Assembly: GCA_947174235.1 (NCBI GenBank)
Contig: CAMWID010000001.1
Span: forward strand, 62,001-126,000
Reading direction: 5' to 3'
DNA length: 64,000 nucleotides
Origin: an uncultured Porphyromonadaceae bacterium
GTDB lineage: Bacteria; Bacteroidota; Bacteroidia; Bacteroidales; Muribaculaceae
Position numbers and translations under genes: made by a program. The notes under the pieces are model-generated. The model had not been told where the DNA came from. It worked only from the letters and a program-made list of their open reading frames with translations, and made no database searches. Positions 1 through 64,000 of this stretch are shown here, one piece after another. Within the stretch, counting starts at the first letter, position 1. Each line of letters begins with the position of its first letter.

Positions 1-8438: not shown

Positions 8439-11400
8439 ATGAACGCAAGGAAAATTTTAGTAGCAAGCCTTCTTGCTATTGGCGGAGCCTCTCTGGCAAC
8501 AGCCATTCCTGTCGTGACCGCTGTCTCGGCATCCGCCCAAGACATGGTCATGAACATTTCCGGGACGGTCTTTGACCAGACAGGGGAACCCGTGATTGGG
8601 GCAACTGTCATGGAAAAAGGAACTTCAAACGGCACTTCAACCGACATCGACGGTAAATTTTCCCTTAAAGTGAAACGTGGAGCCACACTTGTGATTTCCT
8701 ATGTTGGGTGCGAGACCTCCGAAGTCAAGGCAGAACCTGACATGACGGTCACACTAAAAGACGCCTCATCCCTACTTGACGAAGTCGTAGTGGTCGGTTT
8801 CGGCACTCAAAAGAAGGTAAATCTTACAGGTGCCGTCAGTGTAGCGACAGCAAAAGACATCGCAGACCGTCCTGTAAAGAATGCTACCGAAGCCCTCCAA
8901 GGCATTATCCCCGGACTACAATTGACCAGAAATGCTGGTGACGTTGAAACAAACATGTCGATCAATATCCGCGGTATCGGCACAATCGGTCAAGGATCAA
9001 GCGGCTCTCCTCTTATTCTCATAGACGGCATGGAGGGGGATATCAATACTGTCAATCCTTCGGATATCGAAACCGTATCTGTATTGAAAGATGCGGCTGC
9101 TTCTTCCATTTATGGTAGCAGGGCACCATTCGGTGTCATTCTGATAACGACAAAAAAGGGATCGGAAGGAAAAGTTGCTGTCAACTATACCAACAATTTC
9201 CGTTGGGCATCTCCAATAGGTCTGCCACAGGGCATGAACAGCTATGATTTTGCCAATTATTATAATGAGGCGGCAAAAAATGCTGAATGGGGAGCGATTT
9301 ATTCTGACGATGTCATGCGTAAGATGCTTGAATTTCAGGCAAACGGAGGAACGAATAAGGGGGGACTCCCGACAAACGGCGATGTGTGGGGAAAACCGGC
9401 AGGCGATCCGTTCACAGAAGGATATGCAAACACCGACTGGTATAGCGAACTGTATCGCGACAACGTGTTCTCAATGGAACATAATGCAAGTGTCAGCGGA
9501 GGTAACGCCAACATCAATTACTATGCTTCGTTAGGATACCTTGACTATAACGGTCTGCTCAGGCATGGACATGACGGACAGAAACGCTACAATGCCACCG
9601 GAAAATTCTCGGCAAAACTTGCCTCTTGGGTGACTTTCAATTACAGCACAAGATTTGTAAGGACTGATACCGACCGCCCCAACCGGTTTGGAAATGGATT
9701 CTATGAAATGATCGGCAGACAGACATGGCCTAACCTTCCCGTCTACGATGAAAACGGATATTACTTCAATTCAAATGCTGACACACCCGCCATGCAGCTC
9801 GCCCTCGGAGGCACACGTAAGGCTCAACGGGATCAGCTCTACCAGCAGGCAGGACTTATTTTTGAACCTATCAAAAACTGGATTACCCACGTCGAATTCA
9901 ACTATAGTACAGACAACACCGAGGTACGTCAGACAAATCTGCCCTACTACAACCACAAAGTAAACGGGGATATCGACAATACCAACGGCACCTCAAGTCT
10001 GTATCAAAGCCTCCTGAAGAACAATTACATGAACTGGAACATCTTTTCCGATTATTCTTTCAGTATCAAAGAGGACAACAATTTCAAAGTGATGCTGGGT
10101 TTCCAGTCGGAAGAAATGCGTCAGTCAAGCTTTTGGGCACAGGCATACGGACTTCAGGACTCTGAACTTCCCGAACTGGATCTAATGACCGGACTCCAGG
10201 GCAACGGGGCTGAACGTGCTCCGGAAGTCGGTGGCGCCCGCAACCAATGGTCGATCATGGGTTTCTTCGGGCGTATAAATTATGATTACAAAGGACGTTA
10301 TCTTTTTGAAGGAAACCTCCGCTATGACGGGTCTTCCCGTTTCCGTGCAGGAAAACGATGGACCTGGACTCCCTCTTTCTCTCTCGGCTGGAACATCGCT
10401 CAGGAAAACTTCTGGGAGACCATCCTTCCTTATGTAAATATACTCAAGTTGAGAGCTTCATATGGTAGTCTTGCAAACCAAAATACGAATGTATGGTACC
10501 CCACATACCGCACAATGACAATCGGTCAGGCAAACGGAAACTGGCTTATCGACGGCAAACGCCCTGCAACAACTTGGGTTAACGGTCTTGTGAGCTCTGC
10601 TCTCACATGGGAAAAGGTAAGGACTTGGAACTTCGGTCTTGACTGGGGGCTTTTCAACAACCGTCTTCAGGGATCGTTTGAAACTTATATCCGCTATACT
10701 GACGACATGGTCGGTCCGGCTCTCCAGCTCCCCGCCACTCTCGGACTTTCGGCACCTGCCGCAAACAACTGTGACCTAAAAACCAACGGCTGGGAACTTA
10801 CCCTTACCTGGAGAGACGTAACTTCTTTCGGACTGAGCTACGGCGTGGCGTTCAATCTTTCAGACGCACGCACTTTTATCAGACGATATCCGGGAAATAC
10901 CACAAACTCTATCTGGAACTATGTGGACGGACGTGAAATCAACGAAATCTGGGGATTTGAAACTGTCGGTATAGCAAAAAGCAAAGCGGAAATGGACGCT
11001 CACCTTGAAAAGGTCGGCGGTCAATCTGCATTGGGCGACAAATGGAATGAAGGAGATATAATGTATGCTGACCTCGACGGCAAACCCGGTATCAATATGG
11101 GAGCCGAAACGATCGACGACCATGGCGACCTCAAAGTCATTGGCAACAGTACTCCTCGTTTCTTCTATGGCATTGATCTCACTGCCGGTTACAAAGGGTT
11201 TGATTTCCGCGCATTCTTCCAGGGAATAGGCAAACGTGACTATTTCAACGGCTCTCCGATCTTCTGGGGCGTCGCAAACAACCAATGGTGGTCGGCTGCC
11301 CTCGGCGAACATCAGGACTATTACCGCAGTGAAGAGATCGGTCTTGAAGGAAACAAGATAGCGGCAAACACGGATGCATATTATCCCCGCCCTATTTTCG

Positions 11401-11678
11401 GCACAAGCAAGAATCAACAGACCCAGACCCGATATCTTCAGGACGCATCTTATCTGAGACTGAAAAACCTTCAGATAGGCTACACTCTTCCAAAGAATAT
11501 CACCCGGCAGTTCTTTGTTGACAACCTTCGTCTTTACGTATCGGTTGACAACCTCTTCACTATAACCAAACTTTCAAAAGTATTTGACCCCGAAACCATA
11601 AATGGCGGCTACAGTTCATACGGCAATGCCTACCCTCTCACCCGCACATGGTCTTTCGGTCTTACTCTCACTCTATGA
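8439..11678 (+). CDS. SusC/RagA family TonB-linked outer-membrane transporter
   Basis: A 1079-residue full-length SusC-type protein. Residues 1-34 are a signal peptide (cleavage near ASAQ). A carboxypeptidase-regulatory-like domain spans about 39-108 (GTVFDQTGEPVIGATV). The SusC signature DEVVVVGFGTQ lies at 114-124, and the plug domain follows with NIRGIGT, LILIDGMEG and SVLKDAAASSIYGSRAP. The rest is a 22-strand-type barrel ending in WSFGLTLTL. Together with the SusD-like lipoprotein 52 bp downstream it should form a gated outer-membrane importer for an oligosaccharide or peptide, powered by TonB. The substrate is unknown: no glycoside hydrolase, protease or sulfatase gene lies beside it. 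Regulation is probably by the divergent AraC-type protein or a distant regulator. Confidence 0.95.
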   Translation: MNARKILVASLLAIGGASLATAIPVVTAVSASAQDMVMNISGTVFDQTGEPVIGATVMEKGTSNGTSTDIDGKFSLKVKRGATLVISYVGCETSEVKAEPDMTVTLKDASSLLDEVVVVGFGTQKKVNLTGAVSVATAKDIADRPVKNATEALQGIIPGLQLTRNAGDVETNMSINIRGIGTIGQGSSGSPLILIDGMEGDINTVNPSDIETVSVLKDAAASSIYGSRAPFGVILITTKKGSEGKVAVNYTNNFRWASPIGLPQGMNSYDFANYYNEAAKNAEWGAIYSDDVMRKMLEFQANGGTNKGGLPTNGDVWGKPAGDPFTEGYANTDWYSELYRDNVFSMEHNASVSGGNANINYYASLGYLDYNGLLRHGHDGQKRYNATGKFSAKLASWVTFNYSTRFVRTDTDRPNRFGNGFYEMIGRQTWPNLPVYDENGYYFNSNADTPAMQLALGGTRKAQRDQLYQQAGLIFEPIKNWITHVEFNYSTDNTEVRQTNLPYYNHKVNGDIDNTNGTSSLYQSLLKNNYMNWNIFSDYSFSIKEDNNFKVMLGFQSEEMRQSSFWAQAYGLQDSELPELDLMTGLQGNGAERAPEVGGARNQWSIMGFFGRINYDYKGRYLFEGNLRYDGSSRFRAGKRWTWTPSFSLGWNIAQENFWETILPYVNILKLRASYGSLANQNTNVWYPTYRTMTIGQANGNWLIDGKRPATTWVNGLVSSALTWEKVRTWNFGLDWGLFNNRLQGSFETYIRYTDDMVGPALQLPATLGLSAPAANNCDLKTNGWELTLTWRDVTSFGLSYGVAFNLSDARTFIRRYPGNTTNSIWNYVDGREINEIWGFETVGIAKSKAEMDAHLEKVGGQSALGDKWNEGDIMYADLDGKPGINMGAETIDDHGDLKVIGNSTPRFFYGIDLTAGYKGFDFRAFFQGIGKRDYFNGSPIFWGVANNQWWSAALGEHQDYYRSEEIGLEGNKIAANTDAYYPRPIFGTSKNQQTQTRYLQDASYLRLKNLQIGYTLPKNITRQFFVDNLRLYVSVDNLFTITKLSKVFDPETINGGYSSYGNAYPLTRTWSFGLTLTL

Positions 11679-11730
11679 AATGAGAAAGTACTGCAATACA
11701 TACCGGACTTTCTTAAAAAACACAAAAACA

Positions 11731-13764
11731 ATGAAACTTAACAAATTCATATATTATTCTGCTGCCCTTGCTATAAGCGGAGTGTCTCTGTCTTCATGCT
11801 CCGACTTTCTTGAAAAAGAGCCAATGTCGCAGATTTCGCCAGAAAATTATTACTCCACAGAGGCTCAGATACGCGCGGTGGTGCTCGATGAATATCCGAA
11901 CACACTCCCCAGCCATGGAAACTGGAGCTATGGTCTTTTCAACGGCGACGGCTCTACGGACAACCAGATATACGTCACGGCAGACAACAAATACACCCCC
12001 GACCTCTGGCTTGTGGCAAATACTCATGGCACATGGAGCTTCACCCGTATATATTACATAAATTTCATGCTTTCAAACGCCTTGGCTCGTTACGGATCCG
12101 ACATTAACGGTTCTGAGAACACAATCGACGGTTCTCTGCCTCAGATCAAACATGCTCTTGGCGAAGGATATTTCCTGCGGGCTTACCAATACTTCCAACG
12201 ACTCAAGACATTCGGCGATTTCCCTATCATCACTGAGCCCCTCCCGGACGATATGGGGGTGCTTACGGAAGCAAGCCGCAGATCTCCCCGCAATGAAGTG
12301 GCTCGCTTTATACTTGAAGACCTTGACAAAGCTGCATTACTCATGAGCGACGTCGACCTTTCATCGCAGTATATCAACCGTGATCTTGCCCTGCTCTTCA
12401 AGTCTCGTGTCGCCCTTTACGAAGGCACCTGGCTTAAGTATTTCAAAGGGACTGCTTTTGTTCCCGGAGGCGAAGACTGGCCGGGGGCGGCGGCAAATCC
12501 GGGCTATGCTTATCCGTCGGGATCTATCGACAATGAAATCGAATTTTTCCTGAAAGAAGCTATGGCGGCTGCGAAGGAAGTTGGCGACAAGTATGTCAAC
12601 AAACTAACACCCAACACCGGGGAGCTGCAGCAGTCAGAATCTGATCCTGTAAATCCGTATTACAACATGTTCTGTGATGAAGACATGTCAGGCTACGATG
12701 AAGTGCTCCTGTGGCGTCAATACGCACGCGGACTTACAGCACATAATGTCAATGCCGCAGCAGGCAGAGGAAACTACCGCATGGGTCTGACAAGAGGTTA
12801 TGTACAGAACTTCCTTATGGCTGACGGAACTCCGGTATATACTCACGGATCATATGCTGATGGCGACGGATATTATATGGGCGACAAAACGATTGCGGAT
12901 GTCCGCAAGAACCGCGATTCCCGTCTGAGTGTATTCCTTAAGGAACCCGGACAGAAAAACATTTTGTTTGAGCTCGACAACAATGAAGGCTCTGAGGTAG
13001 TTTTCGAGGAACCGTATCCTGCAATAACTCTTGGTGACAGCGAACGCGGTTATGCCACAGGTTATGCCATAAGGAAAGGTGGCAATTTCAATCGCAAATA
13101 TTATGCGAACGGCGGAGGATACACCGGAGCGCCATGTTTCCGTGCTGTCGAAGCGCTGCTCAATTATATGGAAGCGTCTTACGAGCTAAACCACTCTATT
13201 GACGGGACAGCCGACTCTTATTGGCGCGCCATCCGCAACCGTGCGAATGTAGATCCGGATTATAACAAGACCATTGCACTGACCGACATGAACAAGGAAG
13301 CGGAGAATGACTGGGGAGCATATAGCGGAGGTACTGTTATCAATGATGCTACCTTATATAATATCCGCAGGGAAAGACGATGCGAATTTTTATCTGAAGG
13401 GTTCCGCGATGCGGATTTGAAACGCTGGAGGTCTTATGACCAGCTGATCAATAATCCCGCCCACCTCGAAGGCATGCATCTTTGGAACACTCCGATGACT
13501 GCGTGGTACGACAACCTAAAGGCTGACGGTTCAAACGAGTCAAACGTGTCATCTCCTGAACGCAGTGAATACTTGCGCCCGTTTGAACGTATTATCGGTC
13601 AGACCTGCTATGATGGCTGCACATGGCGTATGGCACACTACCTGAACCCCCTTCCCATAAATGAAATGATGCTGACATCTCCGGACGGGGCAAGTCCAGA
13701 CAAATCGGTTCTTTACCAGAATCCATATTGGCCTATGGTGGCAGGACAGCCTGCGATTAAATAA
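11731..13764 (+). CDS. SusD/RagB family nutrient-binding outer-membrane lipoprotein
   Basis: A 677-residue SusD-like surface lipoprotein. I chose the start at 11731 because it begins a lipoprotein signal peptide (MKLNKFIYYS) with lipobox SLSSC (Cys23) and the typical SusD beginning CSDFLEKEPMSQISPENYYS; an upstream in-frame ATG at 11602 lies inside susC. Tetratricopeptide-like helices are visible (HALGEGYFLRAYQYFQRL). The usual SusD C-terminal pattern is also present (RRERRCEFLSEGFRDADLKRW, shown here only to RRERRCEFLSEG and RDADLKRW as separate pieces; then YLNPLPINEMML and NPYWP). It caps the SusC barrel and binds the ligand. It is longer than many SusD proteins (about 500-600 residues). 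Co-transcribed with susC, gap 52 bp. Confidence 0.95.
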   Translation: MKLNKFIYYSAALAISGVSLSSCSDFLEKEPMSQISPENYYSTEAQIRAVVLDEYPNTLPSHGNWSYGLFNGDGSTDNQIYVTADNKYTPDLWLVANTHGTWSFTRIYYINFMLSNALARYGSDINGSENTIDGSLPQIKHALGEGYFLRAYQYFQRLKTFGDFPIITEPLPDDMGVLTEASRRSPRNEVARFILEDLDKAALLMSDVDLSSQYINRDLALLFKSRVALYEGTWLKYFKGTAFVPGGEDWPGAAANPGYAYPSGSIDNEIEFFLKEAMAAAKEVGDKYVNKLTPNTGELQQSESDPVNPYYNMFCDEDMSGYDEVLLWRQYARGLTAHNVNAAAGRGNYRMGLTRGYVQNFLMADGTPVYTHGSYADGDGYYMGDKTIADVRKNRDSRLSVFLKEPGQKNILFELDNNEGSEVVFEEPYPAITLGDSERGYATGYAIRKGGNFNRKYYANGGGYTGAPCFRAVEALLNYMEASYELNHSIDGTADSYWRAIRNRANVDPDYNKTIALTDMNKEAENDWGAYSGGTVINDATLYNIRRERRCEFLSEGFRDADLKRWRSYDQLINNPAHLEGMHLWNTPMTAWYDNLKADGSNESNVSSPERSEYLRPFERIIGQTCYDGCTWRMAHYLNPLPINEMMLTSPDGASPDKSVLYQNPYWPMVAGQPAIK

Positions 13765-13846
13765 TTGACCGTCGGATATGACCCGACACAATGGCAATTA
13801 ATCCACCCTTAAAAACTTAAGGTAATAAAATTTAAAGGTTCAAATT

Positions 13847-13884
13847 CAACGGGCTGCCCTCTCGAAAGGCAGCCCGTTGTTAAT
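13847..13884 (+). terminator. Rho-independent terminator after susCD
   Basis: A perfect 12-bp stem (13847-13858 with 13868-13879; core AACGGGCTGCC / GGCAGCCCGTT) and a 9-nt loop are followed by TTAATTT. It lies 82 bp after the susD stop. It may also serve the converging serB transcript. Confidence 0.8.
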
Positions 13885-13978
13885 TTCAGCCATAAAATCA
13901 TCGGTGTATCAATGCCGCTGTTCCCTAAGCGCTATAAACTCGCCTCACCGAATCCATACGCTGCCGCCACCAAACGCA

Positions 13979-15250
13979 TTACGGTTTCTGCGGCGTAATA
14001 TATGAATCCTTGAAACCAAGGAAGTATAGAACTCCGTCTATTCCGATTGTTGAGATGCTCTGACTTGCTTCAGCCTTAACCTTAGGTTTGGCGTGGAATG
14101 CAATACCTAACCCCGCCTCCGAAAGCATCGGAAGATCATTGGCGCCGTCTCCCACGGCAATCGTCTGGGCGATGTCGATATTTTCAACCTGAGCGAGTAG
14201 CCTCAGCAATTCCTTCTTCCGTTTTCCGTCGACTATGTCGCCGACATGCCTTCCGGTAAGTTTTCCGTCGGGACCTATCTCCAGTTCGTTGGCATACACA
14301 TAATCGAAATTGTATTTCTGCTTGAGATAATTCCCGAAATATGTGAATCCTCCCGACAGGATAGCCGTTTTATACCCGGATCTCTTTAGCACAGACATCA
14401 TACGGTCAACCCCCTCTGTGATTGGCAGATTCTCCGCGATCTCCTTCATGACACTTACGTCAAGACCTTTAAGAAGTGCCACACGCCGCTTGAAGCTTTC
14501 CTCGAAATCAATCTCTCCCCTCATCGCAGACTCCGTTATCGCCCTCACCTGCTCCCCTACTCCCGCACGGTCGGCAAGCTCATCTATCACTTCCGTGCGG
14601 ATCAATGTGGAGTCCATATCGAAACAGATGAGCCGGCGGCATCTGCGGTACAGGTTGTCTTCCTGAAGAGATATATCATAATTCAGTCTGCTTGAAAGCT
14701 CCATAAGATCACTCTGCATCTTCAGATGATCGGCAGGAGTGCCACGGACAGAAAACTCTATACACGCTTTCGCGGCAGGCTGCTCCCCCTCGTCAAGAGG
14801 TATACGCCCGGTAAGCCGGGATATGGAATCGATGTTAAGTCCCTGCTCACTGATCACCCGGGTAGTCTCACATATCTGGCGTGACGTTATCTTTCTTCCG
14901 AGAATGGTGATTATATATCTGTTTTTACCCTGCATACCCACCCATTCATCATACTCTTTCTCAGATACTATATTGAAATCCACCTGTACCTTTAGGTCGC
15001 TTGTCTTGAAAAGCAGCTCTTTGAGAATCTCTCCGCTCCTGCGGCTGTCAGTCTTGAAAAGAATGCCGAGCGAGAGAGTATGGTGGATGTCAGCCTGACC
15101 GATATCGAGAATATCCGCATCATAACGGGCAAGGATTTCTGTAAGGGCTGTGGTGACTCCGCAGCGGTCAGCCCCCGATATACTTATCAATATCAATTCC
15201 CTTTCACCTTCGGAGACTGTATTTCTTGTGGGCAAATTGTCTTGCGTCAT
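13979..15250 (-). CDS. serB: Phosphoserine phosphatase with N-terminal ACT domains
   Basis: A 423-residue SerB: the last step of serine synthesis, phosphoserine to serine, in the cytoplasm. The C-terminal HAD phosphatase domain (about 200-415) shows the nucleophile motif DMDST (211-215), motif II serine in AILSGGFTYF, the lysine region, and motif III GDGANDLPML. The N-terminal 190 residues hold two ACT-like segments (about 18-95 and 110-190, ITILGRKITSRQ), expected to sense amino acids; this long form is usual in Bacteroidetes. The gene lies 87 bp downstream of the DUF349 gene, with a hairpin in between whose T-rich tail ends close to the serB start. Confidence 0.95.
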   Translation of the reverse strand: MTQDNLPTRNTVSEGERELILISISGADRCGVTTALTEILARYDADILDIGQADIHHTLSLGILFKTDSRRSGEILKELLFKTSDLKVQVDFNIVSEKEYDEWVGMQGKNRYIITILGRKITSRQICETTRVISEQGLNIDSISRLTGRIPLDEGEQPAAKACIEFSVRGTPADHLKMQSDLMELSSRLNYDISLQEDNLYRRCRRLICFDMDSTLIRTEVIDELADRAGVGEQVRAITESAMRGEIDFEESFKRRVALLKGLDVSVMKEIAENLPITEGVDRMMSVLKRSGYKTAILSGGFTYFGNYLKQKYNFDYVYANELEIGPDGKLTGRHVGDIVDGKRKKELLRLLAQVENIDIAQTIAVGDGANDLPMLSEAGLGIAFHAKPKVKAEASQSISTIGIDGVLYFLGFKDSYITPQKP

Positions 15251-15259
15251 ATGATTTAT

Positions 15260-15314
15260 GAAAAACGGTTAAAAGACAAGGACGGTATCAGAAAAGCAGA
15301 TACCGTCCCTGTCT
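15260..15314 (-). terminator. Intercistronic hairpin terminator between the DUF349 gene and serB
   Basis: A 10-bp perfect stem (15280-15289 with 15299-15308; GGACGGTATC / GATACCGTCC) has a 9-nt loop and extends to about 15 bp with one mismatch. On the minus strand it is followed by TTTT and, after a short gap, TTTTT. It ends the DUF349 transcript and stands about 25 nt before the serB start codon, so it could limit read-through into serB. Confidence 0.65.
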
Positions 15315-15337
15315 ACACATATGTTGTGGATTATAAT

Positions 15338-17350
15338 TTATTCTGCGGCGGGAGCATTCCCTTCTTTGTCAAGAAGAGCTATCTTCTCGCGAAGCTGGGC
15401 TATGTCTTCTTTGGTTCTCTCTATCCTGCGTTCAAGATCCTTCATAAGGGAATTGCCTGCTGAAGATTTAACATTGAAGAAGCCGAGATTGTTTTCAATA
15501 GTCTTAAGTTCCGCCTGACGGTTCTCAAGGGCGCGTACAAGCCTGTCACGTTCACGTCCGATCTTGTTTCCGTCGCCCTCCATCTTCTTGACCTCTCCTT
15601 CGAAACGGCGCATGCGCTGGCGCGACTCACGAAGATCAAACGCGCTGAAAAGACGGTCAAGCTGGGAGCGGTATCCGGTCTGGATGGCGTCTTTCTGCTT
15701 GAACGGCACGTGTCCGGTCTTCTGCCATTCTGCCTGAAGTTCACGGATGGTGTCTATGACATCTTTGCGCTCCGCGTCTTCAGGTATCTCCGCAAGACGC
15801 GCGATGATGGATTTCTTCACCTTGAGGTTTTCGGTTTCTTCGTCACGACGTCCGTTGAGAAGTTTTTTACGCGCGTCATGGAACGCATCCACAGCCGTGC
15901 AGAAACGTTTCCAGATCTCGTCGCCTTGCCTGCGGGGCACCATCCCGATAGTGCGCCACTCTTTCTGCAAAGCCACCATCTCATCATAGGCGGAACGATC
16001 CTCGAACCTATCCTTTAGGGCTTCCGCCTTCTCGCACAAAGCTTCCTTCTTGGAATAATTGTCCTTGAACTGTTCTTTGGTCTTCTTGAAATACTCTGCC
16101 TTGGCAGTAAAGAAGTCGTCGCATGCCTTACGGAAACGTGAGAACAACTGTGCGTTTACTTTTCTGGATGCAAAGCCAAGCCCCTTCCATTCATTCTGGA
16201 GGGCGATGATCTCTTTCGCCACCTTGTCCCAGTCAGCAAAATTCTTCAAGGCAGAGATATCGACAGCCTCGACTTTCTCACACAATGCTGTCTTGGCATC
16301 CTCATTAGCCTGTTCGGTAGCCTTGCGTTCCGTAAAGAAATCCTGATGACGCTTGTTGATGGCTGTAGACGCCTCTTTAAACTGATTCCAGATCTCTTCT
16401 CTCACCTCACGTGCCACGGGGCCGATCTCCCTCCACTGCTCATGGAGAGTCTGAAGCCGTCTGAACGCATCGATCACGTCTTCCTCGGCGACAAGTTCCT
16501 TCGCTTTTTCTATGAGTATTGTTTTCAGTTCAAGATTCTTCTTGAAATCCAGATCACGCAGCTCCTTGTTCATCTTAAGACGATCGTAGAATTGCTCGAC
16601 AGTAGACTGATAAGATTTCCAAATCTCATTTTCAGAGCCGGGAGGTATTTCACCCACATTTTTGAAATCCTGCTGCAGCTGCTGGAATTTGGAAAAATGT
16701 ACGTTGACATTGTCAATGTCTTCCGCAAGAGCCTTAAGCTCGGAGATAATACGGTTCTTCTCTTCAAGATTTCTCCGGCACTCCTCCTCTTTTGCTTCGA
16801 GATAGGCGTTACGTTTTTCCCTGAAATCAGCAAGAAGGTCCTTGAACCTCGCCTCGTTCTCATCCGGCGTTGCGGAAAATGCCTCCGGATCGTTGCCTGC
16901 CTCTACAAACGCGTCAAGCTCAGACGAGAGCTGACGGTTATGGAGTGTGTAGAATGCCTGTTTGATAGCTGCCACCTCTTTATGTGCCTCCATGTCGCCG
17001 GTAGCGATTATCGCCCCGAGCGCCTCCACAAGTTCCGGTTTCGTCATCTTGTGATAACCGTGATCTTGCGCTTTATTCGAATCCAGGGATTCCGCAGCCT
17101 CCGCCATATCCATCGCGGGAGACGATTCTTCCGCACAGACATTATCCCCGGGGACTTCCGCGTCCACAATGACAGATTCAGCAGACTGTCCGGATTCCGT
17201 CGCATCAGAAGATCCGCAGGCACATATACTTTCTTTCTCGCCAACCACCTTTTCGGGAGTTGGCTCTGACTTCAACGCCGCCGCATTCGCTTCGCCGTCT
17301 ACTCGTGTAAGTTCGTCGCCGGAAGGCGACAGCTTATCAAGCTCATTCAT
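15338..17350 (-). CDS. DUF349 domain protein, coiled-coil rich
   Basis: A 670-residue soluble protein rich in Glu, Lys and Arg. Residues 1-100 are acidic and low in complexity. From about 165 to 600 it has repeated DUF349 helical units, each showing the pattern LxxxWKxxGxxPxxxxxxxWxxF (for example EWRTIGMVPRRQGDEIWKRF and EWKGLGFASRKVNAQLFSRF). The C-terminal 80 residues form a coiled coil (ERDRLVRALENRQAELKTIE). DUF349 proteins are common in Bacteroidetes and Actinobacteria and have no settled function; roles in RNA or ribosome biology have been suggested for relatives, which I cannot confirm from sequence. A consensus promoter lies 102 bp upstream. A large open frame on the opposite strand is a by-product of the Glu/Lys-rich codons. 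Confidence 0.9.
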   Translation of the reverse strand: MNELDKLSPSGDELTRVDGEANAAALKSEPTPEKVVGEKESICACGSSDATESGQSAESVIVDAEVPGDNVCAEESSPAMDMAEAAESLDSNKAQDHGYHKMTKPELVEALGAIIATGDMEAHKEVAAIKQAFYTLHNRQLSSELDAFVEAGNDPEAFSATPDENEARFKDLLADFREKRNAYLEAKEEECRRNLEEKNRIISELKALAEDIDNVNVHFSKFQQLQQDFKNVGEIPPGSENEIWKSYQSTVEQFYDRLKMNKELRDLDFKKNLELKTILIEKAKELVAEEDVIDAFRRLQTLHEQWREIGPVAREVREEIWNQFKEASTAINKRHQDFFTERKATEQANEDAKTALCEKVEAVDISALKNFADWDKVAKEIIALQNEWKGLGFASRKVNAQLFSRFRKACDDFFTAKAEYFKKTKEQFKDNYSKKEALCEKAEALKDRFEDRSAYDEMVALQKEWRTIGMVPRRQGDEIWKRFCTAVDAFHDARKKLLNGRRDEETENLKVKKSIIARLAEIPEDAERKDVIDTIRELQAEWQKTGHVPFKQKDAIQTGYRSQLDRLFSAFDLRESRQRMRRFEGEVKKMEGDGNKIGRERDRLVRALENRQAELKTIENNLGFFNVKSSAGNSLMKDLERRIERTKEDIAQLREKIALLDKEGNAPAAE

Positions 17351-17451
17351 AGCTGACAGGTAGATTTTGTTCTGGCTTAGACCGCAATCCTGTGCATGTT
17401 GTTTGTGAAGAATTGCCGGTCCACAGCCTTCATGGTTGCTTATTTACGCGT

Positions 17452-17482
17452 CAAAATTAGCAAATAAATGTCAAACAACAAA
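17452..17482 (-). promoter_or_regulatory. Consensus Bacteroidetes promoter of the DUF349 gene
   Basis: On the minus strand TTTG (17479-17482), a 19-nt spacer and TAATTTTG (17452-17459) match both boxes of the Bacteroidetes primary sigma promoter. The predicted transcript starts near 17446 with a leader of about 95 nt. Confidence 0.7.
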
Positions 17483-17510
17483 TTTTAACGCATTTTTATT
17501 TTAAAATATA

Positions 17511-17673
17511 AGAAACTGTTTAAATTTATTTGTCGAAGGAATTGAGAGGATTTGTCAGGCAGATTTTTGATATTTATAAAGGAGTCATGGGGTTCCATAA
17601 TGACTGAATAAATATCATAAAGATGCCGGCAAAGACCTCAATGACAAGATAAAATAAATTTCAAACAGTTTCT
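17511..17673. mobile_element. MITE-like element with near full-length inverted repeat
   Basis: A 163-bp segment begins with AGAAACTGTTTAAATTTATT (17511-17530) and ends with its near-perfect inverted copy (17651-17673, one inserted base). Inner parts also pair: ATTGAG near 17551 with CTCAAT at 17637, and TGATATTTAT (17568-17577) with ATAAATATCA at 17609-17618. The whole element could fold into one long imperfect hairpin centred near 17590. It holds no coding frame. Long terminal inverted repeats with no transposase fit a miniature inverted-repeat transposable element. Flanking direct repeats are unclear (AAG or TA on both sides). Only this copy was noticed in the window. The rest of the gap, 17674-17883, shows no gene. 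Confidence 0.6.
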
Positions 17674-17883
17674 AAGTAGCCTACAAAAAGATAAACGACA
17701 TTCCGTCTTTTCAAACAGCCTGTCAACAGAGTATATCCCCGCCGCAGACTCAGAAATATTTTTCAGTTTCTTTCAGCCTTTTATCTCCATGGCTATCCAT
17801 GAAGACAGAAAACATGCTCAAAAATACATCACGGTCGGATCCTCAATAATTTTGTAAGCTTACTGTTTTGTGAAAATTAAGTT

Positions 17884-18729
17884 TCAATTGTTTTTCTTGA
17901 TGATCTTGGCGGAGAGGATACGGATATCCTCTTTAGGACGGTCGGCGGAGTCTGTCTCCGCTTTCTGAATCTTTTCCACGACATCCATACCCTTGATCAC
18001 CTCTCCAAACACCGTATAACCGCCGTCGAGATGTGGGGTGCCTCCTATAGTGGAATAATCCGCCTTTATTTCTGACGGAAGTTCTTCCATCCCGACTTTC
18101 TCTTCGGTTTCCTTAATCAGTCTCTGGCGAAGTTCCTCAAGTCTGTCATGATCTCCCGCCTCCTGCAAAGCCTGAATCGAATCACGGTGTTCATATGCGA
18201 GCTTCTGGAAACAGTCCTGAAGAGCTTTTGTCCTTTTTTTCATATCCGCCACTTCAAGCTGACGCTCGCTGAATTTAGTACCGGTGACAATATAAAACTG
18301 CGAGCCGGACGAACGTTTCTCCGGATTCATGGCGTCTCCGGTACGGGCAGCAGCCAACGCACCGTATTTATGGTAGTGACGCGGATATACGATCTCCGCT
18401 TCTATTGTATAACTTGGATCCCCGCTCCCAAGACGGGCACCGGCAGGAGCGTCTTTTGAATTGGGATCGCCCGTCTGGACCATAAACTGATCTATGACGC
18501 GGTGGAACAGCACACCGTCGTAATACCCTTCCCCGACAAGTTTCAGGAAATTGTCTCGATGCAGCGGAGTGTCATTATACAGTTCTACCGTTATGTCGCC
18601 CATGGTGGTGTTCAGCTCCACCACTGCGTCATCGGGATATTTCGGTTTTATATCATCCATATTCGTCTGTGCAAACGCGGAAGCGGCCCCGAGAAACAGG
18701 GTCGCCACCGCTGTAATTATCCTTTTCAT
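17884..18729 (-). CDS. Exported cyclophilin-type peptidyl-prolyl isomerase
   Basis: A 281-residue protein with a clear signal peptide (MKRIITAVATLFLGAASAFA), so it acts in the periplasm or at the envelope, catalysing cis/trans isomerisation of Xaa-Pro bonds during folding. Cyclophilin marks are FHRVIDQFMVQTGDP (catalytic Arg and Phe region), GSQFYIVTG and, near the C-terminus, TPHLDGGYTVFGEVIKGMDV. Between the GSQFYIV strand and the last third lies a charged helical insert of about 70 residues (roughly 150-220), seen in several Bacteroidetes cyclophilins. It follows the small gene at 18784-19158 by 54 bp and is probably co-transcribed with it. No strong terminator is seen downstream. Confidence 0.92.
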   Translation of the reverse strand: MKRIITAVATLFLGAASAFAQTNMDDIKPKYPDDAVVELNTTMGDITVELYNDTPLHRDNFLKLVGEGYYDGVLFHRVIDQFMVQTGDPNSKDAPAGARLGSGDPSYTIEAEIVYPRHYHKYGALAAARTGDAMNPEKRSSGSQFYIVTGTKFSERQLEVADMKKRTKALQDCFQKLAYEHRDSIQALQEAGDHDRLEELRQRLIKETEEKVGMEELPSEIKADYSTIGGTPHLDGGYTVFGEVIKGMDVVEKIQKAETDSADRPKEDIRILSAKIIKKNN

Positions 18730-18783
18730 TTATTAATGTATCTATTATTCACAAACCGACGGCGCCTCAGATATTGACACGCG

Positions 18784-19158
18784 TCATATCACTGAAGCGG
18801 GAAATATACGTTTGTAGATCCTGCGGAAATTATCATCGGTTTTCATAAGCTCGCCGGCGCGGTCTTTATAATCCGCCCCCCACACGGCCTCAAGCAGAGA
18901 ACCGATATAACGTCGCTCCCTGTCTTTGCCTATTGCCGCCTCTATAAGCTGTGGCACCCAGACAGAGAAAGCTTCCGGGTCAACGGCATTCAGGAAACGC
19001 GCGGTGCTTGACAGGAACTGCCCGGTACAATCCACTCTTTTAAGATTGTCTATCAGTTCCGGCATCATTTCGCCAATCGAGTCCACATTGTTGACTATAT
19101 ATTCATAGGTTGCCATTCCATCCGGATCGTTTTCCAGATTTTTCAATAACTGTTCCAT
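18784..19158 (-). CDS. Small conserved-looking protein of unknown function
   Basis: A 124-residue soluble, mostly helical, acidic protein (MEQLLKNLENDPDGMATYEY). No signal peptide, membrane segment, cysteine or metal motif is visible, and I do not recognise the family. Features are a helical pattern throughout, a Trp-containing middle (FSVWVPQLIEAAIG) and a basic end (NFRRIYKRIFPASVI). It has its own promoter candidate and is followed by the cyclophilin gene, suggesting a two-gene transcript. Codon use resembles the neighbours, so it is probably a real gene. Confidence 0.7.
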   Translation of the reverse strand: MEQLLKNLENDPDGMATYEYIVNNVDSIGEMMPELIDNLKRVDCTGQFLSSTARFLNAVDPEAFSVWVPQLIEAAIGKDRERRYIGSLLEAVWGADYKDRAGELMKTDDNFRRIYKRIFPASVI

Positions 19159-19178
19159 GATTCTGTATTTTTATGGCG

Positions 19179-19210
19179 CAAAAGTAAAAATTTTTAGCCA
19201 AATAGCTAAA
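19179..19210 (-). promoter_or_regulatory. Promoter candidate for the 124-residue protein and cyclophilin
   Basis: On the minus strand TTTA (19207-19210), a 20-nt spacer and TACTTTTG (19179-19186). The -7 box fits TAnnTTTG. The leader would be only about 15 nt. Confidence 0.5.
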
Positions 19211-19277
19211 TTAAACTCTATAATTTTTCTTTCAGCCATCAATAAATTGTCCCAACGCACCAAATAAAACACTATAA

Positions 19278-19309
19278 TTTTTCCATATAAATCCATTTTA
19301 TTAACTTTG
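19278..19309 (+). promoter_or_regulatory. Promoter candidate for the cytidylate-kinase-like gene
   Basis: TAACTTTG at 19302-19309 matches the -7 consensus. A T run at 19278-19282 stands about 20 nt upstream in the -33 position. Transcription would start near 19315, just before a leader hairpin. Confidence 0.5.
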
Positions 19310-19326
19310 CACTGATAAAAAACGCC

Positions 19327-19350
19327 GTCTTCCGCATTTGTCCGGAAGAC
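19327..19350 (+). promoter_or_regulatory. 5' leader hairpin before the cytidylate-kinase-like gene
   Basis: A perfect 8-bp stem GTCTTCCG (19327-19334) / CGGAAGAC (19343-19350) with an 8-nt loop lies in the predicted leader, 15 nt before the ATG at 19366. A T run sits between the hairpin and the ATG. It may affect mRNA stability or translation; no known riboregulator class is recognised. Confidence 0.4.
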
Positions 19351-19365
19351 AATAACACATTTTTT

Positions 19366-20031
19366 ATGCAAAACGGCATTCCAACGGAAAAACCGGAGCT
19401 TTCGATGCAAAACGGGAGTTTCGTCATTGTCATAGGACGTCAGTTCGGCAGCGGAGGGAGAAAAATAGGGAAACTGGTCTCCAAACGTCTCGGATATGAA
19501 TACTATGACAAGGAGCTTCTTGCCGAAGCCGCCCAGAGCTTAGGTTTTTCCCAAGACATTTTCGCAGCCCACGACGAGCGCAAGCCATCACCCCTGAAGT
19601 CTCTGTTACAGGGTATTTACGGCATAGCTGACAATTTTCACGACACATCCATATGTGGTGAATCCCTGTATCACGCCCAATCTGAGGTGATAAAGAAGAT
19701 ATGTGAAAAAGGATCATGCGTGATTGTAGGCAGAACTGCGGATTACGTCTTGCGCCACCATCCGGGACTCATCAGCGTGTTTCTCCACGCCCCGATTGAA
19801 AAACGGGCGCGCCAGATTGTAGGAAGAGGCGACGCTCCCGATCTTGATTCCGCCACAGACATGGCGAAGAAGAACGACCGGAAACGGGAAAGCTACTACA
19901 ATTATTATACAGGCGGAGGATGGGGAAAGGCATCATCCTATCATCTTTCAATCGATGCTTCGAGCATCAGGGATGAAGATATCGTGGACATGATAATCTC
20001 TTTCGCCAACGCGAAAAAAAGACACGGCTGA
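19366..20031 (+). CDS. Cytidylate-kinase-like nucleotide kinase
   Basis: A 221-residue soluble protein of the cytidylate-kinase-like family (AAA-type P-loop kinases related to Cmk). The nucleotide-binding start is visible as VIGRQFGSGGRKIGKLVSKR, followed by GYEYYDKELL, the strand CVIVGRTADYVL, and an LID-like stretch KKNDRKRESYYNYYTG. The family is common in Bacteroidetes and Firmicutes, and its natural substrate is often unproven; it is shorter and less Cmk-like than true CMP kinase. A second in-frame ATG at 19405 repeats the first four residues (MQNG) and is an equally good start. The RNase P RNA gene starts 19 bp after the stop. Confidence 0.82.
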   Translation: MQNGIPTEKPELSMQNGSFVIVIGRQFGSGGRKIGKLVSKRLGYEYYDKELLAEAAQSLGFSQDIFAAHDERKPSPLKSLLQGIYGIADNFHDTSICGESLYHAQSEVIKKICEKGSCVIVGRTADYVLRHHPGLISVFLHAPIEKRARQIVGRGDAPDLDSATDMAKKNDRKRESYYNYYTGGGWGKASSYHLSIDASSIRDEDIVDMIISFANAKKRHG

Positions 20032-20050
20032 ACACAGCGGAAAGCTTTAC

Positions 20051-20408
20051 GCAGAAGGGTGGTCTGTCGCTTGAAGACAGGATCTTCAAGAGGAAAGTCC
20101 GGGCAACACAGGGCACCATGTTTCCTAACGGGAAGCCGGCGGCGACGCCGGGGATAAGTGACAGAAAACAACCGCCTCCCCCCCGGGGAGGTAAGGGTGA
20201 AAAGGCGGGGTAAGAGCCCACCGGCTCCCTTGGCGACAAGGGAGGCCGCACATCCCATGGGTTGCAAGGCCAAATATACCGGCAGTCAAGGATTGCCCGT
20301 CCATTGCCGGGGGGTAGGCTGCTTGAGCCAGCGGGCGACCGCGTGGATTAGATAAATGACAGACGCCATCTTTCAGATGGCACATAACCCGGCTTATATC
20401 CCTTCTGC
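20051..20408 (+). ncRNA. rnpB: RNase P RNA, bacterial class A
   Basis: The RNA subunit of RNase P, which cuts the 5' leader from pre-tRNA. Universally conserved parts are recognisable: GAGGAAAGTCCGGGC (near 20089-20103), ACAGAAAACAACCGCC (20161-20176), GGGTAAGAGCCCACC (20208-20222), and the 3' part with GATAAATGACAG and ACATAACCCGGCTTAT (about 20350-20397). The ends are set by the closing helix P1: GCAGAAGGG at 20051-20059 pairs perfectly with CCCTTCTGC at 20400-20408. The length of about 358 nt is normal. It is followed 8 bp later by a strong terminator. No separate promoter box is obvious, so it may be transcribed with the kinase gene or from a non-consensus promoter. Confidence 0.93.
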
Positions 20409-20415
20409 ATTTTTT

Positions 20416-20448
20416 AACCGGAGAAGCATAGCTTCTCCGGTTATTTTT
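20416..20448 (+). terminator. Rho-independent terminator of rnpB
   Basis: A perfect 12-bp stem AACCGGAGAAGC (20416-20427) / GCTTCTCCGGTT (20431-20442) with a 3-nt loop is followed by ATTTTTT. Confidence 0.92.
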
Positions 20449-20545
20449 TAAGCGACACACTCTGAACCATACCTCCTTTTTCAGCATTTTATCTCATATC
20501 AGAAGTTGCCACGGCAACCATAACCATTATCCACAGACATTCATA

Positions 20546-21958
20546 ATGACCGAAAAAAAAGAATCATTCATAAGCAGACTGATCGACAAGACATCCAATC
20601 TTGTCAATTATTGCTGGACAGGAGTGTGGCATGAAACCAAAGACACAACAGGTATAAGGATCCTGAAAGTGGCAAACCTGTCAGTCCGCTCCTTTCTTGA
20701 CCGGGATCTGCAGTCAAAGTCCATGTCGCTCACTTATTCCACAGTGCTCGCCATCGTCCCGGCGCTCGCCCTTATATTCGCCATAGGACGGGGATTCGGA
20801 TTCCAGTCGCTGCTTGAAGACCAGCTTTTCAAAAGTTTTCCGGCACAAAAACAGGGTATCTCATTTGCGTTGAAATTTGTTGACTCTTATCTTAAGGAGG
20901 CGTCGCAGGGCTTGTTTGTGGGAATCGGCATAATATTTCTTTTATGGACATTGATTTCTCTCCTGTCTAATATAGAATCCGCTTTCAACGGAGTGTGGGA
21001 CGTGAAACAAGACCGTTCGTTCTATCAGAAAGTGACCGATTATATAGCCATCTGCCTGATGGTGCCTGTGCTGATGATATGTTCTTCCGGAGTTTCTATA
21101 TTTATGTCCGCATCCATACAGGACAATTCCACGCTGGCATTCCTCTCCCCCCTTGTCAACATCGCCCTTGAGGCAGCTCCTTTCATTCTCGCGTGGCTGG
21201 CGTTCTCCCTCTCATTTTTTCTTATCCCAAACACTAAAGTGCAGTTCAGATACGCTGCCATAGCCGGGGGACTTAGCGCCTTGCTTTTCCAGATCTTGCA
21301 ATTATTGTTCGTAAACGGACAGATATATGTGTCAAAATACAACGCCATCTATGGATCTTTCTCATTCCTCCCACTGCTTCTCATATGGCTCCAGCTGTCT
21401 TGGCTTATACTGCTTTCCGGATGCGTACTCACATATTCGCTGCAAAACGTTTTCGCATTTAATTTCATGGGAGACTTCAACAGGTTGTCATTAAATTATC
21501 TCCGTAAAGTCACAATTATTCTCACAGCCGCCATCGTGGGTAGATTCCGCAAAGGGAAAACCCCGCTCAGCAGGTCACAGCTCAGTTTCTACTACGACAT
21601 ACCGCTCAGGGTGGTGGGCAGGATATGCGAGAATCTCAACAAAGCGGGACTGACATATTATGTCGTGCTCCCCAACGACCGGACGGGAGTTGCGCCTGCC
21701 CAAGAGACCGGCGGACTCAGCGTCGGGGAACTGCTTTCAAGGCTCGACCATGTCGGAAGCCATTCCTTCATACCACGTTTTTCAATTGTCTACTCCGGAA
21801 TTTTAAATAAAATAGACTTGTGGCTCAAGGAGGCATACGGCATCCTTGACAACAAACTGATAGCCGATATCGAGCTTCCTGAAGACTCCGACAAGGAACA
21901 GGCGATCCTCGAAAATGGAAAAACTTTCCTGAAAAACGAAGATTCAAGTCCTTCATGA
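20546..21958 (+). CDS. YihY/BrkB family integral membrane protein
   Basis: A 470-residue inner-membrane protein of the YihY/virulence factor BrkB family (formerly mislabelled RNase BN). About six transmembrane helices lie between residues 70 and 310 (for example VLAIVPALALIFAIGRGFGF, then a helix in LFVGIGIIFLLWTLISLLSN, and LLIWLQLSWLILLSGCVLTY). The family signature FNGVWDV is present. Residues from about 330 on are cytoplasmic and include a winged-helix-like segment (LSRSQLSFYYDIPLRVVGRI) that occurs in the longer Bacteroidetes members. The family may transport small solutes or lipids; function is not settled. It is monocistronic, with a 239-bp gap to the glycogen operon. Confidence 0.88.
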   Translation: MTEKKESFISRLIDKTSNLVNYCWTGVWHETKDTTGIRILKVANLSVRSFLDRDLQSKSMSLTYSTVLAIVPALALIFAIGRGFGFQSLLEDQLFKSFPAQKQGISFALKFVDSYLKEASQGLFVGIGIIFLLWTLISLLSNIESAFNGVWDVKQDRSFYQKVTDYIAICLMVPVLMICSSGVSIFMSASIQDNSTLAFLSPLVNIALEAAPFILAWLAFSLSFFLIPNTKVQFRYAAIAGGLSALLFQILQLLFVNGQIYVSKYNAIYGSFSFLPLLLIWLQLSWLILLSGCVLTYSLQNVFAFNFMGDFNRLSLNYLRKVTIILTAAIVGRFRKGKTPLSRSQLSFYYDIPLRVVGRICENLNKAGLTYYVVLPNDRTGVAPAQETGGLSVGELLSRLDHVGSHSFIPRFSIVYSGILNKIDLWLKEAYGILDNKLIADIELPEDSDKEQAILENGKTFLKNEDSSPS

Positions 21959-22038
21959 CAGTTTTAACTGACAATTTGTGTGTTATACAACATAATTTGA
22001 GAATTTTTTATGTCATAATTTGATTAATTTGGAAAATA

Positions 22039-22070
22039 GTTGCATCTTTGCCATGTAAATTTTATCTTTG
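22039..22070 (+). promoter_or_regulatory. Promoter candidate for the glycogen operon
   Basis: TATCTTTG at 22063-22070 matches the -7 consensus, with GTTG at 22039-22042 exactly 20 nt upstream as a near-consensus -33 box. The leader would be about 120 nt. Confidence 0.55.
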
Positions 22071-22197
22071 TAGATGATTTATCCATATTATCAATCCCGA
22101 TGGATTGTAGATGCGAATCTCTTATCTCCTTACAGTTTATCCGGAATGTGAAATCATGGCCAAAATTTAAAATTACCTAATACAGATATAATATTCT

Positions 22198-24171
22198 ATG
22201 AGTTATCTGAAATTTGACAAGAGTCTGATGATTAACCTGGAACAAAGTCTTCCCAAGGAAATGCTCCGGACAAACAAATCAGGCGCTTACCATTGTACGA
22301 CTATTGTCGGATGCAACACGCGCAAGCAGCACGGGCTGCTCGTGATTCCAATTCCGGAAATGGACGACAAGGCGCATGTGCTGCTGTCTTCTCTTGACGA
22401 AACCGTGATCCAGCACGGAGCGCCTTTCAACCTCGGGCTGCACCAGTATGGCGAAGGAGTATTCAGTCCGAACGGGCACAAATATATCCGCCAATACGAA
22501 TGTGAGTCGGTTCCCACGGTGACCTATCGTGTGGGAGGTGTGATCTTTACCAAGGAAAAAGTCTTCATATCCCATGAAAACCGCATTCTCATAAAGTATA
22601 CTCTTGTAGAGGCACATTCCCCCACTACGCTACAGTTCCGTCCGTTTCTGGCTTTCCGAAACGCCAATGACCTCTGCATCGAAAACAATGCGATAAATAC
22701 ATCCACTCAGCCCGTAAGGAACGGCATCTCGACATGCCTTTACGACGGTTATCCCTCATTGTTCATGCAATTCTCAAAGGCTCCCGAATGGGTGAATGAC
22801 GGACATTGGTACAAAGGCATAGAGTATTACAAAGACAAGGACAGAGGCATACCCTATAAGGAAGACCTCTGGGTGCCGGGATATTTCCAGCTCCCTATCA
22901 AGAAAGGGGAATCAATCATTTTCTCCGCATCAACATTCGAGACCGACCCGGACAAGTTCTTTGAGACATATCAGGAGGAACTCAAGACACGCACATGCCG
23001 CACAAGTTTCTACAATTGTCTGAAAAACTCAGCCAAGCAATTCTATCTGAAAAACAGATATGGCACATTTATAATGGCGGGATACCCCTGGTATAACGTC
23101 CGAGCCAGAGACGAACTGATGGCTCTTCCGGGATGTACCCTCGCCATAGATCACAGAGAGGACTACGAGGTGATAATGGACACATTCCTGAAAGCCCTTG
23201 GAAGATGGCTCAACGACGGCATAAAAGACAAGACCATAGGAGAGATCGACCTTCCTGACATACCGCTCTGGACCATCTGGACTATCCAGCAGTTCAGAAG
23301 ATCTGTGAATACGGCGGAATGCCGCGAAAAATATGGAGAAGCGGTGAAATGGATCATAGAAGAGATACGCAGCGGTAAAGTTCCGAACCTGAGACCGGAC
23401 GGCAACGGACTGCTGTCGACAAACGGCTCCGACTCACCGGTGACTTGGCTTTCCGCCTCCATCGATGGCAAACCTATAATTCCTCGCACAGGATACATTC
23501 TTGAATTTAACGCGCTATGGTACAACGCGCTGAAATTCCTTATATCTCTTTACGAAAACGAACCGTCAGAGCAGGATTATCTTGACGGAATAAGATCTCT
23601 CGCAGACAAAGTAAAGGGATCATTCATAGATACTTTCCTTAACGATTACGGCTACCTTTACGATTACGTCAACGGCACTTACACAGACCTTGAGGTGCGT
23701 CCGAACATGGCTATAGCCATAGGTATGGAATATTCGCCACTTGACAGGAGACAACGCAAAAAAGTGCTTGATCTCATCACCCGCGAGCTTCTCACGCCCA
23801 AAGGATTGCGCTCTCTCAGTCCTAAAAGTTACGCCTATCGCCCGGCATATGTGGGCGATCCTGTCCAAAGGGAATACGCCGTGCATCAAGGACCCGCACG
23901 TCCATGGCTGTTTGGCTTCTATGCCGATGCCTATTTCAAAGTATTTGGAGTGAGCGGTGTCGGATTCATAGAGAGAATGCTCATAGGATATGAAGATGAA
24001 ATGACCGAAGGTTGTATCGGGTCATTGTCGGAACTTTACGACGGCAATCCTCCCTACACCGGCCGCGGGGCTGTGAGCACCGCCAAGAACGTCGGGGAAA
24101 TTCTCAGGACTTTGAAAAACGTAAAAGAACTAAATAAACTACAAACCTTAGAAACCGAAGAATCGAAATGA
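22198..24171 (+). CDS. Glycogen debranching enzyme (amylo-alpha-1,6-glucosidase type)
   Basis: A 657-residue cytoplasmic protein of the glycogen-debranching type. The N-terminal half (about 15-250) is the beta-rich domain of bacterial debranching enzymes (RTNKSGAYHCTTIVGCNTRK near the start, then HGLLVIPIPEM). The C-terminal half (about 280-640) is an alpha/alpha barrel with the signature AGYPWYNVRARDELMALPG, holding the catalytic-region Arg-Asp, and further marks RPNMAIAIGM and VHQGPARPWLFGFYADAY. It removes alpha-1,6 branches from glycogen. It is the first gene of a three-gene operon, and its stop overlaps the next start in ATGA. I avoid a gene symbol because glgX names a different family. 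Confidence 0.9.
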   Translation: MSYLKFDKSLMINLEQSLPKEMLRTNKSGAYHCTTIVGCNTRKQHGLLVIPIPEMDDKAHVLLSSLDETVIQHGAPFNLGLHQYGEGVFSPNGHKYIRQYECESVPTVTYRVGGVIFTKEKVFISHENRILIKYTLVEAHSPTTLQFRPFLAFRNANDLCIENNAINTSTQPVRNGISTCLYDGYPSLFMQFSKAPEWVNDGHWYKGIEYYKDKDRGIPYKEDLWVPGYFQLPIKKGESIIFSASTFETDPDKFFETYQEELKTRTCRTSFYNCLKNSAKQFYLKNRYGTFIMAGYPWYNVRARDELMALPGCTLAIDHREDYEVIMDTFLKALGRWLNDGIKDKTIGEIDLPDIPLWTIWTIQQFRRSVNTAECREKYGEAVKWIIEEIRSGKVPNLRPDGNGLLSTNGSDSPVTWLSASIDGKPIIPRTGYILEFNALWYNALKFLISLYENEPSEQDYLDGIRSLADKVKGSFIDTFLNDYGYLYDYVNGTYTDLEVRPNMAIAIGMEYSPLDRRQRKKVLDLITRELLTPKGLRSLSPKSYAYRPAYVGDPVQREYAVHQGPARPWLFGFYADAYFKVFGVSGVGFIERMLIGYEDEMTEGCIGSLSELYDGNPPYTGRGAVSTAKNVGEILRTLKNVKELNKLQTLETEESK

Positions 24172-25433
24172 AGGCTTTAATGTTCGGATGGGAATTCCCT
24201 CCGCATATCCTCGGCGGTCTCGGCACAGCAAGCTACGGTCTAACCAAAGGTATGCACAACAACGGCAATATGGAAATCACGTTCGTGATTCCAAAGCCGT
24301 GGGGTGATGAGGAACGTGGCTTTGCCAACATCATTGGAGCGTGCAACACCCCCGTGGCTTGGCGCGACGTGTCTTGGGATTATGTCAACTCAAGAATCGG
24401 GAAGGTGATGGATCCGCAGACTTATTTCAACCTCCGCGACCACATCTACGCCGATTTCAACTATATGCGCCTCAATGATCTGGGTTGCATCGAATTTTCA
24501 GGGAAATACCCCAGTAATCTTGTTGAGGAAATCAACAACTATTCCATCGTGGCGGGCGTGATAGCCCGGACTGTCCCGTGCGACGTGATCCATTCCCACG
24601 ACTGGCTCACATATCCGGCTGGAATACACGCTAAGAATGTCACCGGCAAACCGCTCGTAATACATGTACACGCCTCCGAATTCGACAGGTCGAGAGGGAA
24701 ACCGAATCCGACCGTGTTTGGAATCGAAAAAGACGGCATGAACAACGCTGACCATATCATCACGGTTTCCGATCTTACACGCAACACTGTAATCGAGAAA
24801 TATGGCATTGACCCGGCAAAGGTTACTACTGTCCATAATGCGGTGATTCCATTGAGCGACGAGCTGCTCAACCTAAAACGCTCGGAGACAAAAGACAAGG
24901 TAATAACCTTCCTCGGACGAATAACAATGCAGAAGGGTCCGGAATACTTTGTGGAAGCTGCGGCAAAAGTGCTCCAGAAAAATAAAAACGTACGCTTCGT
25001 GATGGCGGGAGGCGGCGACATGGAGGAGGCGATGATCAGGCTCGCGGCAAAACGCGGGATAGCCGACCGTTTCCACTTTACAGGATTCCTCCGCGGCAAG
25101 GAGGTTTACCAGATGTTCCGCGATTCCGATGTTTACGTAATGCCTTCGGTATCCGAGCCATTCGGTATTTCGCCTCTGGAGGCGATGGAAATGGGCGTGC
25201 CTTCAATAATTTCCAAACAGAGCGGTTGCGCCGAAATTCTTGACAATGTGATCAAGACAGACTACTGGGATGTGGACGCCATGGCAGACGCCATGCACTC
25301 CATCATCACAAACAAGGCGCTGTATGACACGCTCCGTGACCGTGGCATCGAGGAGATCCACAATATAACCTGGGAAAAGGCAGGCAAAAAGGTGATCGAC
25401 ATATACAACAAAGTGATCGAATCACGTGGGTAA
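24168..25433 (+). CDS. Glycosyltransferase, glycogen-synthase-like (GT4/GT5 type)
   Basis: A 421-residue GT-B fold enzyme. The N-terminus MKALMFGWEFPPHILGGLGT carries the acceptor/phosphate-binding GGLG loop of starch and glycogen synthases. The C-terminal half shows FLGRITMQKGPEYFVEAA, the strand VMAGGGDM and the donor-binding EPFGISPLEAMEMGVPSI (the E-x7-E motif of retaining glycosyltransferases). Position between a debranching enzyme and a GH57 enzyme argues for alpha-glucan chain elongation with an NDP-glucose donor. Strict GT4 versus GT5 assignment needs a profile search. The start overlaps the upstream stop by four bases, which indicates translational coupling. Confidence 0.9.
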   Translation: MKALMFGWEFPPHILGGLGTASYGLTKGMHNNGNMEITFVIPKPWGDEERGFANIIGACNTPVAWRDVSWDYVNSRIGKVMDPQTYFNLRDHIYADFNYMRLNDLGCIEFSGKYPSNLVEEINNYSIVAGVIARTVPCDVIHSHDWLTYPAGIHAKNVTGKPLVIHVHASEFDRSRGKPNPTVFGIEKDGMNNADHIITVSDLTRNTVIEKYGIDPAKVTTVHNAVIPLSDELLNLKRSETKDKVITFLGRITMQKGPEYFVEAAAKVLQKNKNVRFVMAGGGDMEEAMIRLAAKRGIADRFHFTGFLRGKEVYQMFRDSDVYVMPSVSEPFGISPLEAMEMGVPSIISKQSGCAEILDNVIKTDYWDVDAMADAMHSIITNKALYDTLRDRGIEEIHNITWEKAGKKVIDIYNKVIESRG

Positions 25434-25478
25434 TCCATTTTGGCTTGATCACTGTTCAATCAGATAAATATCAATATA

Positions 25479-26933
25479 ATGAAATCAGTTTGTTTTTATT
25501 TCAAGATACATCAGCCTTTCAGGTTGAAACGATACAGATTTTTCGACATAGGCAACGACCATTACTATTATGACGATTTCGCAAATGATGAAATCATCTC
25601 CCGCCTTGCCGAATCAAGCTATATCCCCATGGCGGAGACACTCCTCCAGATGATCAACGACAGCAACCGCGACTTCAAATGCTCTCTCAGCATTTCAGGC
25701 ACCGCTATCGAACAATTCCAGCTATACGTGCCTGAATTCATAGATCTCCTGAAGAAGCTTGCCGACACAGGATGCGTGGAGTTCCTTAGCGGCACATATT
25801 CACACAGCCTGTCGTCTCTTGAAGATCCTGAAGAGTTCCTTAGAGAAGTAAAGGCTCACGACAGTCTTATACAGCGCCTGTTTGGCGTGAAACCTTCTGT
25901 TTTCGCCAATACGGAACTAATATATGATGACGACATCGCCTGCCTGATCGCCTCGATGGGATTCAAAACCACCCTCACTGAAGGAGCCAAGCATATACTC
26001 GGATGGAAATCTCCCGATTATATATATTCGGCAGCCACGGCACCTCAGGTAAGACTCCTCCTGACAAATGACAAACTCGCCGAAGACATCTCGCGCAATT
26101 TCAATAATACTGCATGGGATGAGTATCCCCTCACTGCCGACAAGTATGTAGACTGGCTCGCGTCTCTTCCCAAAGAGGAACAGGTGGTCAACCTGTATCT
26201 GAGCATGGACACTTTCGGATCTTTCCTGCCAAGAGAGACCGGTATCTTTGATTTCATGAAGGCGCTTCCGAGATTCGGCAAAGAAAAAGGAGTGGAGTTC
26301 ACCACACCTTCCGATGTTGTGGCGAAGCTCAAGCCGGTAGGTGAGATTTCCGTGCCATTCCCTATCTCAGACATAGACGAGGCGCGTGACGTGTCGGCAT
26401 GGAAAGGCAACGAGCTCCAGAACGAGGCGCTCAACAAACTGTATGCCGTGGCGGAGAGAGTAAGCCTCTGCGAAGACCGCCGTCTGAAGCAGGACTGGGC
26501 ATATCTTCAGAGCAGCGACCATTTCTACTATATGAGCACCAAAAATATGGCAGACGGCGCAAGCCATGCGGCGTTCAGTCCGTATGACTCTCCATTCGCG
26601 GCATTCACAAATTATATGAACGTGCTGGCGGATTTCCTTGTACGTGTGGAAGAGCAGTATCCTGAAAATATCGACAACGAGGAGCTTAATTCTTTGCTTC
26701 TCACGATTCGAAATCAGAGTCAGGAGATCAACGAGCTCAACAAGGAGGTAAACAACCTGCGCAACAACATCCTCAATTCAGATGATTCCATCAACGCCCC
26801 CAAAGAGGAGCTTCTTGAAATCGCGGAAGCGTCTGACGTTGAAAAACAGGAGCCGGAAAAGCCCCAGAGGAAAAAGCCGGGAAGAAAACCCAAAGGGGAA
26901 GCTGCAGCCAGACCGGGAAGAAAGAAAAAATAA
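25479..26933 (+). CDS. GH57 family alpha-glucan-active enzyme with basic C-terminal tail
   Basis: A 484-residue cytoplasmic glycoside hydrolase family 57 protein (alpha-amylase or 4-alpha-glucanotransferase/branching type). GH57 marks are KIHQPFRL near the N-terminus (conserved region 1), EFLSGTYSHSLSSL, the catalytic nucleophile Glu in VFANTELIYDDD, and the acid/base region YLSMDTFGSF with RETGIFDF. After residue about 400 comes a coiled-coil stretch (QSQEINELNKEVNNLRNNI) and a Lys/Arg/Pro/Gly-rich tail (KKPGRKPKG, then RPGRKKK). Third gene of the glycogen operon, 45 bp after the glycosyltransferase. Whether it makes or trims branches is open. Confidence 0.9.
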   Translation: MKSVCFYFKIHQPFRLKRYRFFDIGNDHYYYDDFANDEIISRLAESSYIPMAETLLQMINDSNRDFKCSLSISGTAIEQFQLYVPEFIDLLKKLADTGCVEFLSGTYSHSLSSLEDPEEFLREVKAHDSLIQRLFGVKPSVFANTELIYDDDIACLIASMGFKTTLTEGAKHILGWKSPDYIYSAATAPQVRLLLTNDKLAEDISRNFNNTAWDEYPLTADKYVDWLASLPKEEQVVNLYLSMDTFGSFLPRETGIFDFMKALPRFGKEKGVEFTTPSDVVAKLKPVGEISVPFPISDIDEARDVSAWKGNELQNEALNKLYAVAERVSLCEDRRLKQDWAYLQSSDHFYYMSTKNMADGASHAAFSPYDSPFAAFTNYMNVLADFLVRVEEQYPENIDNEELNSLLLTIRNQSQEINELNKEVNNLRNNILNSDDSINAPKEELLEIAEASDVEKQEPEKPQRKKPGRKPKGEAAARPGRKKK

Positions 26934-26952
26934 AACCGCAATACCGGATATG

Positions 26953-26989
26953 GAAACGGGTGCCGCATCTGACGGCACCCGTTTCTTTC
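26953..26989 (+). terminator. Rho-independent terminator of the glycogen operon
   Basis: A perfect 13-bp stem (26953-26965 with 26973-26985; GAAACGGGTGCCG / CGGCACCCGTTTC) with a 7-nt loop is followed by TTTCT. It lies between convergent genes and may also stop the crp-like transcript. Confidence 0.82.
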
Positions 26990-27036
26990 TAATCGTTTAT
27001 GTCATGTTGGTGTTTATGCCTTATACCGCAAGGATA

Positions 27037-27738
27037 TTATCCAAATTTTGAAATTTTCCTAAGCTGAGGTTCATTAAGCAGTTTTATTCTGCGACCGTCC
27101 ACCAATATCAGTTTCTCTGTCATGAAAGCGGTGAGTGTACGGATCGCGTTCGATGTCGTCATGTTGGAAAGATTTGCAAGATCCTCGCGGCTCATGTAAA
27201 TCTTTAAAGTCGCATCATCATCCTCAAGCCCGTAATTGTCGGCAAGAAGCAGGAGAGCCTCCGCGAGCCTGCCACGTATATGCTTCTGGGTAAGATTGAC
27301 TATCTTGGTGTCGGAGCCACCGAGATTGCACGACAGCTCATGAATAAAAAACATCGCCAGATCATTGTTCCTCTTGATCAGACTCTCGACAACATGCATC
27401 GGTATACAACCGATGACCGACGCTTCAAACGCCGCACATGATGAAACATAATTTTCGCGCGCGAAATATGCCCGGTAACCGAAATATTGCACCGGACGGT
27501 AAAGGCGCAGTATCTGCACACGGTCGCCTATACCGCTTTTATACATCTTAACTTTCCCTTCAAGCAGACACCAGAGATTCTCCGGTTCTTCATGCTCCGC
27601 ATAGATTATCTGACCCTTCTTATAGTTCAGAATGGTGAAATTGTCTGTGACTATCCTTTTCTCCTCCGCGGAGAGGATATTCCACAAGTCTGAAAGGTCC
27701 TCGCTTATAATCTGTTCAAGAGTACTTTTCTTTAACAT
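27037..27738 (-). CDS. Crp/Fnr family transcriptional regulator
   Basis: A 233-residue regulator. Residues about 30-125 form the cyclic-nucleotide-binding-type beta barrel (YKKGQIIYAEHEEPENLWCL, LLEGKVKMYKSG), followed by the long dimer helix, and a C-terminal winged helix-turn-helix at about 165-220 (MSREDLANLSNMTTSNAIRT, then LTAFMTEKLI). No N-terminal Cys cluster is present, so it is not an oxygen-sensing Fnr of the E. coli type; the effector is unknown. It stands alone between the glycogen operon (convergent) and menE (upstream, same strand), with its own promoter. Bacteroidetes relatives respond to nutrient or redox state; that is family knowledge, not seen here. Confidence 0.9.
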   Translation of the reverse strand: MLKKSTLEQIISEDLSDLWNILSAEEKRIVTDNFTILNYKKGQIIYAEHEEPENLWCLLEGKVKMYKSGIGDRVQILRLYRPVQYFGYRAYFARENYVSSCAAFEASVIGCIPMHVVESLIKRNNDLAMFFIHELSCNLGGSDTKIVNLTQKHIRGRLAEALLLLADNYGLEDDDATLKIYMSREDLANLSNMTTSNAIRTLTAFMTEKLILVDGRRIKLLNEPQLRKISKFG

Positions 27739-27768
27739 TACTGTTTGAAAATGGTTATGACAACAAAA

Positions 27769-27810
27769 AAAGACGCTGAATTGGATATTTTTAAAAAACA
27801 GCGTGAATAC
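27769..27810 (-). promoter_or_regulatory. Weak hairpin with T run in the crp-like leader
   Basis: On the minus strand a 6-bp stem ACGCTG (27799-27804) / CAGCGT (27773-27778) with a 20-nt AT-rich loop is followed by CTTTTTTTG. It lies in the roughly 130-nt predicted leader and could be a weak attenuator. Evidence is thin. Confidence 0.25.
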
Positions 27811-27874
27811 ACATCCGCACTGACCTTAAAAACAAAACTTAAAAACGACTTTTTATTTTTTATGTTTCACAACA

Positions 27875-27905
27875 CAAATTTAAAACATTTTTTTGTAACA
27901 TAAAA
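27875..27905 (-). promoter_or_regulatory. Promoter candidate for the crp-like gene
   Basis: On the minus strand TAAATTTG (27875-27882) fits the -7 box, with TTTT (27902-27905) 19 nt upstream. The -33 region lies inside the inverted repeat at 27899-27924, so a protein bound there would block transcription. Confidence 0.45.
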
Positions 27906-27924
27906 ACTTCTTGACATTTTTATG
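27899..27924. repeat. AT-rich inverted repeat between menE and the crp-like promoter
   Basis: CATAAAAA (27899-27906) and TTTTTATG (27917-27924) form an 8-bp inverted repeat with a 10-nt spacer. It begins 9 bp after the menE stop codon. It could be a weak terminator of the men operon or an operator over the crp-like -33 box. Confidence 0.4.
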
Positions 27925-27933
27925 CCTAATTCC

Positions 27934-28866
27934 TCACCTTTTTAATTTCCCGTTTGCCGTACGGGGCAAATGTCTTACCCACTCAATGACTTTAGGAACC
28001 TCCCACGGATCAAGAACAGACTTCAAATCGGATAATAATTCCAACTTTTCTGACTCCTCGGAACCCTCTATCAGAAGAACCACCATCCTACCCCATTTAA
28101 GATCCGCCCGCGATGTTATCATATAAGGAGCATTCACCAGCATCGAGATTTTTCGTTCCACATCATACGGATTGACTTTCTTGCCTCCCGTAATAATGAC
28201 GTGGTCCCATCTTCCGGTGATCTTGAACATTCTGTCTCCTGAAATCTGGGCAAGATCATTTGTGACGATTTCTTCACCACTACTGAATCTGATGACCAAA
28301 CACCCCCGGGAGTCGCTCCCGACCTTTATACCATCAAGCGTCTCGAACCAATCTTCCTTCTCCCGGACTTTCCGAAGCGCGATATGCGATGATGTTTCTG
28401 TCATGCCGTATGTCTCGTATGCGTTCAATCCGGATTTCTCTACGCGGGCACGTAAACGCACATCTATCGCCGACCCTCCTATTATCATAGCCCCTATGGA
28501 CGGCATCTCCCGGATATTGTCAAGAATATGAATAAGCTGGGACGGCACCACTGCCACAAGATCCAAACTGTCAGCGGCGCAGAACGATCCAAGAGGTCTG
28601 TTTGACGGTGTTTCGTGACTGAACCGGCATCCGGCGAGCTCTGACCTCACCGCCATCATTTTCCCTCCTATGAAATCCGCCGACACACAGGAATGAAGCC
28701 GGCTTCGGGAGGAGACGGAGAAAAAACGGTTTGTACGCAACGCGCTTTCCTTGACAAAATCTTTGGAGAGCCGTATTATTTTCGGCTCTCCTGTCGATCC
28801 GGAAGTCCTTGCCTCTATATAGGGGACTTCGCTTTTCCACTCTTCAAAAAAATCTTCGAATGTCAT
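27934..28866 (-). CDS. menE: o-Succinylbenzoate-CoA ligase (AMP-forming), menaquinone pathway
   Basis: A 310-residue member of the acyl-adenylating superfamily. The P-loop signature is ARTSGSTGEPKIIRLS (about 19-34); then come VVPSQLIHIL, YGMTETSSHIA (A5 motif), the adenylate-binding Asp in ITGRWDHVIITGGKKVNP (A7/A8 region) and the C-terminal lysine in RTANGKLKR (last residues). MenE activates o-succinylbenzoate with ATP and CoA. It is shorter than E. coli MenE (about 450) because the N-terminal lobe is reduced, as in other Bacteroidetes. It is the last gene of the men cluster, 51 bp after menC. Gene context makes the assignment strong. Confidence 0.92.
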   Translation of the reverse strand: MTFEDFFEEWKSEVPYIEARTSGSTGEPKIIRLSKDFVKESALRTNRFFSVSSRSRLHSCVSADFIGGKMMAVRSELAGCRFSHETPSNRPLGSFCAADSLDLVAVVPSQLIHILDNIREMPSIGAMIIGGSAIDVRLRARVEKSGLNAYETYGMTETSSHIALRKVREKEDWFETLDGIKVGSDSRGCLVIRFSSGEEIVTNDLAQISGDRMFKITGRWDHVIITGGKKVNPYDVERKISMLVNAPYMITSRADLKWGRMVVLLIEGSEESEKLELLSDLKSVLDPWEVPKVIEWVRHLPRTANGKLKR

Positions 28867-28917
28867 CTTTCTTCTATCAGTGTCTTGCTGAATAAAATAC
28901 TCCTGACTCCCTTGAAA

Positions 28918-29976
28918 TCACATATGCCATTTAAGATCCTTGAACTGTTGATAATCCAATTGTTCTTTCGGATCAAATCTCAACCTGTCGGAATCAAGGC
29001 TTACAGGGGTGATGAAATTGTCGGAAAATACGCCTCCTGTACCCAATCCCTGCGGACCCGAAGCACCGACATACGATGTCCATTGTGCTATGGCGTTCAG
29101 TCCCACATTTGACTCAAGAGCAGATGTGACCCACCATCCGATACCTCTGTCTTCCGCCAGAGATATCCACTCCTCTCCCCCTGAAAAACCTCCGCACAGC
29201 GCCGGCTTCAATATTATATAAGAGGGATGAACGGTATCAAGCATCGACGCGCGTTCCTCGGTCGTACCCTTCCCGATAAGTTCTTCATCAAGGGCGATAG
29301 GGAGAGGAGACACTTTACATAGGAACGACATCATTTCTGGATTTCCCGCAGGTATAGGCTGCTCTATGGAATGAATCCCGAGATCCGCGAGACGCTTCAG
29401 ACGGGGCAACGCGTTGTCCATGGAAAATCCGCCGTTGGCATCTACCCTGATTACAAGCTCTTCCGGATCAAAGCGTTTTCTGATATATTCAATCATATCC
29501 ACCTCCTGTCTCCAGTCAATGGCACCTATTTTCAGTTTGATGCATCTGAATCCTGATTCCACCTTGGAGTCGATACGCTCTATCATCCTGTCGAAATCAC
29601 CCATCCAAACAAGACCGTTGATTACTATCTCCGTTTTCCCTTCGGTGAAAGATGAAGGATAATATATCCCTCGGCATCCGTTGGAATAGTCAAGCAACGC
29701 CTGTTCAAAGCCGAACTGTATTGACGAATGTCGTGAAAGGTCGGTCTGCCTGCCTATAGCCACATTGGCGAGGAGTTCGGTAAGTTTCCATACATAATTG
29801 CCGTCGGCTTCCGGAGAAAGCCCCGGAAAAACGGCAGCCTCCCCTATTCCGAAATGCCCCGGATTTTCCTCATCAAAAATTTTGATGAGGAAAGTAGGCT
29901 TTTCAGTCATGACCCCGCGTGATGTGCCGCCGGGTTCATTGAAATGCAACAGATACGGTGCAAAAGCGAGACGCAT
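28918..29976 (-). CDS. menC: o-Succinylbenzoate synthase
   Basis: A 352-residue enolase-superfamily enzyme that dehydrates SHCHC to o-succinylbenzoate in menaquinone synthesis. The active-site set is intact: KxK motif in CIKLKIG (Lys147, Lys149), metal ligands Asp179 (VIRVDANGG), Glu205 (HSIEQPI) and Asp230 (PIALDEE), and the second catalytic lysine Lys257 (YIILKPALCGG). The N-terminal capping domain covers about 1-110. The gene starts 2 bp after menB, which indicates tight co-translation. Confidence 0.95.
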   Translation of the reverse strand: MRLAFAPYLLHFNEPGGTSRGVMTEKPTFLIKIFDEENPGHFGIGEAAVFPGLSPEADGNYVWKLTELLANVAIGRQTDLSRHSSIQFGFEQALLDYSNGCRGIYYPSSFTEGKTEIVINGLVWMGDFDRMIERIDSKVESGFRCIKLKIGAIDWRQEVDMIEYIRKRFDPEELVIRVDANGGFSMDNALPRLKRLADLGIHSIEQPIPAGNPEMMSFLCKVSPLPIALDEELIGKGTTEERASMLDTVHPSYIILKPALCGGFSGGEEWISLAEDRGIGWWVTSALESNVGLNAIAQWTSYVGASGPQGLGTGGVFSDNFITPVSLDSDRLRFDPKEQLDYQQFKDLKWHM

Positions 29977-29978
29977 GT

Positions 29979-30794
29979 TCAGGGGAATTTGGGGAACTGT
30001 TCAAAATTTGGATCCCGTTTCTCAAGGAATGCATTTTTCCCTTCTTGCGCCTCATCCATCAGATAATACATGAGAGTGGCATCTCCTGCAAATTCCATGA
30101 GTCCTGCCTGACCATCGAGCTCGGCATTAAGACCACGTTTTATCATCCTGATCGCCAACGGGCTGCGCATCATTATGGTACGGCACCATTCTACCACCTC
30201 ATCTTCAAGTCTGTCGAAAGGCACCACCTTGTTGACCATCCCCATCTCGAGAGCCTCTTCCGCAGTGTATTGTCTACACAGGAACCATATCTCCCGTGCC
30301 TTTTTCTGACCCACGCAACGGGCGAGATAAGAAGATCCGAAACCGGCGTCAAAACTTCCCACCTTCGGTCCGGTCTGACCGAAACGCGCGTTGTCTGAAG
30401 CGATAGAGAGATCGCATATCACATTAAGGACATTGCCTCCCCCGATTGAATATCCGTTGACCATGGCTATTACAGGTTTCGGCAAAGAACGGATGGCATG
30501 GTGCAGTTCAAGCACATTCAGCCGGGGCACCCCATCTGAATCCACATATCCCCCTCTCCCTTTTGCATTTTGGTCACCACCGCTGCAAAACGCCTTGTCT
30601 CCGGCTCCGGTCAACACGACCACGCGTATATCCTGACGTTCGCGACATATCGACATTGCGTCAAGCATCTCTCGGTTGGTCAGAGGGCGAAAGGCGTTGT
30701 AGACTTCCGGACGGTTGATCGTGATCTTGGCGATCCCTTCAAATTCTTCAAAAAGAATATCTGTATATTCTTTGATCGGTTTCCAATTATACAT
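29979..30794 (-). CDS. menB: 1,4-Dihydroxy-2-naphthoyl-CoA synthase
   Basis: A 271-residue crotonase-fold enzyme that closes the second ring of the naphthoquinone from o-succinylbenzoyl-CoA. Marks are [18 protein letters not shown] at the N-terminus, the disordered active-site loop [15 protein letters not shown], the oxyanion-hole segment [32 protein letters not shown], and C-terminal [20 protein letters not shown] typical of MenB. Full length. It lies between menD (10 bp upstream) and menC (2 bp downstream). Confidence 0.96.
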
Positions 30795-30804
30795 TGCTGT
30801 TATC

Positions 30805-32547
30805 TTATTTCTTGACTTTTATATTCATATATTCTTTTAGTACTCCGGCTCCCAGTTCGCCGTCGCACACTATCCTCAGTATCCCCTTTCGGGATGAACC
30901 GAAAAGCTTGCGCAACCCGCTACGTAATCCTACAGCATCTTGCGCCTCTGAATATTCCCATCCGTATCCCTCTGCAAGATGGGAAAGCGGCAGGATAGGG
31001 GCGCAGCAGAAATATTGTTCCCGCTCCTCAAGGGATGAAGTGGATGGAATGAAACGGAAGATTCCACCTCCCGAGTTATCAATGACAATAATCTTCATTC
31101 TGTCTGGTATGTCGGGAAGAGACAGAGATCCGACATCATATGCCATCGACATGTCGCCTGTGACCATGACAGTGGTCCCTTTGTACATCTTTGCACCGCC
31201 TACCGCCGTAGAACAGCTTCCGTCTATCCCTGACACTCCTCGGTTGCAATAAGACGCATGAGGGAGACGGCTTCCTGTGATCTGTGCGTAACGAACGCTT
31301 GTGCCGTTGGATAAAAACAGATTTGCGTCAGAAGGGAGCATTTCATTTATTATTTCAAACGCTTTCAATTCGCTCCACGGGGCATCATCTACATATTTTT
31401 GTTTCACCGCCTTAGCCTGAAGGCGTGCGGTTTTCCATACATCACTGTAATCTAAAGGAGAGTCATGATCCTGCAATGCTGTTCTATGCCGTTTTTCAAT
31501 AATTTTCCCGGTCACGACAGCCAATTGATGGATGAACCTTGCCGGATCCGCCTCTATCCGTCGGGTCAGCGACATAAAGCAATCGGATGTGGTATGGTTC
31601 CATCCCAACGCCCAATGCTCACACCTGCCGCGGTTTCGTCTAAGATATTCCTTAAGCTTACGCGACACAAGCGAACCTCCTATGGATATGACTATATCCG
31701 GCGATATGGCGTCAAGTTCTTCTTCCGGGAAAGCCGTCAATACAGAATCCACCCCGCAGGCATTGTCTGGAAGATGCAGGTTTGACAGGGTCTCTGTCAT
31801 AGCCACCACATTCGGAAGGGAACACAATTCACCTGCCGCCTTGTGCAGCCTCGAATCCGGAGACAGGAAACCTGCAACGAACATGACTTTCGATTTCGCG
31901 ACTATTTCAGCCATACCCCTTATAATCTCCCTGTTGACAATGCCATCAGAGGAAATCATCTCGATCACCCTCGGAGCCACACATGTCCTCAATGTTTTTC
32001 CACCCAGAGGCTCACCAATCCTTACGTTGATGTGCACCGGACCTCTCCTGCGCGAAGTAGCCTCGATCATAGCGTCGTTGGCTATACGGTTGGCATACCA
32101 TAGAAGCTCCCCGTCGTCATTACCCCATGCAGGAAGCTCATAACTTTGTTTTACAAAATTGGAAAGTGCCTCAAACTGTCGCAACGTCTGGGAATCATCC
32201 TGATCTATCCATTGCTCGGGACGGTCAGCCGATATTACTATCAAAGGCAACGCCTGATAGAAAGCCTCCGCGACGGCAGGCGCGAAATTAAGCAACGCCG
32301 TGCCGGAGGTACATATCAAAGCCACGGGACGTCGGCTTACGGAAGCCATACCCAATGCCATGAAAGCGGCGGAGCGCTCATCTATCACATTGTGTTTCCG
32401 CAATCCGACCCTTGCCGCCGCCGCGATAATGAGAGGCGCGTTTCTGGAACCCGGACAGCACACCACATCTTTCACACCACTCTTTTCCATGACATCGAAA
32501 AGTATGGCGCAAAAATTTTTATCGGTGTCTCGAATCATCCCTGTCAT
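30805..32547 (-). CDS. menD: SEPHCHC synthase
   Basis: A 580-residue thiamine-diphosphate enzyme joining isochorismate and 2-oxoglutarate in the first committed menaquinone step. Marks are CPGSRNAPL near the N-terminus, [23 protein letters not shown], the isochorismate-binding [36 protein letters not shown], and the ThDP/Mg site [18 protein letters not shown] with [10 protein letters not shown]. The start at 32547 overlaps the fmt stop in ATGA; a second ATG three codons on (32538) is possible. menF (isochorismate synthase), usual upstream neighbour in Bacteroides, is not here; fmt takes that position. Confidence 0.95.
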
Positions 32548-33503
32548 ACGAATCTTATCGGCTTATACCCTCTCAGGAACGCATCGGCATCCATCCTTTT
32601 TTTCCCTGCCGGCTGCAACGAAAGTATCTCGATAAAACCGTCGGATGTCTCTACAAACAGACGGTTTTTTCTGACAATGATGTGTCCCGGTATTCCTTCG
32701 GATACATTTCCCTCCTGTGTCGGAACAGATGTCTCAAAAATTTTCACATCCGTCACCGTGCCCTCGTTCCTTGAGTCTTCAAATCCAGACCAAGCGGCGG
32801 GATATGGGGAAAGACCTCTTACCAGATTATGTATTTTTTCCGAAGGGGTGTTCCAGTCGATGTGACACGTTTCTTTAAATATTTTCGGTGCCGGGATATA
32901 TTCACCTTCCGGCTGGGGACTGGCGGTCACAGATCCGGAGGCGATCTCTTTGACAGTCTCCGACACCATTCCTGCGCCAAGTTCCATCAGACGGTCATGC
33001 ACATCCCCGACGTTGTCTGTCGGAAGGATATCTATGCTCCGTTGTCCGATAATATCTCCGGTATCGATCTCATGTTTCAGGAAGAAAGTCGTGACTCCCG
33101 TTCTCGTCTCGCCATTTATCACCGCCCAGTTGATAGGAGCGGCTCCACGATATTTCGGGAGGAGCGAAGCGTGAAGATTGAATGTTCCTTCCGGAGGCAT
33201 CGCCCATACAATCTCCGGCAGCATCCTGAAAGCTATCACAATAAAAAGATCCGCACCTATCGCCCGCAGCTCTTCCACAAAATCCGGAGACTTAAGCTTC
33301 TCCGGCTGCAACACTTTCAACCCGTTTGCTACCGCATAACGCTTCACATCGCTTTGAATCAGCTTATGACCGCGCCCGGCAATCTTGTCAGGCATTGTGA
33401 CAACAGCAGCTATGTCATGACCGTCTTTGACAAGACGGTCGAGACTTGCCACCGCAAATTCGGGAGTACCGAAAAATACTATCTTAAGTTTTCTATCGCT
33501 CAT
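32544..33503 (-). CDS. fmt: Methionyl-tRNA formyltransferase
   Basis: A 319-residue enzyme that formylates initiator Met-tRNA using 10-formyl-tetrahydrofolate. The N-terminal Rossmann domain shows IVFFGTPEFAVASLD and the catalytic block NLHASLLPKYRGAAPINWA (Asn, His) with the Asp in HEIDTGDI. The C-terminal OB-like domain spans about 205-310 (HNLVRGLSPYPAAWS). It is the fifth gene of the nadE run and directly coupled to menD by a 4-bp overlap, so menaquinone genes would be translated from the same message. A 133-bp gap separates it from the ClC gene and holds no hairpin or clear promoter box. Confidence 0.96.
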   Translation of the reverse strand: MSDRKLKIVFFGTPEFAVASLDRLVKDGHDIAAVVTMPDKIAGRGHKLIQSDVKRYAVANGLKVLQPEKLKSPDFVEELRAIGADLFIVIAFRMLPEIVWAMPPEGTFNLHASLLPKYRGAAPINWAVINGETRTGVTTFFLKHEIDTGDIIGQRSIDILPTDNVGDVHDRLMELGAGMVSETVKEIASGSVTASPQPEGEYIPAPKIFKETCHIDWNTPSEKIHNLVRGLSPYPAAWSGFEDSRNEGTVTDVKIFETSVPTQEGNVSEGIPGHIIVRKNRLFVETSDGFIEILSLQPAGKKRMDADAFLRGYKPIRFV

Positions 33504-33636
33504 ATCTCTTATATTATTGCAACTGTCTGCCGAATACTTCCATGTCCGCCTTACAATGACAATACATCACGACACGGTTATTCAGCCTCTTTTATATTCA
33601 TTCCAATGTTCTTTTGCAATGATATTTCACGTCCGG

Positions 33637-35439
33637 TCAATCATCACAATAATGACGGAGCACTCTCCGGTAAGAGTTGAAGATTTTGGATTTTGAGACA
33701 AATCCTATATATTTCCCATTGTCCACCACAGGGAGATTCCATGCGTTGGTCTTGTCAAATATCCTCATCACCTCCTCCATCGGCTGGCTGACGTCTATGC
33801 GGGCGGGAGGCATTGACATGAAACGGGTGACATGCATCTTTTTGTACAGATCCGGCCGGAACATGATGTTGCGTATGTCATCAAGCAGAACCACACCCAC
33901 CAGCATGCCTCCCTCATCTGTCACAGGAAACAGATTCCGGTTGGAAGTCGCGATTATGTCTACAACCTCTTTCAGATTCATGTCCGGACGGACGCATTTG
34001 AAGTCTTTTTCAATCACATTGTCAATCTTTAGCAATGTCAGCACAGACTTGTCTTTCTCATGGGTCAGAAGATCACCCTGTTTTGCGAGACGCATGGTAT
34101 AGATGCTGTAAGGCTCGAATATACGGATGGTCATGAATGATAAAGTCGACACTATCAGAAGGGGGAGAAACAGATTGTACCCACCCGTCATCTCCGCCGT
34201 GAGGAAGATAGCCATAAGCGGCGCGTGCATTACCCCGCTCATAAGCCCCGCCATACCGAGCAAGGTGAAATTTTTATTGGAAATGCCAACCCCGCCGTCA
34301 AACATATTGTTGAGGGCGTAGGCGAACAGAAAACCACACAAAGCCCCCACAAACAACGACGGGGCAAATGTGCCTCCCACACCACCGGCTCCATTGGTGG
34401 CGCTGGTGGCGAAAACCTTTGTCAGTATAATCGCACCGATGAAACATGCGATAAACCATATGTTGTCACGATCCACATAAAAGAACGTGCCGTCGACTAT
34501 CTTGGAATAATCCCCGTCAAGAAGATAATTTATTGCGTCGTAGCCTTCTCCATAAAGAGGGGGGAGCACAAATATCAGACCGGCAAGAATGATTCCTCCT
34601 ATCGCTATTTTCAGCACCCTGTGTTTAAGCCTGGAAAACATGGTCTCCATCATAAACATCATTCTTGTGAAATATAAGGATACGAAACCACAAAACACAC
34701 CTAACAATAAAGTATATGGGATCTTGCTCACTGAAAACGGCTCGCTTTGTGAAAAGAAAAACTCAGAATCATACCCTTCAAGCACATACGCGACGGTAGC
34801 TCCTGTGATAGAAGATATCAACAGCGGCATGACGGTGGCTCCGGTGAGATCGATCATCAGCACCTCAAGCGTGAAAAGCATCCCTGCTATGGGAGCCCGG
34901 AATATTCCGGCGATACCGGCAGCCGCACCACAACCTACAAGCACCATCAATATTCTGGGAGACAGACGGAAAGCCTGTCCGACATTCGATCCTATCGCCG
35001 CTCCCGTAAATACTATGGGACCCTCCGCCCCGACTGACCCGCCGAACCCTATTGTCACGGATGAAGCCACCAGAGATGCATACATATTTTTCTTTTTAAG
35101 ACGGGATTTATTGCGTGAGATAGCATACAGCACCTTTGTCACTCCGTGAGAAATGTTGTCTTTGACAACAAACTGAAGAAAGAGAACCACGATCAATATG
35201 CCGACCACAGGATAAATAAGATAGAGATAATTTGCAGTCGTGGCACTGAGATGTGAGGTCAGCAAAGACGATATCTCATGAATAAGATACTTGAGCAGCT
35301 GCGCGGCAAAACCGCATACAACCCCTACTATCAATGCGAGAAAAAGTACAAAATTTCTCTCTTTTATATGGCGCTCACGCCATTTTACGATGTCGAGCCA
35401 CCACTCTGTAAATCTGTTATGTTGTTCTGAATATGCCAT
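33637..35439 (-). CDS. ClC family chloride channel/transporter with two CBS domains
   Basis: A 600-residue inner-membrane protein. The ClC core covers about 30-440 with many hydrophobic helices and the three ion-path motifs: GSVGAEGP (with the gating Glu), the GGVGGTFAPSLFVGA block (GxFxP), and the helix with GMAGLMSGVMHAPL. The gating Glu is present and the motif is not GREGT, so it is not the fluoride type (CLC-F). A CBS pair lies at about 460-600 (VRPDMNLKEVVDIIATSNRN; ARIDVSQPMEEVMRIFDKTN), which normally binds adenine nucleotides and gates the channel. It follows the sugar-transferase gene by 12 bp in the nadE run. Whether it is a channel or H+/Cl- exchanger cannot be told. Confidence 0.93.
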   Translation of the reverse strand: MAYSEQHNRFTEWWLDIVKWRERHIKERNFVLFLALIVGVVCGFAAQLLKYLIHEISSLLTSHLSATTANYLYLIYPVVGILIVVLFLQFVVKDNISHGVTKVLYAISRNKSRLKKKNMYASLVASSVTIGFGGSVGAEGPIVFTGAAIGSNVGQAFRLSPRILMVLVGCGAAAGIAGIFRAPIAGMLFTLEVLMIDLTGATVMPLLISSITGATVAYVLEGYDSEFFFSQSEPFSVSKIPYTLLLGVFCGFVSLYFTRMMFMMETMFSRLKHRVLKIAIGGIILAGLIFVLPPLYGEGYDAINYLLDGDYSKIVDGTFFYVDRDNIWFIACFIGAIILTKVFATSATNGAGGVGGTFAPSLFVGALCGFLFAYALNNMFDGGVGISNKNFTLLGMAGLMSGVMHAPLMAIFLTAEMTGGYNLFLPLLIVSTLSFMTIRIFEPYSIYTMRLAKQGDLLTHEKDKSVLTLLKIDNVIEKDFKCVRPDMNLKEVVDIIATSNRNLFPVTDEGGMLVGVVLLDDIRNIMFRPDLYKKMHVTRFMSMPPARIDVSQPMEEVMRIFDKTNAWNLPVVDNGKYIGFVSKSKIFNSYRRVLRHYCDD

Positions 35440-35451
35440 TTTAATTATTTG

Positions 35452-36876
35452 TTAAAGTCCTCGTCCGCATGCCACTGTCCTCACCGTATAGATCAGTATT
35501 TTTATATCAAGAGACAACGACATGTTGGAAAGGTATATAAGATCATATCTGGTACGTTCCACCATTTGCTCCACATTGGATGCGTATCCATACTTGACCA
35601 TCCCCCATGATGTGATCCCGGGACGGACCTGACATACCAATGCATAATATGGCGCTTTTTCCATAATTTTTTCGATATAATGACGGCGTTCCGGACGCGG
35701 ACCGACGATCGACATGTCCCCTTTAAGCACATTCCAGAACTGCGGCAGTTCGTCAAGCCTATATTTCCGCAATATCCTGCCTGCCGCTGTTATCCTTTCA
35801 TCATTGTCGGATGACAACCGGGGACCTTCCTTTTCCGCATCCTCTATCATTGTCCTGAACTTGTATATGTTGAACGGACGTTGTTTCCAGCCTATACGCT
35901 CCTGCTTGAAAATAATTTTCCCCGGAGAACTTCTTTTCACCCAAAAAGCTATGGCGATATATAGCGGAGACATAAACAGAAGTAAGAAAACCGACATAAC
36001 GACATCAAATGTGCGTTTTATATTTTTTGAGGATTCCGATATTGCCGGCGATGCAATCTCTACAAAGGGATCTCCATATATGTCGTTAAGGCGAATGGAT
36101 GATGTCAGTATTGAAAACGTGTCAGGTATAATCCTGACCGACAGATTCAAAGGCTGGAGATAGTAAAGAAGATTCAATATCTTTTTATCATCCATAGAAT
36201 CAGGTGCTATTATAAGATGATCTATGGAAAATTTGTCACATAGCTCCGAAATGTCTTCCAGGCGATAGGTATCACCCGCTGTTTCATCAACAGGCTCTCC
36301 GGGGATGGCCACATATCCGAATATGCGGTAGCTTACACGGGACGGACTTTCGAGCAAACGCCGTGCAGTATGCCTTCCGGTGGCGGAGCTGCCGACAACC
36401 AGCACCCTGAATTCCCATTGATGGAGATGGAAATATCTTGAAGTTCTGAGTGTGATCGCGATTCTCACTGCATAACAGCAGACAAACAGGATCAAAAACA
36501 GCGTGGCTATGAGTTCATAATTGACAGTACGGTCCACTGATCCGTCATTGATCAGGAAAACCATATATATTATTGCGGAATTGATGATTGCGGAATATAT
36601 AGTTGTCTGCAATTCTTGCAACCTTGACTTTCCGAACGGACAGTTATAATATCCCGAAAGCCAGAATATACCGCACATCATCAGAGGCACGGCACACTGC
36701 TCAGCCAATAATTTGTCAGATAATACATAATCCCACACACTATACTCTCCTGACCGGATATCGAGAATCTTAAATCTAAAGAGATTGAACAAAAAGAATG
36801 CGACATTTCCCGTCAGCAAATCACCGACGAAATACCTTGTCCTTTGCAATCTTTTTGTAATCCCGGTATCCCTCAT
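35452..36876 (-). CDS. Polyprenyl-phosphate sugar phosphotransferase (WcaJ/WbaP type)
   Basis: A 474-residue inner-membrane protein. About four N-terminal transmembrane helices (to about 130) and a NAD-binding-like domain at about 145-245 (FRVLVVGSSATGRHTARRLL) precede the catalytic C-terminal domain at about 280-474. That domain shows KRTFDVVMSVFLLLFMSPLY (re-entrant helix), FKQERIGWKQRPFNIYKFRT, RILRKYRLDELPQFWNVLKG with the Asp-Glu pair, SIVGPRPER and VRPGITSWG. The family moves a hexose-1-phosphate onto undecaprenyl phosphate, starting exopolysaccharide or glycoprotein glycan chains. No other surface-polysaccharide genes are nearby. It overlaps tsaC by 4 bp and precedes the ClC gene by 12 bp. 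Confidence 0.92.
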   Translation of the reverse strand: MRDTGITKRLQRTRYFVGDLLTGNVAFFLFNLFRFKILDIRSGEYSVWDYVLSDKLLAEQCAVPLMMCGIFWLSGYYNCPFGKSRLQELQTTIYSAIINSAIIYMVFLINDGSVDRTVNYELIATLFLILFVCCYAVRIAITLRTSRYFHLHQWEFRVLVVGSSATGRHTARRLLESPSRVSYRIFGYVAIPGEPVDETAGDTYRLEDISELCDKFSIDHLIIAPDSMDDKKILNLLYYLQPLNLSVRIIPDTFSILTSSIRLNDIYGDPFVEIASPAISESSKNIKRTFDVVMSVFLLLFMSPLYIAIAFWVKRSSPGKIIFKQERIGWKQRPFNIYKFRTMIEDAEKEGPRLSSDNDERITAAGRILRKYRLDELPQFWNVLKGDMSIVGPRPERRHYIEKIMEKAPYYALVCQVRPGITSWGMVKYGYASNVEQMVERTRYDLIYLSNMSLSLDIKILIYTVRTVACGRGL

Positions 36877-37439
36877 CTTATGACCTTTATCACTCCGCCA
36901 TCAGACACTTTAATTATATTGCTCGGTGCAGGCGCCGATTTTTCTTCGCGTCTGTAGGTAGCCACATAATCCACCCCGCTTTTTATTTCTTCCGAAATAT
37001 CACCATACACACCGGAACATTTCTCTCCGCTTATGTTGGCAGACGTCGACACGAGGGGATGGCGAAGACGCGCGCACAATTCTTTGGAATATTTCTCCTT
37101 TGTGATGCGGATGCCCAAAGACCCGTCGGATGCGATAAGGTTAGACGCCACATTTTTAGGATGATCGTAGATTATTGTCAGCGGACACACCGCCGCATCT
37201 ATAAGATCCCACGCCACGTCAGGGACATCTTCCACTATTCTCTGGAGAGCCCCGTCACTTTCCACAAGCACAAGCATCGATTTACTTTCTGTCCTGCGCT
37301 TCAGGTCATATATTTTTTTTACAGCATCCGGATTGGTGGCATCGCATCCTATACCCCATACCGTATCTGTCGGGTAAAGGATTATTCCTCCATTTCTAAG
37401 GCATTCCACCGCCTTACGTATATCTTCTTCAAATGTCAT
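36873..37439 (-). CDS. L-threonylcarbamoyladenylate synthase (TsaC/Sua5/YrdC family)
   Basis: A 188-residue protein that makes threonylcarbamoyl-AMP from Thr, bicarbonate and ATP for the t6A37 modification of ANN-decoding tRNAs. Marks are GGIILYPTDTVWGIGCDA, the KxR-type nucleotide site in YDLKRRTESKSMLVLV, PLTIIYDHP, the GSLGIRITKE strand and VSTSANISGEKCSG. It is the short form without the Sua5 C-terminal domain. Its ATG shares one base with the nadE stop codon, and its end overlaps the sugar-transferase start in ATGA. Confidence 0.93.
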   Translation of the reverse strand: MTFEEDIRKAVECLRNGGIILYPTDTVWGIGCDATNPDAVKKIYDLKRRTESKSMLVLVESDGALQRIVEDVPDVAWDLIDAAVCPLTIIYDHPKNVASNLIASDGSLGIRITKEKYSKELCARLRHPLVSTSANISGEKCSGVYGDISEEIKSGVDYVATYRREEKSAPAPSNIIKVSDGGVIKVIR

Positions 37440-39400
37440 TACTGTGATATTTTATCTTTATGAGACACATGTAAATCCGCAAGTTTATCCACTTCATCCA
37501 TCCATAATACAAAGGAAGAGTCGGAGGGCATACGCCAGTCTCCCCTCGGGGACAGACAGACACTTCCGACCTTTGGACCGTCAGGCATGCATGAGCGTTT
37601 GAATTGCTGGGTAAAGAATCTCCTGTAGAAATTTTTCATCCATTTGATTATTACCTGAGGAGTATATCGGTTTTTAAACGCGCGAGTCGCAAGCCAGTAT
37701 ATTTTCGCCGGAGAGAAGGAATTTCTCAAAAGATGATACATGAAAAAATCATGTAGTTCATACGGACCCACCACATCTTCAGTCTTTTGGGCGATTTCAT
37801 CGGTACCTGAAGGCACAAGTTCCGGACTTATCGGCGTATCGACAATATCAAGAAGTATTTCTTCCGCTTTCCCACCCGACTCTCCGGCAAACCATTTTAC
37901 AAGATGACGGACAAGCGTTTTCGGGACGGAAGCGTTGACACCGTACATCGACATATGGTCTCCGTTGTATGTACACCAACCGAGCGCGAGTTCCGACATG
38001 TCGCCGGTGCCGATCACGATGGCATTCTCTTTATTGGATACGTCCATCAGTATCTGCGTACGTTCACGCGCCTGCGAATTTTCATATGTTATATCGTAAT
38101 TCCCGGGATTCTGACCAATGTCCTCGAAATGTTGAGCCACAGCCTTCCCTATGGGTATTTCCATTTCCGTCACTCCAAGCGCGCGCATCAGTGCGACAGC
38201 ATTATCGTGGGTCCGGGATGTCGTAGCCTCTCCGGGCATTGTTATGCCGATTATACCCTTCCGGTCAAGATCAAGCAGATCGAACGCCCTCACAGTCACC
38301 AGCAAAGCGAGGGTGGAATCAAGACCTCCGGAAATTCCTATTACCGCCTTGTGGCAGTGAATCACATTAAGTCTTTGCATCAGTCCTCGCGCCTGAATAC
38401 CCACTATCTCCTCACAATGTTCCCGCAGACGGGAATCATCATGCGGCACGAAAGGCTCCGGATCAACATGGATATTCCCTTCGGTTGTCTTGGGGATCTC
38501 CTGCAATACCGCTGACGAAATTCTATAGTCTGAAGGTGTCACGGCATCATCGAAAAATGTGGAAAATTTCATACGGTCGTTACGCAGCCTCTCCACATCT
38601 ATATCTTTTATCAATACGGATGGTGCGGTGAAAAATCTATGATCAGGCTCAGTTACAGCTCCGTCCTCCCCTATGATCGCGTTTCCCGCGAACACAAGGT
38701 CTGTGGTCGACTCACCCCATCCTGCCGAAGAATAGACATAACCGCAACGACAGCGTGCCGATTGTTGCGAGATAAGATTCCGCAGATATGAATGTTTCCC
38801 GATAAGCTCGTCGGATGCTGAAAGATTGAGTATGACGTCAGCTCCAGCCACACACAACGCACTGCTGGGGGGATTGGGCACCCAGAGATCCTCACATATT
38901 TCAACACCTACTTTCACCCCTTTATATTCAAACAAAATGTCTGTGCCGAAAAGCACTTTCCTGCCCCCAAATATTATCTCATCGTTTTTGATCCCCGCTC
39001 CCGAGCTGAACCACCGTTTTTCATAAAACTCACTGTAATTGGGAATATGGATCTTAGGGACTATGCCGAGAATTCGTCCCGAGGCAATAACTACCGCACA
39101 GTTATATAAGCGTCCATGCGCGGATACGGGACATCCCACCACCGTCATTACTGAATCGCCGGCAGTTTCAGCGACAAGCTCCATCACTGCCTCTGATCCC
39201 TTTTGAATCAACATAGGCTGGCTGAACAAATCTCCGCAAGTATATCCTGTAACCGACAACTCCGGAAATACAATTATGTCACATTCCTTGGAATCAGCTT
39301 CTTTTACCAAGTCAAGTATACCTTGAACATTGTAACCTACATTGGCAACCTTGACATTCGGCACCGCTGAGCCGACCCTGATATATCCATATTCTGTCAT
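37439..39400 (-). CDS. nadE: Glutamine-dependent NAD+ synthase
   Basis: A 653-residue two-domain enzyme making NAD from nicotinate adenine dinucleotide, with ammonia from glutamine. The N-terminal nitrilase-type glutaminase (about 1-285) has the catalytic triad regions VFPELSVTGYTCGD (Glu), VPKIHIPNYSEFYEKRWFS (Lys) and GVEICEDLWVPNPPS (Cys). The C-terminal synthetase (about 330-640) has the PP-loop VIGISGGLDSTLALLV, GTGDMSELALGWCTYNGDHM and the C-terminal FYRRFFTQQFKRSCMPDGPK. It is the first gene of a nine-gene run ending with menE. An in-frame TGA two codons upstream fixes the start at 39400. Confidence 0.96.
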   Translation of the reverse strand: MTEYGYIRVGSAVPNVKVANVGYNVQGILDLVKEADSKECDIIVFPELSVTGYTCGDLFSQPMLIQKGSEAVMELVAETAGDSVMTVVGCPVSAHGRLYNCAVVIASGRILGIVPKIHIPNYSEFYEKRWFSSGAGIKNDEIIFGGRKVLFGTDILFEYKGVKVGVEICEDLWVPNPPSSALCVAGADVILNLSASDELIGKHSYLRNLISQQSARCRCGYVYSSAGWGESTTDLVFAGNAIIGEDGAVTEPDHRFFTAPSVLIKDIDVERLRNDRMKFSTFFDDAVTPSDYRISSAVLQEIPKTTEGNIHVDPEPFVPHDDSRLREHCEEIVGIQARGLMQRLNVIHCHKAVIGISGGLDSTLALLVTVRAFDLLDLDRKGIIGITMPGEATTSRTHDNAVALMRALGVTEMEIPIGKAVAQHFEDIGQNPGNYDITYENSQARERTQILMDVSNKENAIVIGTGDMSELALGWCTYNGDHMSMYGVNASVPKTLVRHLVKWFAGESGGKAEEILLDIVDTPISPELVPSGTDEIAQKTEDVVGPYELHDFFMYHLLRNSFSPAKIYWLATRAFKNRYTPQVIIKWMKNFYRRFFTQQFKRSCMPDGPKVGSVCLSPRGDWRMPSDSSFVLWMDEVDKLADLHVSHKDKISQ

Positions 39401-39403
39401 ATG

Positions 39404-39475
39404 TCAATCTTTGATTGCGACTATCCGGAAACCATCCGGCGTGTCGACCTCTATAGTTATTACATTTCTCCACAT
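39404..39475 (-). CDS. Possible 23-residue leader peptide before nadE
   Basis: A 24-codon frame (ATG at 39475, TGA at 39406-39404) encodes MWRNVITIEVDTP then DGFRIVAIKD. Its stop lies 3 nt before the nadE ATG and it is in the same frame as nadE. The frame stays open for about 25 further codons upstream without an ATG. The composition looks protein-like, but the length is too short to judge. It could be a translated leader, a coupling peptide, or a chance frame. Confidence 0.25.
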   Translation of the reverse strand: MWRNVITIEVDTPDGFRIVAIKD

Positions 39476-39546
39476 TATTCCCACGAATCCTTGCACATTG
39501 GCAGAATCTCTGATCTGACTGAAAGAGTTCGCTAAAGAATAATTTA

Positions 39547-39577
39547 CAAATTTACATAATCTATATTATTATTCATA
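39547..39577 (-). promoter_or_regulatory. Promoter candidate for the nadE operon
   Basis: On the minus strand TAAATTTG (39547-39554) fits the -7 box; the -33 position (39574-39577, reads TATG) is a poor match. The leader would be about 140 nt and contains the possible leader peptide. No known riboswitch class was recognised in it. Confidence 0.4.
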
Positions 39578-39633
39578 TTTTTCAAGGCTATATTTTCCAA
39601 CCATGATATAAAAATCTTCATAAAAATATGAAT

Positions 39634-39673
39634 AAAAAAAATCCGGACAGAAAAATTCCGTCCGGATTTTTTT
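39634..39673 (-). terminator. Strong terminator at the end of the nuo-atp-nuo array
   Basis: The stem core ATCCGGAC (39641-39648) / GTCCGGAT (39660-39667) is extended by A/T pairs to about 14-15 bp, with an 11-nt loop. On the minus strand a T7 tail follows. It lies 57 bp after the nuoN stop and could work in both directions. Confidence 0.85.
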
Positions 39674-39729
39674 CATATTATGCGTTATGCCACGGAATTA
39701 CTCCCGGCATAGATCCATATAGGATCTTG

Positions 39730-41199
39730 TCAGAATATGAGCAGGAACGCCAACGAATCGCGTACCGCGTCGTAGCAGTACTGATAGATGTATGGTACAA
39801 GTCCGAAGAACACGATACCTGCTATACATAGCCACAAAGCGACACGATTGCTGCATGCGCTGCTGAAAGATCCGATCTTGGGTTCTTCAGAACTTATCCA
39901 CATTGCCTTGACAACCAACAGATAATAATACAGTGATATTATCGTATTGATCAATGCTATAAGCACAAGCATGTAGAGTGCCCACGATCCTGACCCCGTA
40001 ACCGAAGTGAAAATAAGGATCTTACTGAAGAATCCTGCAAAGGGAGGTATACCAGCCAATGAGAACATGGCAAGTGTCATTGCGAATGACAACCAGGGGT
40101 TGGTCTTGTGCAATCCATTGTAATCATCCATGTCAAGCTTGCCGGTATTCTCCTCAATTGTCGAAATCACCGCGAACGCGCCAAGGTTGCTGACCACATA
40201 CACAAAGATGTAGAACATCATACCTGCGAGTCCGAGACCATCGGCTGCCATAGCGCCGAGCATGATGTATCCCGCTTGGGAAACTGATGAGAAAGCCATG
40301 AATCGCTTCATGTTCTTCTGTCTTACCGCGAACAGGTTACCTACGGTAATTGTCAATATTATGACTCCGTAAAGCATCCACTCCCAAGCGTCGCTGTAGA
40401 CTGCCCCGAAACATTGCACGAAGATTACAAAGAATGCAAAGGCTGCAGCACCTTTCGATATAACCGAAAGATAGCTGGTGATGGCGGTCGGAGCACCTTG
40501 ATATACGTCAGCTGTCCAAAGATGGAAAGGAACGAGCGATAGTTTGAACCCGATACCTGCGAGAACAAACGCCAGAGCGATAATCAGCAATCCGCTCATG
40601 CCTCCTTGCCCTATAGTGATCGCGATATCATCGAAATAGAGTGAACCTCCCGAAAAAGCATACACGAATGAAAGTCCTGCAAGAAGTACCGCAGATGAGA
40701 ACACCGCTGTCATTATGTACTTGATAGCGGCCTCGTGGCTCTCGTAATGCTTCTTGTTGAATGCGACAAGCGCTGCCAACGGAAGCGATGCGGATTCCAG
40801 ACCGATTATGAACAGAAGGAAATGACGCGCCGACACCATGAGGTACATGCCGAAAAGTGTGACGAGTATCAACTCGTAAAACTCTCCCTTGCGTATCGCC
40901 ACTTCATCGCTTTCAACCCATTTCGAGCTTTGCAGAAACACGATGAAGACACCAACATTGAGTATAGCCTTCAAAGCGTTGGTCGCCGTATCATTTATAT
41001 ACATCCCCCCAAAAACCATCTCGCCGCTTGCCGGAACGATCCATATGGCTACTGTCCCGAGAGCGAACAATATGGTTGTCAAAGGTGTGAGAATCTTTTT
41101 ACCCTTTTCATTAGAAAATGTGTCGAATAAAAAGACCAGCATGAATATTCCGAGAACAATAAGTTCAGGAATCATAGATCCAAATTGAGAATAGTCCAT
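39730..41199 (-). CDS. nuoN: NADH-quinone oxidoreductase subunit N
   Basis: A 489-residue antiporter-like membrane subunit of complex I, one of three proton-pumping modules. About 14 transmembrane helices are visible. The family core with the conserved lysine sits in the helix FKLSLVPFHLWTADVYQGAPT, and a further lysine region is QKNMKRFMAFSSVSQAGYIM. The proton-path Glu lies early in IGLESASLPLAALVAF. It is the last gene of the array, followed by the strong terminator; nuoM precedes it by 35 bp. Confidence 0.95.
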   Translation of the reverse strand: MDYSQFGSMIPELIVLGIFMLVFLFDTFSNEKGKKILTPLTTILFALGTVAIWIVPASGEMVFGGMYINDTATNALKAILNVGVFIVFLQSSKWVESDEVAIRKGEFYELILVTLFGMYLMVSARHFLLFIIGLESASLPLAALVAFNKKHYESHEAAIKYIMTAVFSSAVLLAGLSFVYAFSGGSLYFDDIAITIGQGGMSGLLIIALAFVLAGIGFKLSLVPFHLWTADVYQGAPTAITSYLSVISKGAAAFAFFVIFVQCFGAVYSDAWEWMLYGVIILTITVGNLFAVRQKNMKRFMAFSSVSQAGYIMLGAMAADGLGLAGMMFYIFVYVVSNLGAFAVISTIEENTGKLDMDDYNGLHKTNPWLSFAMTLAMFSLAGIPPFAGFFSKILIFTSVTGSGSWALYMLVLIALINTIISLYYYLLVVKAMWISSEEPKIGSFSSACSNRVALWLCIAGIVFFGLVPYIYQYCYDAVRDSLAFLLIF

Positions 41200-41234
41200 T
41201 TTCGTTTGCCTGTTTTATTTATTCAATACATTAT

Positions 41235-42752
41235 TTAAAGGGCGGCAGATTGGATAGCTGCCATTATGGGTGCGAAACTGTGTTGGATTGTCTCATTTAT
41301 CCAGTTGGGGAAACAGCCGATCCCTGCTATGCAAAGTATCAAGGTGACTGTAGACAATCTCTCGAACCATGTCGCATCTGTCAGCTGAAGGTGGTGTTCG
41401 TCTTGCACCGGACCGAGAAGAAGCTTCCCGACAACGCGAAGAATATACACTGCCGTGATGACAATCGAACAGGTAGCGGCTATCACGAAAATACGATGGA
41501 ACAGATCCGCGTTCTGGAACGAACCAAAGAATATAGTCATCTCCGCTACGAATCCTGAAAGACCGGGCAGACCGAGCGATGCGAAACCGGCAATCATATA
41601 ACATACTCCGAGATAGGGCATGATTTTCATCAGACCACCCATCTGGCGTATGTCTCGCGTATGTGTACGCCCGTAGATCATACCGATCAATGCAAAGAAC
41701 AACGCTGTCATCAATCCATGTGAAAGCATCTGGAGTATGGCACCTGTCATCGCGGTGGTGTTGAGCATGAGTATTGCGAAAAGCACCATGCCGCAGTGCG
41801 AAACCGATGAATATGCATTGATGTATTTGAGGTCTGTCTGGACACAAGCTGAAAACGCGCCATAGACGATGCTGACACCCGTGAGAACAATGAAGATCCA
41901 AGCGAGCTCGTTGGCAGCCTGAGGTAGAAGATAAATAGCGATGCGGAAGCATCCGTAACCACCAAGCTTCATCAATACACCTGCATGAAGCATCGATACA
42001 GCTGTCGGAGCACAGGCATGACCGTCAGGACTCCATGTATGGAACGGGAACATGGCTCCGAGAACTCCAAATCCTACAAATGTAAAACAAAACAGCATAT
42101 TCTGCCATTCCGGAGCAATCGAAGCGTTTCGTGATATTTCAAGGATATTCCAGGTAAGCTGACCACCCTCCGGGGCGCTGTGCCAGTATATTCCGAGCAG
42201 ACCAAGCATTAGGAACGCGGAGCCTCCCATAAGCATGAGGGTAAGCTTCATCGCCGAGTATTCTTTGCGGCCGGTGCCCCAGACTCCGATAAGAAGATAC
42301 ATCGGGATAAGTGCCACCTCATAGAACATGAACATTGTGAAGATGTCTATGGAGATGAAGAAACCGAAAACTCCGGTGCTTAGAAGAGCGAACCAAAGGA
42401 AGAAATTCTTTGGCAGCGGAGAAATCTTCCATGACGCGAATGTGCCTGCAAACACGATCACTGATGAAAGAAGCAACATAAGCACCGATATGCCGTCCAC
42501 ACCTACCGCAAGATGTATGTTGAGCGGCGCATACCACATCCAGCTTCCGGTGTAGAGCATTTCATCGCTCACACCCATTTCGCGCAGACGGAGAAAGTCT
42601 ACGCAAAGCCAGATCGAAAGCCCGAGAAGAACTGTCGAGCATACCACCATGACCGCGCGGATAGCATTCATGCTGCTGTTGCGGCACAAACCCAATCCCG
42701 CCATCATGATGACTGGAATCACAACGAACCAGATTAATATATTTCCGAACAT
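41235..42752 (-). CDS. nuoM: NADH-quinone oxidoreductase subunit M
   Basis: A 505-residue antiporter-like subunit. Marks are MFYEVALIPMYLLIGVWG (conserved Glu on helix 5), FPFHTWSPDGHACAPTAVSM in the discontinuous helix, the conserved lysine helix DLKYINAYSSVSHCGMVLFA, and GLPGLSGFVAEMTIFFGSF. It has about 14 transmembrane helices. It translocates protons during quinone reduction. Gap to nuoL upstream is 34 bp. Confidence 0.96.
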   Translation of the reverse strand: MFGNILIWFVVIPVIMMAGLGLCRNSSMNAIRAVMVVCSTVLLGLSIWLCVDFLRLREMGVSDEMLYTGSWMWYAPLNIHLAVGVDGISVLMLLLSSVIVFAGTFASWKISPLPKNFFLWFALLSTGVFGFFISIDIFTMFMFYEVALIPMYLLIGVWGTGRKEYSAMKLTLMLMGGSAFLMLGLLGIYWHSAPEGGQLTWNILEISRNASIAPEWQNMLFCFTFVGFGVLGAMFPFHTWSPDGHACAPTAVSMLHAGVLMKLGGYGCFRIAIYLLPQAANELAWIFIVLTGVSIVYGAFSACVQTDLKYINAYSSVSHCGMVLFAILMLNTTAMTGAILQMLSHGLMTALFFALIGMIYGRTHTRDIRQMGGLMKIMPYLGVCYMIAGFASLGLPGLSGFVAEMTIFFGSFQNADLFHRIFVIAATCSIVITAVYILRVVGKLLLGPVQDEHHLQLTDATWFERLSTVTLILCIAGIGCFPNWINETIQHSFAPIMAAIQSAAL

Positions 42753-42786
42753 AATGTTAAGTTATTTCTTAATTGCAACATGAATG

Positions 42787-44730
42787 TTATATCAGACATA
42801 GCCATGTGATAGCTGCAACGGCAACCGCGCCGGCGATATACCAACCCACGTATGACTGGATCTCGCCAGACTGCATGCCGCGGATAGCATATGATGTCTT
42901 TTGTGTGATTTTTGCGAACGCATCCATTGTGGCGTCAATGATATGACGGTCAAACCAAGCGATCCCCTTGCAAATGATATCGAAGATGATCCTGTGGGTG
43001 ATAAACATGTAGATCTCATCCCAGTAGAACCTGCGGTGGGCAGCTGTCCAAAGGGCGGGACACATATTCTTGACTTTAGTAGGAAGCGCGTTCTTCTTCA
43101 TATACATCGCGGCTGCGAGAGCTATCGCACATACTGCAACCACAAGACTCGTGGCTGCCACAGGAGCCTCGATATGTATATGGTAAGGTTCTCCGTTCCA
43201 AGTGACCAGTTCTCCGAACGGTATGAAGCCTGCCACTATCGACACCGCTCCAAGGAATATAAGCGGCAACGACATCTGCCAGGGCGCGTCGTGCGGCTTG
43301 TGCTCTTTATAATGGGGGTTTTCCTCCCACCAGAACACAAGGAAGTACATACGGAACATATAGAAAGCGGTAAGACCGGCTACCATTGTCATCCATGCCC
43401 CCCAGAACCAATGACGTGCGAACATTGCGGCAAGCATCTCGTCTTTCGAGAAGAATCCGGCGAAAGGCCATATTCCTGCAATCGCAAGACATCCTATGAG
43501 GAAGGTCACGTGGGTGATGGGCATGTATTTCCTCAGACCGCCCATCGAAGTATAGTTATTGGAATGTACAGCATGTATCAAAGCGCCGGCGCCAAGGAAG
43601 AGCAACGCCTTGAACATGGCATGTGTGAAGAGATGGAACATGCCTGCCATATAACCAAGACCGGAATAATGCACACCCTCTATCGGCTTGTCGTATGCCA
43701 CACCAAGTGATACCATCATGAATGCTATCTGTGATATGGTTGAAAACGCGAGAATCCTCTTGATGTCGATCTGCGCACACGCCACTACCGCGGCATAGAA
43801 CGCAGTGATCGCGCCTATCACACAGATAAATGTCATGGCGGCGTCGACAACACAATACACCGGGAACATTCTTGCCACAAGATATACACCGGCAACAACC
43901 ATGGTTGCCGCATGAATAAGCGCCGAAACCGGCGTAGGACCTTCCATTGCGTCGGGAAGCCAGATATGCAGCGGCATCATCGCCGATTTACCCATACCGC
44001 CGGTGAAGATAAGCACCATGGCCCAGGTTAGTACAGACGCACCCATAAAGGTAGCTCCCCCTGTTGATGCGAGAACTCCTTCGGGATTAGTGGTCATATC
44101 CACGAAATTGAATGTGTCAGTGTAGAATGACAGCAACAGAATACCGATAAGGAATCCAAGATCGGCGAAACGTGTCACAATAAAAGCTTTCTTCGACGCG
44201 GATACAGCCGACGGCAACTTATAGAAGAATCCGATCAAAAGGTAGGAAGACACACCCACAAGCTCCCAGAATATATACATCTGGAAAATATTGGTGGCGA
44301 CAACCAATCCAAGCATCGAGAAAGAGAAGAGCGAAAGAAACGCATAATATCTCTGAAATCCGGGCTCGCCCTCCATATATCCCCAGCTGTAAAGATGCAC
44401 CATAAAGGAGATAGTGGTGATCACTACAAGCATCATCGCGGAGATAGGATCAAGAAGAAAGCCGATATTCACTACAAGAGTCTGGGTAAACGCCAGCCAG
44501 GTGACATCAAACACCTGATATTGCTGACGCACTCCATCGAGGATAAAATTGGCGTCACCGCTGAAGAAATAGGTGAATGCAACAATGTAGGCGAGCACCG
44601 CAGTCGTCCCCATGCCGAGAATACCTAATATCCCGGCAAGCTTATGCGACATCTTTACCCCGCCTATTCCTAAGACGAGGAACATTGTGATCGGAATCGC
44701 CAAAATCAAAATTGGAAGAGTAATGTCCAT
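42787..44730 (-). CDS. nuoL: NADH-quinone oxidoreductase subunit L
   Basis: A 647-residue subunit: the distal antiporter module with the long lateral helix at its C-terminal end. Marks are FWELVGVSSYLLIGFFYKLP (conserved Glu), MPLHIWLPDAMEGPTPVSAL, DIKRILAFSTISQIAFMMVS (lysine helix) and HAMFKALLFLGAGALIHAVH. The segment after about residue 540 holds the amphipathic helix and a final membrane anchor (YIAGAVAVAAITWLCLI). Gap to nuoK is 3 bp. Confidence 0.97.
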   Translation of the reverse strand: MDITLPILILAIPITMFLVLGIGGVKMSHKLAGILGILGMGTTAVLAYIVAFTYFFSGDANFILDGVRQQYQVFDVTWLAFTQTLVVNIGFLLDPISAMMLVVITTISFMVHLYSWGYMEGEPGFQRYYAFLSLFSFSMLGLVVATNIFQMYIFWELVGVSSYLLIGFFYKLPSAVSASKKAFIVTRFADLGFLIGILLLSFYTDTFNFVDMTTNPEGVLASTGGATFMGASVLTWAMVLIFTGGMGKSAMMPLHIWLPDAMEGPTPVSALIHAATMVVAGVYLVARMFPVYCVVDAAMTFICVIGAITAFYAAVVACAQIDIKRILAFSTISQIAFMMVSLGVAYDKPIEGVHYSGLGYMAGMFHLFTHAMFKALLFLGAGALIHAVHSNNYTSMGGLRKYMPITHVTFLIGCLAIAGIWPFAGFFSKDEMLAAMFARHWFWGAWMTMVAGLTAFYMFRMYFLVFWWEENPHYKEHKPHDAPWQMSLPLIFLGAVSIVAGFIPFGELVTWNGEPYHIHIEAPVAATSLVVAVCAIALAAAMYMKKNALPTKVKNMCPALWTAAHRRFYWDEIYMFITHRIIFDIICKGIAWFDRHIIDATMDAFAKITQKTSYAIRGMQSGEIQSYVGWYIAGAVAVAAITWLCLI

Positions 44731-44733
44731 ATC

Positions 44734-45051
44734 TTAGAACTTCATTTTATTAATTTCTGTAACATCTGTGTTCCCGATTGACCGGTAGATATTGATTATT
44801 ATCGCGATGGCGATCGCTGTCTCAGCCGCGGCTATTGCGATAGCAAAAAGCGTGAATACCATACCGTCCATGCTGCCGGGGAAAAGAAACCTGTTGAAAA
44901 CCACAAAATTCAAATCCGCTGAATTGAGCATCAATTCCAGGGATATGAGAATCGCGATCAAATTTTTACGGGTGACAAAACCGTAAATGCCGCACGCGAA
45001 CATAACCACGCTCGGCACAAGATACCATAACATACTTAAATCCATATCCAC
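44734..45051 (-). CDS. nuoK: NADH-quinone oxidoreductase subunit K
   Basis: A 105-residue membrane subunit with three transmembrane helices. The two buried carboxylates of the E-channel are visible: Glu in LIAILISLELMLNSADLNFV and Glu in AIAAAETAIAIAIIINIYRS. Its start directly follows the nuoJ... stop/start junction (no gap: nuoK is translated after nuoJ, whose stop is at 45052). Confidence 0.96.
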   Translation of the reverse strand: MDMDLSMLWYLVPSVVMFACGIYGFVTRKNLIAILISLELMLNSADLNFVVFNRFLFPGSMDGMVFTLFAIAIAAAETAIAIAIIINIYRSIGNTDVTEINKMKF

Positions 45052-45579
45052 TTAGCTTTTCCGGGCAACAGTTACCCCTCCGATTATACATGCGAGCAAC
45101 AAAACACTTATCGCCTCGAACGGAAGCAGATACTGGAAGCGTCCGCTACCTGTAAACGCCTCTCCTATCTCACGCATTGTGATTCCATGGCCTGCCTGAA
45201 TACACTCCGCCAACGACGCCCCATGAAGTAGAGGCATGTAGAAAAGTGCGAACAGAAGCAAAACCGCAGAAGCCCCCGACAGAACAACTCCAATCGTCTT
45301 GCGGTGAGATTCAATCATTCCTGAAGCATCGTTAGGCTTATGGGTCAACAATATCGCAAACACGAACAGAACCATTATACCTCCGGCATAGACGGCGATC
45401 TGGACAGCCCCGAGGAACTGATACCCCAGCTGAAAATAGAAAACCGCAGTGCCGAGAAGCACGAACAGAAGGTAGGTCGCGGCGCGCAATATCTTGCCCG
45501 TTGTCACTGCCTTGAATGAGAAAAACACTATGGCAATGGCAACAATGAAATACACGATTATATTTCCTACTGAATCCAT
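45052..45579 (-). CDS. nuoJ: NADH-quinone oxidoreductase subunit J
   Basis: A 175-residue membrane subunit with five transmembrane helices. The signature of helix 3 with its pi-bulge lies in FLGAVQIAVYAGGIMVLFVF. It contributes to the channel linking the quinone site to the antiporter modules. It sits 6 bp after nuoI and abuts nuoK with no gap. Confidence 0.95.
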   Translation of the reverse strand: MDSVGNIIVYFIVAIAIVFFSFKAVTTGKILRAATYLLFVLLGTAVFYFQLGYQFLGAVQIAVYAGGIMVLFVFAILLTHKPNDASGMIESHRKTIGVVLSGASAVLLLFALFYMPLLHGASLAECIQAGHGITMREIGEAFTGSGRFQYLLPFEAISVLLLACIIGGVTVARKS

Positions 45580-45585
45580 TATGAT

Positions 45586-46239
45586 TTATTTTTCTTTATT
45601 TTCTTCTTTTGAACCGGCACCGGCTTCTCCGGATGCCTGATTTTCTCCTCCTGCGGCAGCCGCTTTTGCAGCAGCTTCCTTCTCTGCCTTGATCTTGGCG
45701 GCTTTTGCAAGAGCCTCAGCCTTGATCTTTGCAAGTTTCTCAGGATCCATCGCCGGCTTGGGAGCCGGAGCTGCGGGATCTTCTTTAGGCTCCGGGCGAT
45801 AGTTCAGCTGTTTGACAAGACTTCCGCGTGTAAATACCGCCTGTTCGAAATCGTTTGTAAATTCAAGCGCATCCTGAGGACAAGTAGTGACACAAAGCAT
45901 ACAGAAAGTGCAGCTTCCAATATCATACATGTACTTGTCAAGCTTACGTTTTTTCTTTCCGTCAGGGAGTTCGACCATCTTTGTGGTCAGCTGAATCGTT
46001 CCATTAGGACAGTTCATCTGGCAGATGCCGCAGGCAATACACTTGTGTCGCCCTTCACTGTCGTACTTTAATGTGAGTTCCGCCCTGAATCGATCCGCAA
46101 TCTTAAGCGTGTCGCGGTTCTCGGGATAACATTCGGTGATTTTCGGAGTGACCAGCTCTTTCCCGGTCACCACCATACCGTCAATTAGACTTTTAAGTCC
46201 TTTTCCGGCTTCCGAAAAATACTCCTTTATACTACTCAT
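45586..46239 (-). CDS. nuoI: NADH-quinone oxidoreductase subunit I with a long charged C-terminal tail
   Basis: A 217-residue peripheral-arm subunit with two [4Fe-4S] clusters (N6a/N6b), shown by CIACGICQMNCP (Cys67, 70, 73, 77) and CTFCMLCVTTCP (Cys110, 113, 116, 120). The core ends near residue 150. The remaining 65-70 residues are a low-complexity tail rich in Ala, Lys, Glu and Pro (APAPKPAMDPEKLAKIKAEA and on to GSKEENKEK), probably disordered or helical, absent from E. coli NuoI (180 residues). It follows atpG by 46 bp and resumes the nuo genes after the ATP synthase block. No promoter box is seen in that gap. Confidence 0.95.
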   Translation of the reverse strand: MSSIKEYFSEAGKGLKSLIDGMVVTGKELVTPKITECYPENRDTLKIADRFRAELTLKYDSEGRHKCIACGICQMNCPNGTIQLTTKMVELPDGKKKRKLDKYMYDIGSCTFCMLCVTTCPQDALEFTNDFEQAVFTRGSLVKQLNYRPEPKEDPAAPAPKPAMDPEKLAKIKAEALAKAAKIKAEKEAAAKAAAAGGENQASGEAGAGSKEENKEK

Positions 46240-46285
46240 TTAGTCAATACTTTTTGATTCGATTTCATGATGATTATGCCACGGC

Positions 46286-47176
46286 CTATCTTTCTACCTG
46301 ACCACCCAATATGTCAAGAAGTTCGGTCGTGATTCCTTGCTGGCGAAGCTTGTTGAATTCAAGTTGCAACGATTCAAGCAATTTCTTGGCATTATCGTTC
46401 GCACTCTGCATCGCCATAACTCGCGCCGCCTGCTCCGATGCCCTGTTTTCAATGGTTATTTCCTGCATTGTTGACAACACAAACATCGGAAGGACCTCAT
46501 TGAAAATGCTATTTGCATCAGGCTCGAATATATATAATTTGTTTTCAGTCTCTCTTTCCTGATTATCTCCCTCTATAGCTGAATTGCTTACAGGGAAAAG
46601 CTGCTCGACCTTGAGCATCTGCTTGCTCATGCTCTTGAACTGCATGTAGACCACTTCTATGAGATCAAATTCTCCGGAAACAAAACTTCCTTTGAGATCA
46701 TGCACGAATTCATTCACAGCCGTCGGAAGCATCTTGGAATCCACACCGTCAATAATCTTGACTTCAATCCCTGTAGAATGCATCCTTGAAACAGCTTTAG
46801 CAATTTTTTTACCTACCGGCAACACTGTCAGCACGACATTATCGCCATATTCCTGTCGCAGACGGCTTATCTCTATCAGCAAATGTTTGAACACATTGAG
46901 ATTGTATGCGCCGCAAAGACCGTCATCGGTGCCGTAAACCACAACACCGATTCTTTTCACCTCCCTTTTCTCAAGCAGGGGCGAATCAAACTCCACACCG
47001 GTATCAAGCAAATGACCCATTATGGATTTCACCTGATTCTTGAAAGGCAAAAGTTTTCTTAACTCCGCCTCGTTCTTATGAACCTTGGCTGAAGATATCA
47101 TTTTCATGGCGCCGGTGATCTTTTCACTCGACGACACAGAACCGATACGGGTCTTCAAGGCTTTGAGAGTTGCCAT
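46286..47176 (-). CDS. atpG: ATP synthase F1 subunit gamma
   Basis: A 296-residue rotor shaft subunit. The N-terminal helix (MATLKALKTRIGSVSSSEKI, then TGAMKMISSAKV) and the C-terminal helix (RVMAMQSANDNAKKLLESLQ, then EFNKLRQQGITTELLDILGG) form the coiled-coil shaft. The middle has the Rossmann-like globular part (VVYGTDDGLCGAYNLNVF). It is the last gene of the atp block, separated from atpA by 113 bp containing a stable hairpin, and followed by nuoI. Confidence 0.96.
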   Translation of the reverse strand: MATLKALKTRIGSVSSSEKITGAMKMISSAKVHKNEAELRKLLPFKNQVKSIMGHLLDTGVEFDSPLLEKREVKRIGVVVYGTDDGLCGAYNLNVFKHLLIEISRLRQEYGDNVVLTVLPVGKKIAKAVSRMHSTGIEVKIIDGVDSKMLPTAVNEFVHDLKGSFVSGEFDLIEVVYMQFKSMSKQMLKVEQLFPVSNSAIEGDNQERETENKLYIFEPDANSIFNEVLPMFVLSTMQEITIENRASEQAARVMAMQSANDNAKKLLESLQLEFNKLRQQGITTELLDILGGQVER

Positions 47177-47227
47177 CTGTTGATTATTCTGAAACGGTTA
47201 TTAAATACGGCTTCAATTGTCTGACGC

Positions 47228-47241
47228 CGTTTATATAAACG
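47228..47241. repeat. Perfect 14-bp palindrome between atpA and atpG
   Basis: CGTTTATATAAACG reads the same on both strands. It lies 7 bp from the larger hairpin in the same gap. It could be a protein-binding site or part of an mRNA fold. Confidence 0.6.
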
Positions 47242-47248
47242 CATGCAC

Positions 47249-47275
47249 CGGCGGGAGTAGTATCGACTCCCGCCG
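47249..47275 (-). promoter_or_regulatory. Stable intercistronic hairpin between atpA and atpG
   Basis: A perfect 10-bp GC-rich stem CGGCGGGAGT (47249-47258) / ACTCCCGCCG (47266-47275) with a 7-nt loop. No T run follows on the minus strand, so it is not a standard terminator. It may stabilise or punctuate the message between alpha and gamma, which are needed in a 3:1 ratio. Confidence 0.55.
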
Positions 47276-47289
47276 CCACATACTATTTT

Positions 47290-48867
47290 TTAAGATTTGT
47301 ATCGAGAAGAAATCTCTGAAGCGCATTGCTCGAGCTTAGACTGAACATCTTCGGTAAGTTTGCCCGCCTTGAGCTCGTCAAGCACTTCTTTCTGATATTT
47401 AGCCTTAAGCAACTGTATGAATGAATCTTCAAACTCATGTACCTTTTCTATTGGTACATTTTCAAGAAGTCCATTCACACCGCAATATATCACAGCGATC
47501 TCATTTTCCACAGGCCATGGCTGGTACTGCGGCTGGATAAGAAGCTGCTGGTTTTTTCTACCCCTGTCTATGACTCTCGCAGTGACAGGGTCTATATCAC
47601 CACCAAACTTGGTAAACGATTCGAGTTCCCTGAACTGAGCCTGGGCGATCTTCAGTGTGCCTGCCACTTTCTTCATCGCCTTTATCTGCGCGTTACCGCC
47701 CACACGTGATACGGATATACCCACGTTGATTGCCGGACGTATACCTTGATTGAAAAGACTTGTCTCAAGGAATATCTGACCGTCTGTAATAGAAATCACA
47801 TTCGTGGGAATATATGCGGATACGTCGCCCGCCTGTGTCTCGATAATCGGCAATGCTGTCAGAGAACCTCCACCTTTGACAATAGGTTTCAACGCTTCCG
47901 GAAGGTCATTCATAGTCTCAGCCACCTCCTGATTGTCAATAATCTTCGCGGCTCTTTCCAAAAGACGTGAATGCAGATAGAAAATATCTCCGGGATATGC
48001 CTCTCGTCCTGACGGACGTTTGAGAATCAGTGAGATTTCCCTATATGCCACGGCTTGTTTAGACAAGTCATCATATACGATGAGCGCATCACGACCTGTG
48101 TCACGGAAATATTCTCCGATAGCCACACCCGCGAACGGACTGTAATAGCGCATTGATGCAGAATCAGACGCCGAAGCCGCGACAACCACCGTATATTCCA
48201 TCGCGCCATATTTCTCCAAAGTATGCACAAGTGCAGCGATAGAAGACGCTTTCTGTCCTATGGCGACATAAATACAATACACCGGCTTGCCGTCAAGATA
48301 GTTCTGACGCTGATTGATTATTGTGTCGATCGCTATAGCAGTCTTACCGATCTGTCGGTCGCCGATTATAAGTTCCCTCTGACCTCGTCCGATGGGAATC
48401 ATCGCATCCACAGCCTTGATACCTGTCTGTAACGGTTGGGTCACAGGCTGACGGAAAATCACTCCCGGAGCCTTGCGTTCGAGAGGGAGATTGATCAGAT
48501 CACCGCTGATCGGACCTTTGCCGTCGATAGGTTCACCCAGGATATTGATCACCCTGCCAAGCAGCCCTTCCCCTACGGGGATTGACGCGATCTCACCCGT
48601 GCGACGCACCGACATGTTTTCAGTAACTTTATTTACATTGTTGAGAAGCACAACACCCACATTGCTCTCCTCAAGATTGAGAGCGACACCTTTGACGCCG
48701 TTCTCAAACTCTACAAGCTCGTTTGACTTCACATTCTCAAGTCCGTAGACGTGGGCAACTCCGTCGCCCACTTCGAGCACGGTACCCACCTCCTCAAACT
48801 TCACCTGTGAAGTCACATTTTCGAGCTGCTGTTTTAGAATATCAGATATTTCGCTTGGGTTAAGCAT
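47290..48867 (-). CDS. atpA: ATP synthase F1 subunit alpha
   Basis: A 525-residue non-catalytic nucleotide-binding subunit. The P-loop [13 protein letters not shown], the family signature [36 protein letters not shown], and the C-terminal signature region [14 protein letters not shown] are all visible, along with the arginine-finger region near it. Full length. The start is 4 bp after the atpH stop. Confidence 0.97.
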
Positions 48868-48871
48868 TTTG

Positions 48872-49417
48872 TCAATTGCTTCTTAATAGGGTTTGACGTA
48901 GTTTCTCGAGTTCGCTGCTGACAGAGGCATCCATCCTTACGGAATCAACATCTATCACAAACCCGCCGATAAGATCGGGATTAACCGACTCCGAAAACTC
49001 AAGTACCGATCCTTTGAACGCGTTTCTGACAAGATCCTGCAATTTTTGCATCTGTGCCTCCGGCAAAGTTACCGCCGTGGTCACATTCACCTGCATGATA
49101 TCGTTCTCTTTTCTATATATGTCACGATATGCGAGCATGATCTCATAGGCGAAACCGGCACGGTTATGCCCGATTATCAGCTTCACAAAACGTGTGTACG
49201 CTTCATCGGCCTCATTACCGGCTGCAGAAAGCATCAGCTTCTCCTTGTCGCTTGAAGACACGAACGGGTTTGACAGCACCTTTCTTAAATCCGGATTGTC
49301 TCTGAATGAAGAGATCACATGCTTCATGAGATTATACATCTCTTCCGTCTTGCCTGTTTCAGACGCGTATTTAAAAAGCGCCTTGGCATATCTGTGGGGT
49401 ATGAGACCGTTGTCCAT
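48872..49417 (-). CDS. atpH: ATP synthase F1 subunit delta
   Basis: A 181-residue subunit joining the F1 head to the peripheral stalk. The N-terminal helical bundle begins [20 protein letters not shown], and the C-terminal signature region is [20 protein letters not shown], close to the delta/OSCP pattern. It lies 4 bp after atpF. Confidence 0.95.
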
Positions 49418-49421
49418 CGGA

Positions 49422-49916
49422 TCAGTTTTTCTCTATTTCGTCCAACAATTTGTCTACAAGTTCAGTCTGTGCCTTATCGCTCTTAAGCTGATTACGTACC
49501 ATCTTTTCCGCGATCTCAAGAGAGAACTTGCTCACTTCATCTCTAAACTGAAGCTCGGCTTCCTTGCGTGATTGTTCTATCGACACTTTCGCAGCATCCA
49601 TTACTTTCTTAGCCTCTTCAGACGCCTCCTTTTTGGCTTCTTCGATTATCTGAGATTTCATTTTGGCTGCATCACGCAAAATATCAGCTTGCTGTTTCCG
49701 TGCGTCATCGAGAAATTTCTGTGCATCAGCACGGGCTGAGTCAAGCTGCGCCTTAGCCTCTCTGGCATATTCCACACCTTTGTCTATGGTGTCGGCGCGC
49801 TTGTCCATATTCTTGATGATTACCGGCCATCCCCATTTCGCAAGCACGAAAAACAGGATGATAAAGGCGATAAACATCCAGAATACCAAGCCTAATTCGG
49901 GCGTGAACAATTCCAT
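49422..49916 (-). CDS. atpF: ATP synthase Fo subunit b
   Basis: A 164-residue peripheral-stalk subunit. One N-terminal transmembrane helix (GLVFWMFIAFIILFFVLAKW) is followed by a long Glu/Lys/Ala-rich coiled coil from about residue 35 to the end (AREAKAQLDSARADAQKFLD). Gap to atpE is 34 bp and to atpH 4 bp. Only one b-type subunit is encoded, as is usual for homodimeric stalks. Confidence 0.95.
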   Translation of the reverse strand: MELFTPELGLVFWMFIAFIILFFVLAKWGWPVIIKNMDKRADTIDKGVEYAREAKAQLDSARADAQKFLDDARKQQADILRDAAKMKSQIIEEAKKEASEEAKKVMDAAKVSIEQSRKEAELQFRDEVSKFSLEIAEKMVRNQLKSDKAQTELVDKLLDEIEKN

Positions 49917-49950
49917 TGTGACAGGATTTTAACGTTGGTGTCGAGATTGA

Positions 49951-50208
<258 letters not shown>

Positions 50209-50245
50209 TTAAGTGTTATTGATTTTTTATTTGTTCTTTTGTAAT

Positions 50246-51574
50246 TCAGACGGGAGCTTCCGCAGTGCCGTCTTTCCTTATTGCTTCATCTTCATCGGGC
50301 AATGATTCATGAATCACCTTCTCATGTTTTGACTCATGGTGACCGTCTTCCTGCGCCATTGATATGAACAATGTTGAAAGTAGCGTGAAGACGTATGCCT
50401 GTATGAAGCTCACAAGGACATCAAGCGCAAGCATGAATATCGAAAAAATAATCGAAATCACTACCGATCCACCGGTCGCCGCCGCCCCGAATGCCGTGAA
50501 TATGAAGATAAGAAGAGTAAGCGTAATGACAATCATATGTCCGCCCATCATGTTGGCGAAAAGACGGACGCACAATGCCGCCGGCTTTGTGAAAATTCCA
50601 AAAATCTCGATGAACTGCATTATCGGAATCGGGAATTTCAAAAACAAGGGAACGTCCGGCCAGAAAATCTCTTTCCAATAATGCTTCGTAGCCTTCACGT
50701 TGACGACTACAAAAACCATTACCGCAAGCACAAGTGTGACTGCAATATTTCCGGTAAGATTTGCCCCTCCCGGGAAAATGACAATCAGTCCGACCAGATT
50801 CATGACAAGTATAAAGAAAAAACATGTCAAAAGAAACGGAGCATATTTGTTTGCCTTGTCATGAAGTGTGGATTTGATCACTCCTGTGTAAATGAAACCT
50901 ATGAGCATTTCCATAAAGCCCGTGCCCTTGCGGGGTGCCTTATAGCCGTTTTTAGTATACCACCTTACCACAGACATGACCATCAAGGTCACAATCAACG
51001 ACGCAATGAAAAGGGCAAGCACATTTTTAGTGATGGAAAAGTCAAAGGGTCTGTATTCTTTATAATACACGCCATCATATAGCACATATCCGTCGACAAC
51101 CTTATCTATTCCAAACTTCCCTTCGGTACTGTCATTATCGGCAGCTGCCCGTAATTCATTTTTTTCAGACTCCGTCTCTACCGGAAAAATCTGGACTACC
51201 TTGTTGCTGTGGCTGCTGACACCCGCAAGAAGAAAACGGTAGGATTTTCCATCTTTCTCGATGGTTACAATCTGTGGTACCGCTTCTTCAACTACTTTTC
51301 CAGTCTTAGGATCAGTTTCCTCCTCAATTCGGGTAAGCCGAGAAGATGAGAAACAAATCCATTTGCCGTCTTCCGCCCTGACAATCACAGGAAGAGGGAT
51401 ACGGTATGTATGACTGAAAGGCACCTCCCAGCCATATCCATCGCCAAGGTGATGGAACATGATCTCTTTGACATTCACACCACCTTCATCATTTCCCGAT
51501 GCATTTGCCTTGAACGGAGAAATGAAAAACATGGCGACAATTGCCAAAATTATTGATAACTTTTTTGAGTTCAT
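50246..51574 (-). CDS. atpB: ATP synthase Fo subunit a with an extended N-terminal domain
   Basis: A 442-residue stator channel subunit. The catalytic part is the C-terminal half: the essential arginine lies in AALCVRLFANMMGGHMIVI, and the last helix is FIQAYVFTLLSTLFISMAQE. The N-terminal 190 residues are extra compared with E. coli (271 residues in all): a signal-peptide-like start (IILAIVAMFFISPFKANASG) and a soluble, probably periplasmic region before the first core helix (LALFIASLIVTLMVMSVV). Bacteroidetes a subunits commonly carry such an extension; this one is on the long side. atpC precedes it by 35 bp; no atpI lies between. Confidence 0.95.
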   Translation of the reverse strand: MNSKKLSIILAIVAMFFISPFKANASGNDEGGVNVKEIMFHHLGDGYGWEVPFSHTYRIPLPVIVRAEDGKWICFSSSRLTRIEEETDPKTGKVVEEAVPQIVTIEKDGKSYRFLLAGVSSHSNKVVQIFPVETESEKNELRAAADNDSTEGKFGIDKVVDGYVLYDGVYYKEYRPFDFSITKNVLALFIASLIVTLMVMSVVRWYTKNGYKAPRKGTGFMEMLIGFIYTGVIKSTLHDKANKYAPFLLTCFFFILVMNLVGLIVIFPGGANLTGNIAVTLVLAVMVFVVVNVKATKHYWKEIFWPDVPLFLKFPIPIMQFIEIFGIFTKPAALCVRLFANMMGGHMIVITLTLLIFIFTAFGAAATGGSVVISIIFSIFMLALDVLVSFIQAYVFTLLSTLFISMAQEDGHHESKHEKVIHESLPDEDEAIRKDGTAEAPV

Positions 51575-51609
51575 TCCTTGAGAGTTTAACCGTTATCTAA
51601 TCCCGTCCG

Positions 51610-51846
51610 TCAATACACGCAGACTGAGACAACATTATTATCAACGTCTACCAGTCCACCTTTGATATCCACGCTAATCTCCTCCCCTCCCTTGCTCTTG
51701 TAAATTATTGAGCCGGACTTTAGAACAGATATCAGCGAAGCATGGTTTTTCAAAACTGTAAACGACCCCATCACTCCGGGAAGAGTGACTGCCTCTGCAT
51801 CTCCCTTGAAGAGAATTTCGCTTGGAGATATTATTTCAAGTGTCAT
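51610..51846 (-). CDS. atpC: ATP synthase F1 subunit epsilon, short form
   Basis: A 78-residue protein covering only the N-terminal beta-sandwich of epsilon (MTLEIISPSEILFKGDAEAV; then LPGVMGSFTVLKNHASLISV). The two C-terminal helices that inhibit ATP hydrolysis in E. coli epsilon (139 residues) are missing. The stop is followed by ordinary intergenic sequence, not by a shifted frame continuing the domain. Short epsilon subunits are known in Bacteroidetes. It lies 39 bp after atpD. Confidence 0.93.
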   Translation of the reverse strand: MTLEIISPSEILFKGDAEAVTLPGVMGSFTVLKNHASLISVLKSGSIIYKSKGGEEISVDIKGGLVDVDNNVVSVCVY

Positions 51847-51885
51847 GACCGGTATTTCGTTAAATATATTCAGATACGAGTGTTA

Positions 51886-53415
<1,530 letters not shown>

Positions 53416-53433
53416 TTATTTTATATACTTCTT

Positions 53434-54510
53434 TTAGAAGTGCCATCCTAAAGCCACGAACACTGCCATCAACACGAGATTGGCAAGCGACAGAGGCATA
53501 AGATATTTCCATTCAAACGACAACATCTGGTCGATCCTTACACGTGGGAATGTCCATTTGAACCAAATGATCACATAAGATACAAAGAAACTTTTCCCAA
53601 GGAACCATACCACTGAAGGGATATAATTCATTACATTATTGAAAGAATCCCATCCAGGTATGTGGAGAGGCATCCATCCGCCAAGGAACATCAAAGATGC
53701 AACACCAGAAACGATGAAAAGGTTCAAATATTCCGCGAGATAGAAAAATCCGAAATGAATACCGGAGTATTCCGTATGATAACCTGCGGTAAGCTCATGT
53801 TCCGCCTCCGGAAGGTCGAAAGGACCTCGGTTGGTTTCCGCAGTAGCGGCTACAACATATATAAGGAATGCTATTATCGCAGGAATATGTCCCCTGAAAA
53901 TAAACCATGCCTTGTCCTGTGCCCACACAAGTTCGTTGATGTTCATTGTCCCGGCAAAAACGATGATCGTTATTATGGCGAGACCAAGGGAGATCTCATA
54001 ACTTATCATCTGGGCACCGCTTCGCATCGCACCGATCAGAGTGTATTTGTTGTTGGAAGCCCAACCGGCGAGCAAGATACCCAAGACTCCGACTGACGAT
54101 ACTGCCAATATGAAAAAGATTCCGATATTATAATTGATGATCTGCAGACCGTTACCCCATGGCAGACAAGCAAGCATCACTACCGAGGAAGTAATTATGA
54201 GATATGGTGCGAGTTTGAACAGGAAACGGTCTGTGTCCTTAAGACTGATAAGCTCCTTGATAAGGATCTTGAACATATCGGCGAACACCTGAAGCAAACC
54301 CCATTTACCCACTCGCATCGGACCGAGCCTACACTGGAACCACGCGCAGAGTTTGCGTTCATAAAGAATATAGAAAAGGGCGAGTACCGTATAGGTGAGC
54401 AGCACCAGCAACGCGATTATGACACACTCCACCAAGACTGTCGCCCATTCAGGGAGAAAGCCCATCAGGAAGTTATTGAGTTCGCTGGTCCATATTCCGA
54501 AATTAAACAT
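53434..54510 (-). CDS. nuoH: NADH-quinone oxidoreductase subunit H
   Basis: A 358-residue membrane subunit that forms part of the quinone chamber. Marks are FYILYERKLCAWFQCRLGPM(RVGKWG following), the central loop block GAMRSGAQMISYEISLGLAI, and ETNRGPFDLPEAEHELTAGY with the conserved Glu cluster. About eight transmembrane helices. It starts 58 bp after nuoCD. The gene after it is atpD rather than nuoI, the point where the atp block begins. Confidence 0.96.
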   Translation of the reverse strand: MFNFGIWTSELNNFLMGFLPEWATVLVECVIIALLVLLTYTVLALFYILYERKLCAWFQCRLGPMRVGKWGLLQVFADMFKILIKELISLKDTDRFLFKLAPYLIITSSVVMLACLPWGNGLQIINYNIGIFFILAVSSVGVLGILLAGWASNNKYTLIGAMRSGAQMISYEISLGLAIITIIVFAGTMNINELVWAQDKAWFIFRGHIPAIIAFLIYVVAATAETNRGPFDLPEAEHELTAGYHTEYSGIHFGFFYLAEYLNLFIVSGVASLMFLGGWMPLHIPGWDSFNNVMNYIPSVVWFLGKSFFVSYVIIWFKWTFPRVRIDQMLSFEWKYLMPLSLANLVLMAVFVALGWHF

Positions 54511-54568
54511 AATATCTATTGAAATTCGTTTGCGGTTTATGTTGATTAGTTACTATTGTATAGCTTTC

Positions 54569-56200
54569 TTATCTGTCGATATCGGGTATCACAAAGTCAA
54601 GTGCCGCACCGATTGTTATAAGGTCTGCTATCATATACCCTGAACAAGTCAGATCCATGACTCCGACAAGATTGAAACACGGACTCTGGAAATGTACTCT
54701 ATATGGGTTCTTGTCTCCGGTGGATTCTATATACACTCCGAATGTACCGCGGCTCGCCTCAACCTGCTGATACCAGCTGCCGGCAGGAAGTTTGATTACT
54801 TTTGGAACCTGCGCGCGGATGTCGCCCTCGGGGATGCGATCCACAAGCTGCTCCAATATCCGACAGCTCTGTTCGATCTCCTTCATACGGACCATATACC
54901 TGGAGTAGGAATCACATCCTGTCTCAAGCACTTCCTCGAAATCAAGTTCGGAATATATGGCATAAGGATGCTTCTTACGACAGTCGCAACTCCATGCCGA
55001 GCCTCTTCCACTGGGTCCGGTGATCGCATAATTTATGGCGTCTTCCTTAGAAAGATGCCCTACCTTTTTAAGTCGGTTCTTTGCGATCAGATTACCGCTG
55101 AAGACCTTATGATATTCCTTCAGTCTGGAAGGCATGATACTGATCAGCTCCTTCACATCTTTGACAAAATCGGCATGCAGATCAGCTATAACACCTCCGA
55201 TGACATTATAATTCATCGACATTCTCGCGCCGCATGTTTTTTCAAAGATATCAAGAATCATCTCTCGCTCACGGAACCCATAGAAGAATGCTGTTGTCGC
55301 GCCAAGGTCCATGGCGGTACATCCGAACGAAAGCAGATGGCTCGATATTCGCATAAGCTCATCCATCATCACCCTGATCACCTGTGCCCTGCGCGGAACC
55401 TCGAGACCCATCGCTTTTTCTATGCACATACAGAGACAATGACGGTTCTGATGCGCCGACATGTAATCCATACGGTCAGTGAAATGAAGTATCTGCGGGT
55501 AAGTCAGACCTTCGCTCAGTTTCTCTATCCCCCGGTGGATATAGCCGGACACCACATCAACTTTCTTGACGATTTCTCCGTCGACTGAAGCCCTGAAACG
55601 CATGACTCCGTGTGTGGACGGATGCTGCGGACCAATGTTGACTACATATTCGTCATCCTCAAAAACCTTGCCCGGAACTTCCTTGACATTCCCTTCGGCA
55701 TCTTCCACATATCTTACGGTGGCATCTTCATTAGCCTCGTCTTCCGTAGGTATCGGGTTCAGCTTGGGATCCGCATCATAATCTTTCCTGAGTGGATAAC
55801 CCTTCCAGTCATTACGCAAGAAAAATCTGCGCATGTCGGGATGATTGATGAATTTTATACCATAAAAATCGTAAACCTCCCTTTCCTGGAAATTTGCAAC
55901 TTTCCACAAATCACTCACACTATGAATCATAGGATTCTCCCTGTCAGGCACCGACACCTTTACGGAAATGACATCCCATCCTCTTGAAGTGGATGTCAGA
56001 TAATAAATTACTCCGAGGGAATCCTTCCAGTCCATACCGACCACAGCCGAAAGGACATCAAATTCCAGACCTTTGGTTTCCTTGAGGGCTTTGGCAAAAC
56101 CGTACCAATCCTTCTCTTCCACCGTCACCATCAGGGTGTCGCCCTCTGTGATGACTGCGGAGGGAAGAATACGGCTGATTATTTCTTTAATTTCGCTCAT
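54569..56200 (-). CDS. nuoCD: NADH-quinone oxidoreductase fused subunits C and D
   Basis: A fused peripheral-arm protein of about 543 residues. The NuoC part covers about 1-150 (FQEREVYDFYGIKFINHPDM with RRFFLRNDWKGYPLRKDY is its signature). The NuoD part covers about 165-543 (NIGPQHPSTHGVMRFRASVD, the quinone-site His region; DRMDYMSAHQNRHCLCMCIE; C-terminal DFVIPDIDR). The Cys pair that binds Ni in hydrogenases is absent, as expected. The start at 56200 (MSEIKEIISR) is preferred; an in-frame ATG at 56224 would add eight residues with no family match. Fused nuoCD is common in Bacteroidetes. Confidence 0.94.
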   Translation of the reverse strand: MSEIKEIISRILPSAVITEGDTLMVTVEEKDWYGFAKALKETKGLEFDVLSAVVGMDWKDSLGVIYYLTSTSRGWDVISVKVSVPDRENPMIHSVSDLWKVANFQEREVYDFYGIKFINHPDMRRFFLRNDWKGYPLRKDYDADPKLNPIPTEDEANEDATVRYVEDAEGNVKEVPGKVFEDDEYVVNIGPQHPSTHGVMRFRASVDGEIVKKVDVVSGYIHRGIEKLSEGLTYPQILHFTDRMDYMSAHQNRHCLCMCIEKAMGLEVPRRAQVIRVMMDELMRISSHLLSFGCTAMDLGATTAFFYGFREREMILDIFEKTCGARMSMNYNVIGGVIADLHADFVKDVKELISIMPSRLKEYHKVFSGNLIAKNRLKKVGHLSKEDAINYAITGPSGRGSAWSCDCRKKHPYAIYSELDFEEVLETGCDSYSRYMVRMKEIEQSCRILEQLVDRIPEGDIRAQVPKVIKLPAGSWYQQVEASRGTFGVYIESTGDKNPYRVHFQSPCFNLVGVMDLTCSGYMIADLITIGAALDFVIPDIDR

Positions 56201-56243
56201 GTTGTCTCTCGATTCGAATATCAATTATACTCTCAGAGGCTCA

Positions 56244-56876
56244 TCAGCCGATGCGGCCTTCCTCCTCGGGATGTTTCTCAAAAAATTCTGAAATCTTTTC
56301 TTTTCTATTGACTCCTCCAAAGAATTTCTGCACCTTTATCTTACGCTGAAGCTGCATGAGCCCATAGAAAAAAGCCTCCGGACGGGGAGGACAGCCGGGA
56401 ATATACACATCGACCGGAAGAATCTGATCAACTCCCGGCACGACACAGTAAGAATTTTTAAAAGGACCTCCGGACACCGCACATCCTCCGCACGCTATCA
56501 CATATTTCGGCTCGGCGAGCTGTTCATACAGACGGCGGACAACCGGAGCCATGCGATGTACAATAGTGCCCTGCACCATGATATAGTCTGCCTGCCTCGG
56601 TGAATTGCGCGCAACCTCAAAACCGAAACGCGCCATATCATAACGTGCAGCGCCAAGGCTCATGAATTCAATAGCGCAACAGCTTGTCCCGAAACATAGA
56701 GGCCAAAGCGAATTGGAGATGCCCCAGTTGATTAGCTGATCGAGCTTACCGACCATGACGTTGGCACCCGTTGCATTGAGTTCCTCCACCAGACTGTCAA
56801 TATACTCGTTGTCCTTGAAGTCCTCATGCTTCATGCTTTTGATCTTCACTTCCATGCCAACGCTCCTTTCCGCCAT
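56244..56876 (-). CDS. nuoB: NADH-quinone oxidoreductase subunit B
   Basis: A peripheral-arm subunit of up to 210 residues carrying the terminal N2 [4Fe-4S] cluster next to the quinone site. Ligands are the tandem cysteines Cys66 and Cys67 ([10 protein letters not shown]), Cys132 ([11 protein letters not shown]) and Cys162 ([12 protein letters not shown]). The longest start at 56876 overlaps nuoA by 31 bp; in-frame ATGs at 56855 (10-bp overlap) and 56834 (no overlap) are also possible, and 56855 (MEVKIKSMK) looks most natural. Confidence 0.94.
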
Positions 56877-57217
56877 GCATATGCAAGGCCCATTATGAGT
56901 ACGAACATGAAGATACCGATACAGAGAAGACCCTGCGGACCAAGGCTACGCATCACTACCGACCATGGATAGAGAAAAACTGTTTCCACATCAAAGATGA
57001 GGAAAAGAATTGCAAAAATGTAATAGCCCGCCTTAAACTGGATCATTGACTCTCCACGGGTAGGGATACCACACTCATACGGCTCCGACTTCTTGACAGA
57101 ATACGATTTCGGAGAAATCAATTTCGCTATCAACAAAGCAGCAAACACAAGACCTATGCCCGTCAATGTGGCGGTCACAGCAAGGGTGTTGTTGCTTATC
57201 TCCAACAAAAGATTCAT
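56846..57217 (-). CDS. nuoA: NADH-quinone oxidoreductase subunit A
   Basis: A 123-residue membrane subunit with three transmembrane helices. The signature between helices 1 and 2 is [20 protein letters not shown], with the loop Cys that reports on active/deactive state in other organisms, followed by [20 protein letters not shown]. It is the first gene of the array and lies 75 bp downstream of a near-consensus promoter. Confidence 0.95.
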
Positions 57218-57291
57218 ATAATCGTCTTATTTTTAAAGTTTTATTCTCGCTTCAAGGTGTAACAGTTATTAACGCCTTTCACTTTTCTCTG

Positions 57292-57322
57292 CAAAGATAC
57301 TAAAAAATCTAAATGCATGAAA
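57292..57322 (-). promoter_or_regulatory. Promoter of the nuo-atp-nuo array
   Basis: On the minus strand TTTC (57319-57322), a 19-nt spacer and TATCTTTG (57292-57299), a perfect -7 box with a one-mismatch -33 box. The leader would be about 70 nt. This is the only good promoter I see for the 18 genes down to 39730. Confidence 0.65.
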
Positions 57323-57368
57323 CTTTTATTTCACAATAATTATTATTTTATGCGAATTTAATTCAAAC

Positions 57369-57395
57369 AAAAAAAGGGAGACAAATTGTCTCCCT
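57369..57395 (-). terminator. Terminator after the lipoprotein gene
   Basis: A perfect 9-bp stem AGGGAGACA (57375-57383) / TGTCTCCCT (57387-57395) with a 3-nt loop; on the minus strand a T6-7 tail (57369-57374) follows. It separates the receptor/lipoprotein transcript from the nuo promoter. Confidence 0.82.
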
Positions 57396-57435
57396 CTGAG
57401 GATAATGCCGCTATTGCTCAGCGTTGAATTGTGGT

Positions 57436-58416
57436 TTATTTCATACCATCAGGTATGGTGACATATTTGCCTGCGAAACTGCCATTGTAAACGCCACCGA
57501 CCTTGTAGGTGATCATGACAGACGACAGCCATTTGTCAGTAGTGGAAAGTCTGAAAGAATCAAACTTATAGTTCTCATATTTAGTATACAAATCAGGATC
57601 CGGCATCGTCAGTGAACCTTCATACATGTATGGCACAATATCCGTGCCGGTGATCTCATAGCCATTTCCGGTAAAGTTCACGTCAAGTCCGGGAACATAA
57701 ATGGCAGCCTTTTCCGGCTCCTGCGGTGAATTGGAGAATTTTGCATTGTACATGACCAACGCCGCCTTCTTTTTCTCGATATCCATTATGATACGGTATA
57801 CTATGCTCTTGGTCTGGTTGACCTGCGACGCGCCGTCTACCTGATAGCTTGTACTTGTATCTCCTGTATAGAACACATCCGACGTGAATGTCTTAACCTG
57901 ATATTCGTTACCCATCGTGTAGTTGGCGACAACCATAAGTCCTACGCTCGATACGTTGGGAGCATATATCGTTCCGGGAAGGTAAGACACAATCCCCTTA
58001 TCGTTTTTTTCCGTCGGAGTGAATATTCTCGTGGGATTGAAGTTTTCGGGAATTTCGGGGATTGCAGTCATGAATGTGGCATCCTTGATCTCCATGTTCC
58101 CGTTATTTACCAATCCTGTAAGCCCCTGTATCACCTGACGATAGCCATAATCAGTATATTTCACCGGATCTGTGGAGAAAGAATATGCCTTGTTGTCTAT
58201 CATGAGTGTATTTGTGCTCACGCCGGCTGTTCCCGCATTGAAATCGAAACTGAATACATATGATCCGTAAGACAATGTAGGCTCTCCCCCGTTGAGAGGG
58301 GTGATCATGTTACATGTAGTGTAACCTACTGTCCTTGAGTTCTCTCCGCTTCCCATGGTGCATGAGCTCAACAACATCCCGGCAGAAGCCATTAGTAAAA
58401 ATACAGTTTTTTTCAT
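57436..58416 (-). CDS. Lipoprotein of unknown function, partner of a TonB-dependent receptor
   Basis: A 326-residue lipoprotein: signal MKKTVFLLMASAGMLL with lipobox LLSSC (Cys19). The mature part is beta-rich with many Tyr, Thr and Asn and no cysteine motif, helix repeat or catalytic pattern that I recognise. It follows the TonB-dependent receptor gene by 70 bp on the same strand and ends at a strong terminator, so the two form an operon. By analogy with receptor/lipoprotein pairs for heme, cobalamin or siderophores it may capture the ligand at the cell surface; this is inference, and no ligand is suggested by sequence. Confidence 0.75.
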   Translation of the reverse strand: MKKTVFLLMASAGMLLSSCTMGSGENSRTVGYTTCNMITPLNGGEPTLSYGSYVFSFDFNAGTAGVSTNTLMIDNKAYSFSTDPVKYTDYGYRQVIQGLTGLVNNGNMEIKDATFMTAIPEIPENFNPTRIFTPTEKNDKGIVSYLPGTIYAPNVSSVGLMVVANYTMGNEYQVKTFTSDVFYTGDTSTSYQVDGASQVNQTKSIVYRIIMDIEKKKAALVMYNAKFSNSPQEPEKAAIYVPGLDVNFTGNGYEITGTDIVPYMYEGSLTMPDPDLYTKYENYKFDSFRLSTTDKWLSSVMITYKVGGVYNGSFAGKYVTIPDGMK

Positions 58417-58486
58417 TTCTCTTTTTTTGCTGTTTTGTTATCAGTTGTTAGTATATTATGATTTCATTGACAATTTTTCATATCTA

Positions 58487-60718
58487 TCAGAAACTATATC
58501 TGAGCGTGACTCCTATCTCAGGGCCTCTCCCCCGCTGTAGAAATTCATTACCCATCGACATAAAATAAAAGGTATAATACCTCGTGTCGGTCAGATTCTT
58601 ACCCCATAACTGAAGGTTCAAATCGTCCGTACCGAATGTAACAGACGCGCCAAGCAAAGCATAAAAATCCTGAGACTCCGTATTCGATTCATTCCAGAAA
58701 ATTCTGCCCGTACCCCTCATATTCACGTCAAACGAGATATTTCCCAAAACACTGATGTCTGTAGGCACAATCCATACTCCTTGCAGAAACAATGTGTTGC
58801 GCGGGGCATATGGCAAACAGTTTCCTTTATAATCATTAATTCCGTCACTGAATCTACGGAATCGCGCATTTGTGTATCCATAGCTGCCTGACAAAGAAAT
58901 ATAGTCGGTGATATTCCCTTTGACCGTAATCTCCCCACCGAAACTGTGAGTCCTCCCGGCGTTTGTCATAATACGTCCGGTAGTCGTGCCGTTTGGGAAC
59001 ATTGTCAACTGTTGATCGCGGCAGTCAATGAAAAACGCGGCAAGACCGACCTCAATCCGCGCTTCCGGAAATGAAAGATGGCTTCCTATTTCGTAATTCC
59101 AACTTTTCTCCGGTTTATAAGAAACGACGTCATCAATATCATATTGTGCCCCGATACCCATTATTCCCATAAGACGCTGCTGCAGTACATCACTGAACAT
59201 CTGAGTGTTAAATCCTCCAGCCTTATATCCTTTGGAAAATTTAACATAAATATTTCCAATTTCACCGGGCAGAGAATATGAAACTGCCACTTTTGGCAAC
59301 AATGTAAGAAAATCTTTGGATATTTTTCCCCGGTCATCAATGTCGATATCCACTTCCCTGAAAAATGAATACGAGCCTTCATTTTTCTGATATATATTGT
59401 ATCCGGTATCGCAAAAACTTCTGTAATCAAGAGACGCGTGTTCATAATCCACACGCAGCGCGGCTGTAAAATTCCAGTTTCCGATCGTCAGATCTGACTC
59501 ATGATATGCGGAGATACCCCAAACCGGAACCTTGAAATCACTGTTCAGCCTGAAAGATCTTTCATTCCAGCTGATCGGATACAGAGGGTTCGCATCGTTT
59601 CGATGTTCTTCTATAAGTTCGGATATACCCCGGTCTTTAAATGTCACCGGCGCGTGCATGTCCAGGTGCTTATAAAACCCGAAAAAACCGTTAAGCCATC
59701 TGTACTTTCCCTTGTCAACGCCACGCACGACAAGATCTTCCGTAAATGCCGTCTCCCTCTTTTTCTGTCTAAGTGTGAAAAATTCTTCCGGAAGGAAATC
59801 CTGATCAAGCGTCATGTTATCATTGATATGCTGAACAGACGTGATCGAAGTGACCGAAAACTTTTCACCTGAATATCTTAACGACAAACCATCCGTGAAC
59901 GTAAACCTGTTGTAAAAGCAGGTGTCGTTGTATGAAATAATACCCGTTTCTTTGAATTCATAAGGATACCCTCCCTGACGGAGATTTCCAATCGACGCAG
60001 TGTTCTGAAGAATGACCGAGCTGTCGAACCGACGATAAAACTTTATCCTTCCGTTCCAATTCTGTTCATGGTCGATTTTTTCTCCGTCATACATATTTAC
60101 AAATGTACCTTTACGGCTTCCATAGGCACCGACCACCGAAAATCCGGTATTGTCGTTAAACTTATGATACCATCCCGCCGAAGCCTTGACCGTGGTTCCG
60201 GAAGCAGCCTCAAGCGACAGCCGCCATCCCTGGAACCGCATCGGAGAAAGCGTTGTGACATTGATTACGCCCGCCATGGTATTACGTCCGTAAAGAGTGG
60301 ACTGCGGACCGCGCAACATTTCTACAGTCGCTATGTCAGCCACATCAAAATCGTATGCGTCTTTATTCATATATGGCACATTGTCCACGTTAAGGCCCAC
60401 AGACGGCTGATCCATCCTGGCGCCTATGCCTCTCACATATATTGACGATGTCATGCGTGAACCATAATCAGGGATATAGAAATTTGGAACGACATTCGAA
60501 ATACTCTTGACAGCCGTTGCCCCGATCCGCTCCAGCTCCACTCTGCCGATTGCCGTGCCAGCCTCGGGTTCCCTGTCAATACGCGACATCTGCTTGACTG
60601 CCGAGACGTTCACCTCATCAAGCATCACGCCAAGAGTGTCGGTCTCCTCCTCCTCGGCGTATACCGAAAGAGAAGCAGTGACCAACAATGAAGCCGATAT
60701 GATCTTTTGAAATTTCAC
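58487..60718 (-). CDS. TonB-dependent outer-membrane receptor (not SusC type)
   Basis: A 743-residue receptor. The start is a GTG at 60718, which gives a good signal peptide (KFQKIISASLLVTASLSVYA); the next Met (residue 32) would lose it. After an acidic stretch comes the TonB-box-like LDEVNVSAV, the plug with SSIYVRGIGARMDQPSVGLN, VATVEMLRGP-type strand (TVEMLRGPQSTLYGRNTMAG), and a 22-strand barrel ending in GPEIGVTLRYSF. It lacks the N-terminal carboxypeptidase-like domain of SusC and belongs with siderophore/vitamin-type receptors. The substrate is unknown. A promoter -7 box lies only 5 bp upstream of the GTG. The lipoprotein gene follows. Confidence 0.92.
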   Translation of the reverse strand: MKFQKIISASLLVTASLSVYAEEEETDTLGVMLDEVNVSAVKQMSRIDREPEAGTAIGRVELERIGATAVKSISNVVPNFYIPDYGSRMTSSIYVRGIGARMDQPSVGLNVDNVPYMNKDAYDFDVADIATVEMLRGPQSTLYGRNTMAGVINVTTLSPMRFQGWRLSLEAASGTTVKASAGWYHKFNDNTGFSVVGAYGSRKGTFVNMYDGEKIDHEQNWNGRIKFYRRFDSSVILQNTASIGNLRQGGYPYEFKETGIISYNDTCFYNRFTFTDGLSLRYSGEKFSVTSITSVQHINDNMTLDQDFLPEEFFTLRQKKRETAFTEDLVVRGVDKGKYRWLNGFFGFYKHLDMHAPVTFKDRGISELIEEHRNDANPLYPISWNERSFRLNSDFKVPVWGISAYHESDLTIGNWNFTAALRVDYEHASLDYRSFCDTGYNIYQKNEGSYSFFREVDIDIDDRGKISKDFLTLLPKVAVSYSLPGEIGNIYVKFSKGYKAGGFNTQMFSDVLQQRLMGIMGIGAQYDIDDVVSYKPEKSWNYEIGSHLSFPEARIEVGLAAFFIDCRDQQLTMFPNGTTTGRIMTNAGRTHSFGGEITVKGNITDYISLSGSYGYTNARFRRFSDGINDYKGNCLPYAPRNTLFLQGVWIVPTDISVLGNISFDVNMRGTGRIFWNESNTESQDFYALLGASVTFGTDDLNLQLWGKNLTDTRYYTFYFMSMGNEFLQRGRGPEIGVTLRYSF

Positions 60719-60722
60719 GTTG

Positions 60723-60754
60723 CAAAGCTACATACTTGCCAAAGATCTCGCAAT
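60723..60754 (-). promoter_or_regulatory. Promoter candidate almost touching the receptor start codon
   Basis: On the minus strand ATTG (60751-60754), a 20-nt spacer and TAGCTTTG (60723-60730). The -7 box ends 5 bp before the GTG at 60718, so the transcript would be nearly leaderless. Confidence 0.45.
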
Positions 60755-60806
60755 CCTCATTTTTGATGATTTTTACGGGGCGGTGATCCAAATATATTAC
60801 GGGAGT

Positions 60807-60838
60807 GTTGCAAATTAGCGCGGATTTAAGTAATTTTG
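60807..60838 (+). promoter_or_regulatory. Promoter candidate for the serine dehydratase gene
   Basis: GTTG (60807-60810), a 20-nt spacer and TAATTTTG (60831-60838). The -7 box fits the consensus. The leader would be about 90 nt. Confidence 0.55.
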
Positions 60839-60934
60839 TCTCATGTGCAAGCGCATCCGCCATCATTCATGCCATGACACATGATCATATGCCGTGATTG
60901 CACCTCTTTTGAATTTTGAAATCATAATATCCCC

Positions 60935-62149
60935 ATGAAATCTATCAGAGAATTGTATAGGATCGGCACCGGTCCATCGTCAAGCCACACGATGGGACCG
61001 CGCAAAGCCGCAGAAATTTTCTTCAAAAGCCACAGGCACGCCGAAGGGTACGAGGTGGTTCTTTATGGCAGCCTTGCCGCTACCGGGAAAGGGCACATGA
61101 CTGACGTCGCCATCCATGACGTTCTGTCGCAAAGCGACCTACCGGTGAAAATCATATGGAAGCCTGATATCTTTCTCCCATATCACCCCAACGGCATGAC
61201 ATTCCGCAGCCTTAACGCAGCAGGTCTTCCGTCTGACGAATGGACGGTATACAGCGTAGGCGGAGGTGCCATTGAAGGCGAGGGTCTCGCTCATGAAGGC
61301 GGTGCGGAAATCTATGACAAAAACACCATGACGGATATCATGGATTATTGCGACCGCAGCGGACGAAGCTATTGGGAATATGTGGAACATTGCGAGGGGG
61401 AGGGAATAAACGACTTCCTTGACCAGGTTTGGTCTACCATGAAAGCTGCCGTAGAAAAGGGGCTCGCCACTGACGGCAGACTCCCCGGTCCGCTAAATCT
61501 CCGCAGAAAGGCACGAGCGTATTACATGAGAGCGGAAGGCTACCGTGACAACCTCCGGTCCCGTGGTCTCGTCTTCTCTTATGCTCTTGCGGTGAGCGAA
61601 GAAAACGCTTCCGGCGGAACAATCGTCACCGCACCCACCTGCGGAAGCTGCGGGGTAGTTCCCGCAGTATTATACCACCTGTGGAAAAGCCGCAACTTTT
61701 CAGATATGGAGATCCGGCACGCTCTCGCCACCGCCGCACTTATAGGAAACGTCGTAAAGCATAACGCGAGCATTTCAGGCGCGGATGTGGGATGTCAGGG
61801 TGAGGTCGGAGTGGCTTGTGCCATGGCGGCAGGAGCAGCCTGCCAGCTGTTCGGAGGGACACCGGCTCAAATCGAATATGCCGCCGAAATGGGACTCGAA
61901 CACCATCTTGGGATGACATGTGACCCAGTCTGCGGTCTTGTCCAGATTCCTTGTATAGAACGCAACGCATATGCCGCCGCCAGAGCCCTTGACGCCAATA
62001 TATATTCAACGTTCTCCGACGGACGCCACCGTGTCAGCTTCGACAAGCTTATACAAGTCATGAAAGAAACAGGTCATGACCTGCCATCGCTGTATAAGGA
62101 AACCGGCGCTGGCGGACTGGCGAAAGACTATCAGATAGACAACGTCTGA
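60935..62149 (+). CDS. L-serine ammonia-lyase, single-chain iron-sulfur type
   Basis: A 404-residue cytoplasmic enzyme converting L-serine to pyruvate and ammonia. The N-terminal beta domain begins with SIRELYRIGTGPSSSHTMGP, the alpha domain starts near 150, and the [4Fe-4S] cysteines are in APTCGSCGVV, CDPVCGLVQIPC. Alpha and beta parts are fused as in E. coli SdaA/SdaB, but the chain is about 50 residues shorter. It works opposite to serB elsewhere in the window. Transcribed alone or with the downstream RNase Z gene (82-bp gap, no terminator seen). Confidence 0.94.
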   Translation: MKSIRELYRIGTGPSSSHTMGPRKAAEIFFKSHRHAEGYEVVLYGSLAATGKGHMTDVAIHDVLSQSDLPVKIIWKPDIFLPYHPNGMTFRSLNAAGLPSDEWTVYSVGGGAIEGEGLAHEGGAEIYDKNTMTDIMDYCDRSGRSYWEYVEHCEGEGINDFLDQVWSTMKAAVEKGLATDGRLPGPLNLRRKARAYYMRAEGYRDNLRSRGLVFSYALAVSEENASGGTIVTAPTCGSCGVVPAVLYHLWKSRNFSDMEIRHALATAALIGNVVKHNASISGADVGCQGEVGVACAMAAGAACQLFGGTPAQIEYAAEMGLEHHLGMTCDPVCGLVQIPCIERNAYAAARALDANIYSTFSDGRHRVSFDKLIQVMKETGHDLPSLYKETGAGGLAKDYQIDNV

Positions 62150-62231
62150 ATTTCAAAAACGGATATAGTTCTATTCTACCTTAAGACCTGTATTTGTTTT
62201 TTACCAAGAACCACAAACAGACTGTCGACTT

Positions 62232-63146
62232 TTGGACAATTTTTCAATTCATACTTTAGGATGTGGATCAGCACGTCCTTCATTAAAACATCTTCCCTCT
62301 TCCACGGTGGTTGACCACCGTGGAAATCTTTTCATGATCGACTGCGGAGAAGGCGCGCAGCTATCTTTTATGCGTCATAGATTGTCATTCAGAAGGCTAA
62401 GACACATTTTCCTGACCCATCTGCACGGCGATCACGTATTCGGGCTACCCGGACTAATCGGCACTATCGCATTGAACGGTACAGGAGGAGATCTCACCAT
62501 CCACACATTTCAAGACGGCGCAGAACAACTTTCCTCTATTTTCAAATATTTCTGTCGTGACACCCCTTTCGACATACGGTTCAACATCATAAAACCGGAA
62601 GAAAAGGTGATTCTTGAGACTAAATCGCTGACAGTGCGTACAATCCCTCTTGACCACAGGGTTCCTGCCGTAGGTTACGTGTTTGAAGAAAAAGCCGGAG
62701 ACAGGCATATCAGACCGGATATGACCAGATTTCATGAGGTGCCGCTCTATATGATGAAAAGAATCAAGGCGGGGGAAGATTTCATAAAACCCGACGGCAC
62801 AGTCATACCCAACGATATACTTACCTCCCCACCCTCACCTCCTCTATCATATGCACATATCAGCGATACGGCATATATGAAAAATCTTGCGGCGAAAATA
62901 GGACCCGTCAGCCTGCTGTTTCATGAGACAACTTATCTTGAGGAACACAAATCCCTGGCAGCGCCGCGTGGTCATTCCACAGCGCGACAGGCAGCCATGG
63001 TGGCAAGAGACGCCGGCGCAAAGGCTCTTCTCACCGGACATTATTCCTCCAGATATAAAGACGATTCTCTTTTCAAAAAGGAAGCTCTGGAAATTTTCCC
63101 GAATGTGATCCTCAACAATGAAGGGCTGGTCACTGTCATCAAATAA
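62232..63146 (+). CDS. rnz: Ribonuclease Z
   Basis: A 304-residue metallo-beta-lactamase-fold endonuclease that trims tRNA 3' ends. The Zn motif FLTHLHGDHVFGLPGL, the N-terminal HTLGCGSARPS, the exosite-type region, HISDTAYMKN (Asp ligand region), FHETTY and the HST motif in PRGHSTARQAAMVA are present. The start codon is TTG at 62232: this places the conserved IHTLGCGSA at the right distance from the N-terminus, and no in-frame ATG lies upstream. Its stop codon lies inside the stem of the bidirectional terminator. Confidence 0.94.
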   Translation: MDNFSIHTLGCGSARPSLKHLPSSTVVDHRGNLFMIDCGEGAQLSFMRHRLSFRRLRHIFLTHLHGDHVFGLPGLIGTIALNGTGGDLTIHTFQDGAEQLSSIFKYFCRDTPFDIRFNIIKPEEKVILETKSLTVRTIPLDHRVPAVGYVFEEKAGDRHIRPDMTRFHEVPLYMMKRIKAGEDFIKPDGTVIPNDILTSPPSPPLSYAHISDTAYMKNLAAKIGPVSLLFHETTYLEEHKSLAAPRGHSTARQAAMVARDAGAKALLTGHYSSRYKDDSLFKKEALEIFPNVILNNEGLVTVIK

Positions 63147-63180
63147 AGAACGCGGGCAAGACCCGCGTTCTTTATTTGAT
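63138..63180. terminator. Very strong bidirectional terminator between convergent genes
   Basis: A perfect stem of about 19 bp (63138-63156 with 63162-63180; core AAAGAACGCGGG / CCCGCGTTCTTT) with loop CAAGA. A/T-rich outer arms give T runs on both strands. It contains the rnz stop codon and ends one base before the stop codon of the minus-strand gene at 63181. Confidence 0.9.
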
Positions 63181-64000
63181 TCATTTTGCCGTCACATTGA
63201 TTATCGCTCCTGCTGAATGGGCGATATCAAGTGGAGAATACTGGCTTTGTACTGTAGCCACACCATTTGCATATTCACCTTCCCTGTCAACGTAACAGTC
63301 ATATGTCAACACATATATCCCTTTGGGAAGAAAGTCTATGAAAAACGAAGTCCCTGTATCTCTCACCTCCCGATACATGCCGAGCCCGTCTTTGACAGTA
63401 TACGCCGACACCTGGTCTGCCGGCTCAAGACATGCGCTCCTGGAATCCATGACCGCGACGTAGTTCATATCTTTTCTACATGTCAGCGTCAATGTGACCC
63501 TTACCTTGTCTCCTACCTTCAAAGGACTTTCCGAAACTACCGTCCCTTCAGAAGATTCATTGACAACAAGAAGCTTCTTGTCAATCTTCAGGTTCTCACA
63601 CTTCTCTGCCTTTACATCCTTTATTGGGGCAAGATATTGACTTACCACTCCTCCCCATGCGGGCGAGGATGACGTTTTTCTTATCTCAAGTTGTTTTCCT
63701 GAAGCAAATTCCGGTTCAAGTTGCAATGTCAGGATTCCGGGCAGACTCTCCCCCTCCGGTATTCCCAATTGGTTTTCACCAACTGTCACCAAAGGCGCTG
63801 CTTCAGGAGAAATCCATTGTGTTCCACAGGCGACAATGGCTCTTATTACTTCCACGGTATCAGAGTCAGCACCCCAGTCTTCGGTCGATTTCTGCAGCAA
63901 CAGCCACTGTCTCAATCCGTCTACCGCAGGGGAATCCGGCTCAATCTCCGAATAAGCTTCCAACACGGCGGCAGTTGTGGAGATTTTAGACCATCCGTTA
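63181..64000 (-). CDS. C-terminal part of an alpha-2-macroglobulin-like protein, cut by the window edge
   Basis: The frame is open to the right edge, so the gene begins outside; about 273 residues are visible. The first 60 (AVLEAYSEIEPDSPAVDGLR and RQWLLLQKSTEDWGADSDT) are the end of the alpha/alpha thioester-domain toroid of bacterial alpha-2-macroglobulin family proteins, with the pattern TEDWGA.DT. The rest is the C-terminal receptor-binding-like beta domain (VGDKVRVTLTLTCRKDMNYV, then DFLPKGIYVLTYDCYVDREG, and ATVQSQYSPLDIAHSAG). Bacteroidetes encode very large members in the envelope, thought to trap proteases or help surface assembly. The diagnostic parts lie outside the window. Confidence 0.85.
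   Translation of the reverse strand, partial: NGWSKISTTAAVLEAYSEIEPDSPAVDGLRQWLLLQKSTEDWGADSDTVEVIRAIVACGTQWISPEAAPLVTVGENQLGIPEGESLPGILTLQLEPEFASGKQLEIRKTSSSPAWGGVVSQYLAPIKDVKAEKCENLKIDKKLLVVNESSEGTVVSESPLKVGDKVRVTLTLTCRKDMNYVAVMDSRSACLEPADQVSAYTVKDGLGMYREVRDTGTSFFIDFLPKGIYVLTYDCYVDREGEYANGVATVQSQYSPLDIAHSAGAIINVTAK

Follow-up and report, generated by a model that had tools for sequence, protein, structure and literature searches.

The occurrence of a complete ATP synthase gene set inside the complex I genes of an uncultured Muribaculaceae bacterium raises the question of whether this arrangement belongs to one assembly or to a lineage, and whether the two machines are expressed from a single transcription unit. 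The window, i.e. the whole 64,000-nucleotide stretch of DNA analysed, carries 18 open, co-directional reading frames on the minus strand from 57217 to 39730, which follow the order nuoA-B-CD-H, then atpD-C-B-E-F-H-A-G, then nuoI-J-K-L-M-N. The best NCBIfam match of each product is the expected Nuo or Atp subunit, with AtpC, NuoA, NuoI and NuoJ among those scoring under the curated cut-offs. The reading frames and profile identities together confirm what the initial annotation had described, namely intact genes on one strand with the atp block between nuoH and nuoI.

All of the following features lie on the minus strand, and each gene is assigned by its reading frame and NCBIfam profile. The leading block comprises nuoA (56846..57217, 123 aa), nuoB (56244..56876, 210 aa, overlapping nuoA by 31 bp), a fused nuoC and nuoD gene, nuoCD (54569..56200), and nuoH (53434..54510, 358 aa), which is the sole PF00146 match in the genome. 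The start of nuoCD may be the ATG at 56200, chosen here, instead of the TTG at 56224. After a junction of 45 bp (53389..53433) come atpD, encoding β (51886..53388, 500 aa), atpC, ε (51610..51846, 78 aa), atpB, a (50246..51574, 442 aa, with a long N-terminal extension), atpE, c (49951..50196, 81 aa), atpF, b (49422..49916, 164 aa), atpH, δ (48872..49417, 181 aa), and atpA, α (47290..48867, 525 aa). The biggest gap inside the cluster, 113 bp (47177..47289), holds a strong hairpin and separates atpA from atpG, encoding γ (46286..47176, 296 aa). A second short junction of 46 bp (46240..46285), also as originally given, leads to nuoI (45586..46239, 217 aa, with a C-terminal tail rich in Lys and Ala), nuoJ (45052..45579, 175 aa), nuoK (44734..45051, 105 aa, GTG start), nuoL (42787..44730, 647 aa), nuoM (41235..42752, 505 aa) and nuoN (39730..41199, 489 aa). 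No nuoE, nuoF or nuoG is present in the cluster.

The nested order itself is already known and has been in print since 2016, when Ormerod et al. (PMC4936053) described an F-type ATP synthase whose genes lie within the complex I locus of 'Ca. Homeothermaceae' (S24-7, Muribaculaceae), with the synthase in 26 of 30 genomes and an 11-subunit complex I without NuoEFG. The host of the present locus is likewise a member of the Muribaculaceae and carries its synthase genes within the locus for complex I. Compared with the section of that paper which treats this locus, exact boundaries, transcription signals and spread outside the family are given here, the additions being six further families, their placement in one clade and the intergenic hairpins. 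The nuo genes of Bacteroides fragilis form a separate operon, BF638R_0841-0850, which resembles the cluster in the window in having no nuoEFG (PMC7002350); its ten consecutive locus tags would account for ten nuo genes, so that no atp gene should lie inside. The published Bacteroides-type ATP synthase gene unit shows the same internal order of eight atp genes, and is treated as its own transcription unit in a paper from whose main text "nuo" is absent.

A join of two operons during assembly is the least probable account of the locus, and is already refuted by independent assemblies. The draft genome that contains the window does consist of 138 contigs, and one relative, G027, does carry an artefact, its nuoI being interrupted by a run of N and its nuoJ-N placed elsewhere on the scaffold. 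Against this, atpD directly follows nuoH in all 56 sampled genomes of the family that have both genes, and the junction recurs in six other families, in independently assembled genomes including G076 with its 3.3 Mb contig. Chance and assembly error are excluded by this conservation across the family genomes. Among the 80 closest named loci, 75 carry a complete atpD 24-143 bp 3' of nuoH; in the remaining five, atpD runs off the contig (three) or the contig ends earlier (two). The 18-gene order is whole in 39 of 41 fetched relatives (38 of 40 loci, drawn from 30 genera in family f1 and from six further families, plus L149), and the two exceptions are due to one contig end and one scaffold gap. 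The median nuoH-atpD junction is 46 bp (n=41 loci; range 17-132 bp) and the median atpG-nuoI junction 74.5 bp (n=40 loci).

Some apparent departures from this pattern were considered and rejected. The split cluster of G027, with nuoJ-N about 1 Mb away, is not taken as biological, as a run of N falls within nuoI in L095 and likewise within the corresponding tail next to nuoJ in L148. G059, without a NuoH or AtpD match among those listed, resembled the joint deletion of genome H5 in Ormerod et al. 2016 (PMC4936053), but joint loss was rejected because G059 keeps AtpA and NuoM. A search of plasmids returned one record only, with a short atpD match.

Comparison of nuoH-nuoI neighbourhoods across the Bacteroidales places the nested order in seven families, the Muribaculaceae and six neighbours (f22, f28, f60, f68, f88 and f109), and in none of the others among the listed rows of 218 genomes of the order. 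The search with NuoH and AtpD gave no nested locus beyond the Bacteroidales among the matches listed. By hand count, nuoH adjoins nuoI in at least 46 genomes of the order among the matches listed, and in family f106, where 56 genomes were searched, none of the 24 with both nuoH and atpD is nested. The expectation that nuo and atp form separate operons therefore stands for most sampled Bacteroidales lineages and fails for these seven families; equally, the arrangement is already known, but it is not the norm of the order. The f106 genome G174, in which nuo and atp lie about 11 kb apart on opposite strands, was considered as an intermediate, an idea that lacks support because, wherever other f106 genomes have both on one contig, the two are separated by anything from about 18 kb to more than 1 Mb.

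This seven-family distribution is consistent with one origin. The RpoB tree unites the nested rows in a single clade (12 of its 28 rows, from six families; support 100/99), and so does the nuo tree (16 of 25, from seven families; support 96/97), the latter built with L089 in place of the incomplete, long-branched L009 and with nuoL added. The atpD+atpA tree gives the same nested/non-nested split, weakly (SH-aLRT 78), and leaves f88 and f106 without firm separation, a point that would favour horizontal transfer of the complete cassette from family to family instead of one ancestral event. Such transfer is nevertheless very improbable, given that the RpoB, nuo and atp trees all place the nested rows on one side of a branch and that no nested row was listed outside the seven families among the 218 genomes of the order. 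The order is an ancient, inherited feature of a single Bacteroidales clade, no oddity of one genome, and this clade, set beside close relatives with separate operons, offers a clear comparative case for the effect of tying a proton pump to its synthase.

The Bacteroidetes -7 consensus is TAnnTTTG, and the sequence TATCTTTG at 57299-57292, about 75 bp 5' of the nuoA ATG, is presumably a -7 site of this type; with a weak -33 (TTTC) near 57320 it makes up the putative promoter at 57292..57322 on the minus strand. In relatives TAnnTTTG is enriched at this place: 30 of 40 loci have it in the 300 bp that precede nuoA, where 7.1 would be expected (all expected counts come from mononucleotide shuffles only). 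At the other end, an intrinsic terminator with a 20-pair hairpin and T tail lies at 39632..39676 on the minus strand, and the 106-nt stretch at this place has a predicted fold z of -7.95; terminator-like hairpins are found 3' of nuoN in 25 of 39 loci. These two sites correspond to the promoter and the strong terminator first proposed for the locus.

The favoured reading, to which we give a probability of about three in four, is a lineage-specific, vertically inherited nuo/atp super-operon, most likely one unit of about 17.5 kb. One long transcript, though unproven, is the best reading of the sequence, and the short gaps, the nuoA promoter motif and the nuoN terminators fit it. It is unlikely, but a good deal less so than transfer or artefact, that nuoA-H, atpD-G and nuoI-N instead form two or three units with their own promoters, their order being kept by inertia. 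Terminator-like hairpins do precede nuoI in 5 of 40 loci (L123, L124, L125, L126 and L128; families f60, f68 and f109), where the unit may be split in some lineages, the -7 motif is in excess before nuoI (6/40 versus 2.3), and both the window and its close relatives have a strong hairpin behind atpA. The scan for such hairpins has a background, since 7 of 40 loci also show one upstream of nuoA. The motif is likewise raised before nuoL (10/39 versus 5.7) and nuoM (10/39 versus 5.0), and other types of internal promoter may be present. Separate units are countered by the absence of any motif excess before atpD (4/41 versus 6.1) or atpG (0/41 versus 2.2), by a nuoH-atpD gap that stays short over 41 loci, and by the lack of a U-run after the atpA-atpG hairpins in 42 of 44 gaps. 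Terminator-like hairpins at nuoH-atpD number 3 in 41 loci, formed by sequence inside the atpD start.

Under the super-operon reading, a full atp block of the Bacteroides type (β-ε-a-c-b-δ-α-γ) would have entered a nuo operon lacking nuoEFG, at the short gap between nuoH and nuoI, in the common ancestor of the Muribaculaceae and the six neighbouring families, and the order would have been kept ever since. Transcription would start at the Bacteroidetes-type promoter upstream of nuoA and end about 17.5 kb later at the terminator downstream of nuoN, placing under joint regulation a quinone-reducing complex that presumably pumps H+ and a synthase driven by H+, co-expressed for anaerobic fumarate or low-oxygen respiration. 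Hairpins at sub-block ends would probably adjust the relative amounts of the two machines post-transcriptionally; they follow atpA in the window and in most of its close relatives, and precede nuoI in some sister families. The initial annotation had argued that co-transcription would fix the ratio of pump to synthase and could help the two to assemble together; the fixed ratio is doubtful because of the predicted hairpins at atpA-atpG or atpG-nuoI, and the structured intergenic RNA suggests uneven expression within the unit.

These predicted structures, the strong atpA hairpin and the hairpins before nuoI, are what is new here. The 17-pair hairpin in the window is predicted to begin 6 nt past the atpA stop, with no U-run after it, and the gap folds at -40.7 kcal/mol (z -5.13); among the closest relatives z averages -3.87 and falls under -3 in 36 of the 50 distinct gaps. 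Structured gaps are also predicted at atpF-atpH (mean z -2.44, n=10) and atpE-atpF (mean z -1.68; 16 of 52 below -3), and z falls below -3 in 9 of 72 nuoH-atpD gaps. In the window's cluster all Rfam matches were sub-threshold, and across seven relatives the one match at gathering scores was a tRNA. Another five to seven genera of the Muribaculaceae show a candidate pseudoknot 5' of nuoI, in which AUACCGG would pair with CCGGUAU; the same scan also flagged unrelated words in six gaps (L030, L076, L100, L105, L120 and L123) and left L098 and L101 without a score. A tentative extension is that one 18-gene mRNA has its pump:synthase and α/β:γ ratios set by lineage-specific, independently placed structures at block ends, i.e. 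the atpA hairpin, the pre-nuoI hairpin and the pseudoknot, in which case the cluster would form a natural series on how an operon joining two machines sets their ratio.

The cluster on the minus strand of the window (57217-39730) runs nuoA, nuoB, nuoCD, nuoH, atpD, C, B, E, F, H, A, G and nuoI to nuoN with all 18 ORFs open, and each product finds its expected subunit in NCBIfam, part of the matches falling under the curated cut-off. The nuoH–atpD and atpG–nuoI junctions on that strand measure 45 bp and 46 bp, and the nested order of intact, same-strand genes described in the initial annotation is confirmed. Lying 5' of nuoA, TATCTTTG (57299-57292) fits the Bacteroidetes -7 element, which we take to be TAnnTTTG and by which it is read as a promoter element, and a strong terminator (39676-39632) stands at the 3' end of the cluster. 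Only one match to PF00146 (NuoH-type) was found in the window's genome. NuoI ends in a low-complexity, Lys/Ala-rich tail of ~65 residues (45586-45780), and a similar tail occurs in another genome, G027. The arrangement is ordinary for its family and already in print: it is known for Muribaculaceae, since the available part of Ormerod et al. 2016 (PMC4936053) mentions an F-type synthase within the complex I locus of S24-7/Muribaculaceae. No other description of nested nuo and atp genes was found in the titles or abstract openings among the matches listed, in a search that covered few subscription papers.

A joined NuoH+NuoI+AtpD query covered 30 genera of the family, represented by 59 genomes; nuoH and atpD were both listed in 56, and in all 56 atpD directly follows nuoH on the same strand. 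Of the other three, two (G065 and G067) had nuoH only among the matches listed and one (G059) had neither. Forty loci of up to 20 kb each were fetched, 30 from this family (one per genus) and 10 from six other families, and all 18 genes stand in the nested order in 38 of them, as also in a further locus, L149. Of the two exceptions, L118 stops where its contig does, and in L095 nuoI is interrupted by a run of N; the matching tail of this gene adjoins nuoJ in L148. Among the 80 best named loci the nuoH–atpD gap is 24-143 bp (75 loci) and the atpG–nuoI gap 7-268 bp (65 loci), one gene being missing or cut in the rest of the latter.

Across the order, a NuoH/NuoI match at E <= 1e-40 was obtained in 89 of 218 genomes. 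Counted by hand among the matches listed, nuoH is directly adjacent to nuoI in 46 of the 89, versus 14 genomes, from seven families (the window's own, f1, and its neighbours f22, f28, f60, f68, f88 and f109), in which the two genes lie ~6.6-7.2 kb apart on one strand; nesting, though usual in the window's own family, is not the norm of Bacteroidales. A fifteenth genome, G257 (f88), carries nuoH and nuoI on two separate contigs. In the other 28, NuoI was not among the matches listed or was represented by distant paralogues only, and seven of these (G014, G017, G079, G105, G115, G124 and G132) are adjacent according to another search. Nesting was seen in none of the 24 genomes holding both nuoH and atpD in a further Bacteroidales family, f106 (56 genomes, 17 genera searched). 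Wider sampling covered 75 genomes of the class, of which 72 lie outside the order and one had no match at all, and 90 of the phylum; among the matches listed there, G000 was the one genome with a joined nuoH–atpD match. In the accessible portions of published work, Bacteroides and Prevotella have the identical internal atp order, as one unit (PMC5709465), and the neighbouring accessions of Prevotella bryantii NuoH and NuoI suggest that their genes are adjacent (PMC6560451). Genomes of f134, a family from another class of the phylum, present a distinct case of complex I and ATP synthase genes lying close together: nuoH and atpD are convergent, on opposite strands, at a distance of ~9-12 kb (G315, G319, G335, G346, G354 and G358).

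In an RpoB tree the 12 nested rows form one clade (100/99); of 30 genomes sought 28 were used, the window's RpoB match being a fragment and G156 (f88) giving none, so that this tree covers neither f88 nor the window itself. The nuo tree, which includes f88, recovers the nested clade at 96/97, and an atpD+atpA tree shows the same split with an SH-aLRT of 78. The nested order extends to six families beyond f1 and probably arose once. Transfer of the atp block is possible, given that f106 adjoins the nested clade in the atpD+atpA tree but lies further out in the RpoB tree, and that its AtpD is of two types, ~78% and ~70% identical to that of the window; among the matches listed, nuoH occurs only in f106 genomes with the ~78% type. 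A small ORF of 119-141 aa, perhaps AtpI-like, separates atpC from atpB in six of seven atp clusters from outgroup genomes (L130 compared with L133, L135, L140, L141, L142, L144 and L146). It is absent from G174 (f106), G020 and the window, the gap being 8 bp in G174 and a median of 13 bp in nested loci, and this shared layout may be a further sign of common ancestry between G174 and the nested loci.

As to transcription, the nuoH–atpD junction has a median of 46 bp (maximum 132) and the atpG–nuoI junction one of 74.5 bp (maximum 177). Counted up to 300 bp upstream and set against mononucleotide shuffles, the -7 motif is enriched before nuoA (30/40 loci vs 7.1 expected), shows no enrichment before atpD (4/41 vs 6.1) and is raised before nuoI (6/40 vs 2.3), nuoL (10/39 vs 5.7) and nuoM (10/39 vs 5.0). 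Terminator-like hairpins lie 3' of nuoN in 25/39 loci, upstream of nuoA in 7/40, at nuoH–atpD in 3/41, there formed by sequence within the start of atpD, and at atpG–nuoI in 5/40 (L123-L126 and L128), all from f60, f68 and f109. The simplest reading of these signals would be the one long transcript first proposed, which the hairpins before nuoI may split or attenuate in those three families.

The atpA–atpG gap of the window (47177-47289) is predicted to fold at -40.7 kcal/mol (z -5.13), with a hairpin of 17 pairs that begins 6 nt past the atpA stop. The window's closest named relatives, L009-L089, can be placed in the same genus by their NuoH, which shares 77-98% identity with that of the window; in the other genera of the family query the figure does not exceed 75%. 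With z-scores confined to gaps of 30-300 nt, the mean in these relatives is -3.87 at atpA–atpG (50 distinct gaps, 36 under -3), -2.44 at atpF–atpH (n=10), -1.68 at atpE–atpF (n=52) and -0.88 to -0.15 at the remaining junctions; at nuoH–atpD 9/72 gaps fall under -3. The atpA–atpG hairpin is weak or absent in a few relatives (e.g. L017, L020 and L064), and in other genera of the family this gap is mostly short (12 gaps of at least 30 nt, mean z -0.91). Hairpins in other operons can act in mRNA stabilisation or processing, and those at atpA–atpG look more like such elements than like terminators, since their arms vary in sequence among species and a U-rich stretch follows in only 2/44 gaps.

In the other families sharing the nested order it is atpG–nuoI that is structured (mean z -3.67; 9 gaps, 5 under -3), two f28 gaps of 17 and 6 nt being too short for the count. 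A script found a candidate H-type pseudoknot before nuoI in five loci from other Muribaculaceae genera, L109, L111, L113, L115 and L116, in which the hairpin loop AUACCGG (or AUACCG) pairs with CCGGUAU downstream, and its score was matched by 0/60 mononucleotide shuffles of each gap. L098 and L101 contain the same words without the script's score, and ATACCG followed by CGGTAT occurs in 8/105 gaps, including that of L123, which forms a plain hairpin. No Rfam match was found at the site in L098 or in the five scored loci. Because the unit carries such RNA elements, the fixed ratio of pump to synthase originally proposed need not hold, and the structured intergenic RNA merits a test.

The window's AtpE lacks the residues of the Na+ site, which we take to be Ser or Thr following the conserved Glu, and the ATP synthase is therefore likely to be H+-driven. 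A Na+-pumping Nqr is recorded for 27/30 S24-7 genomes in the available part of PMC4936053, and pairing an H+-driven synthase with an H+ pump, apart from Nqr, would be sensible. NADH oxidation by this complex I-type pump cannot be assumed, as the cluster lacks NuoEFG. The B. fragilis nuo operon likewise lacks nuoEFG and, according to the accessible text of PMC7002350, has no detectable part in NADH oxidation and is poorly expressed in rich medium.
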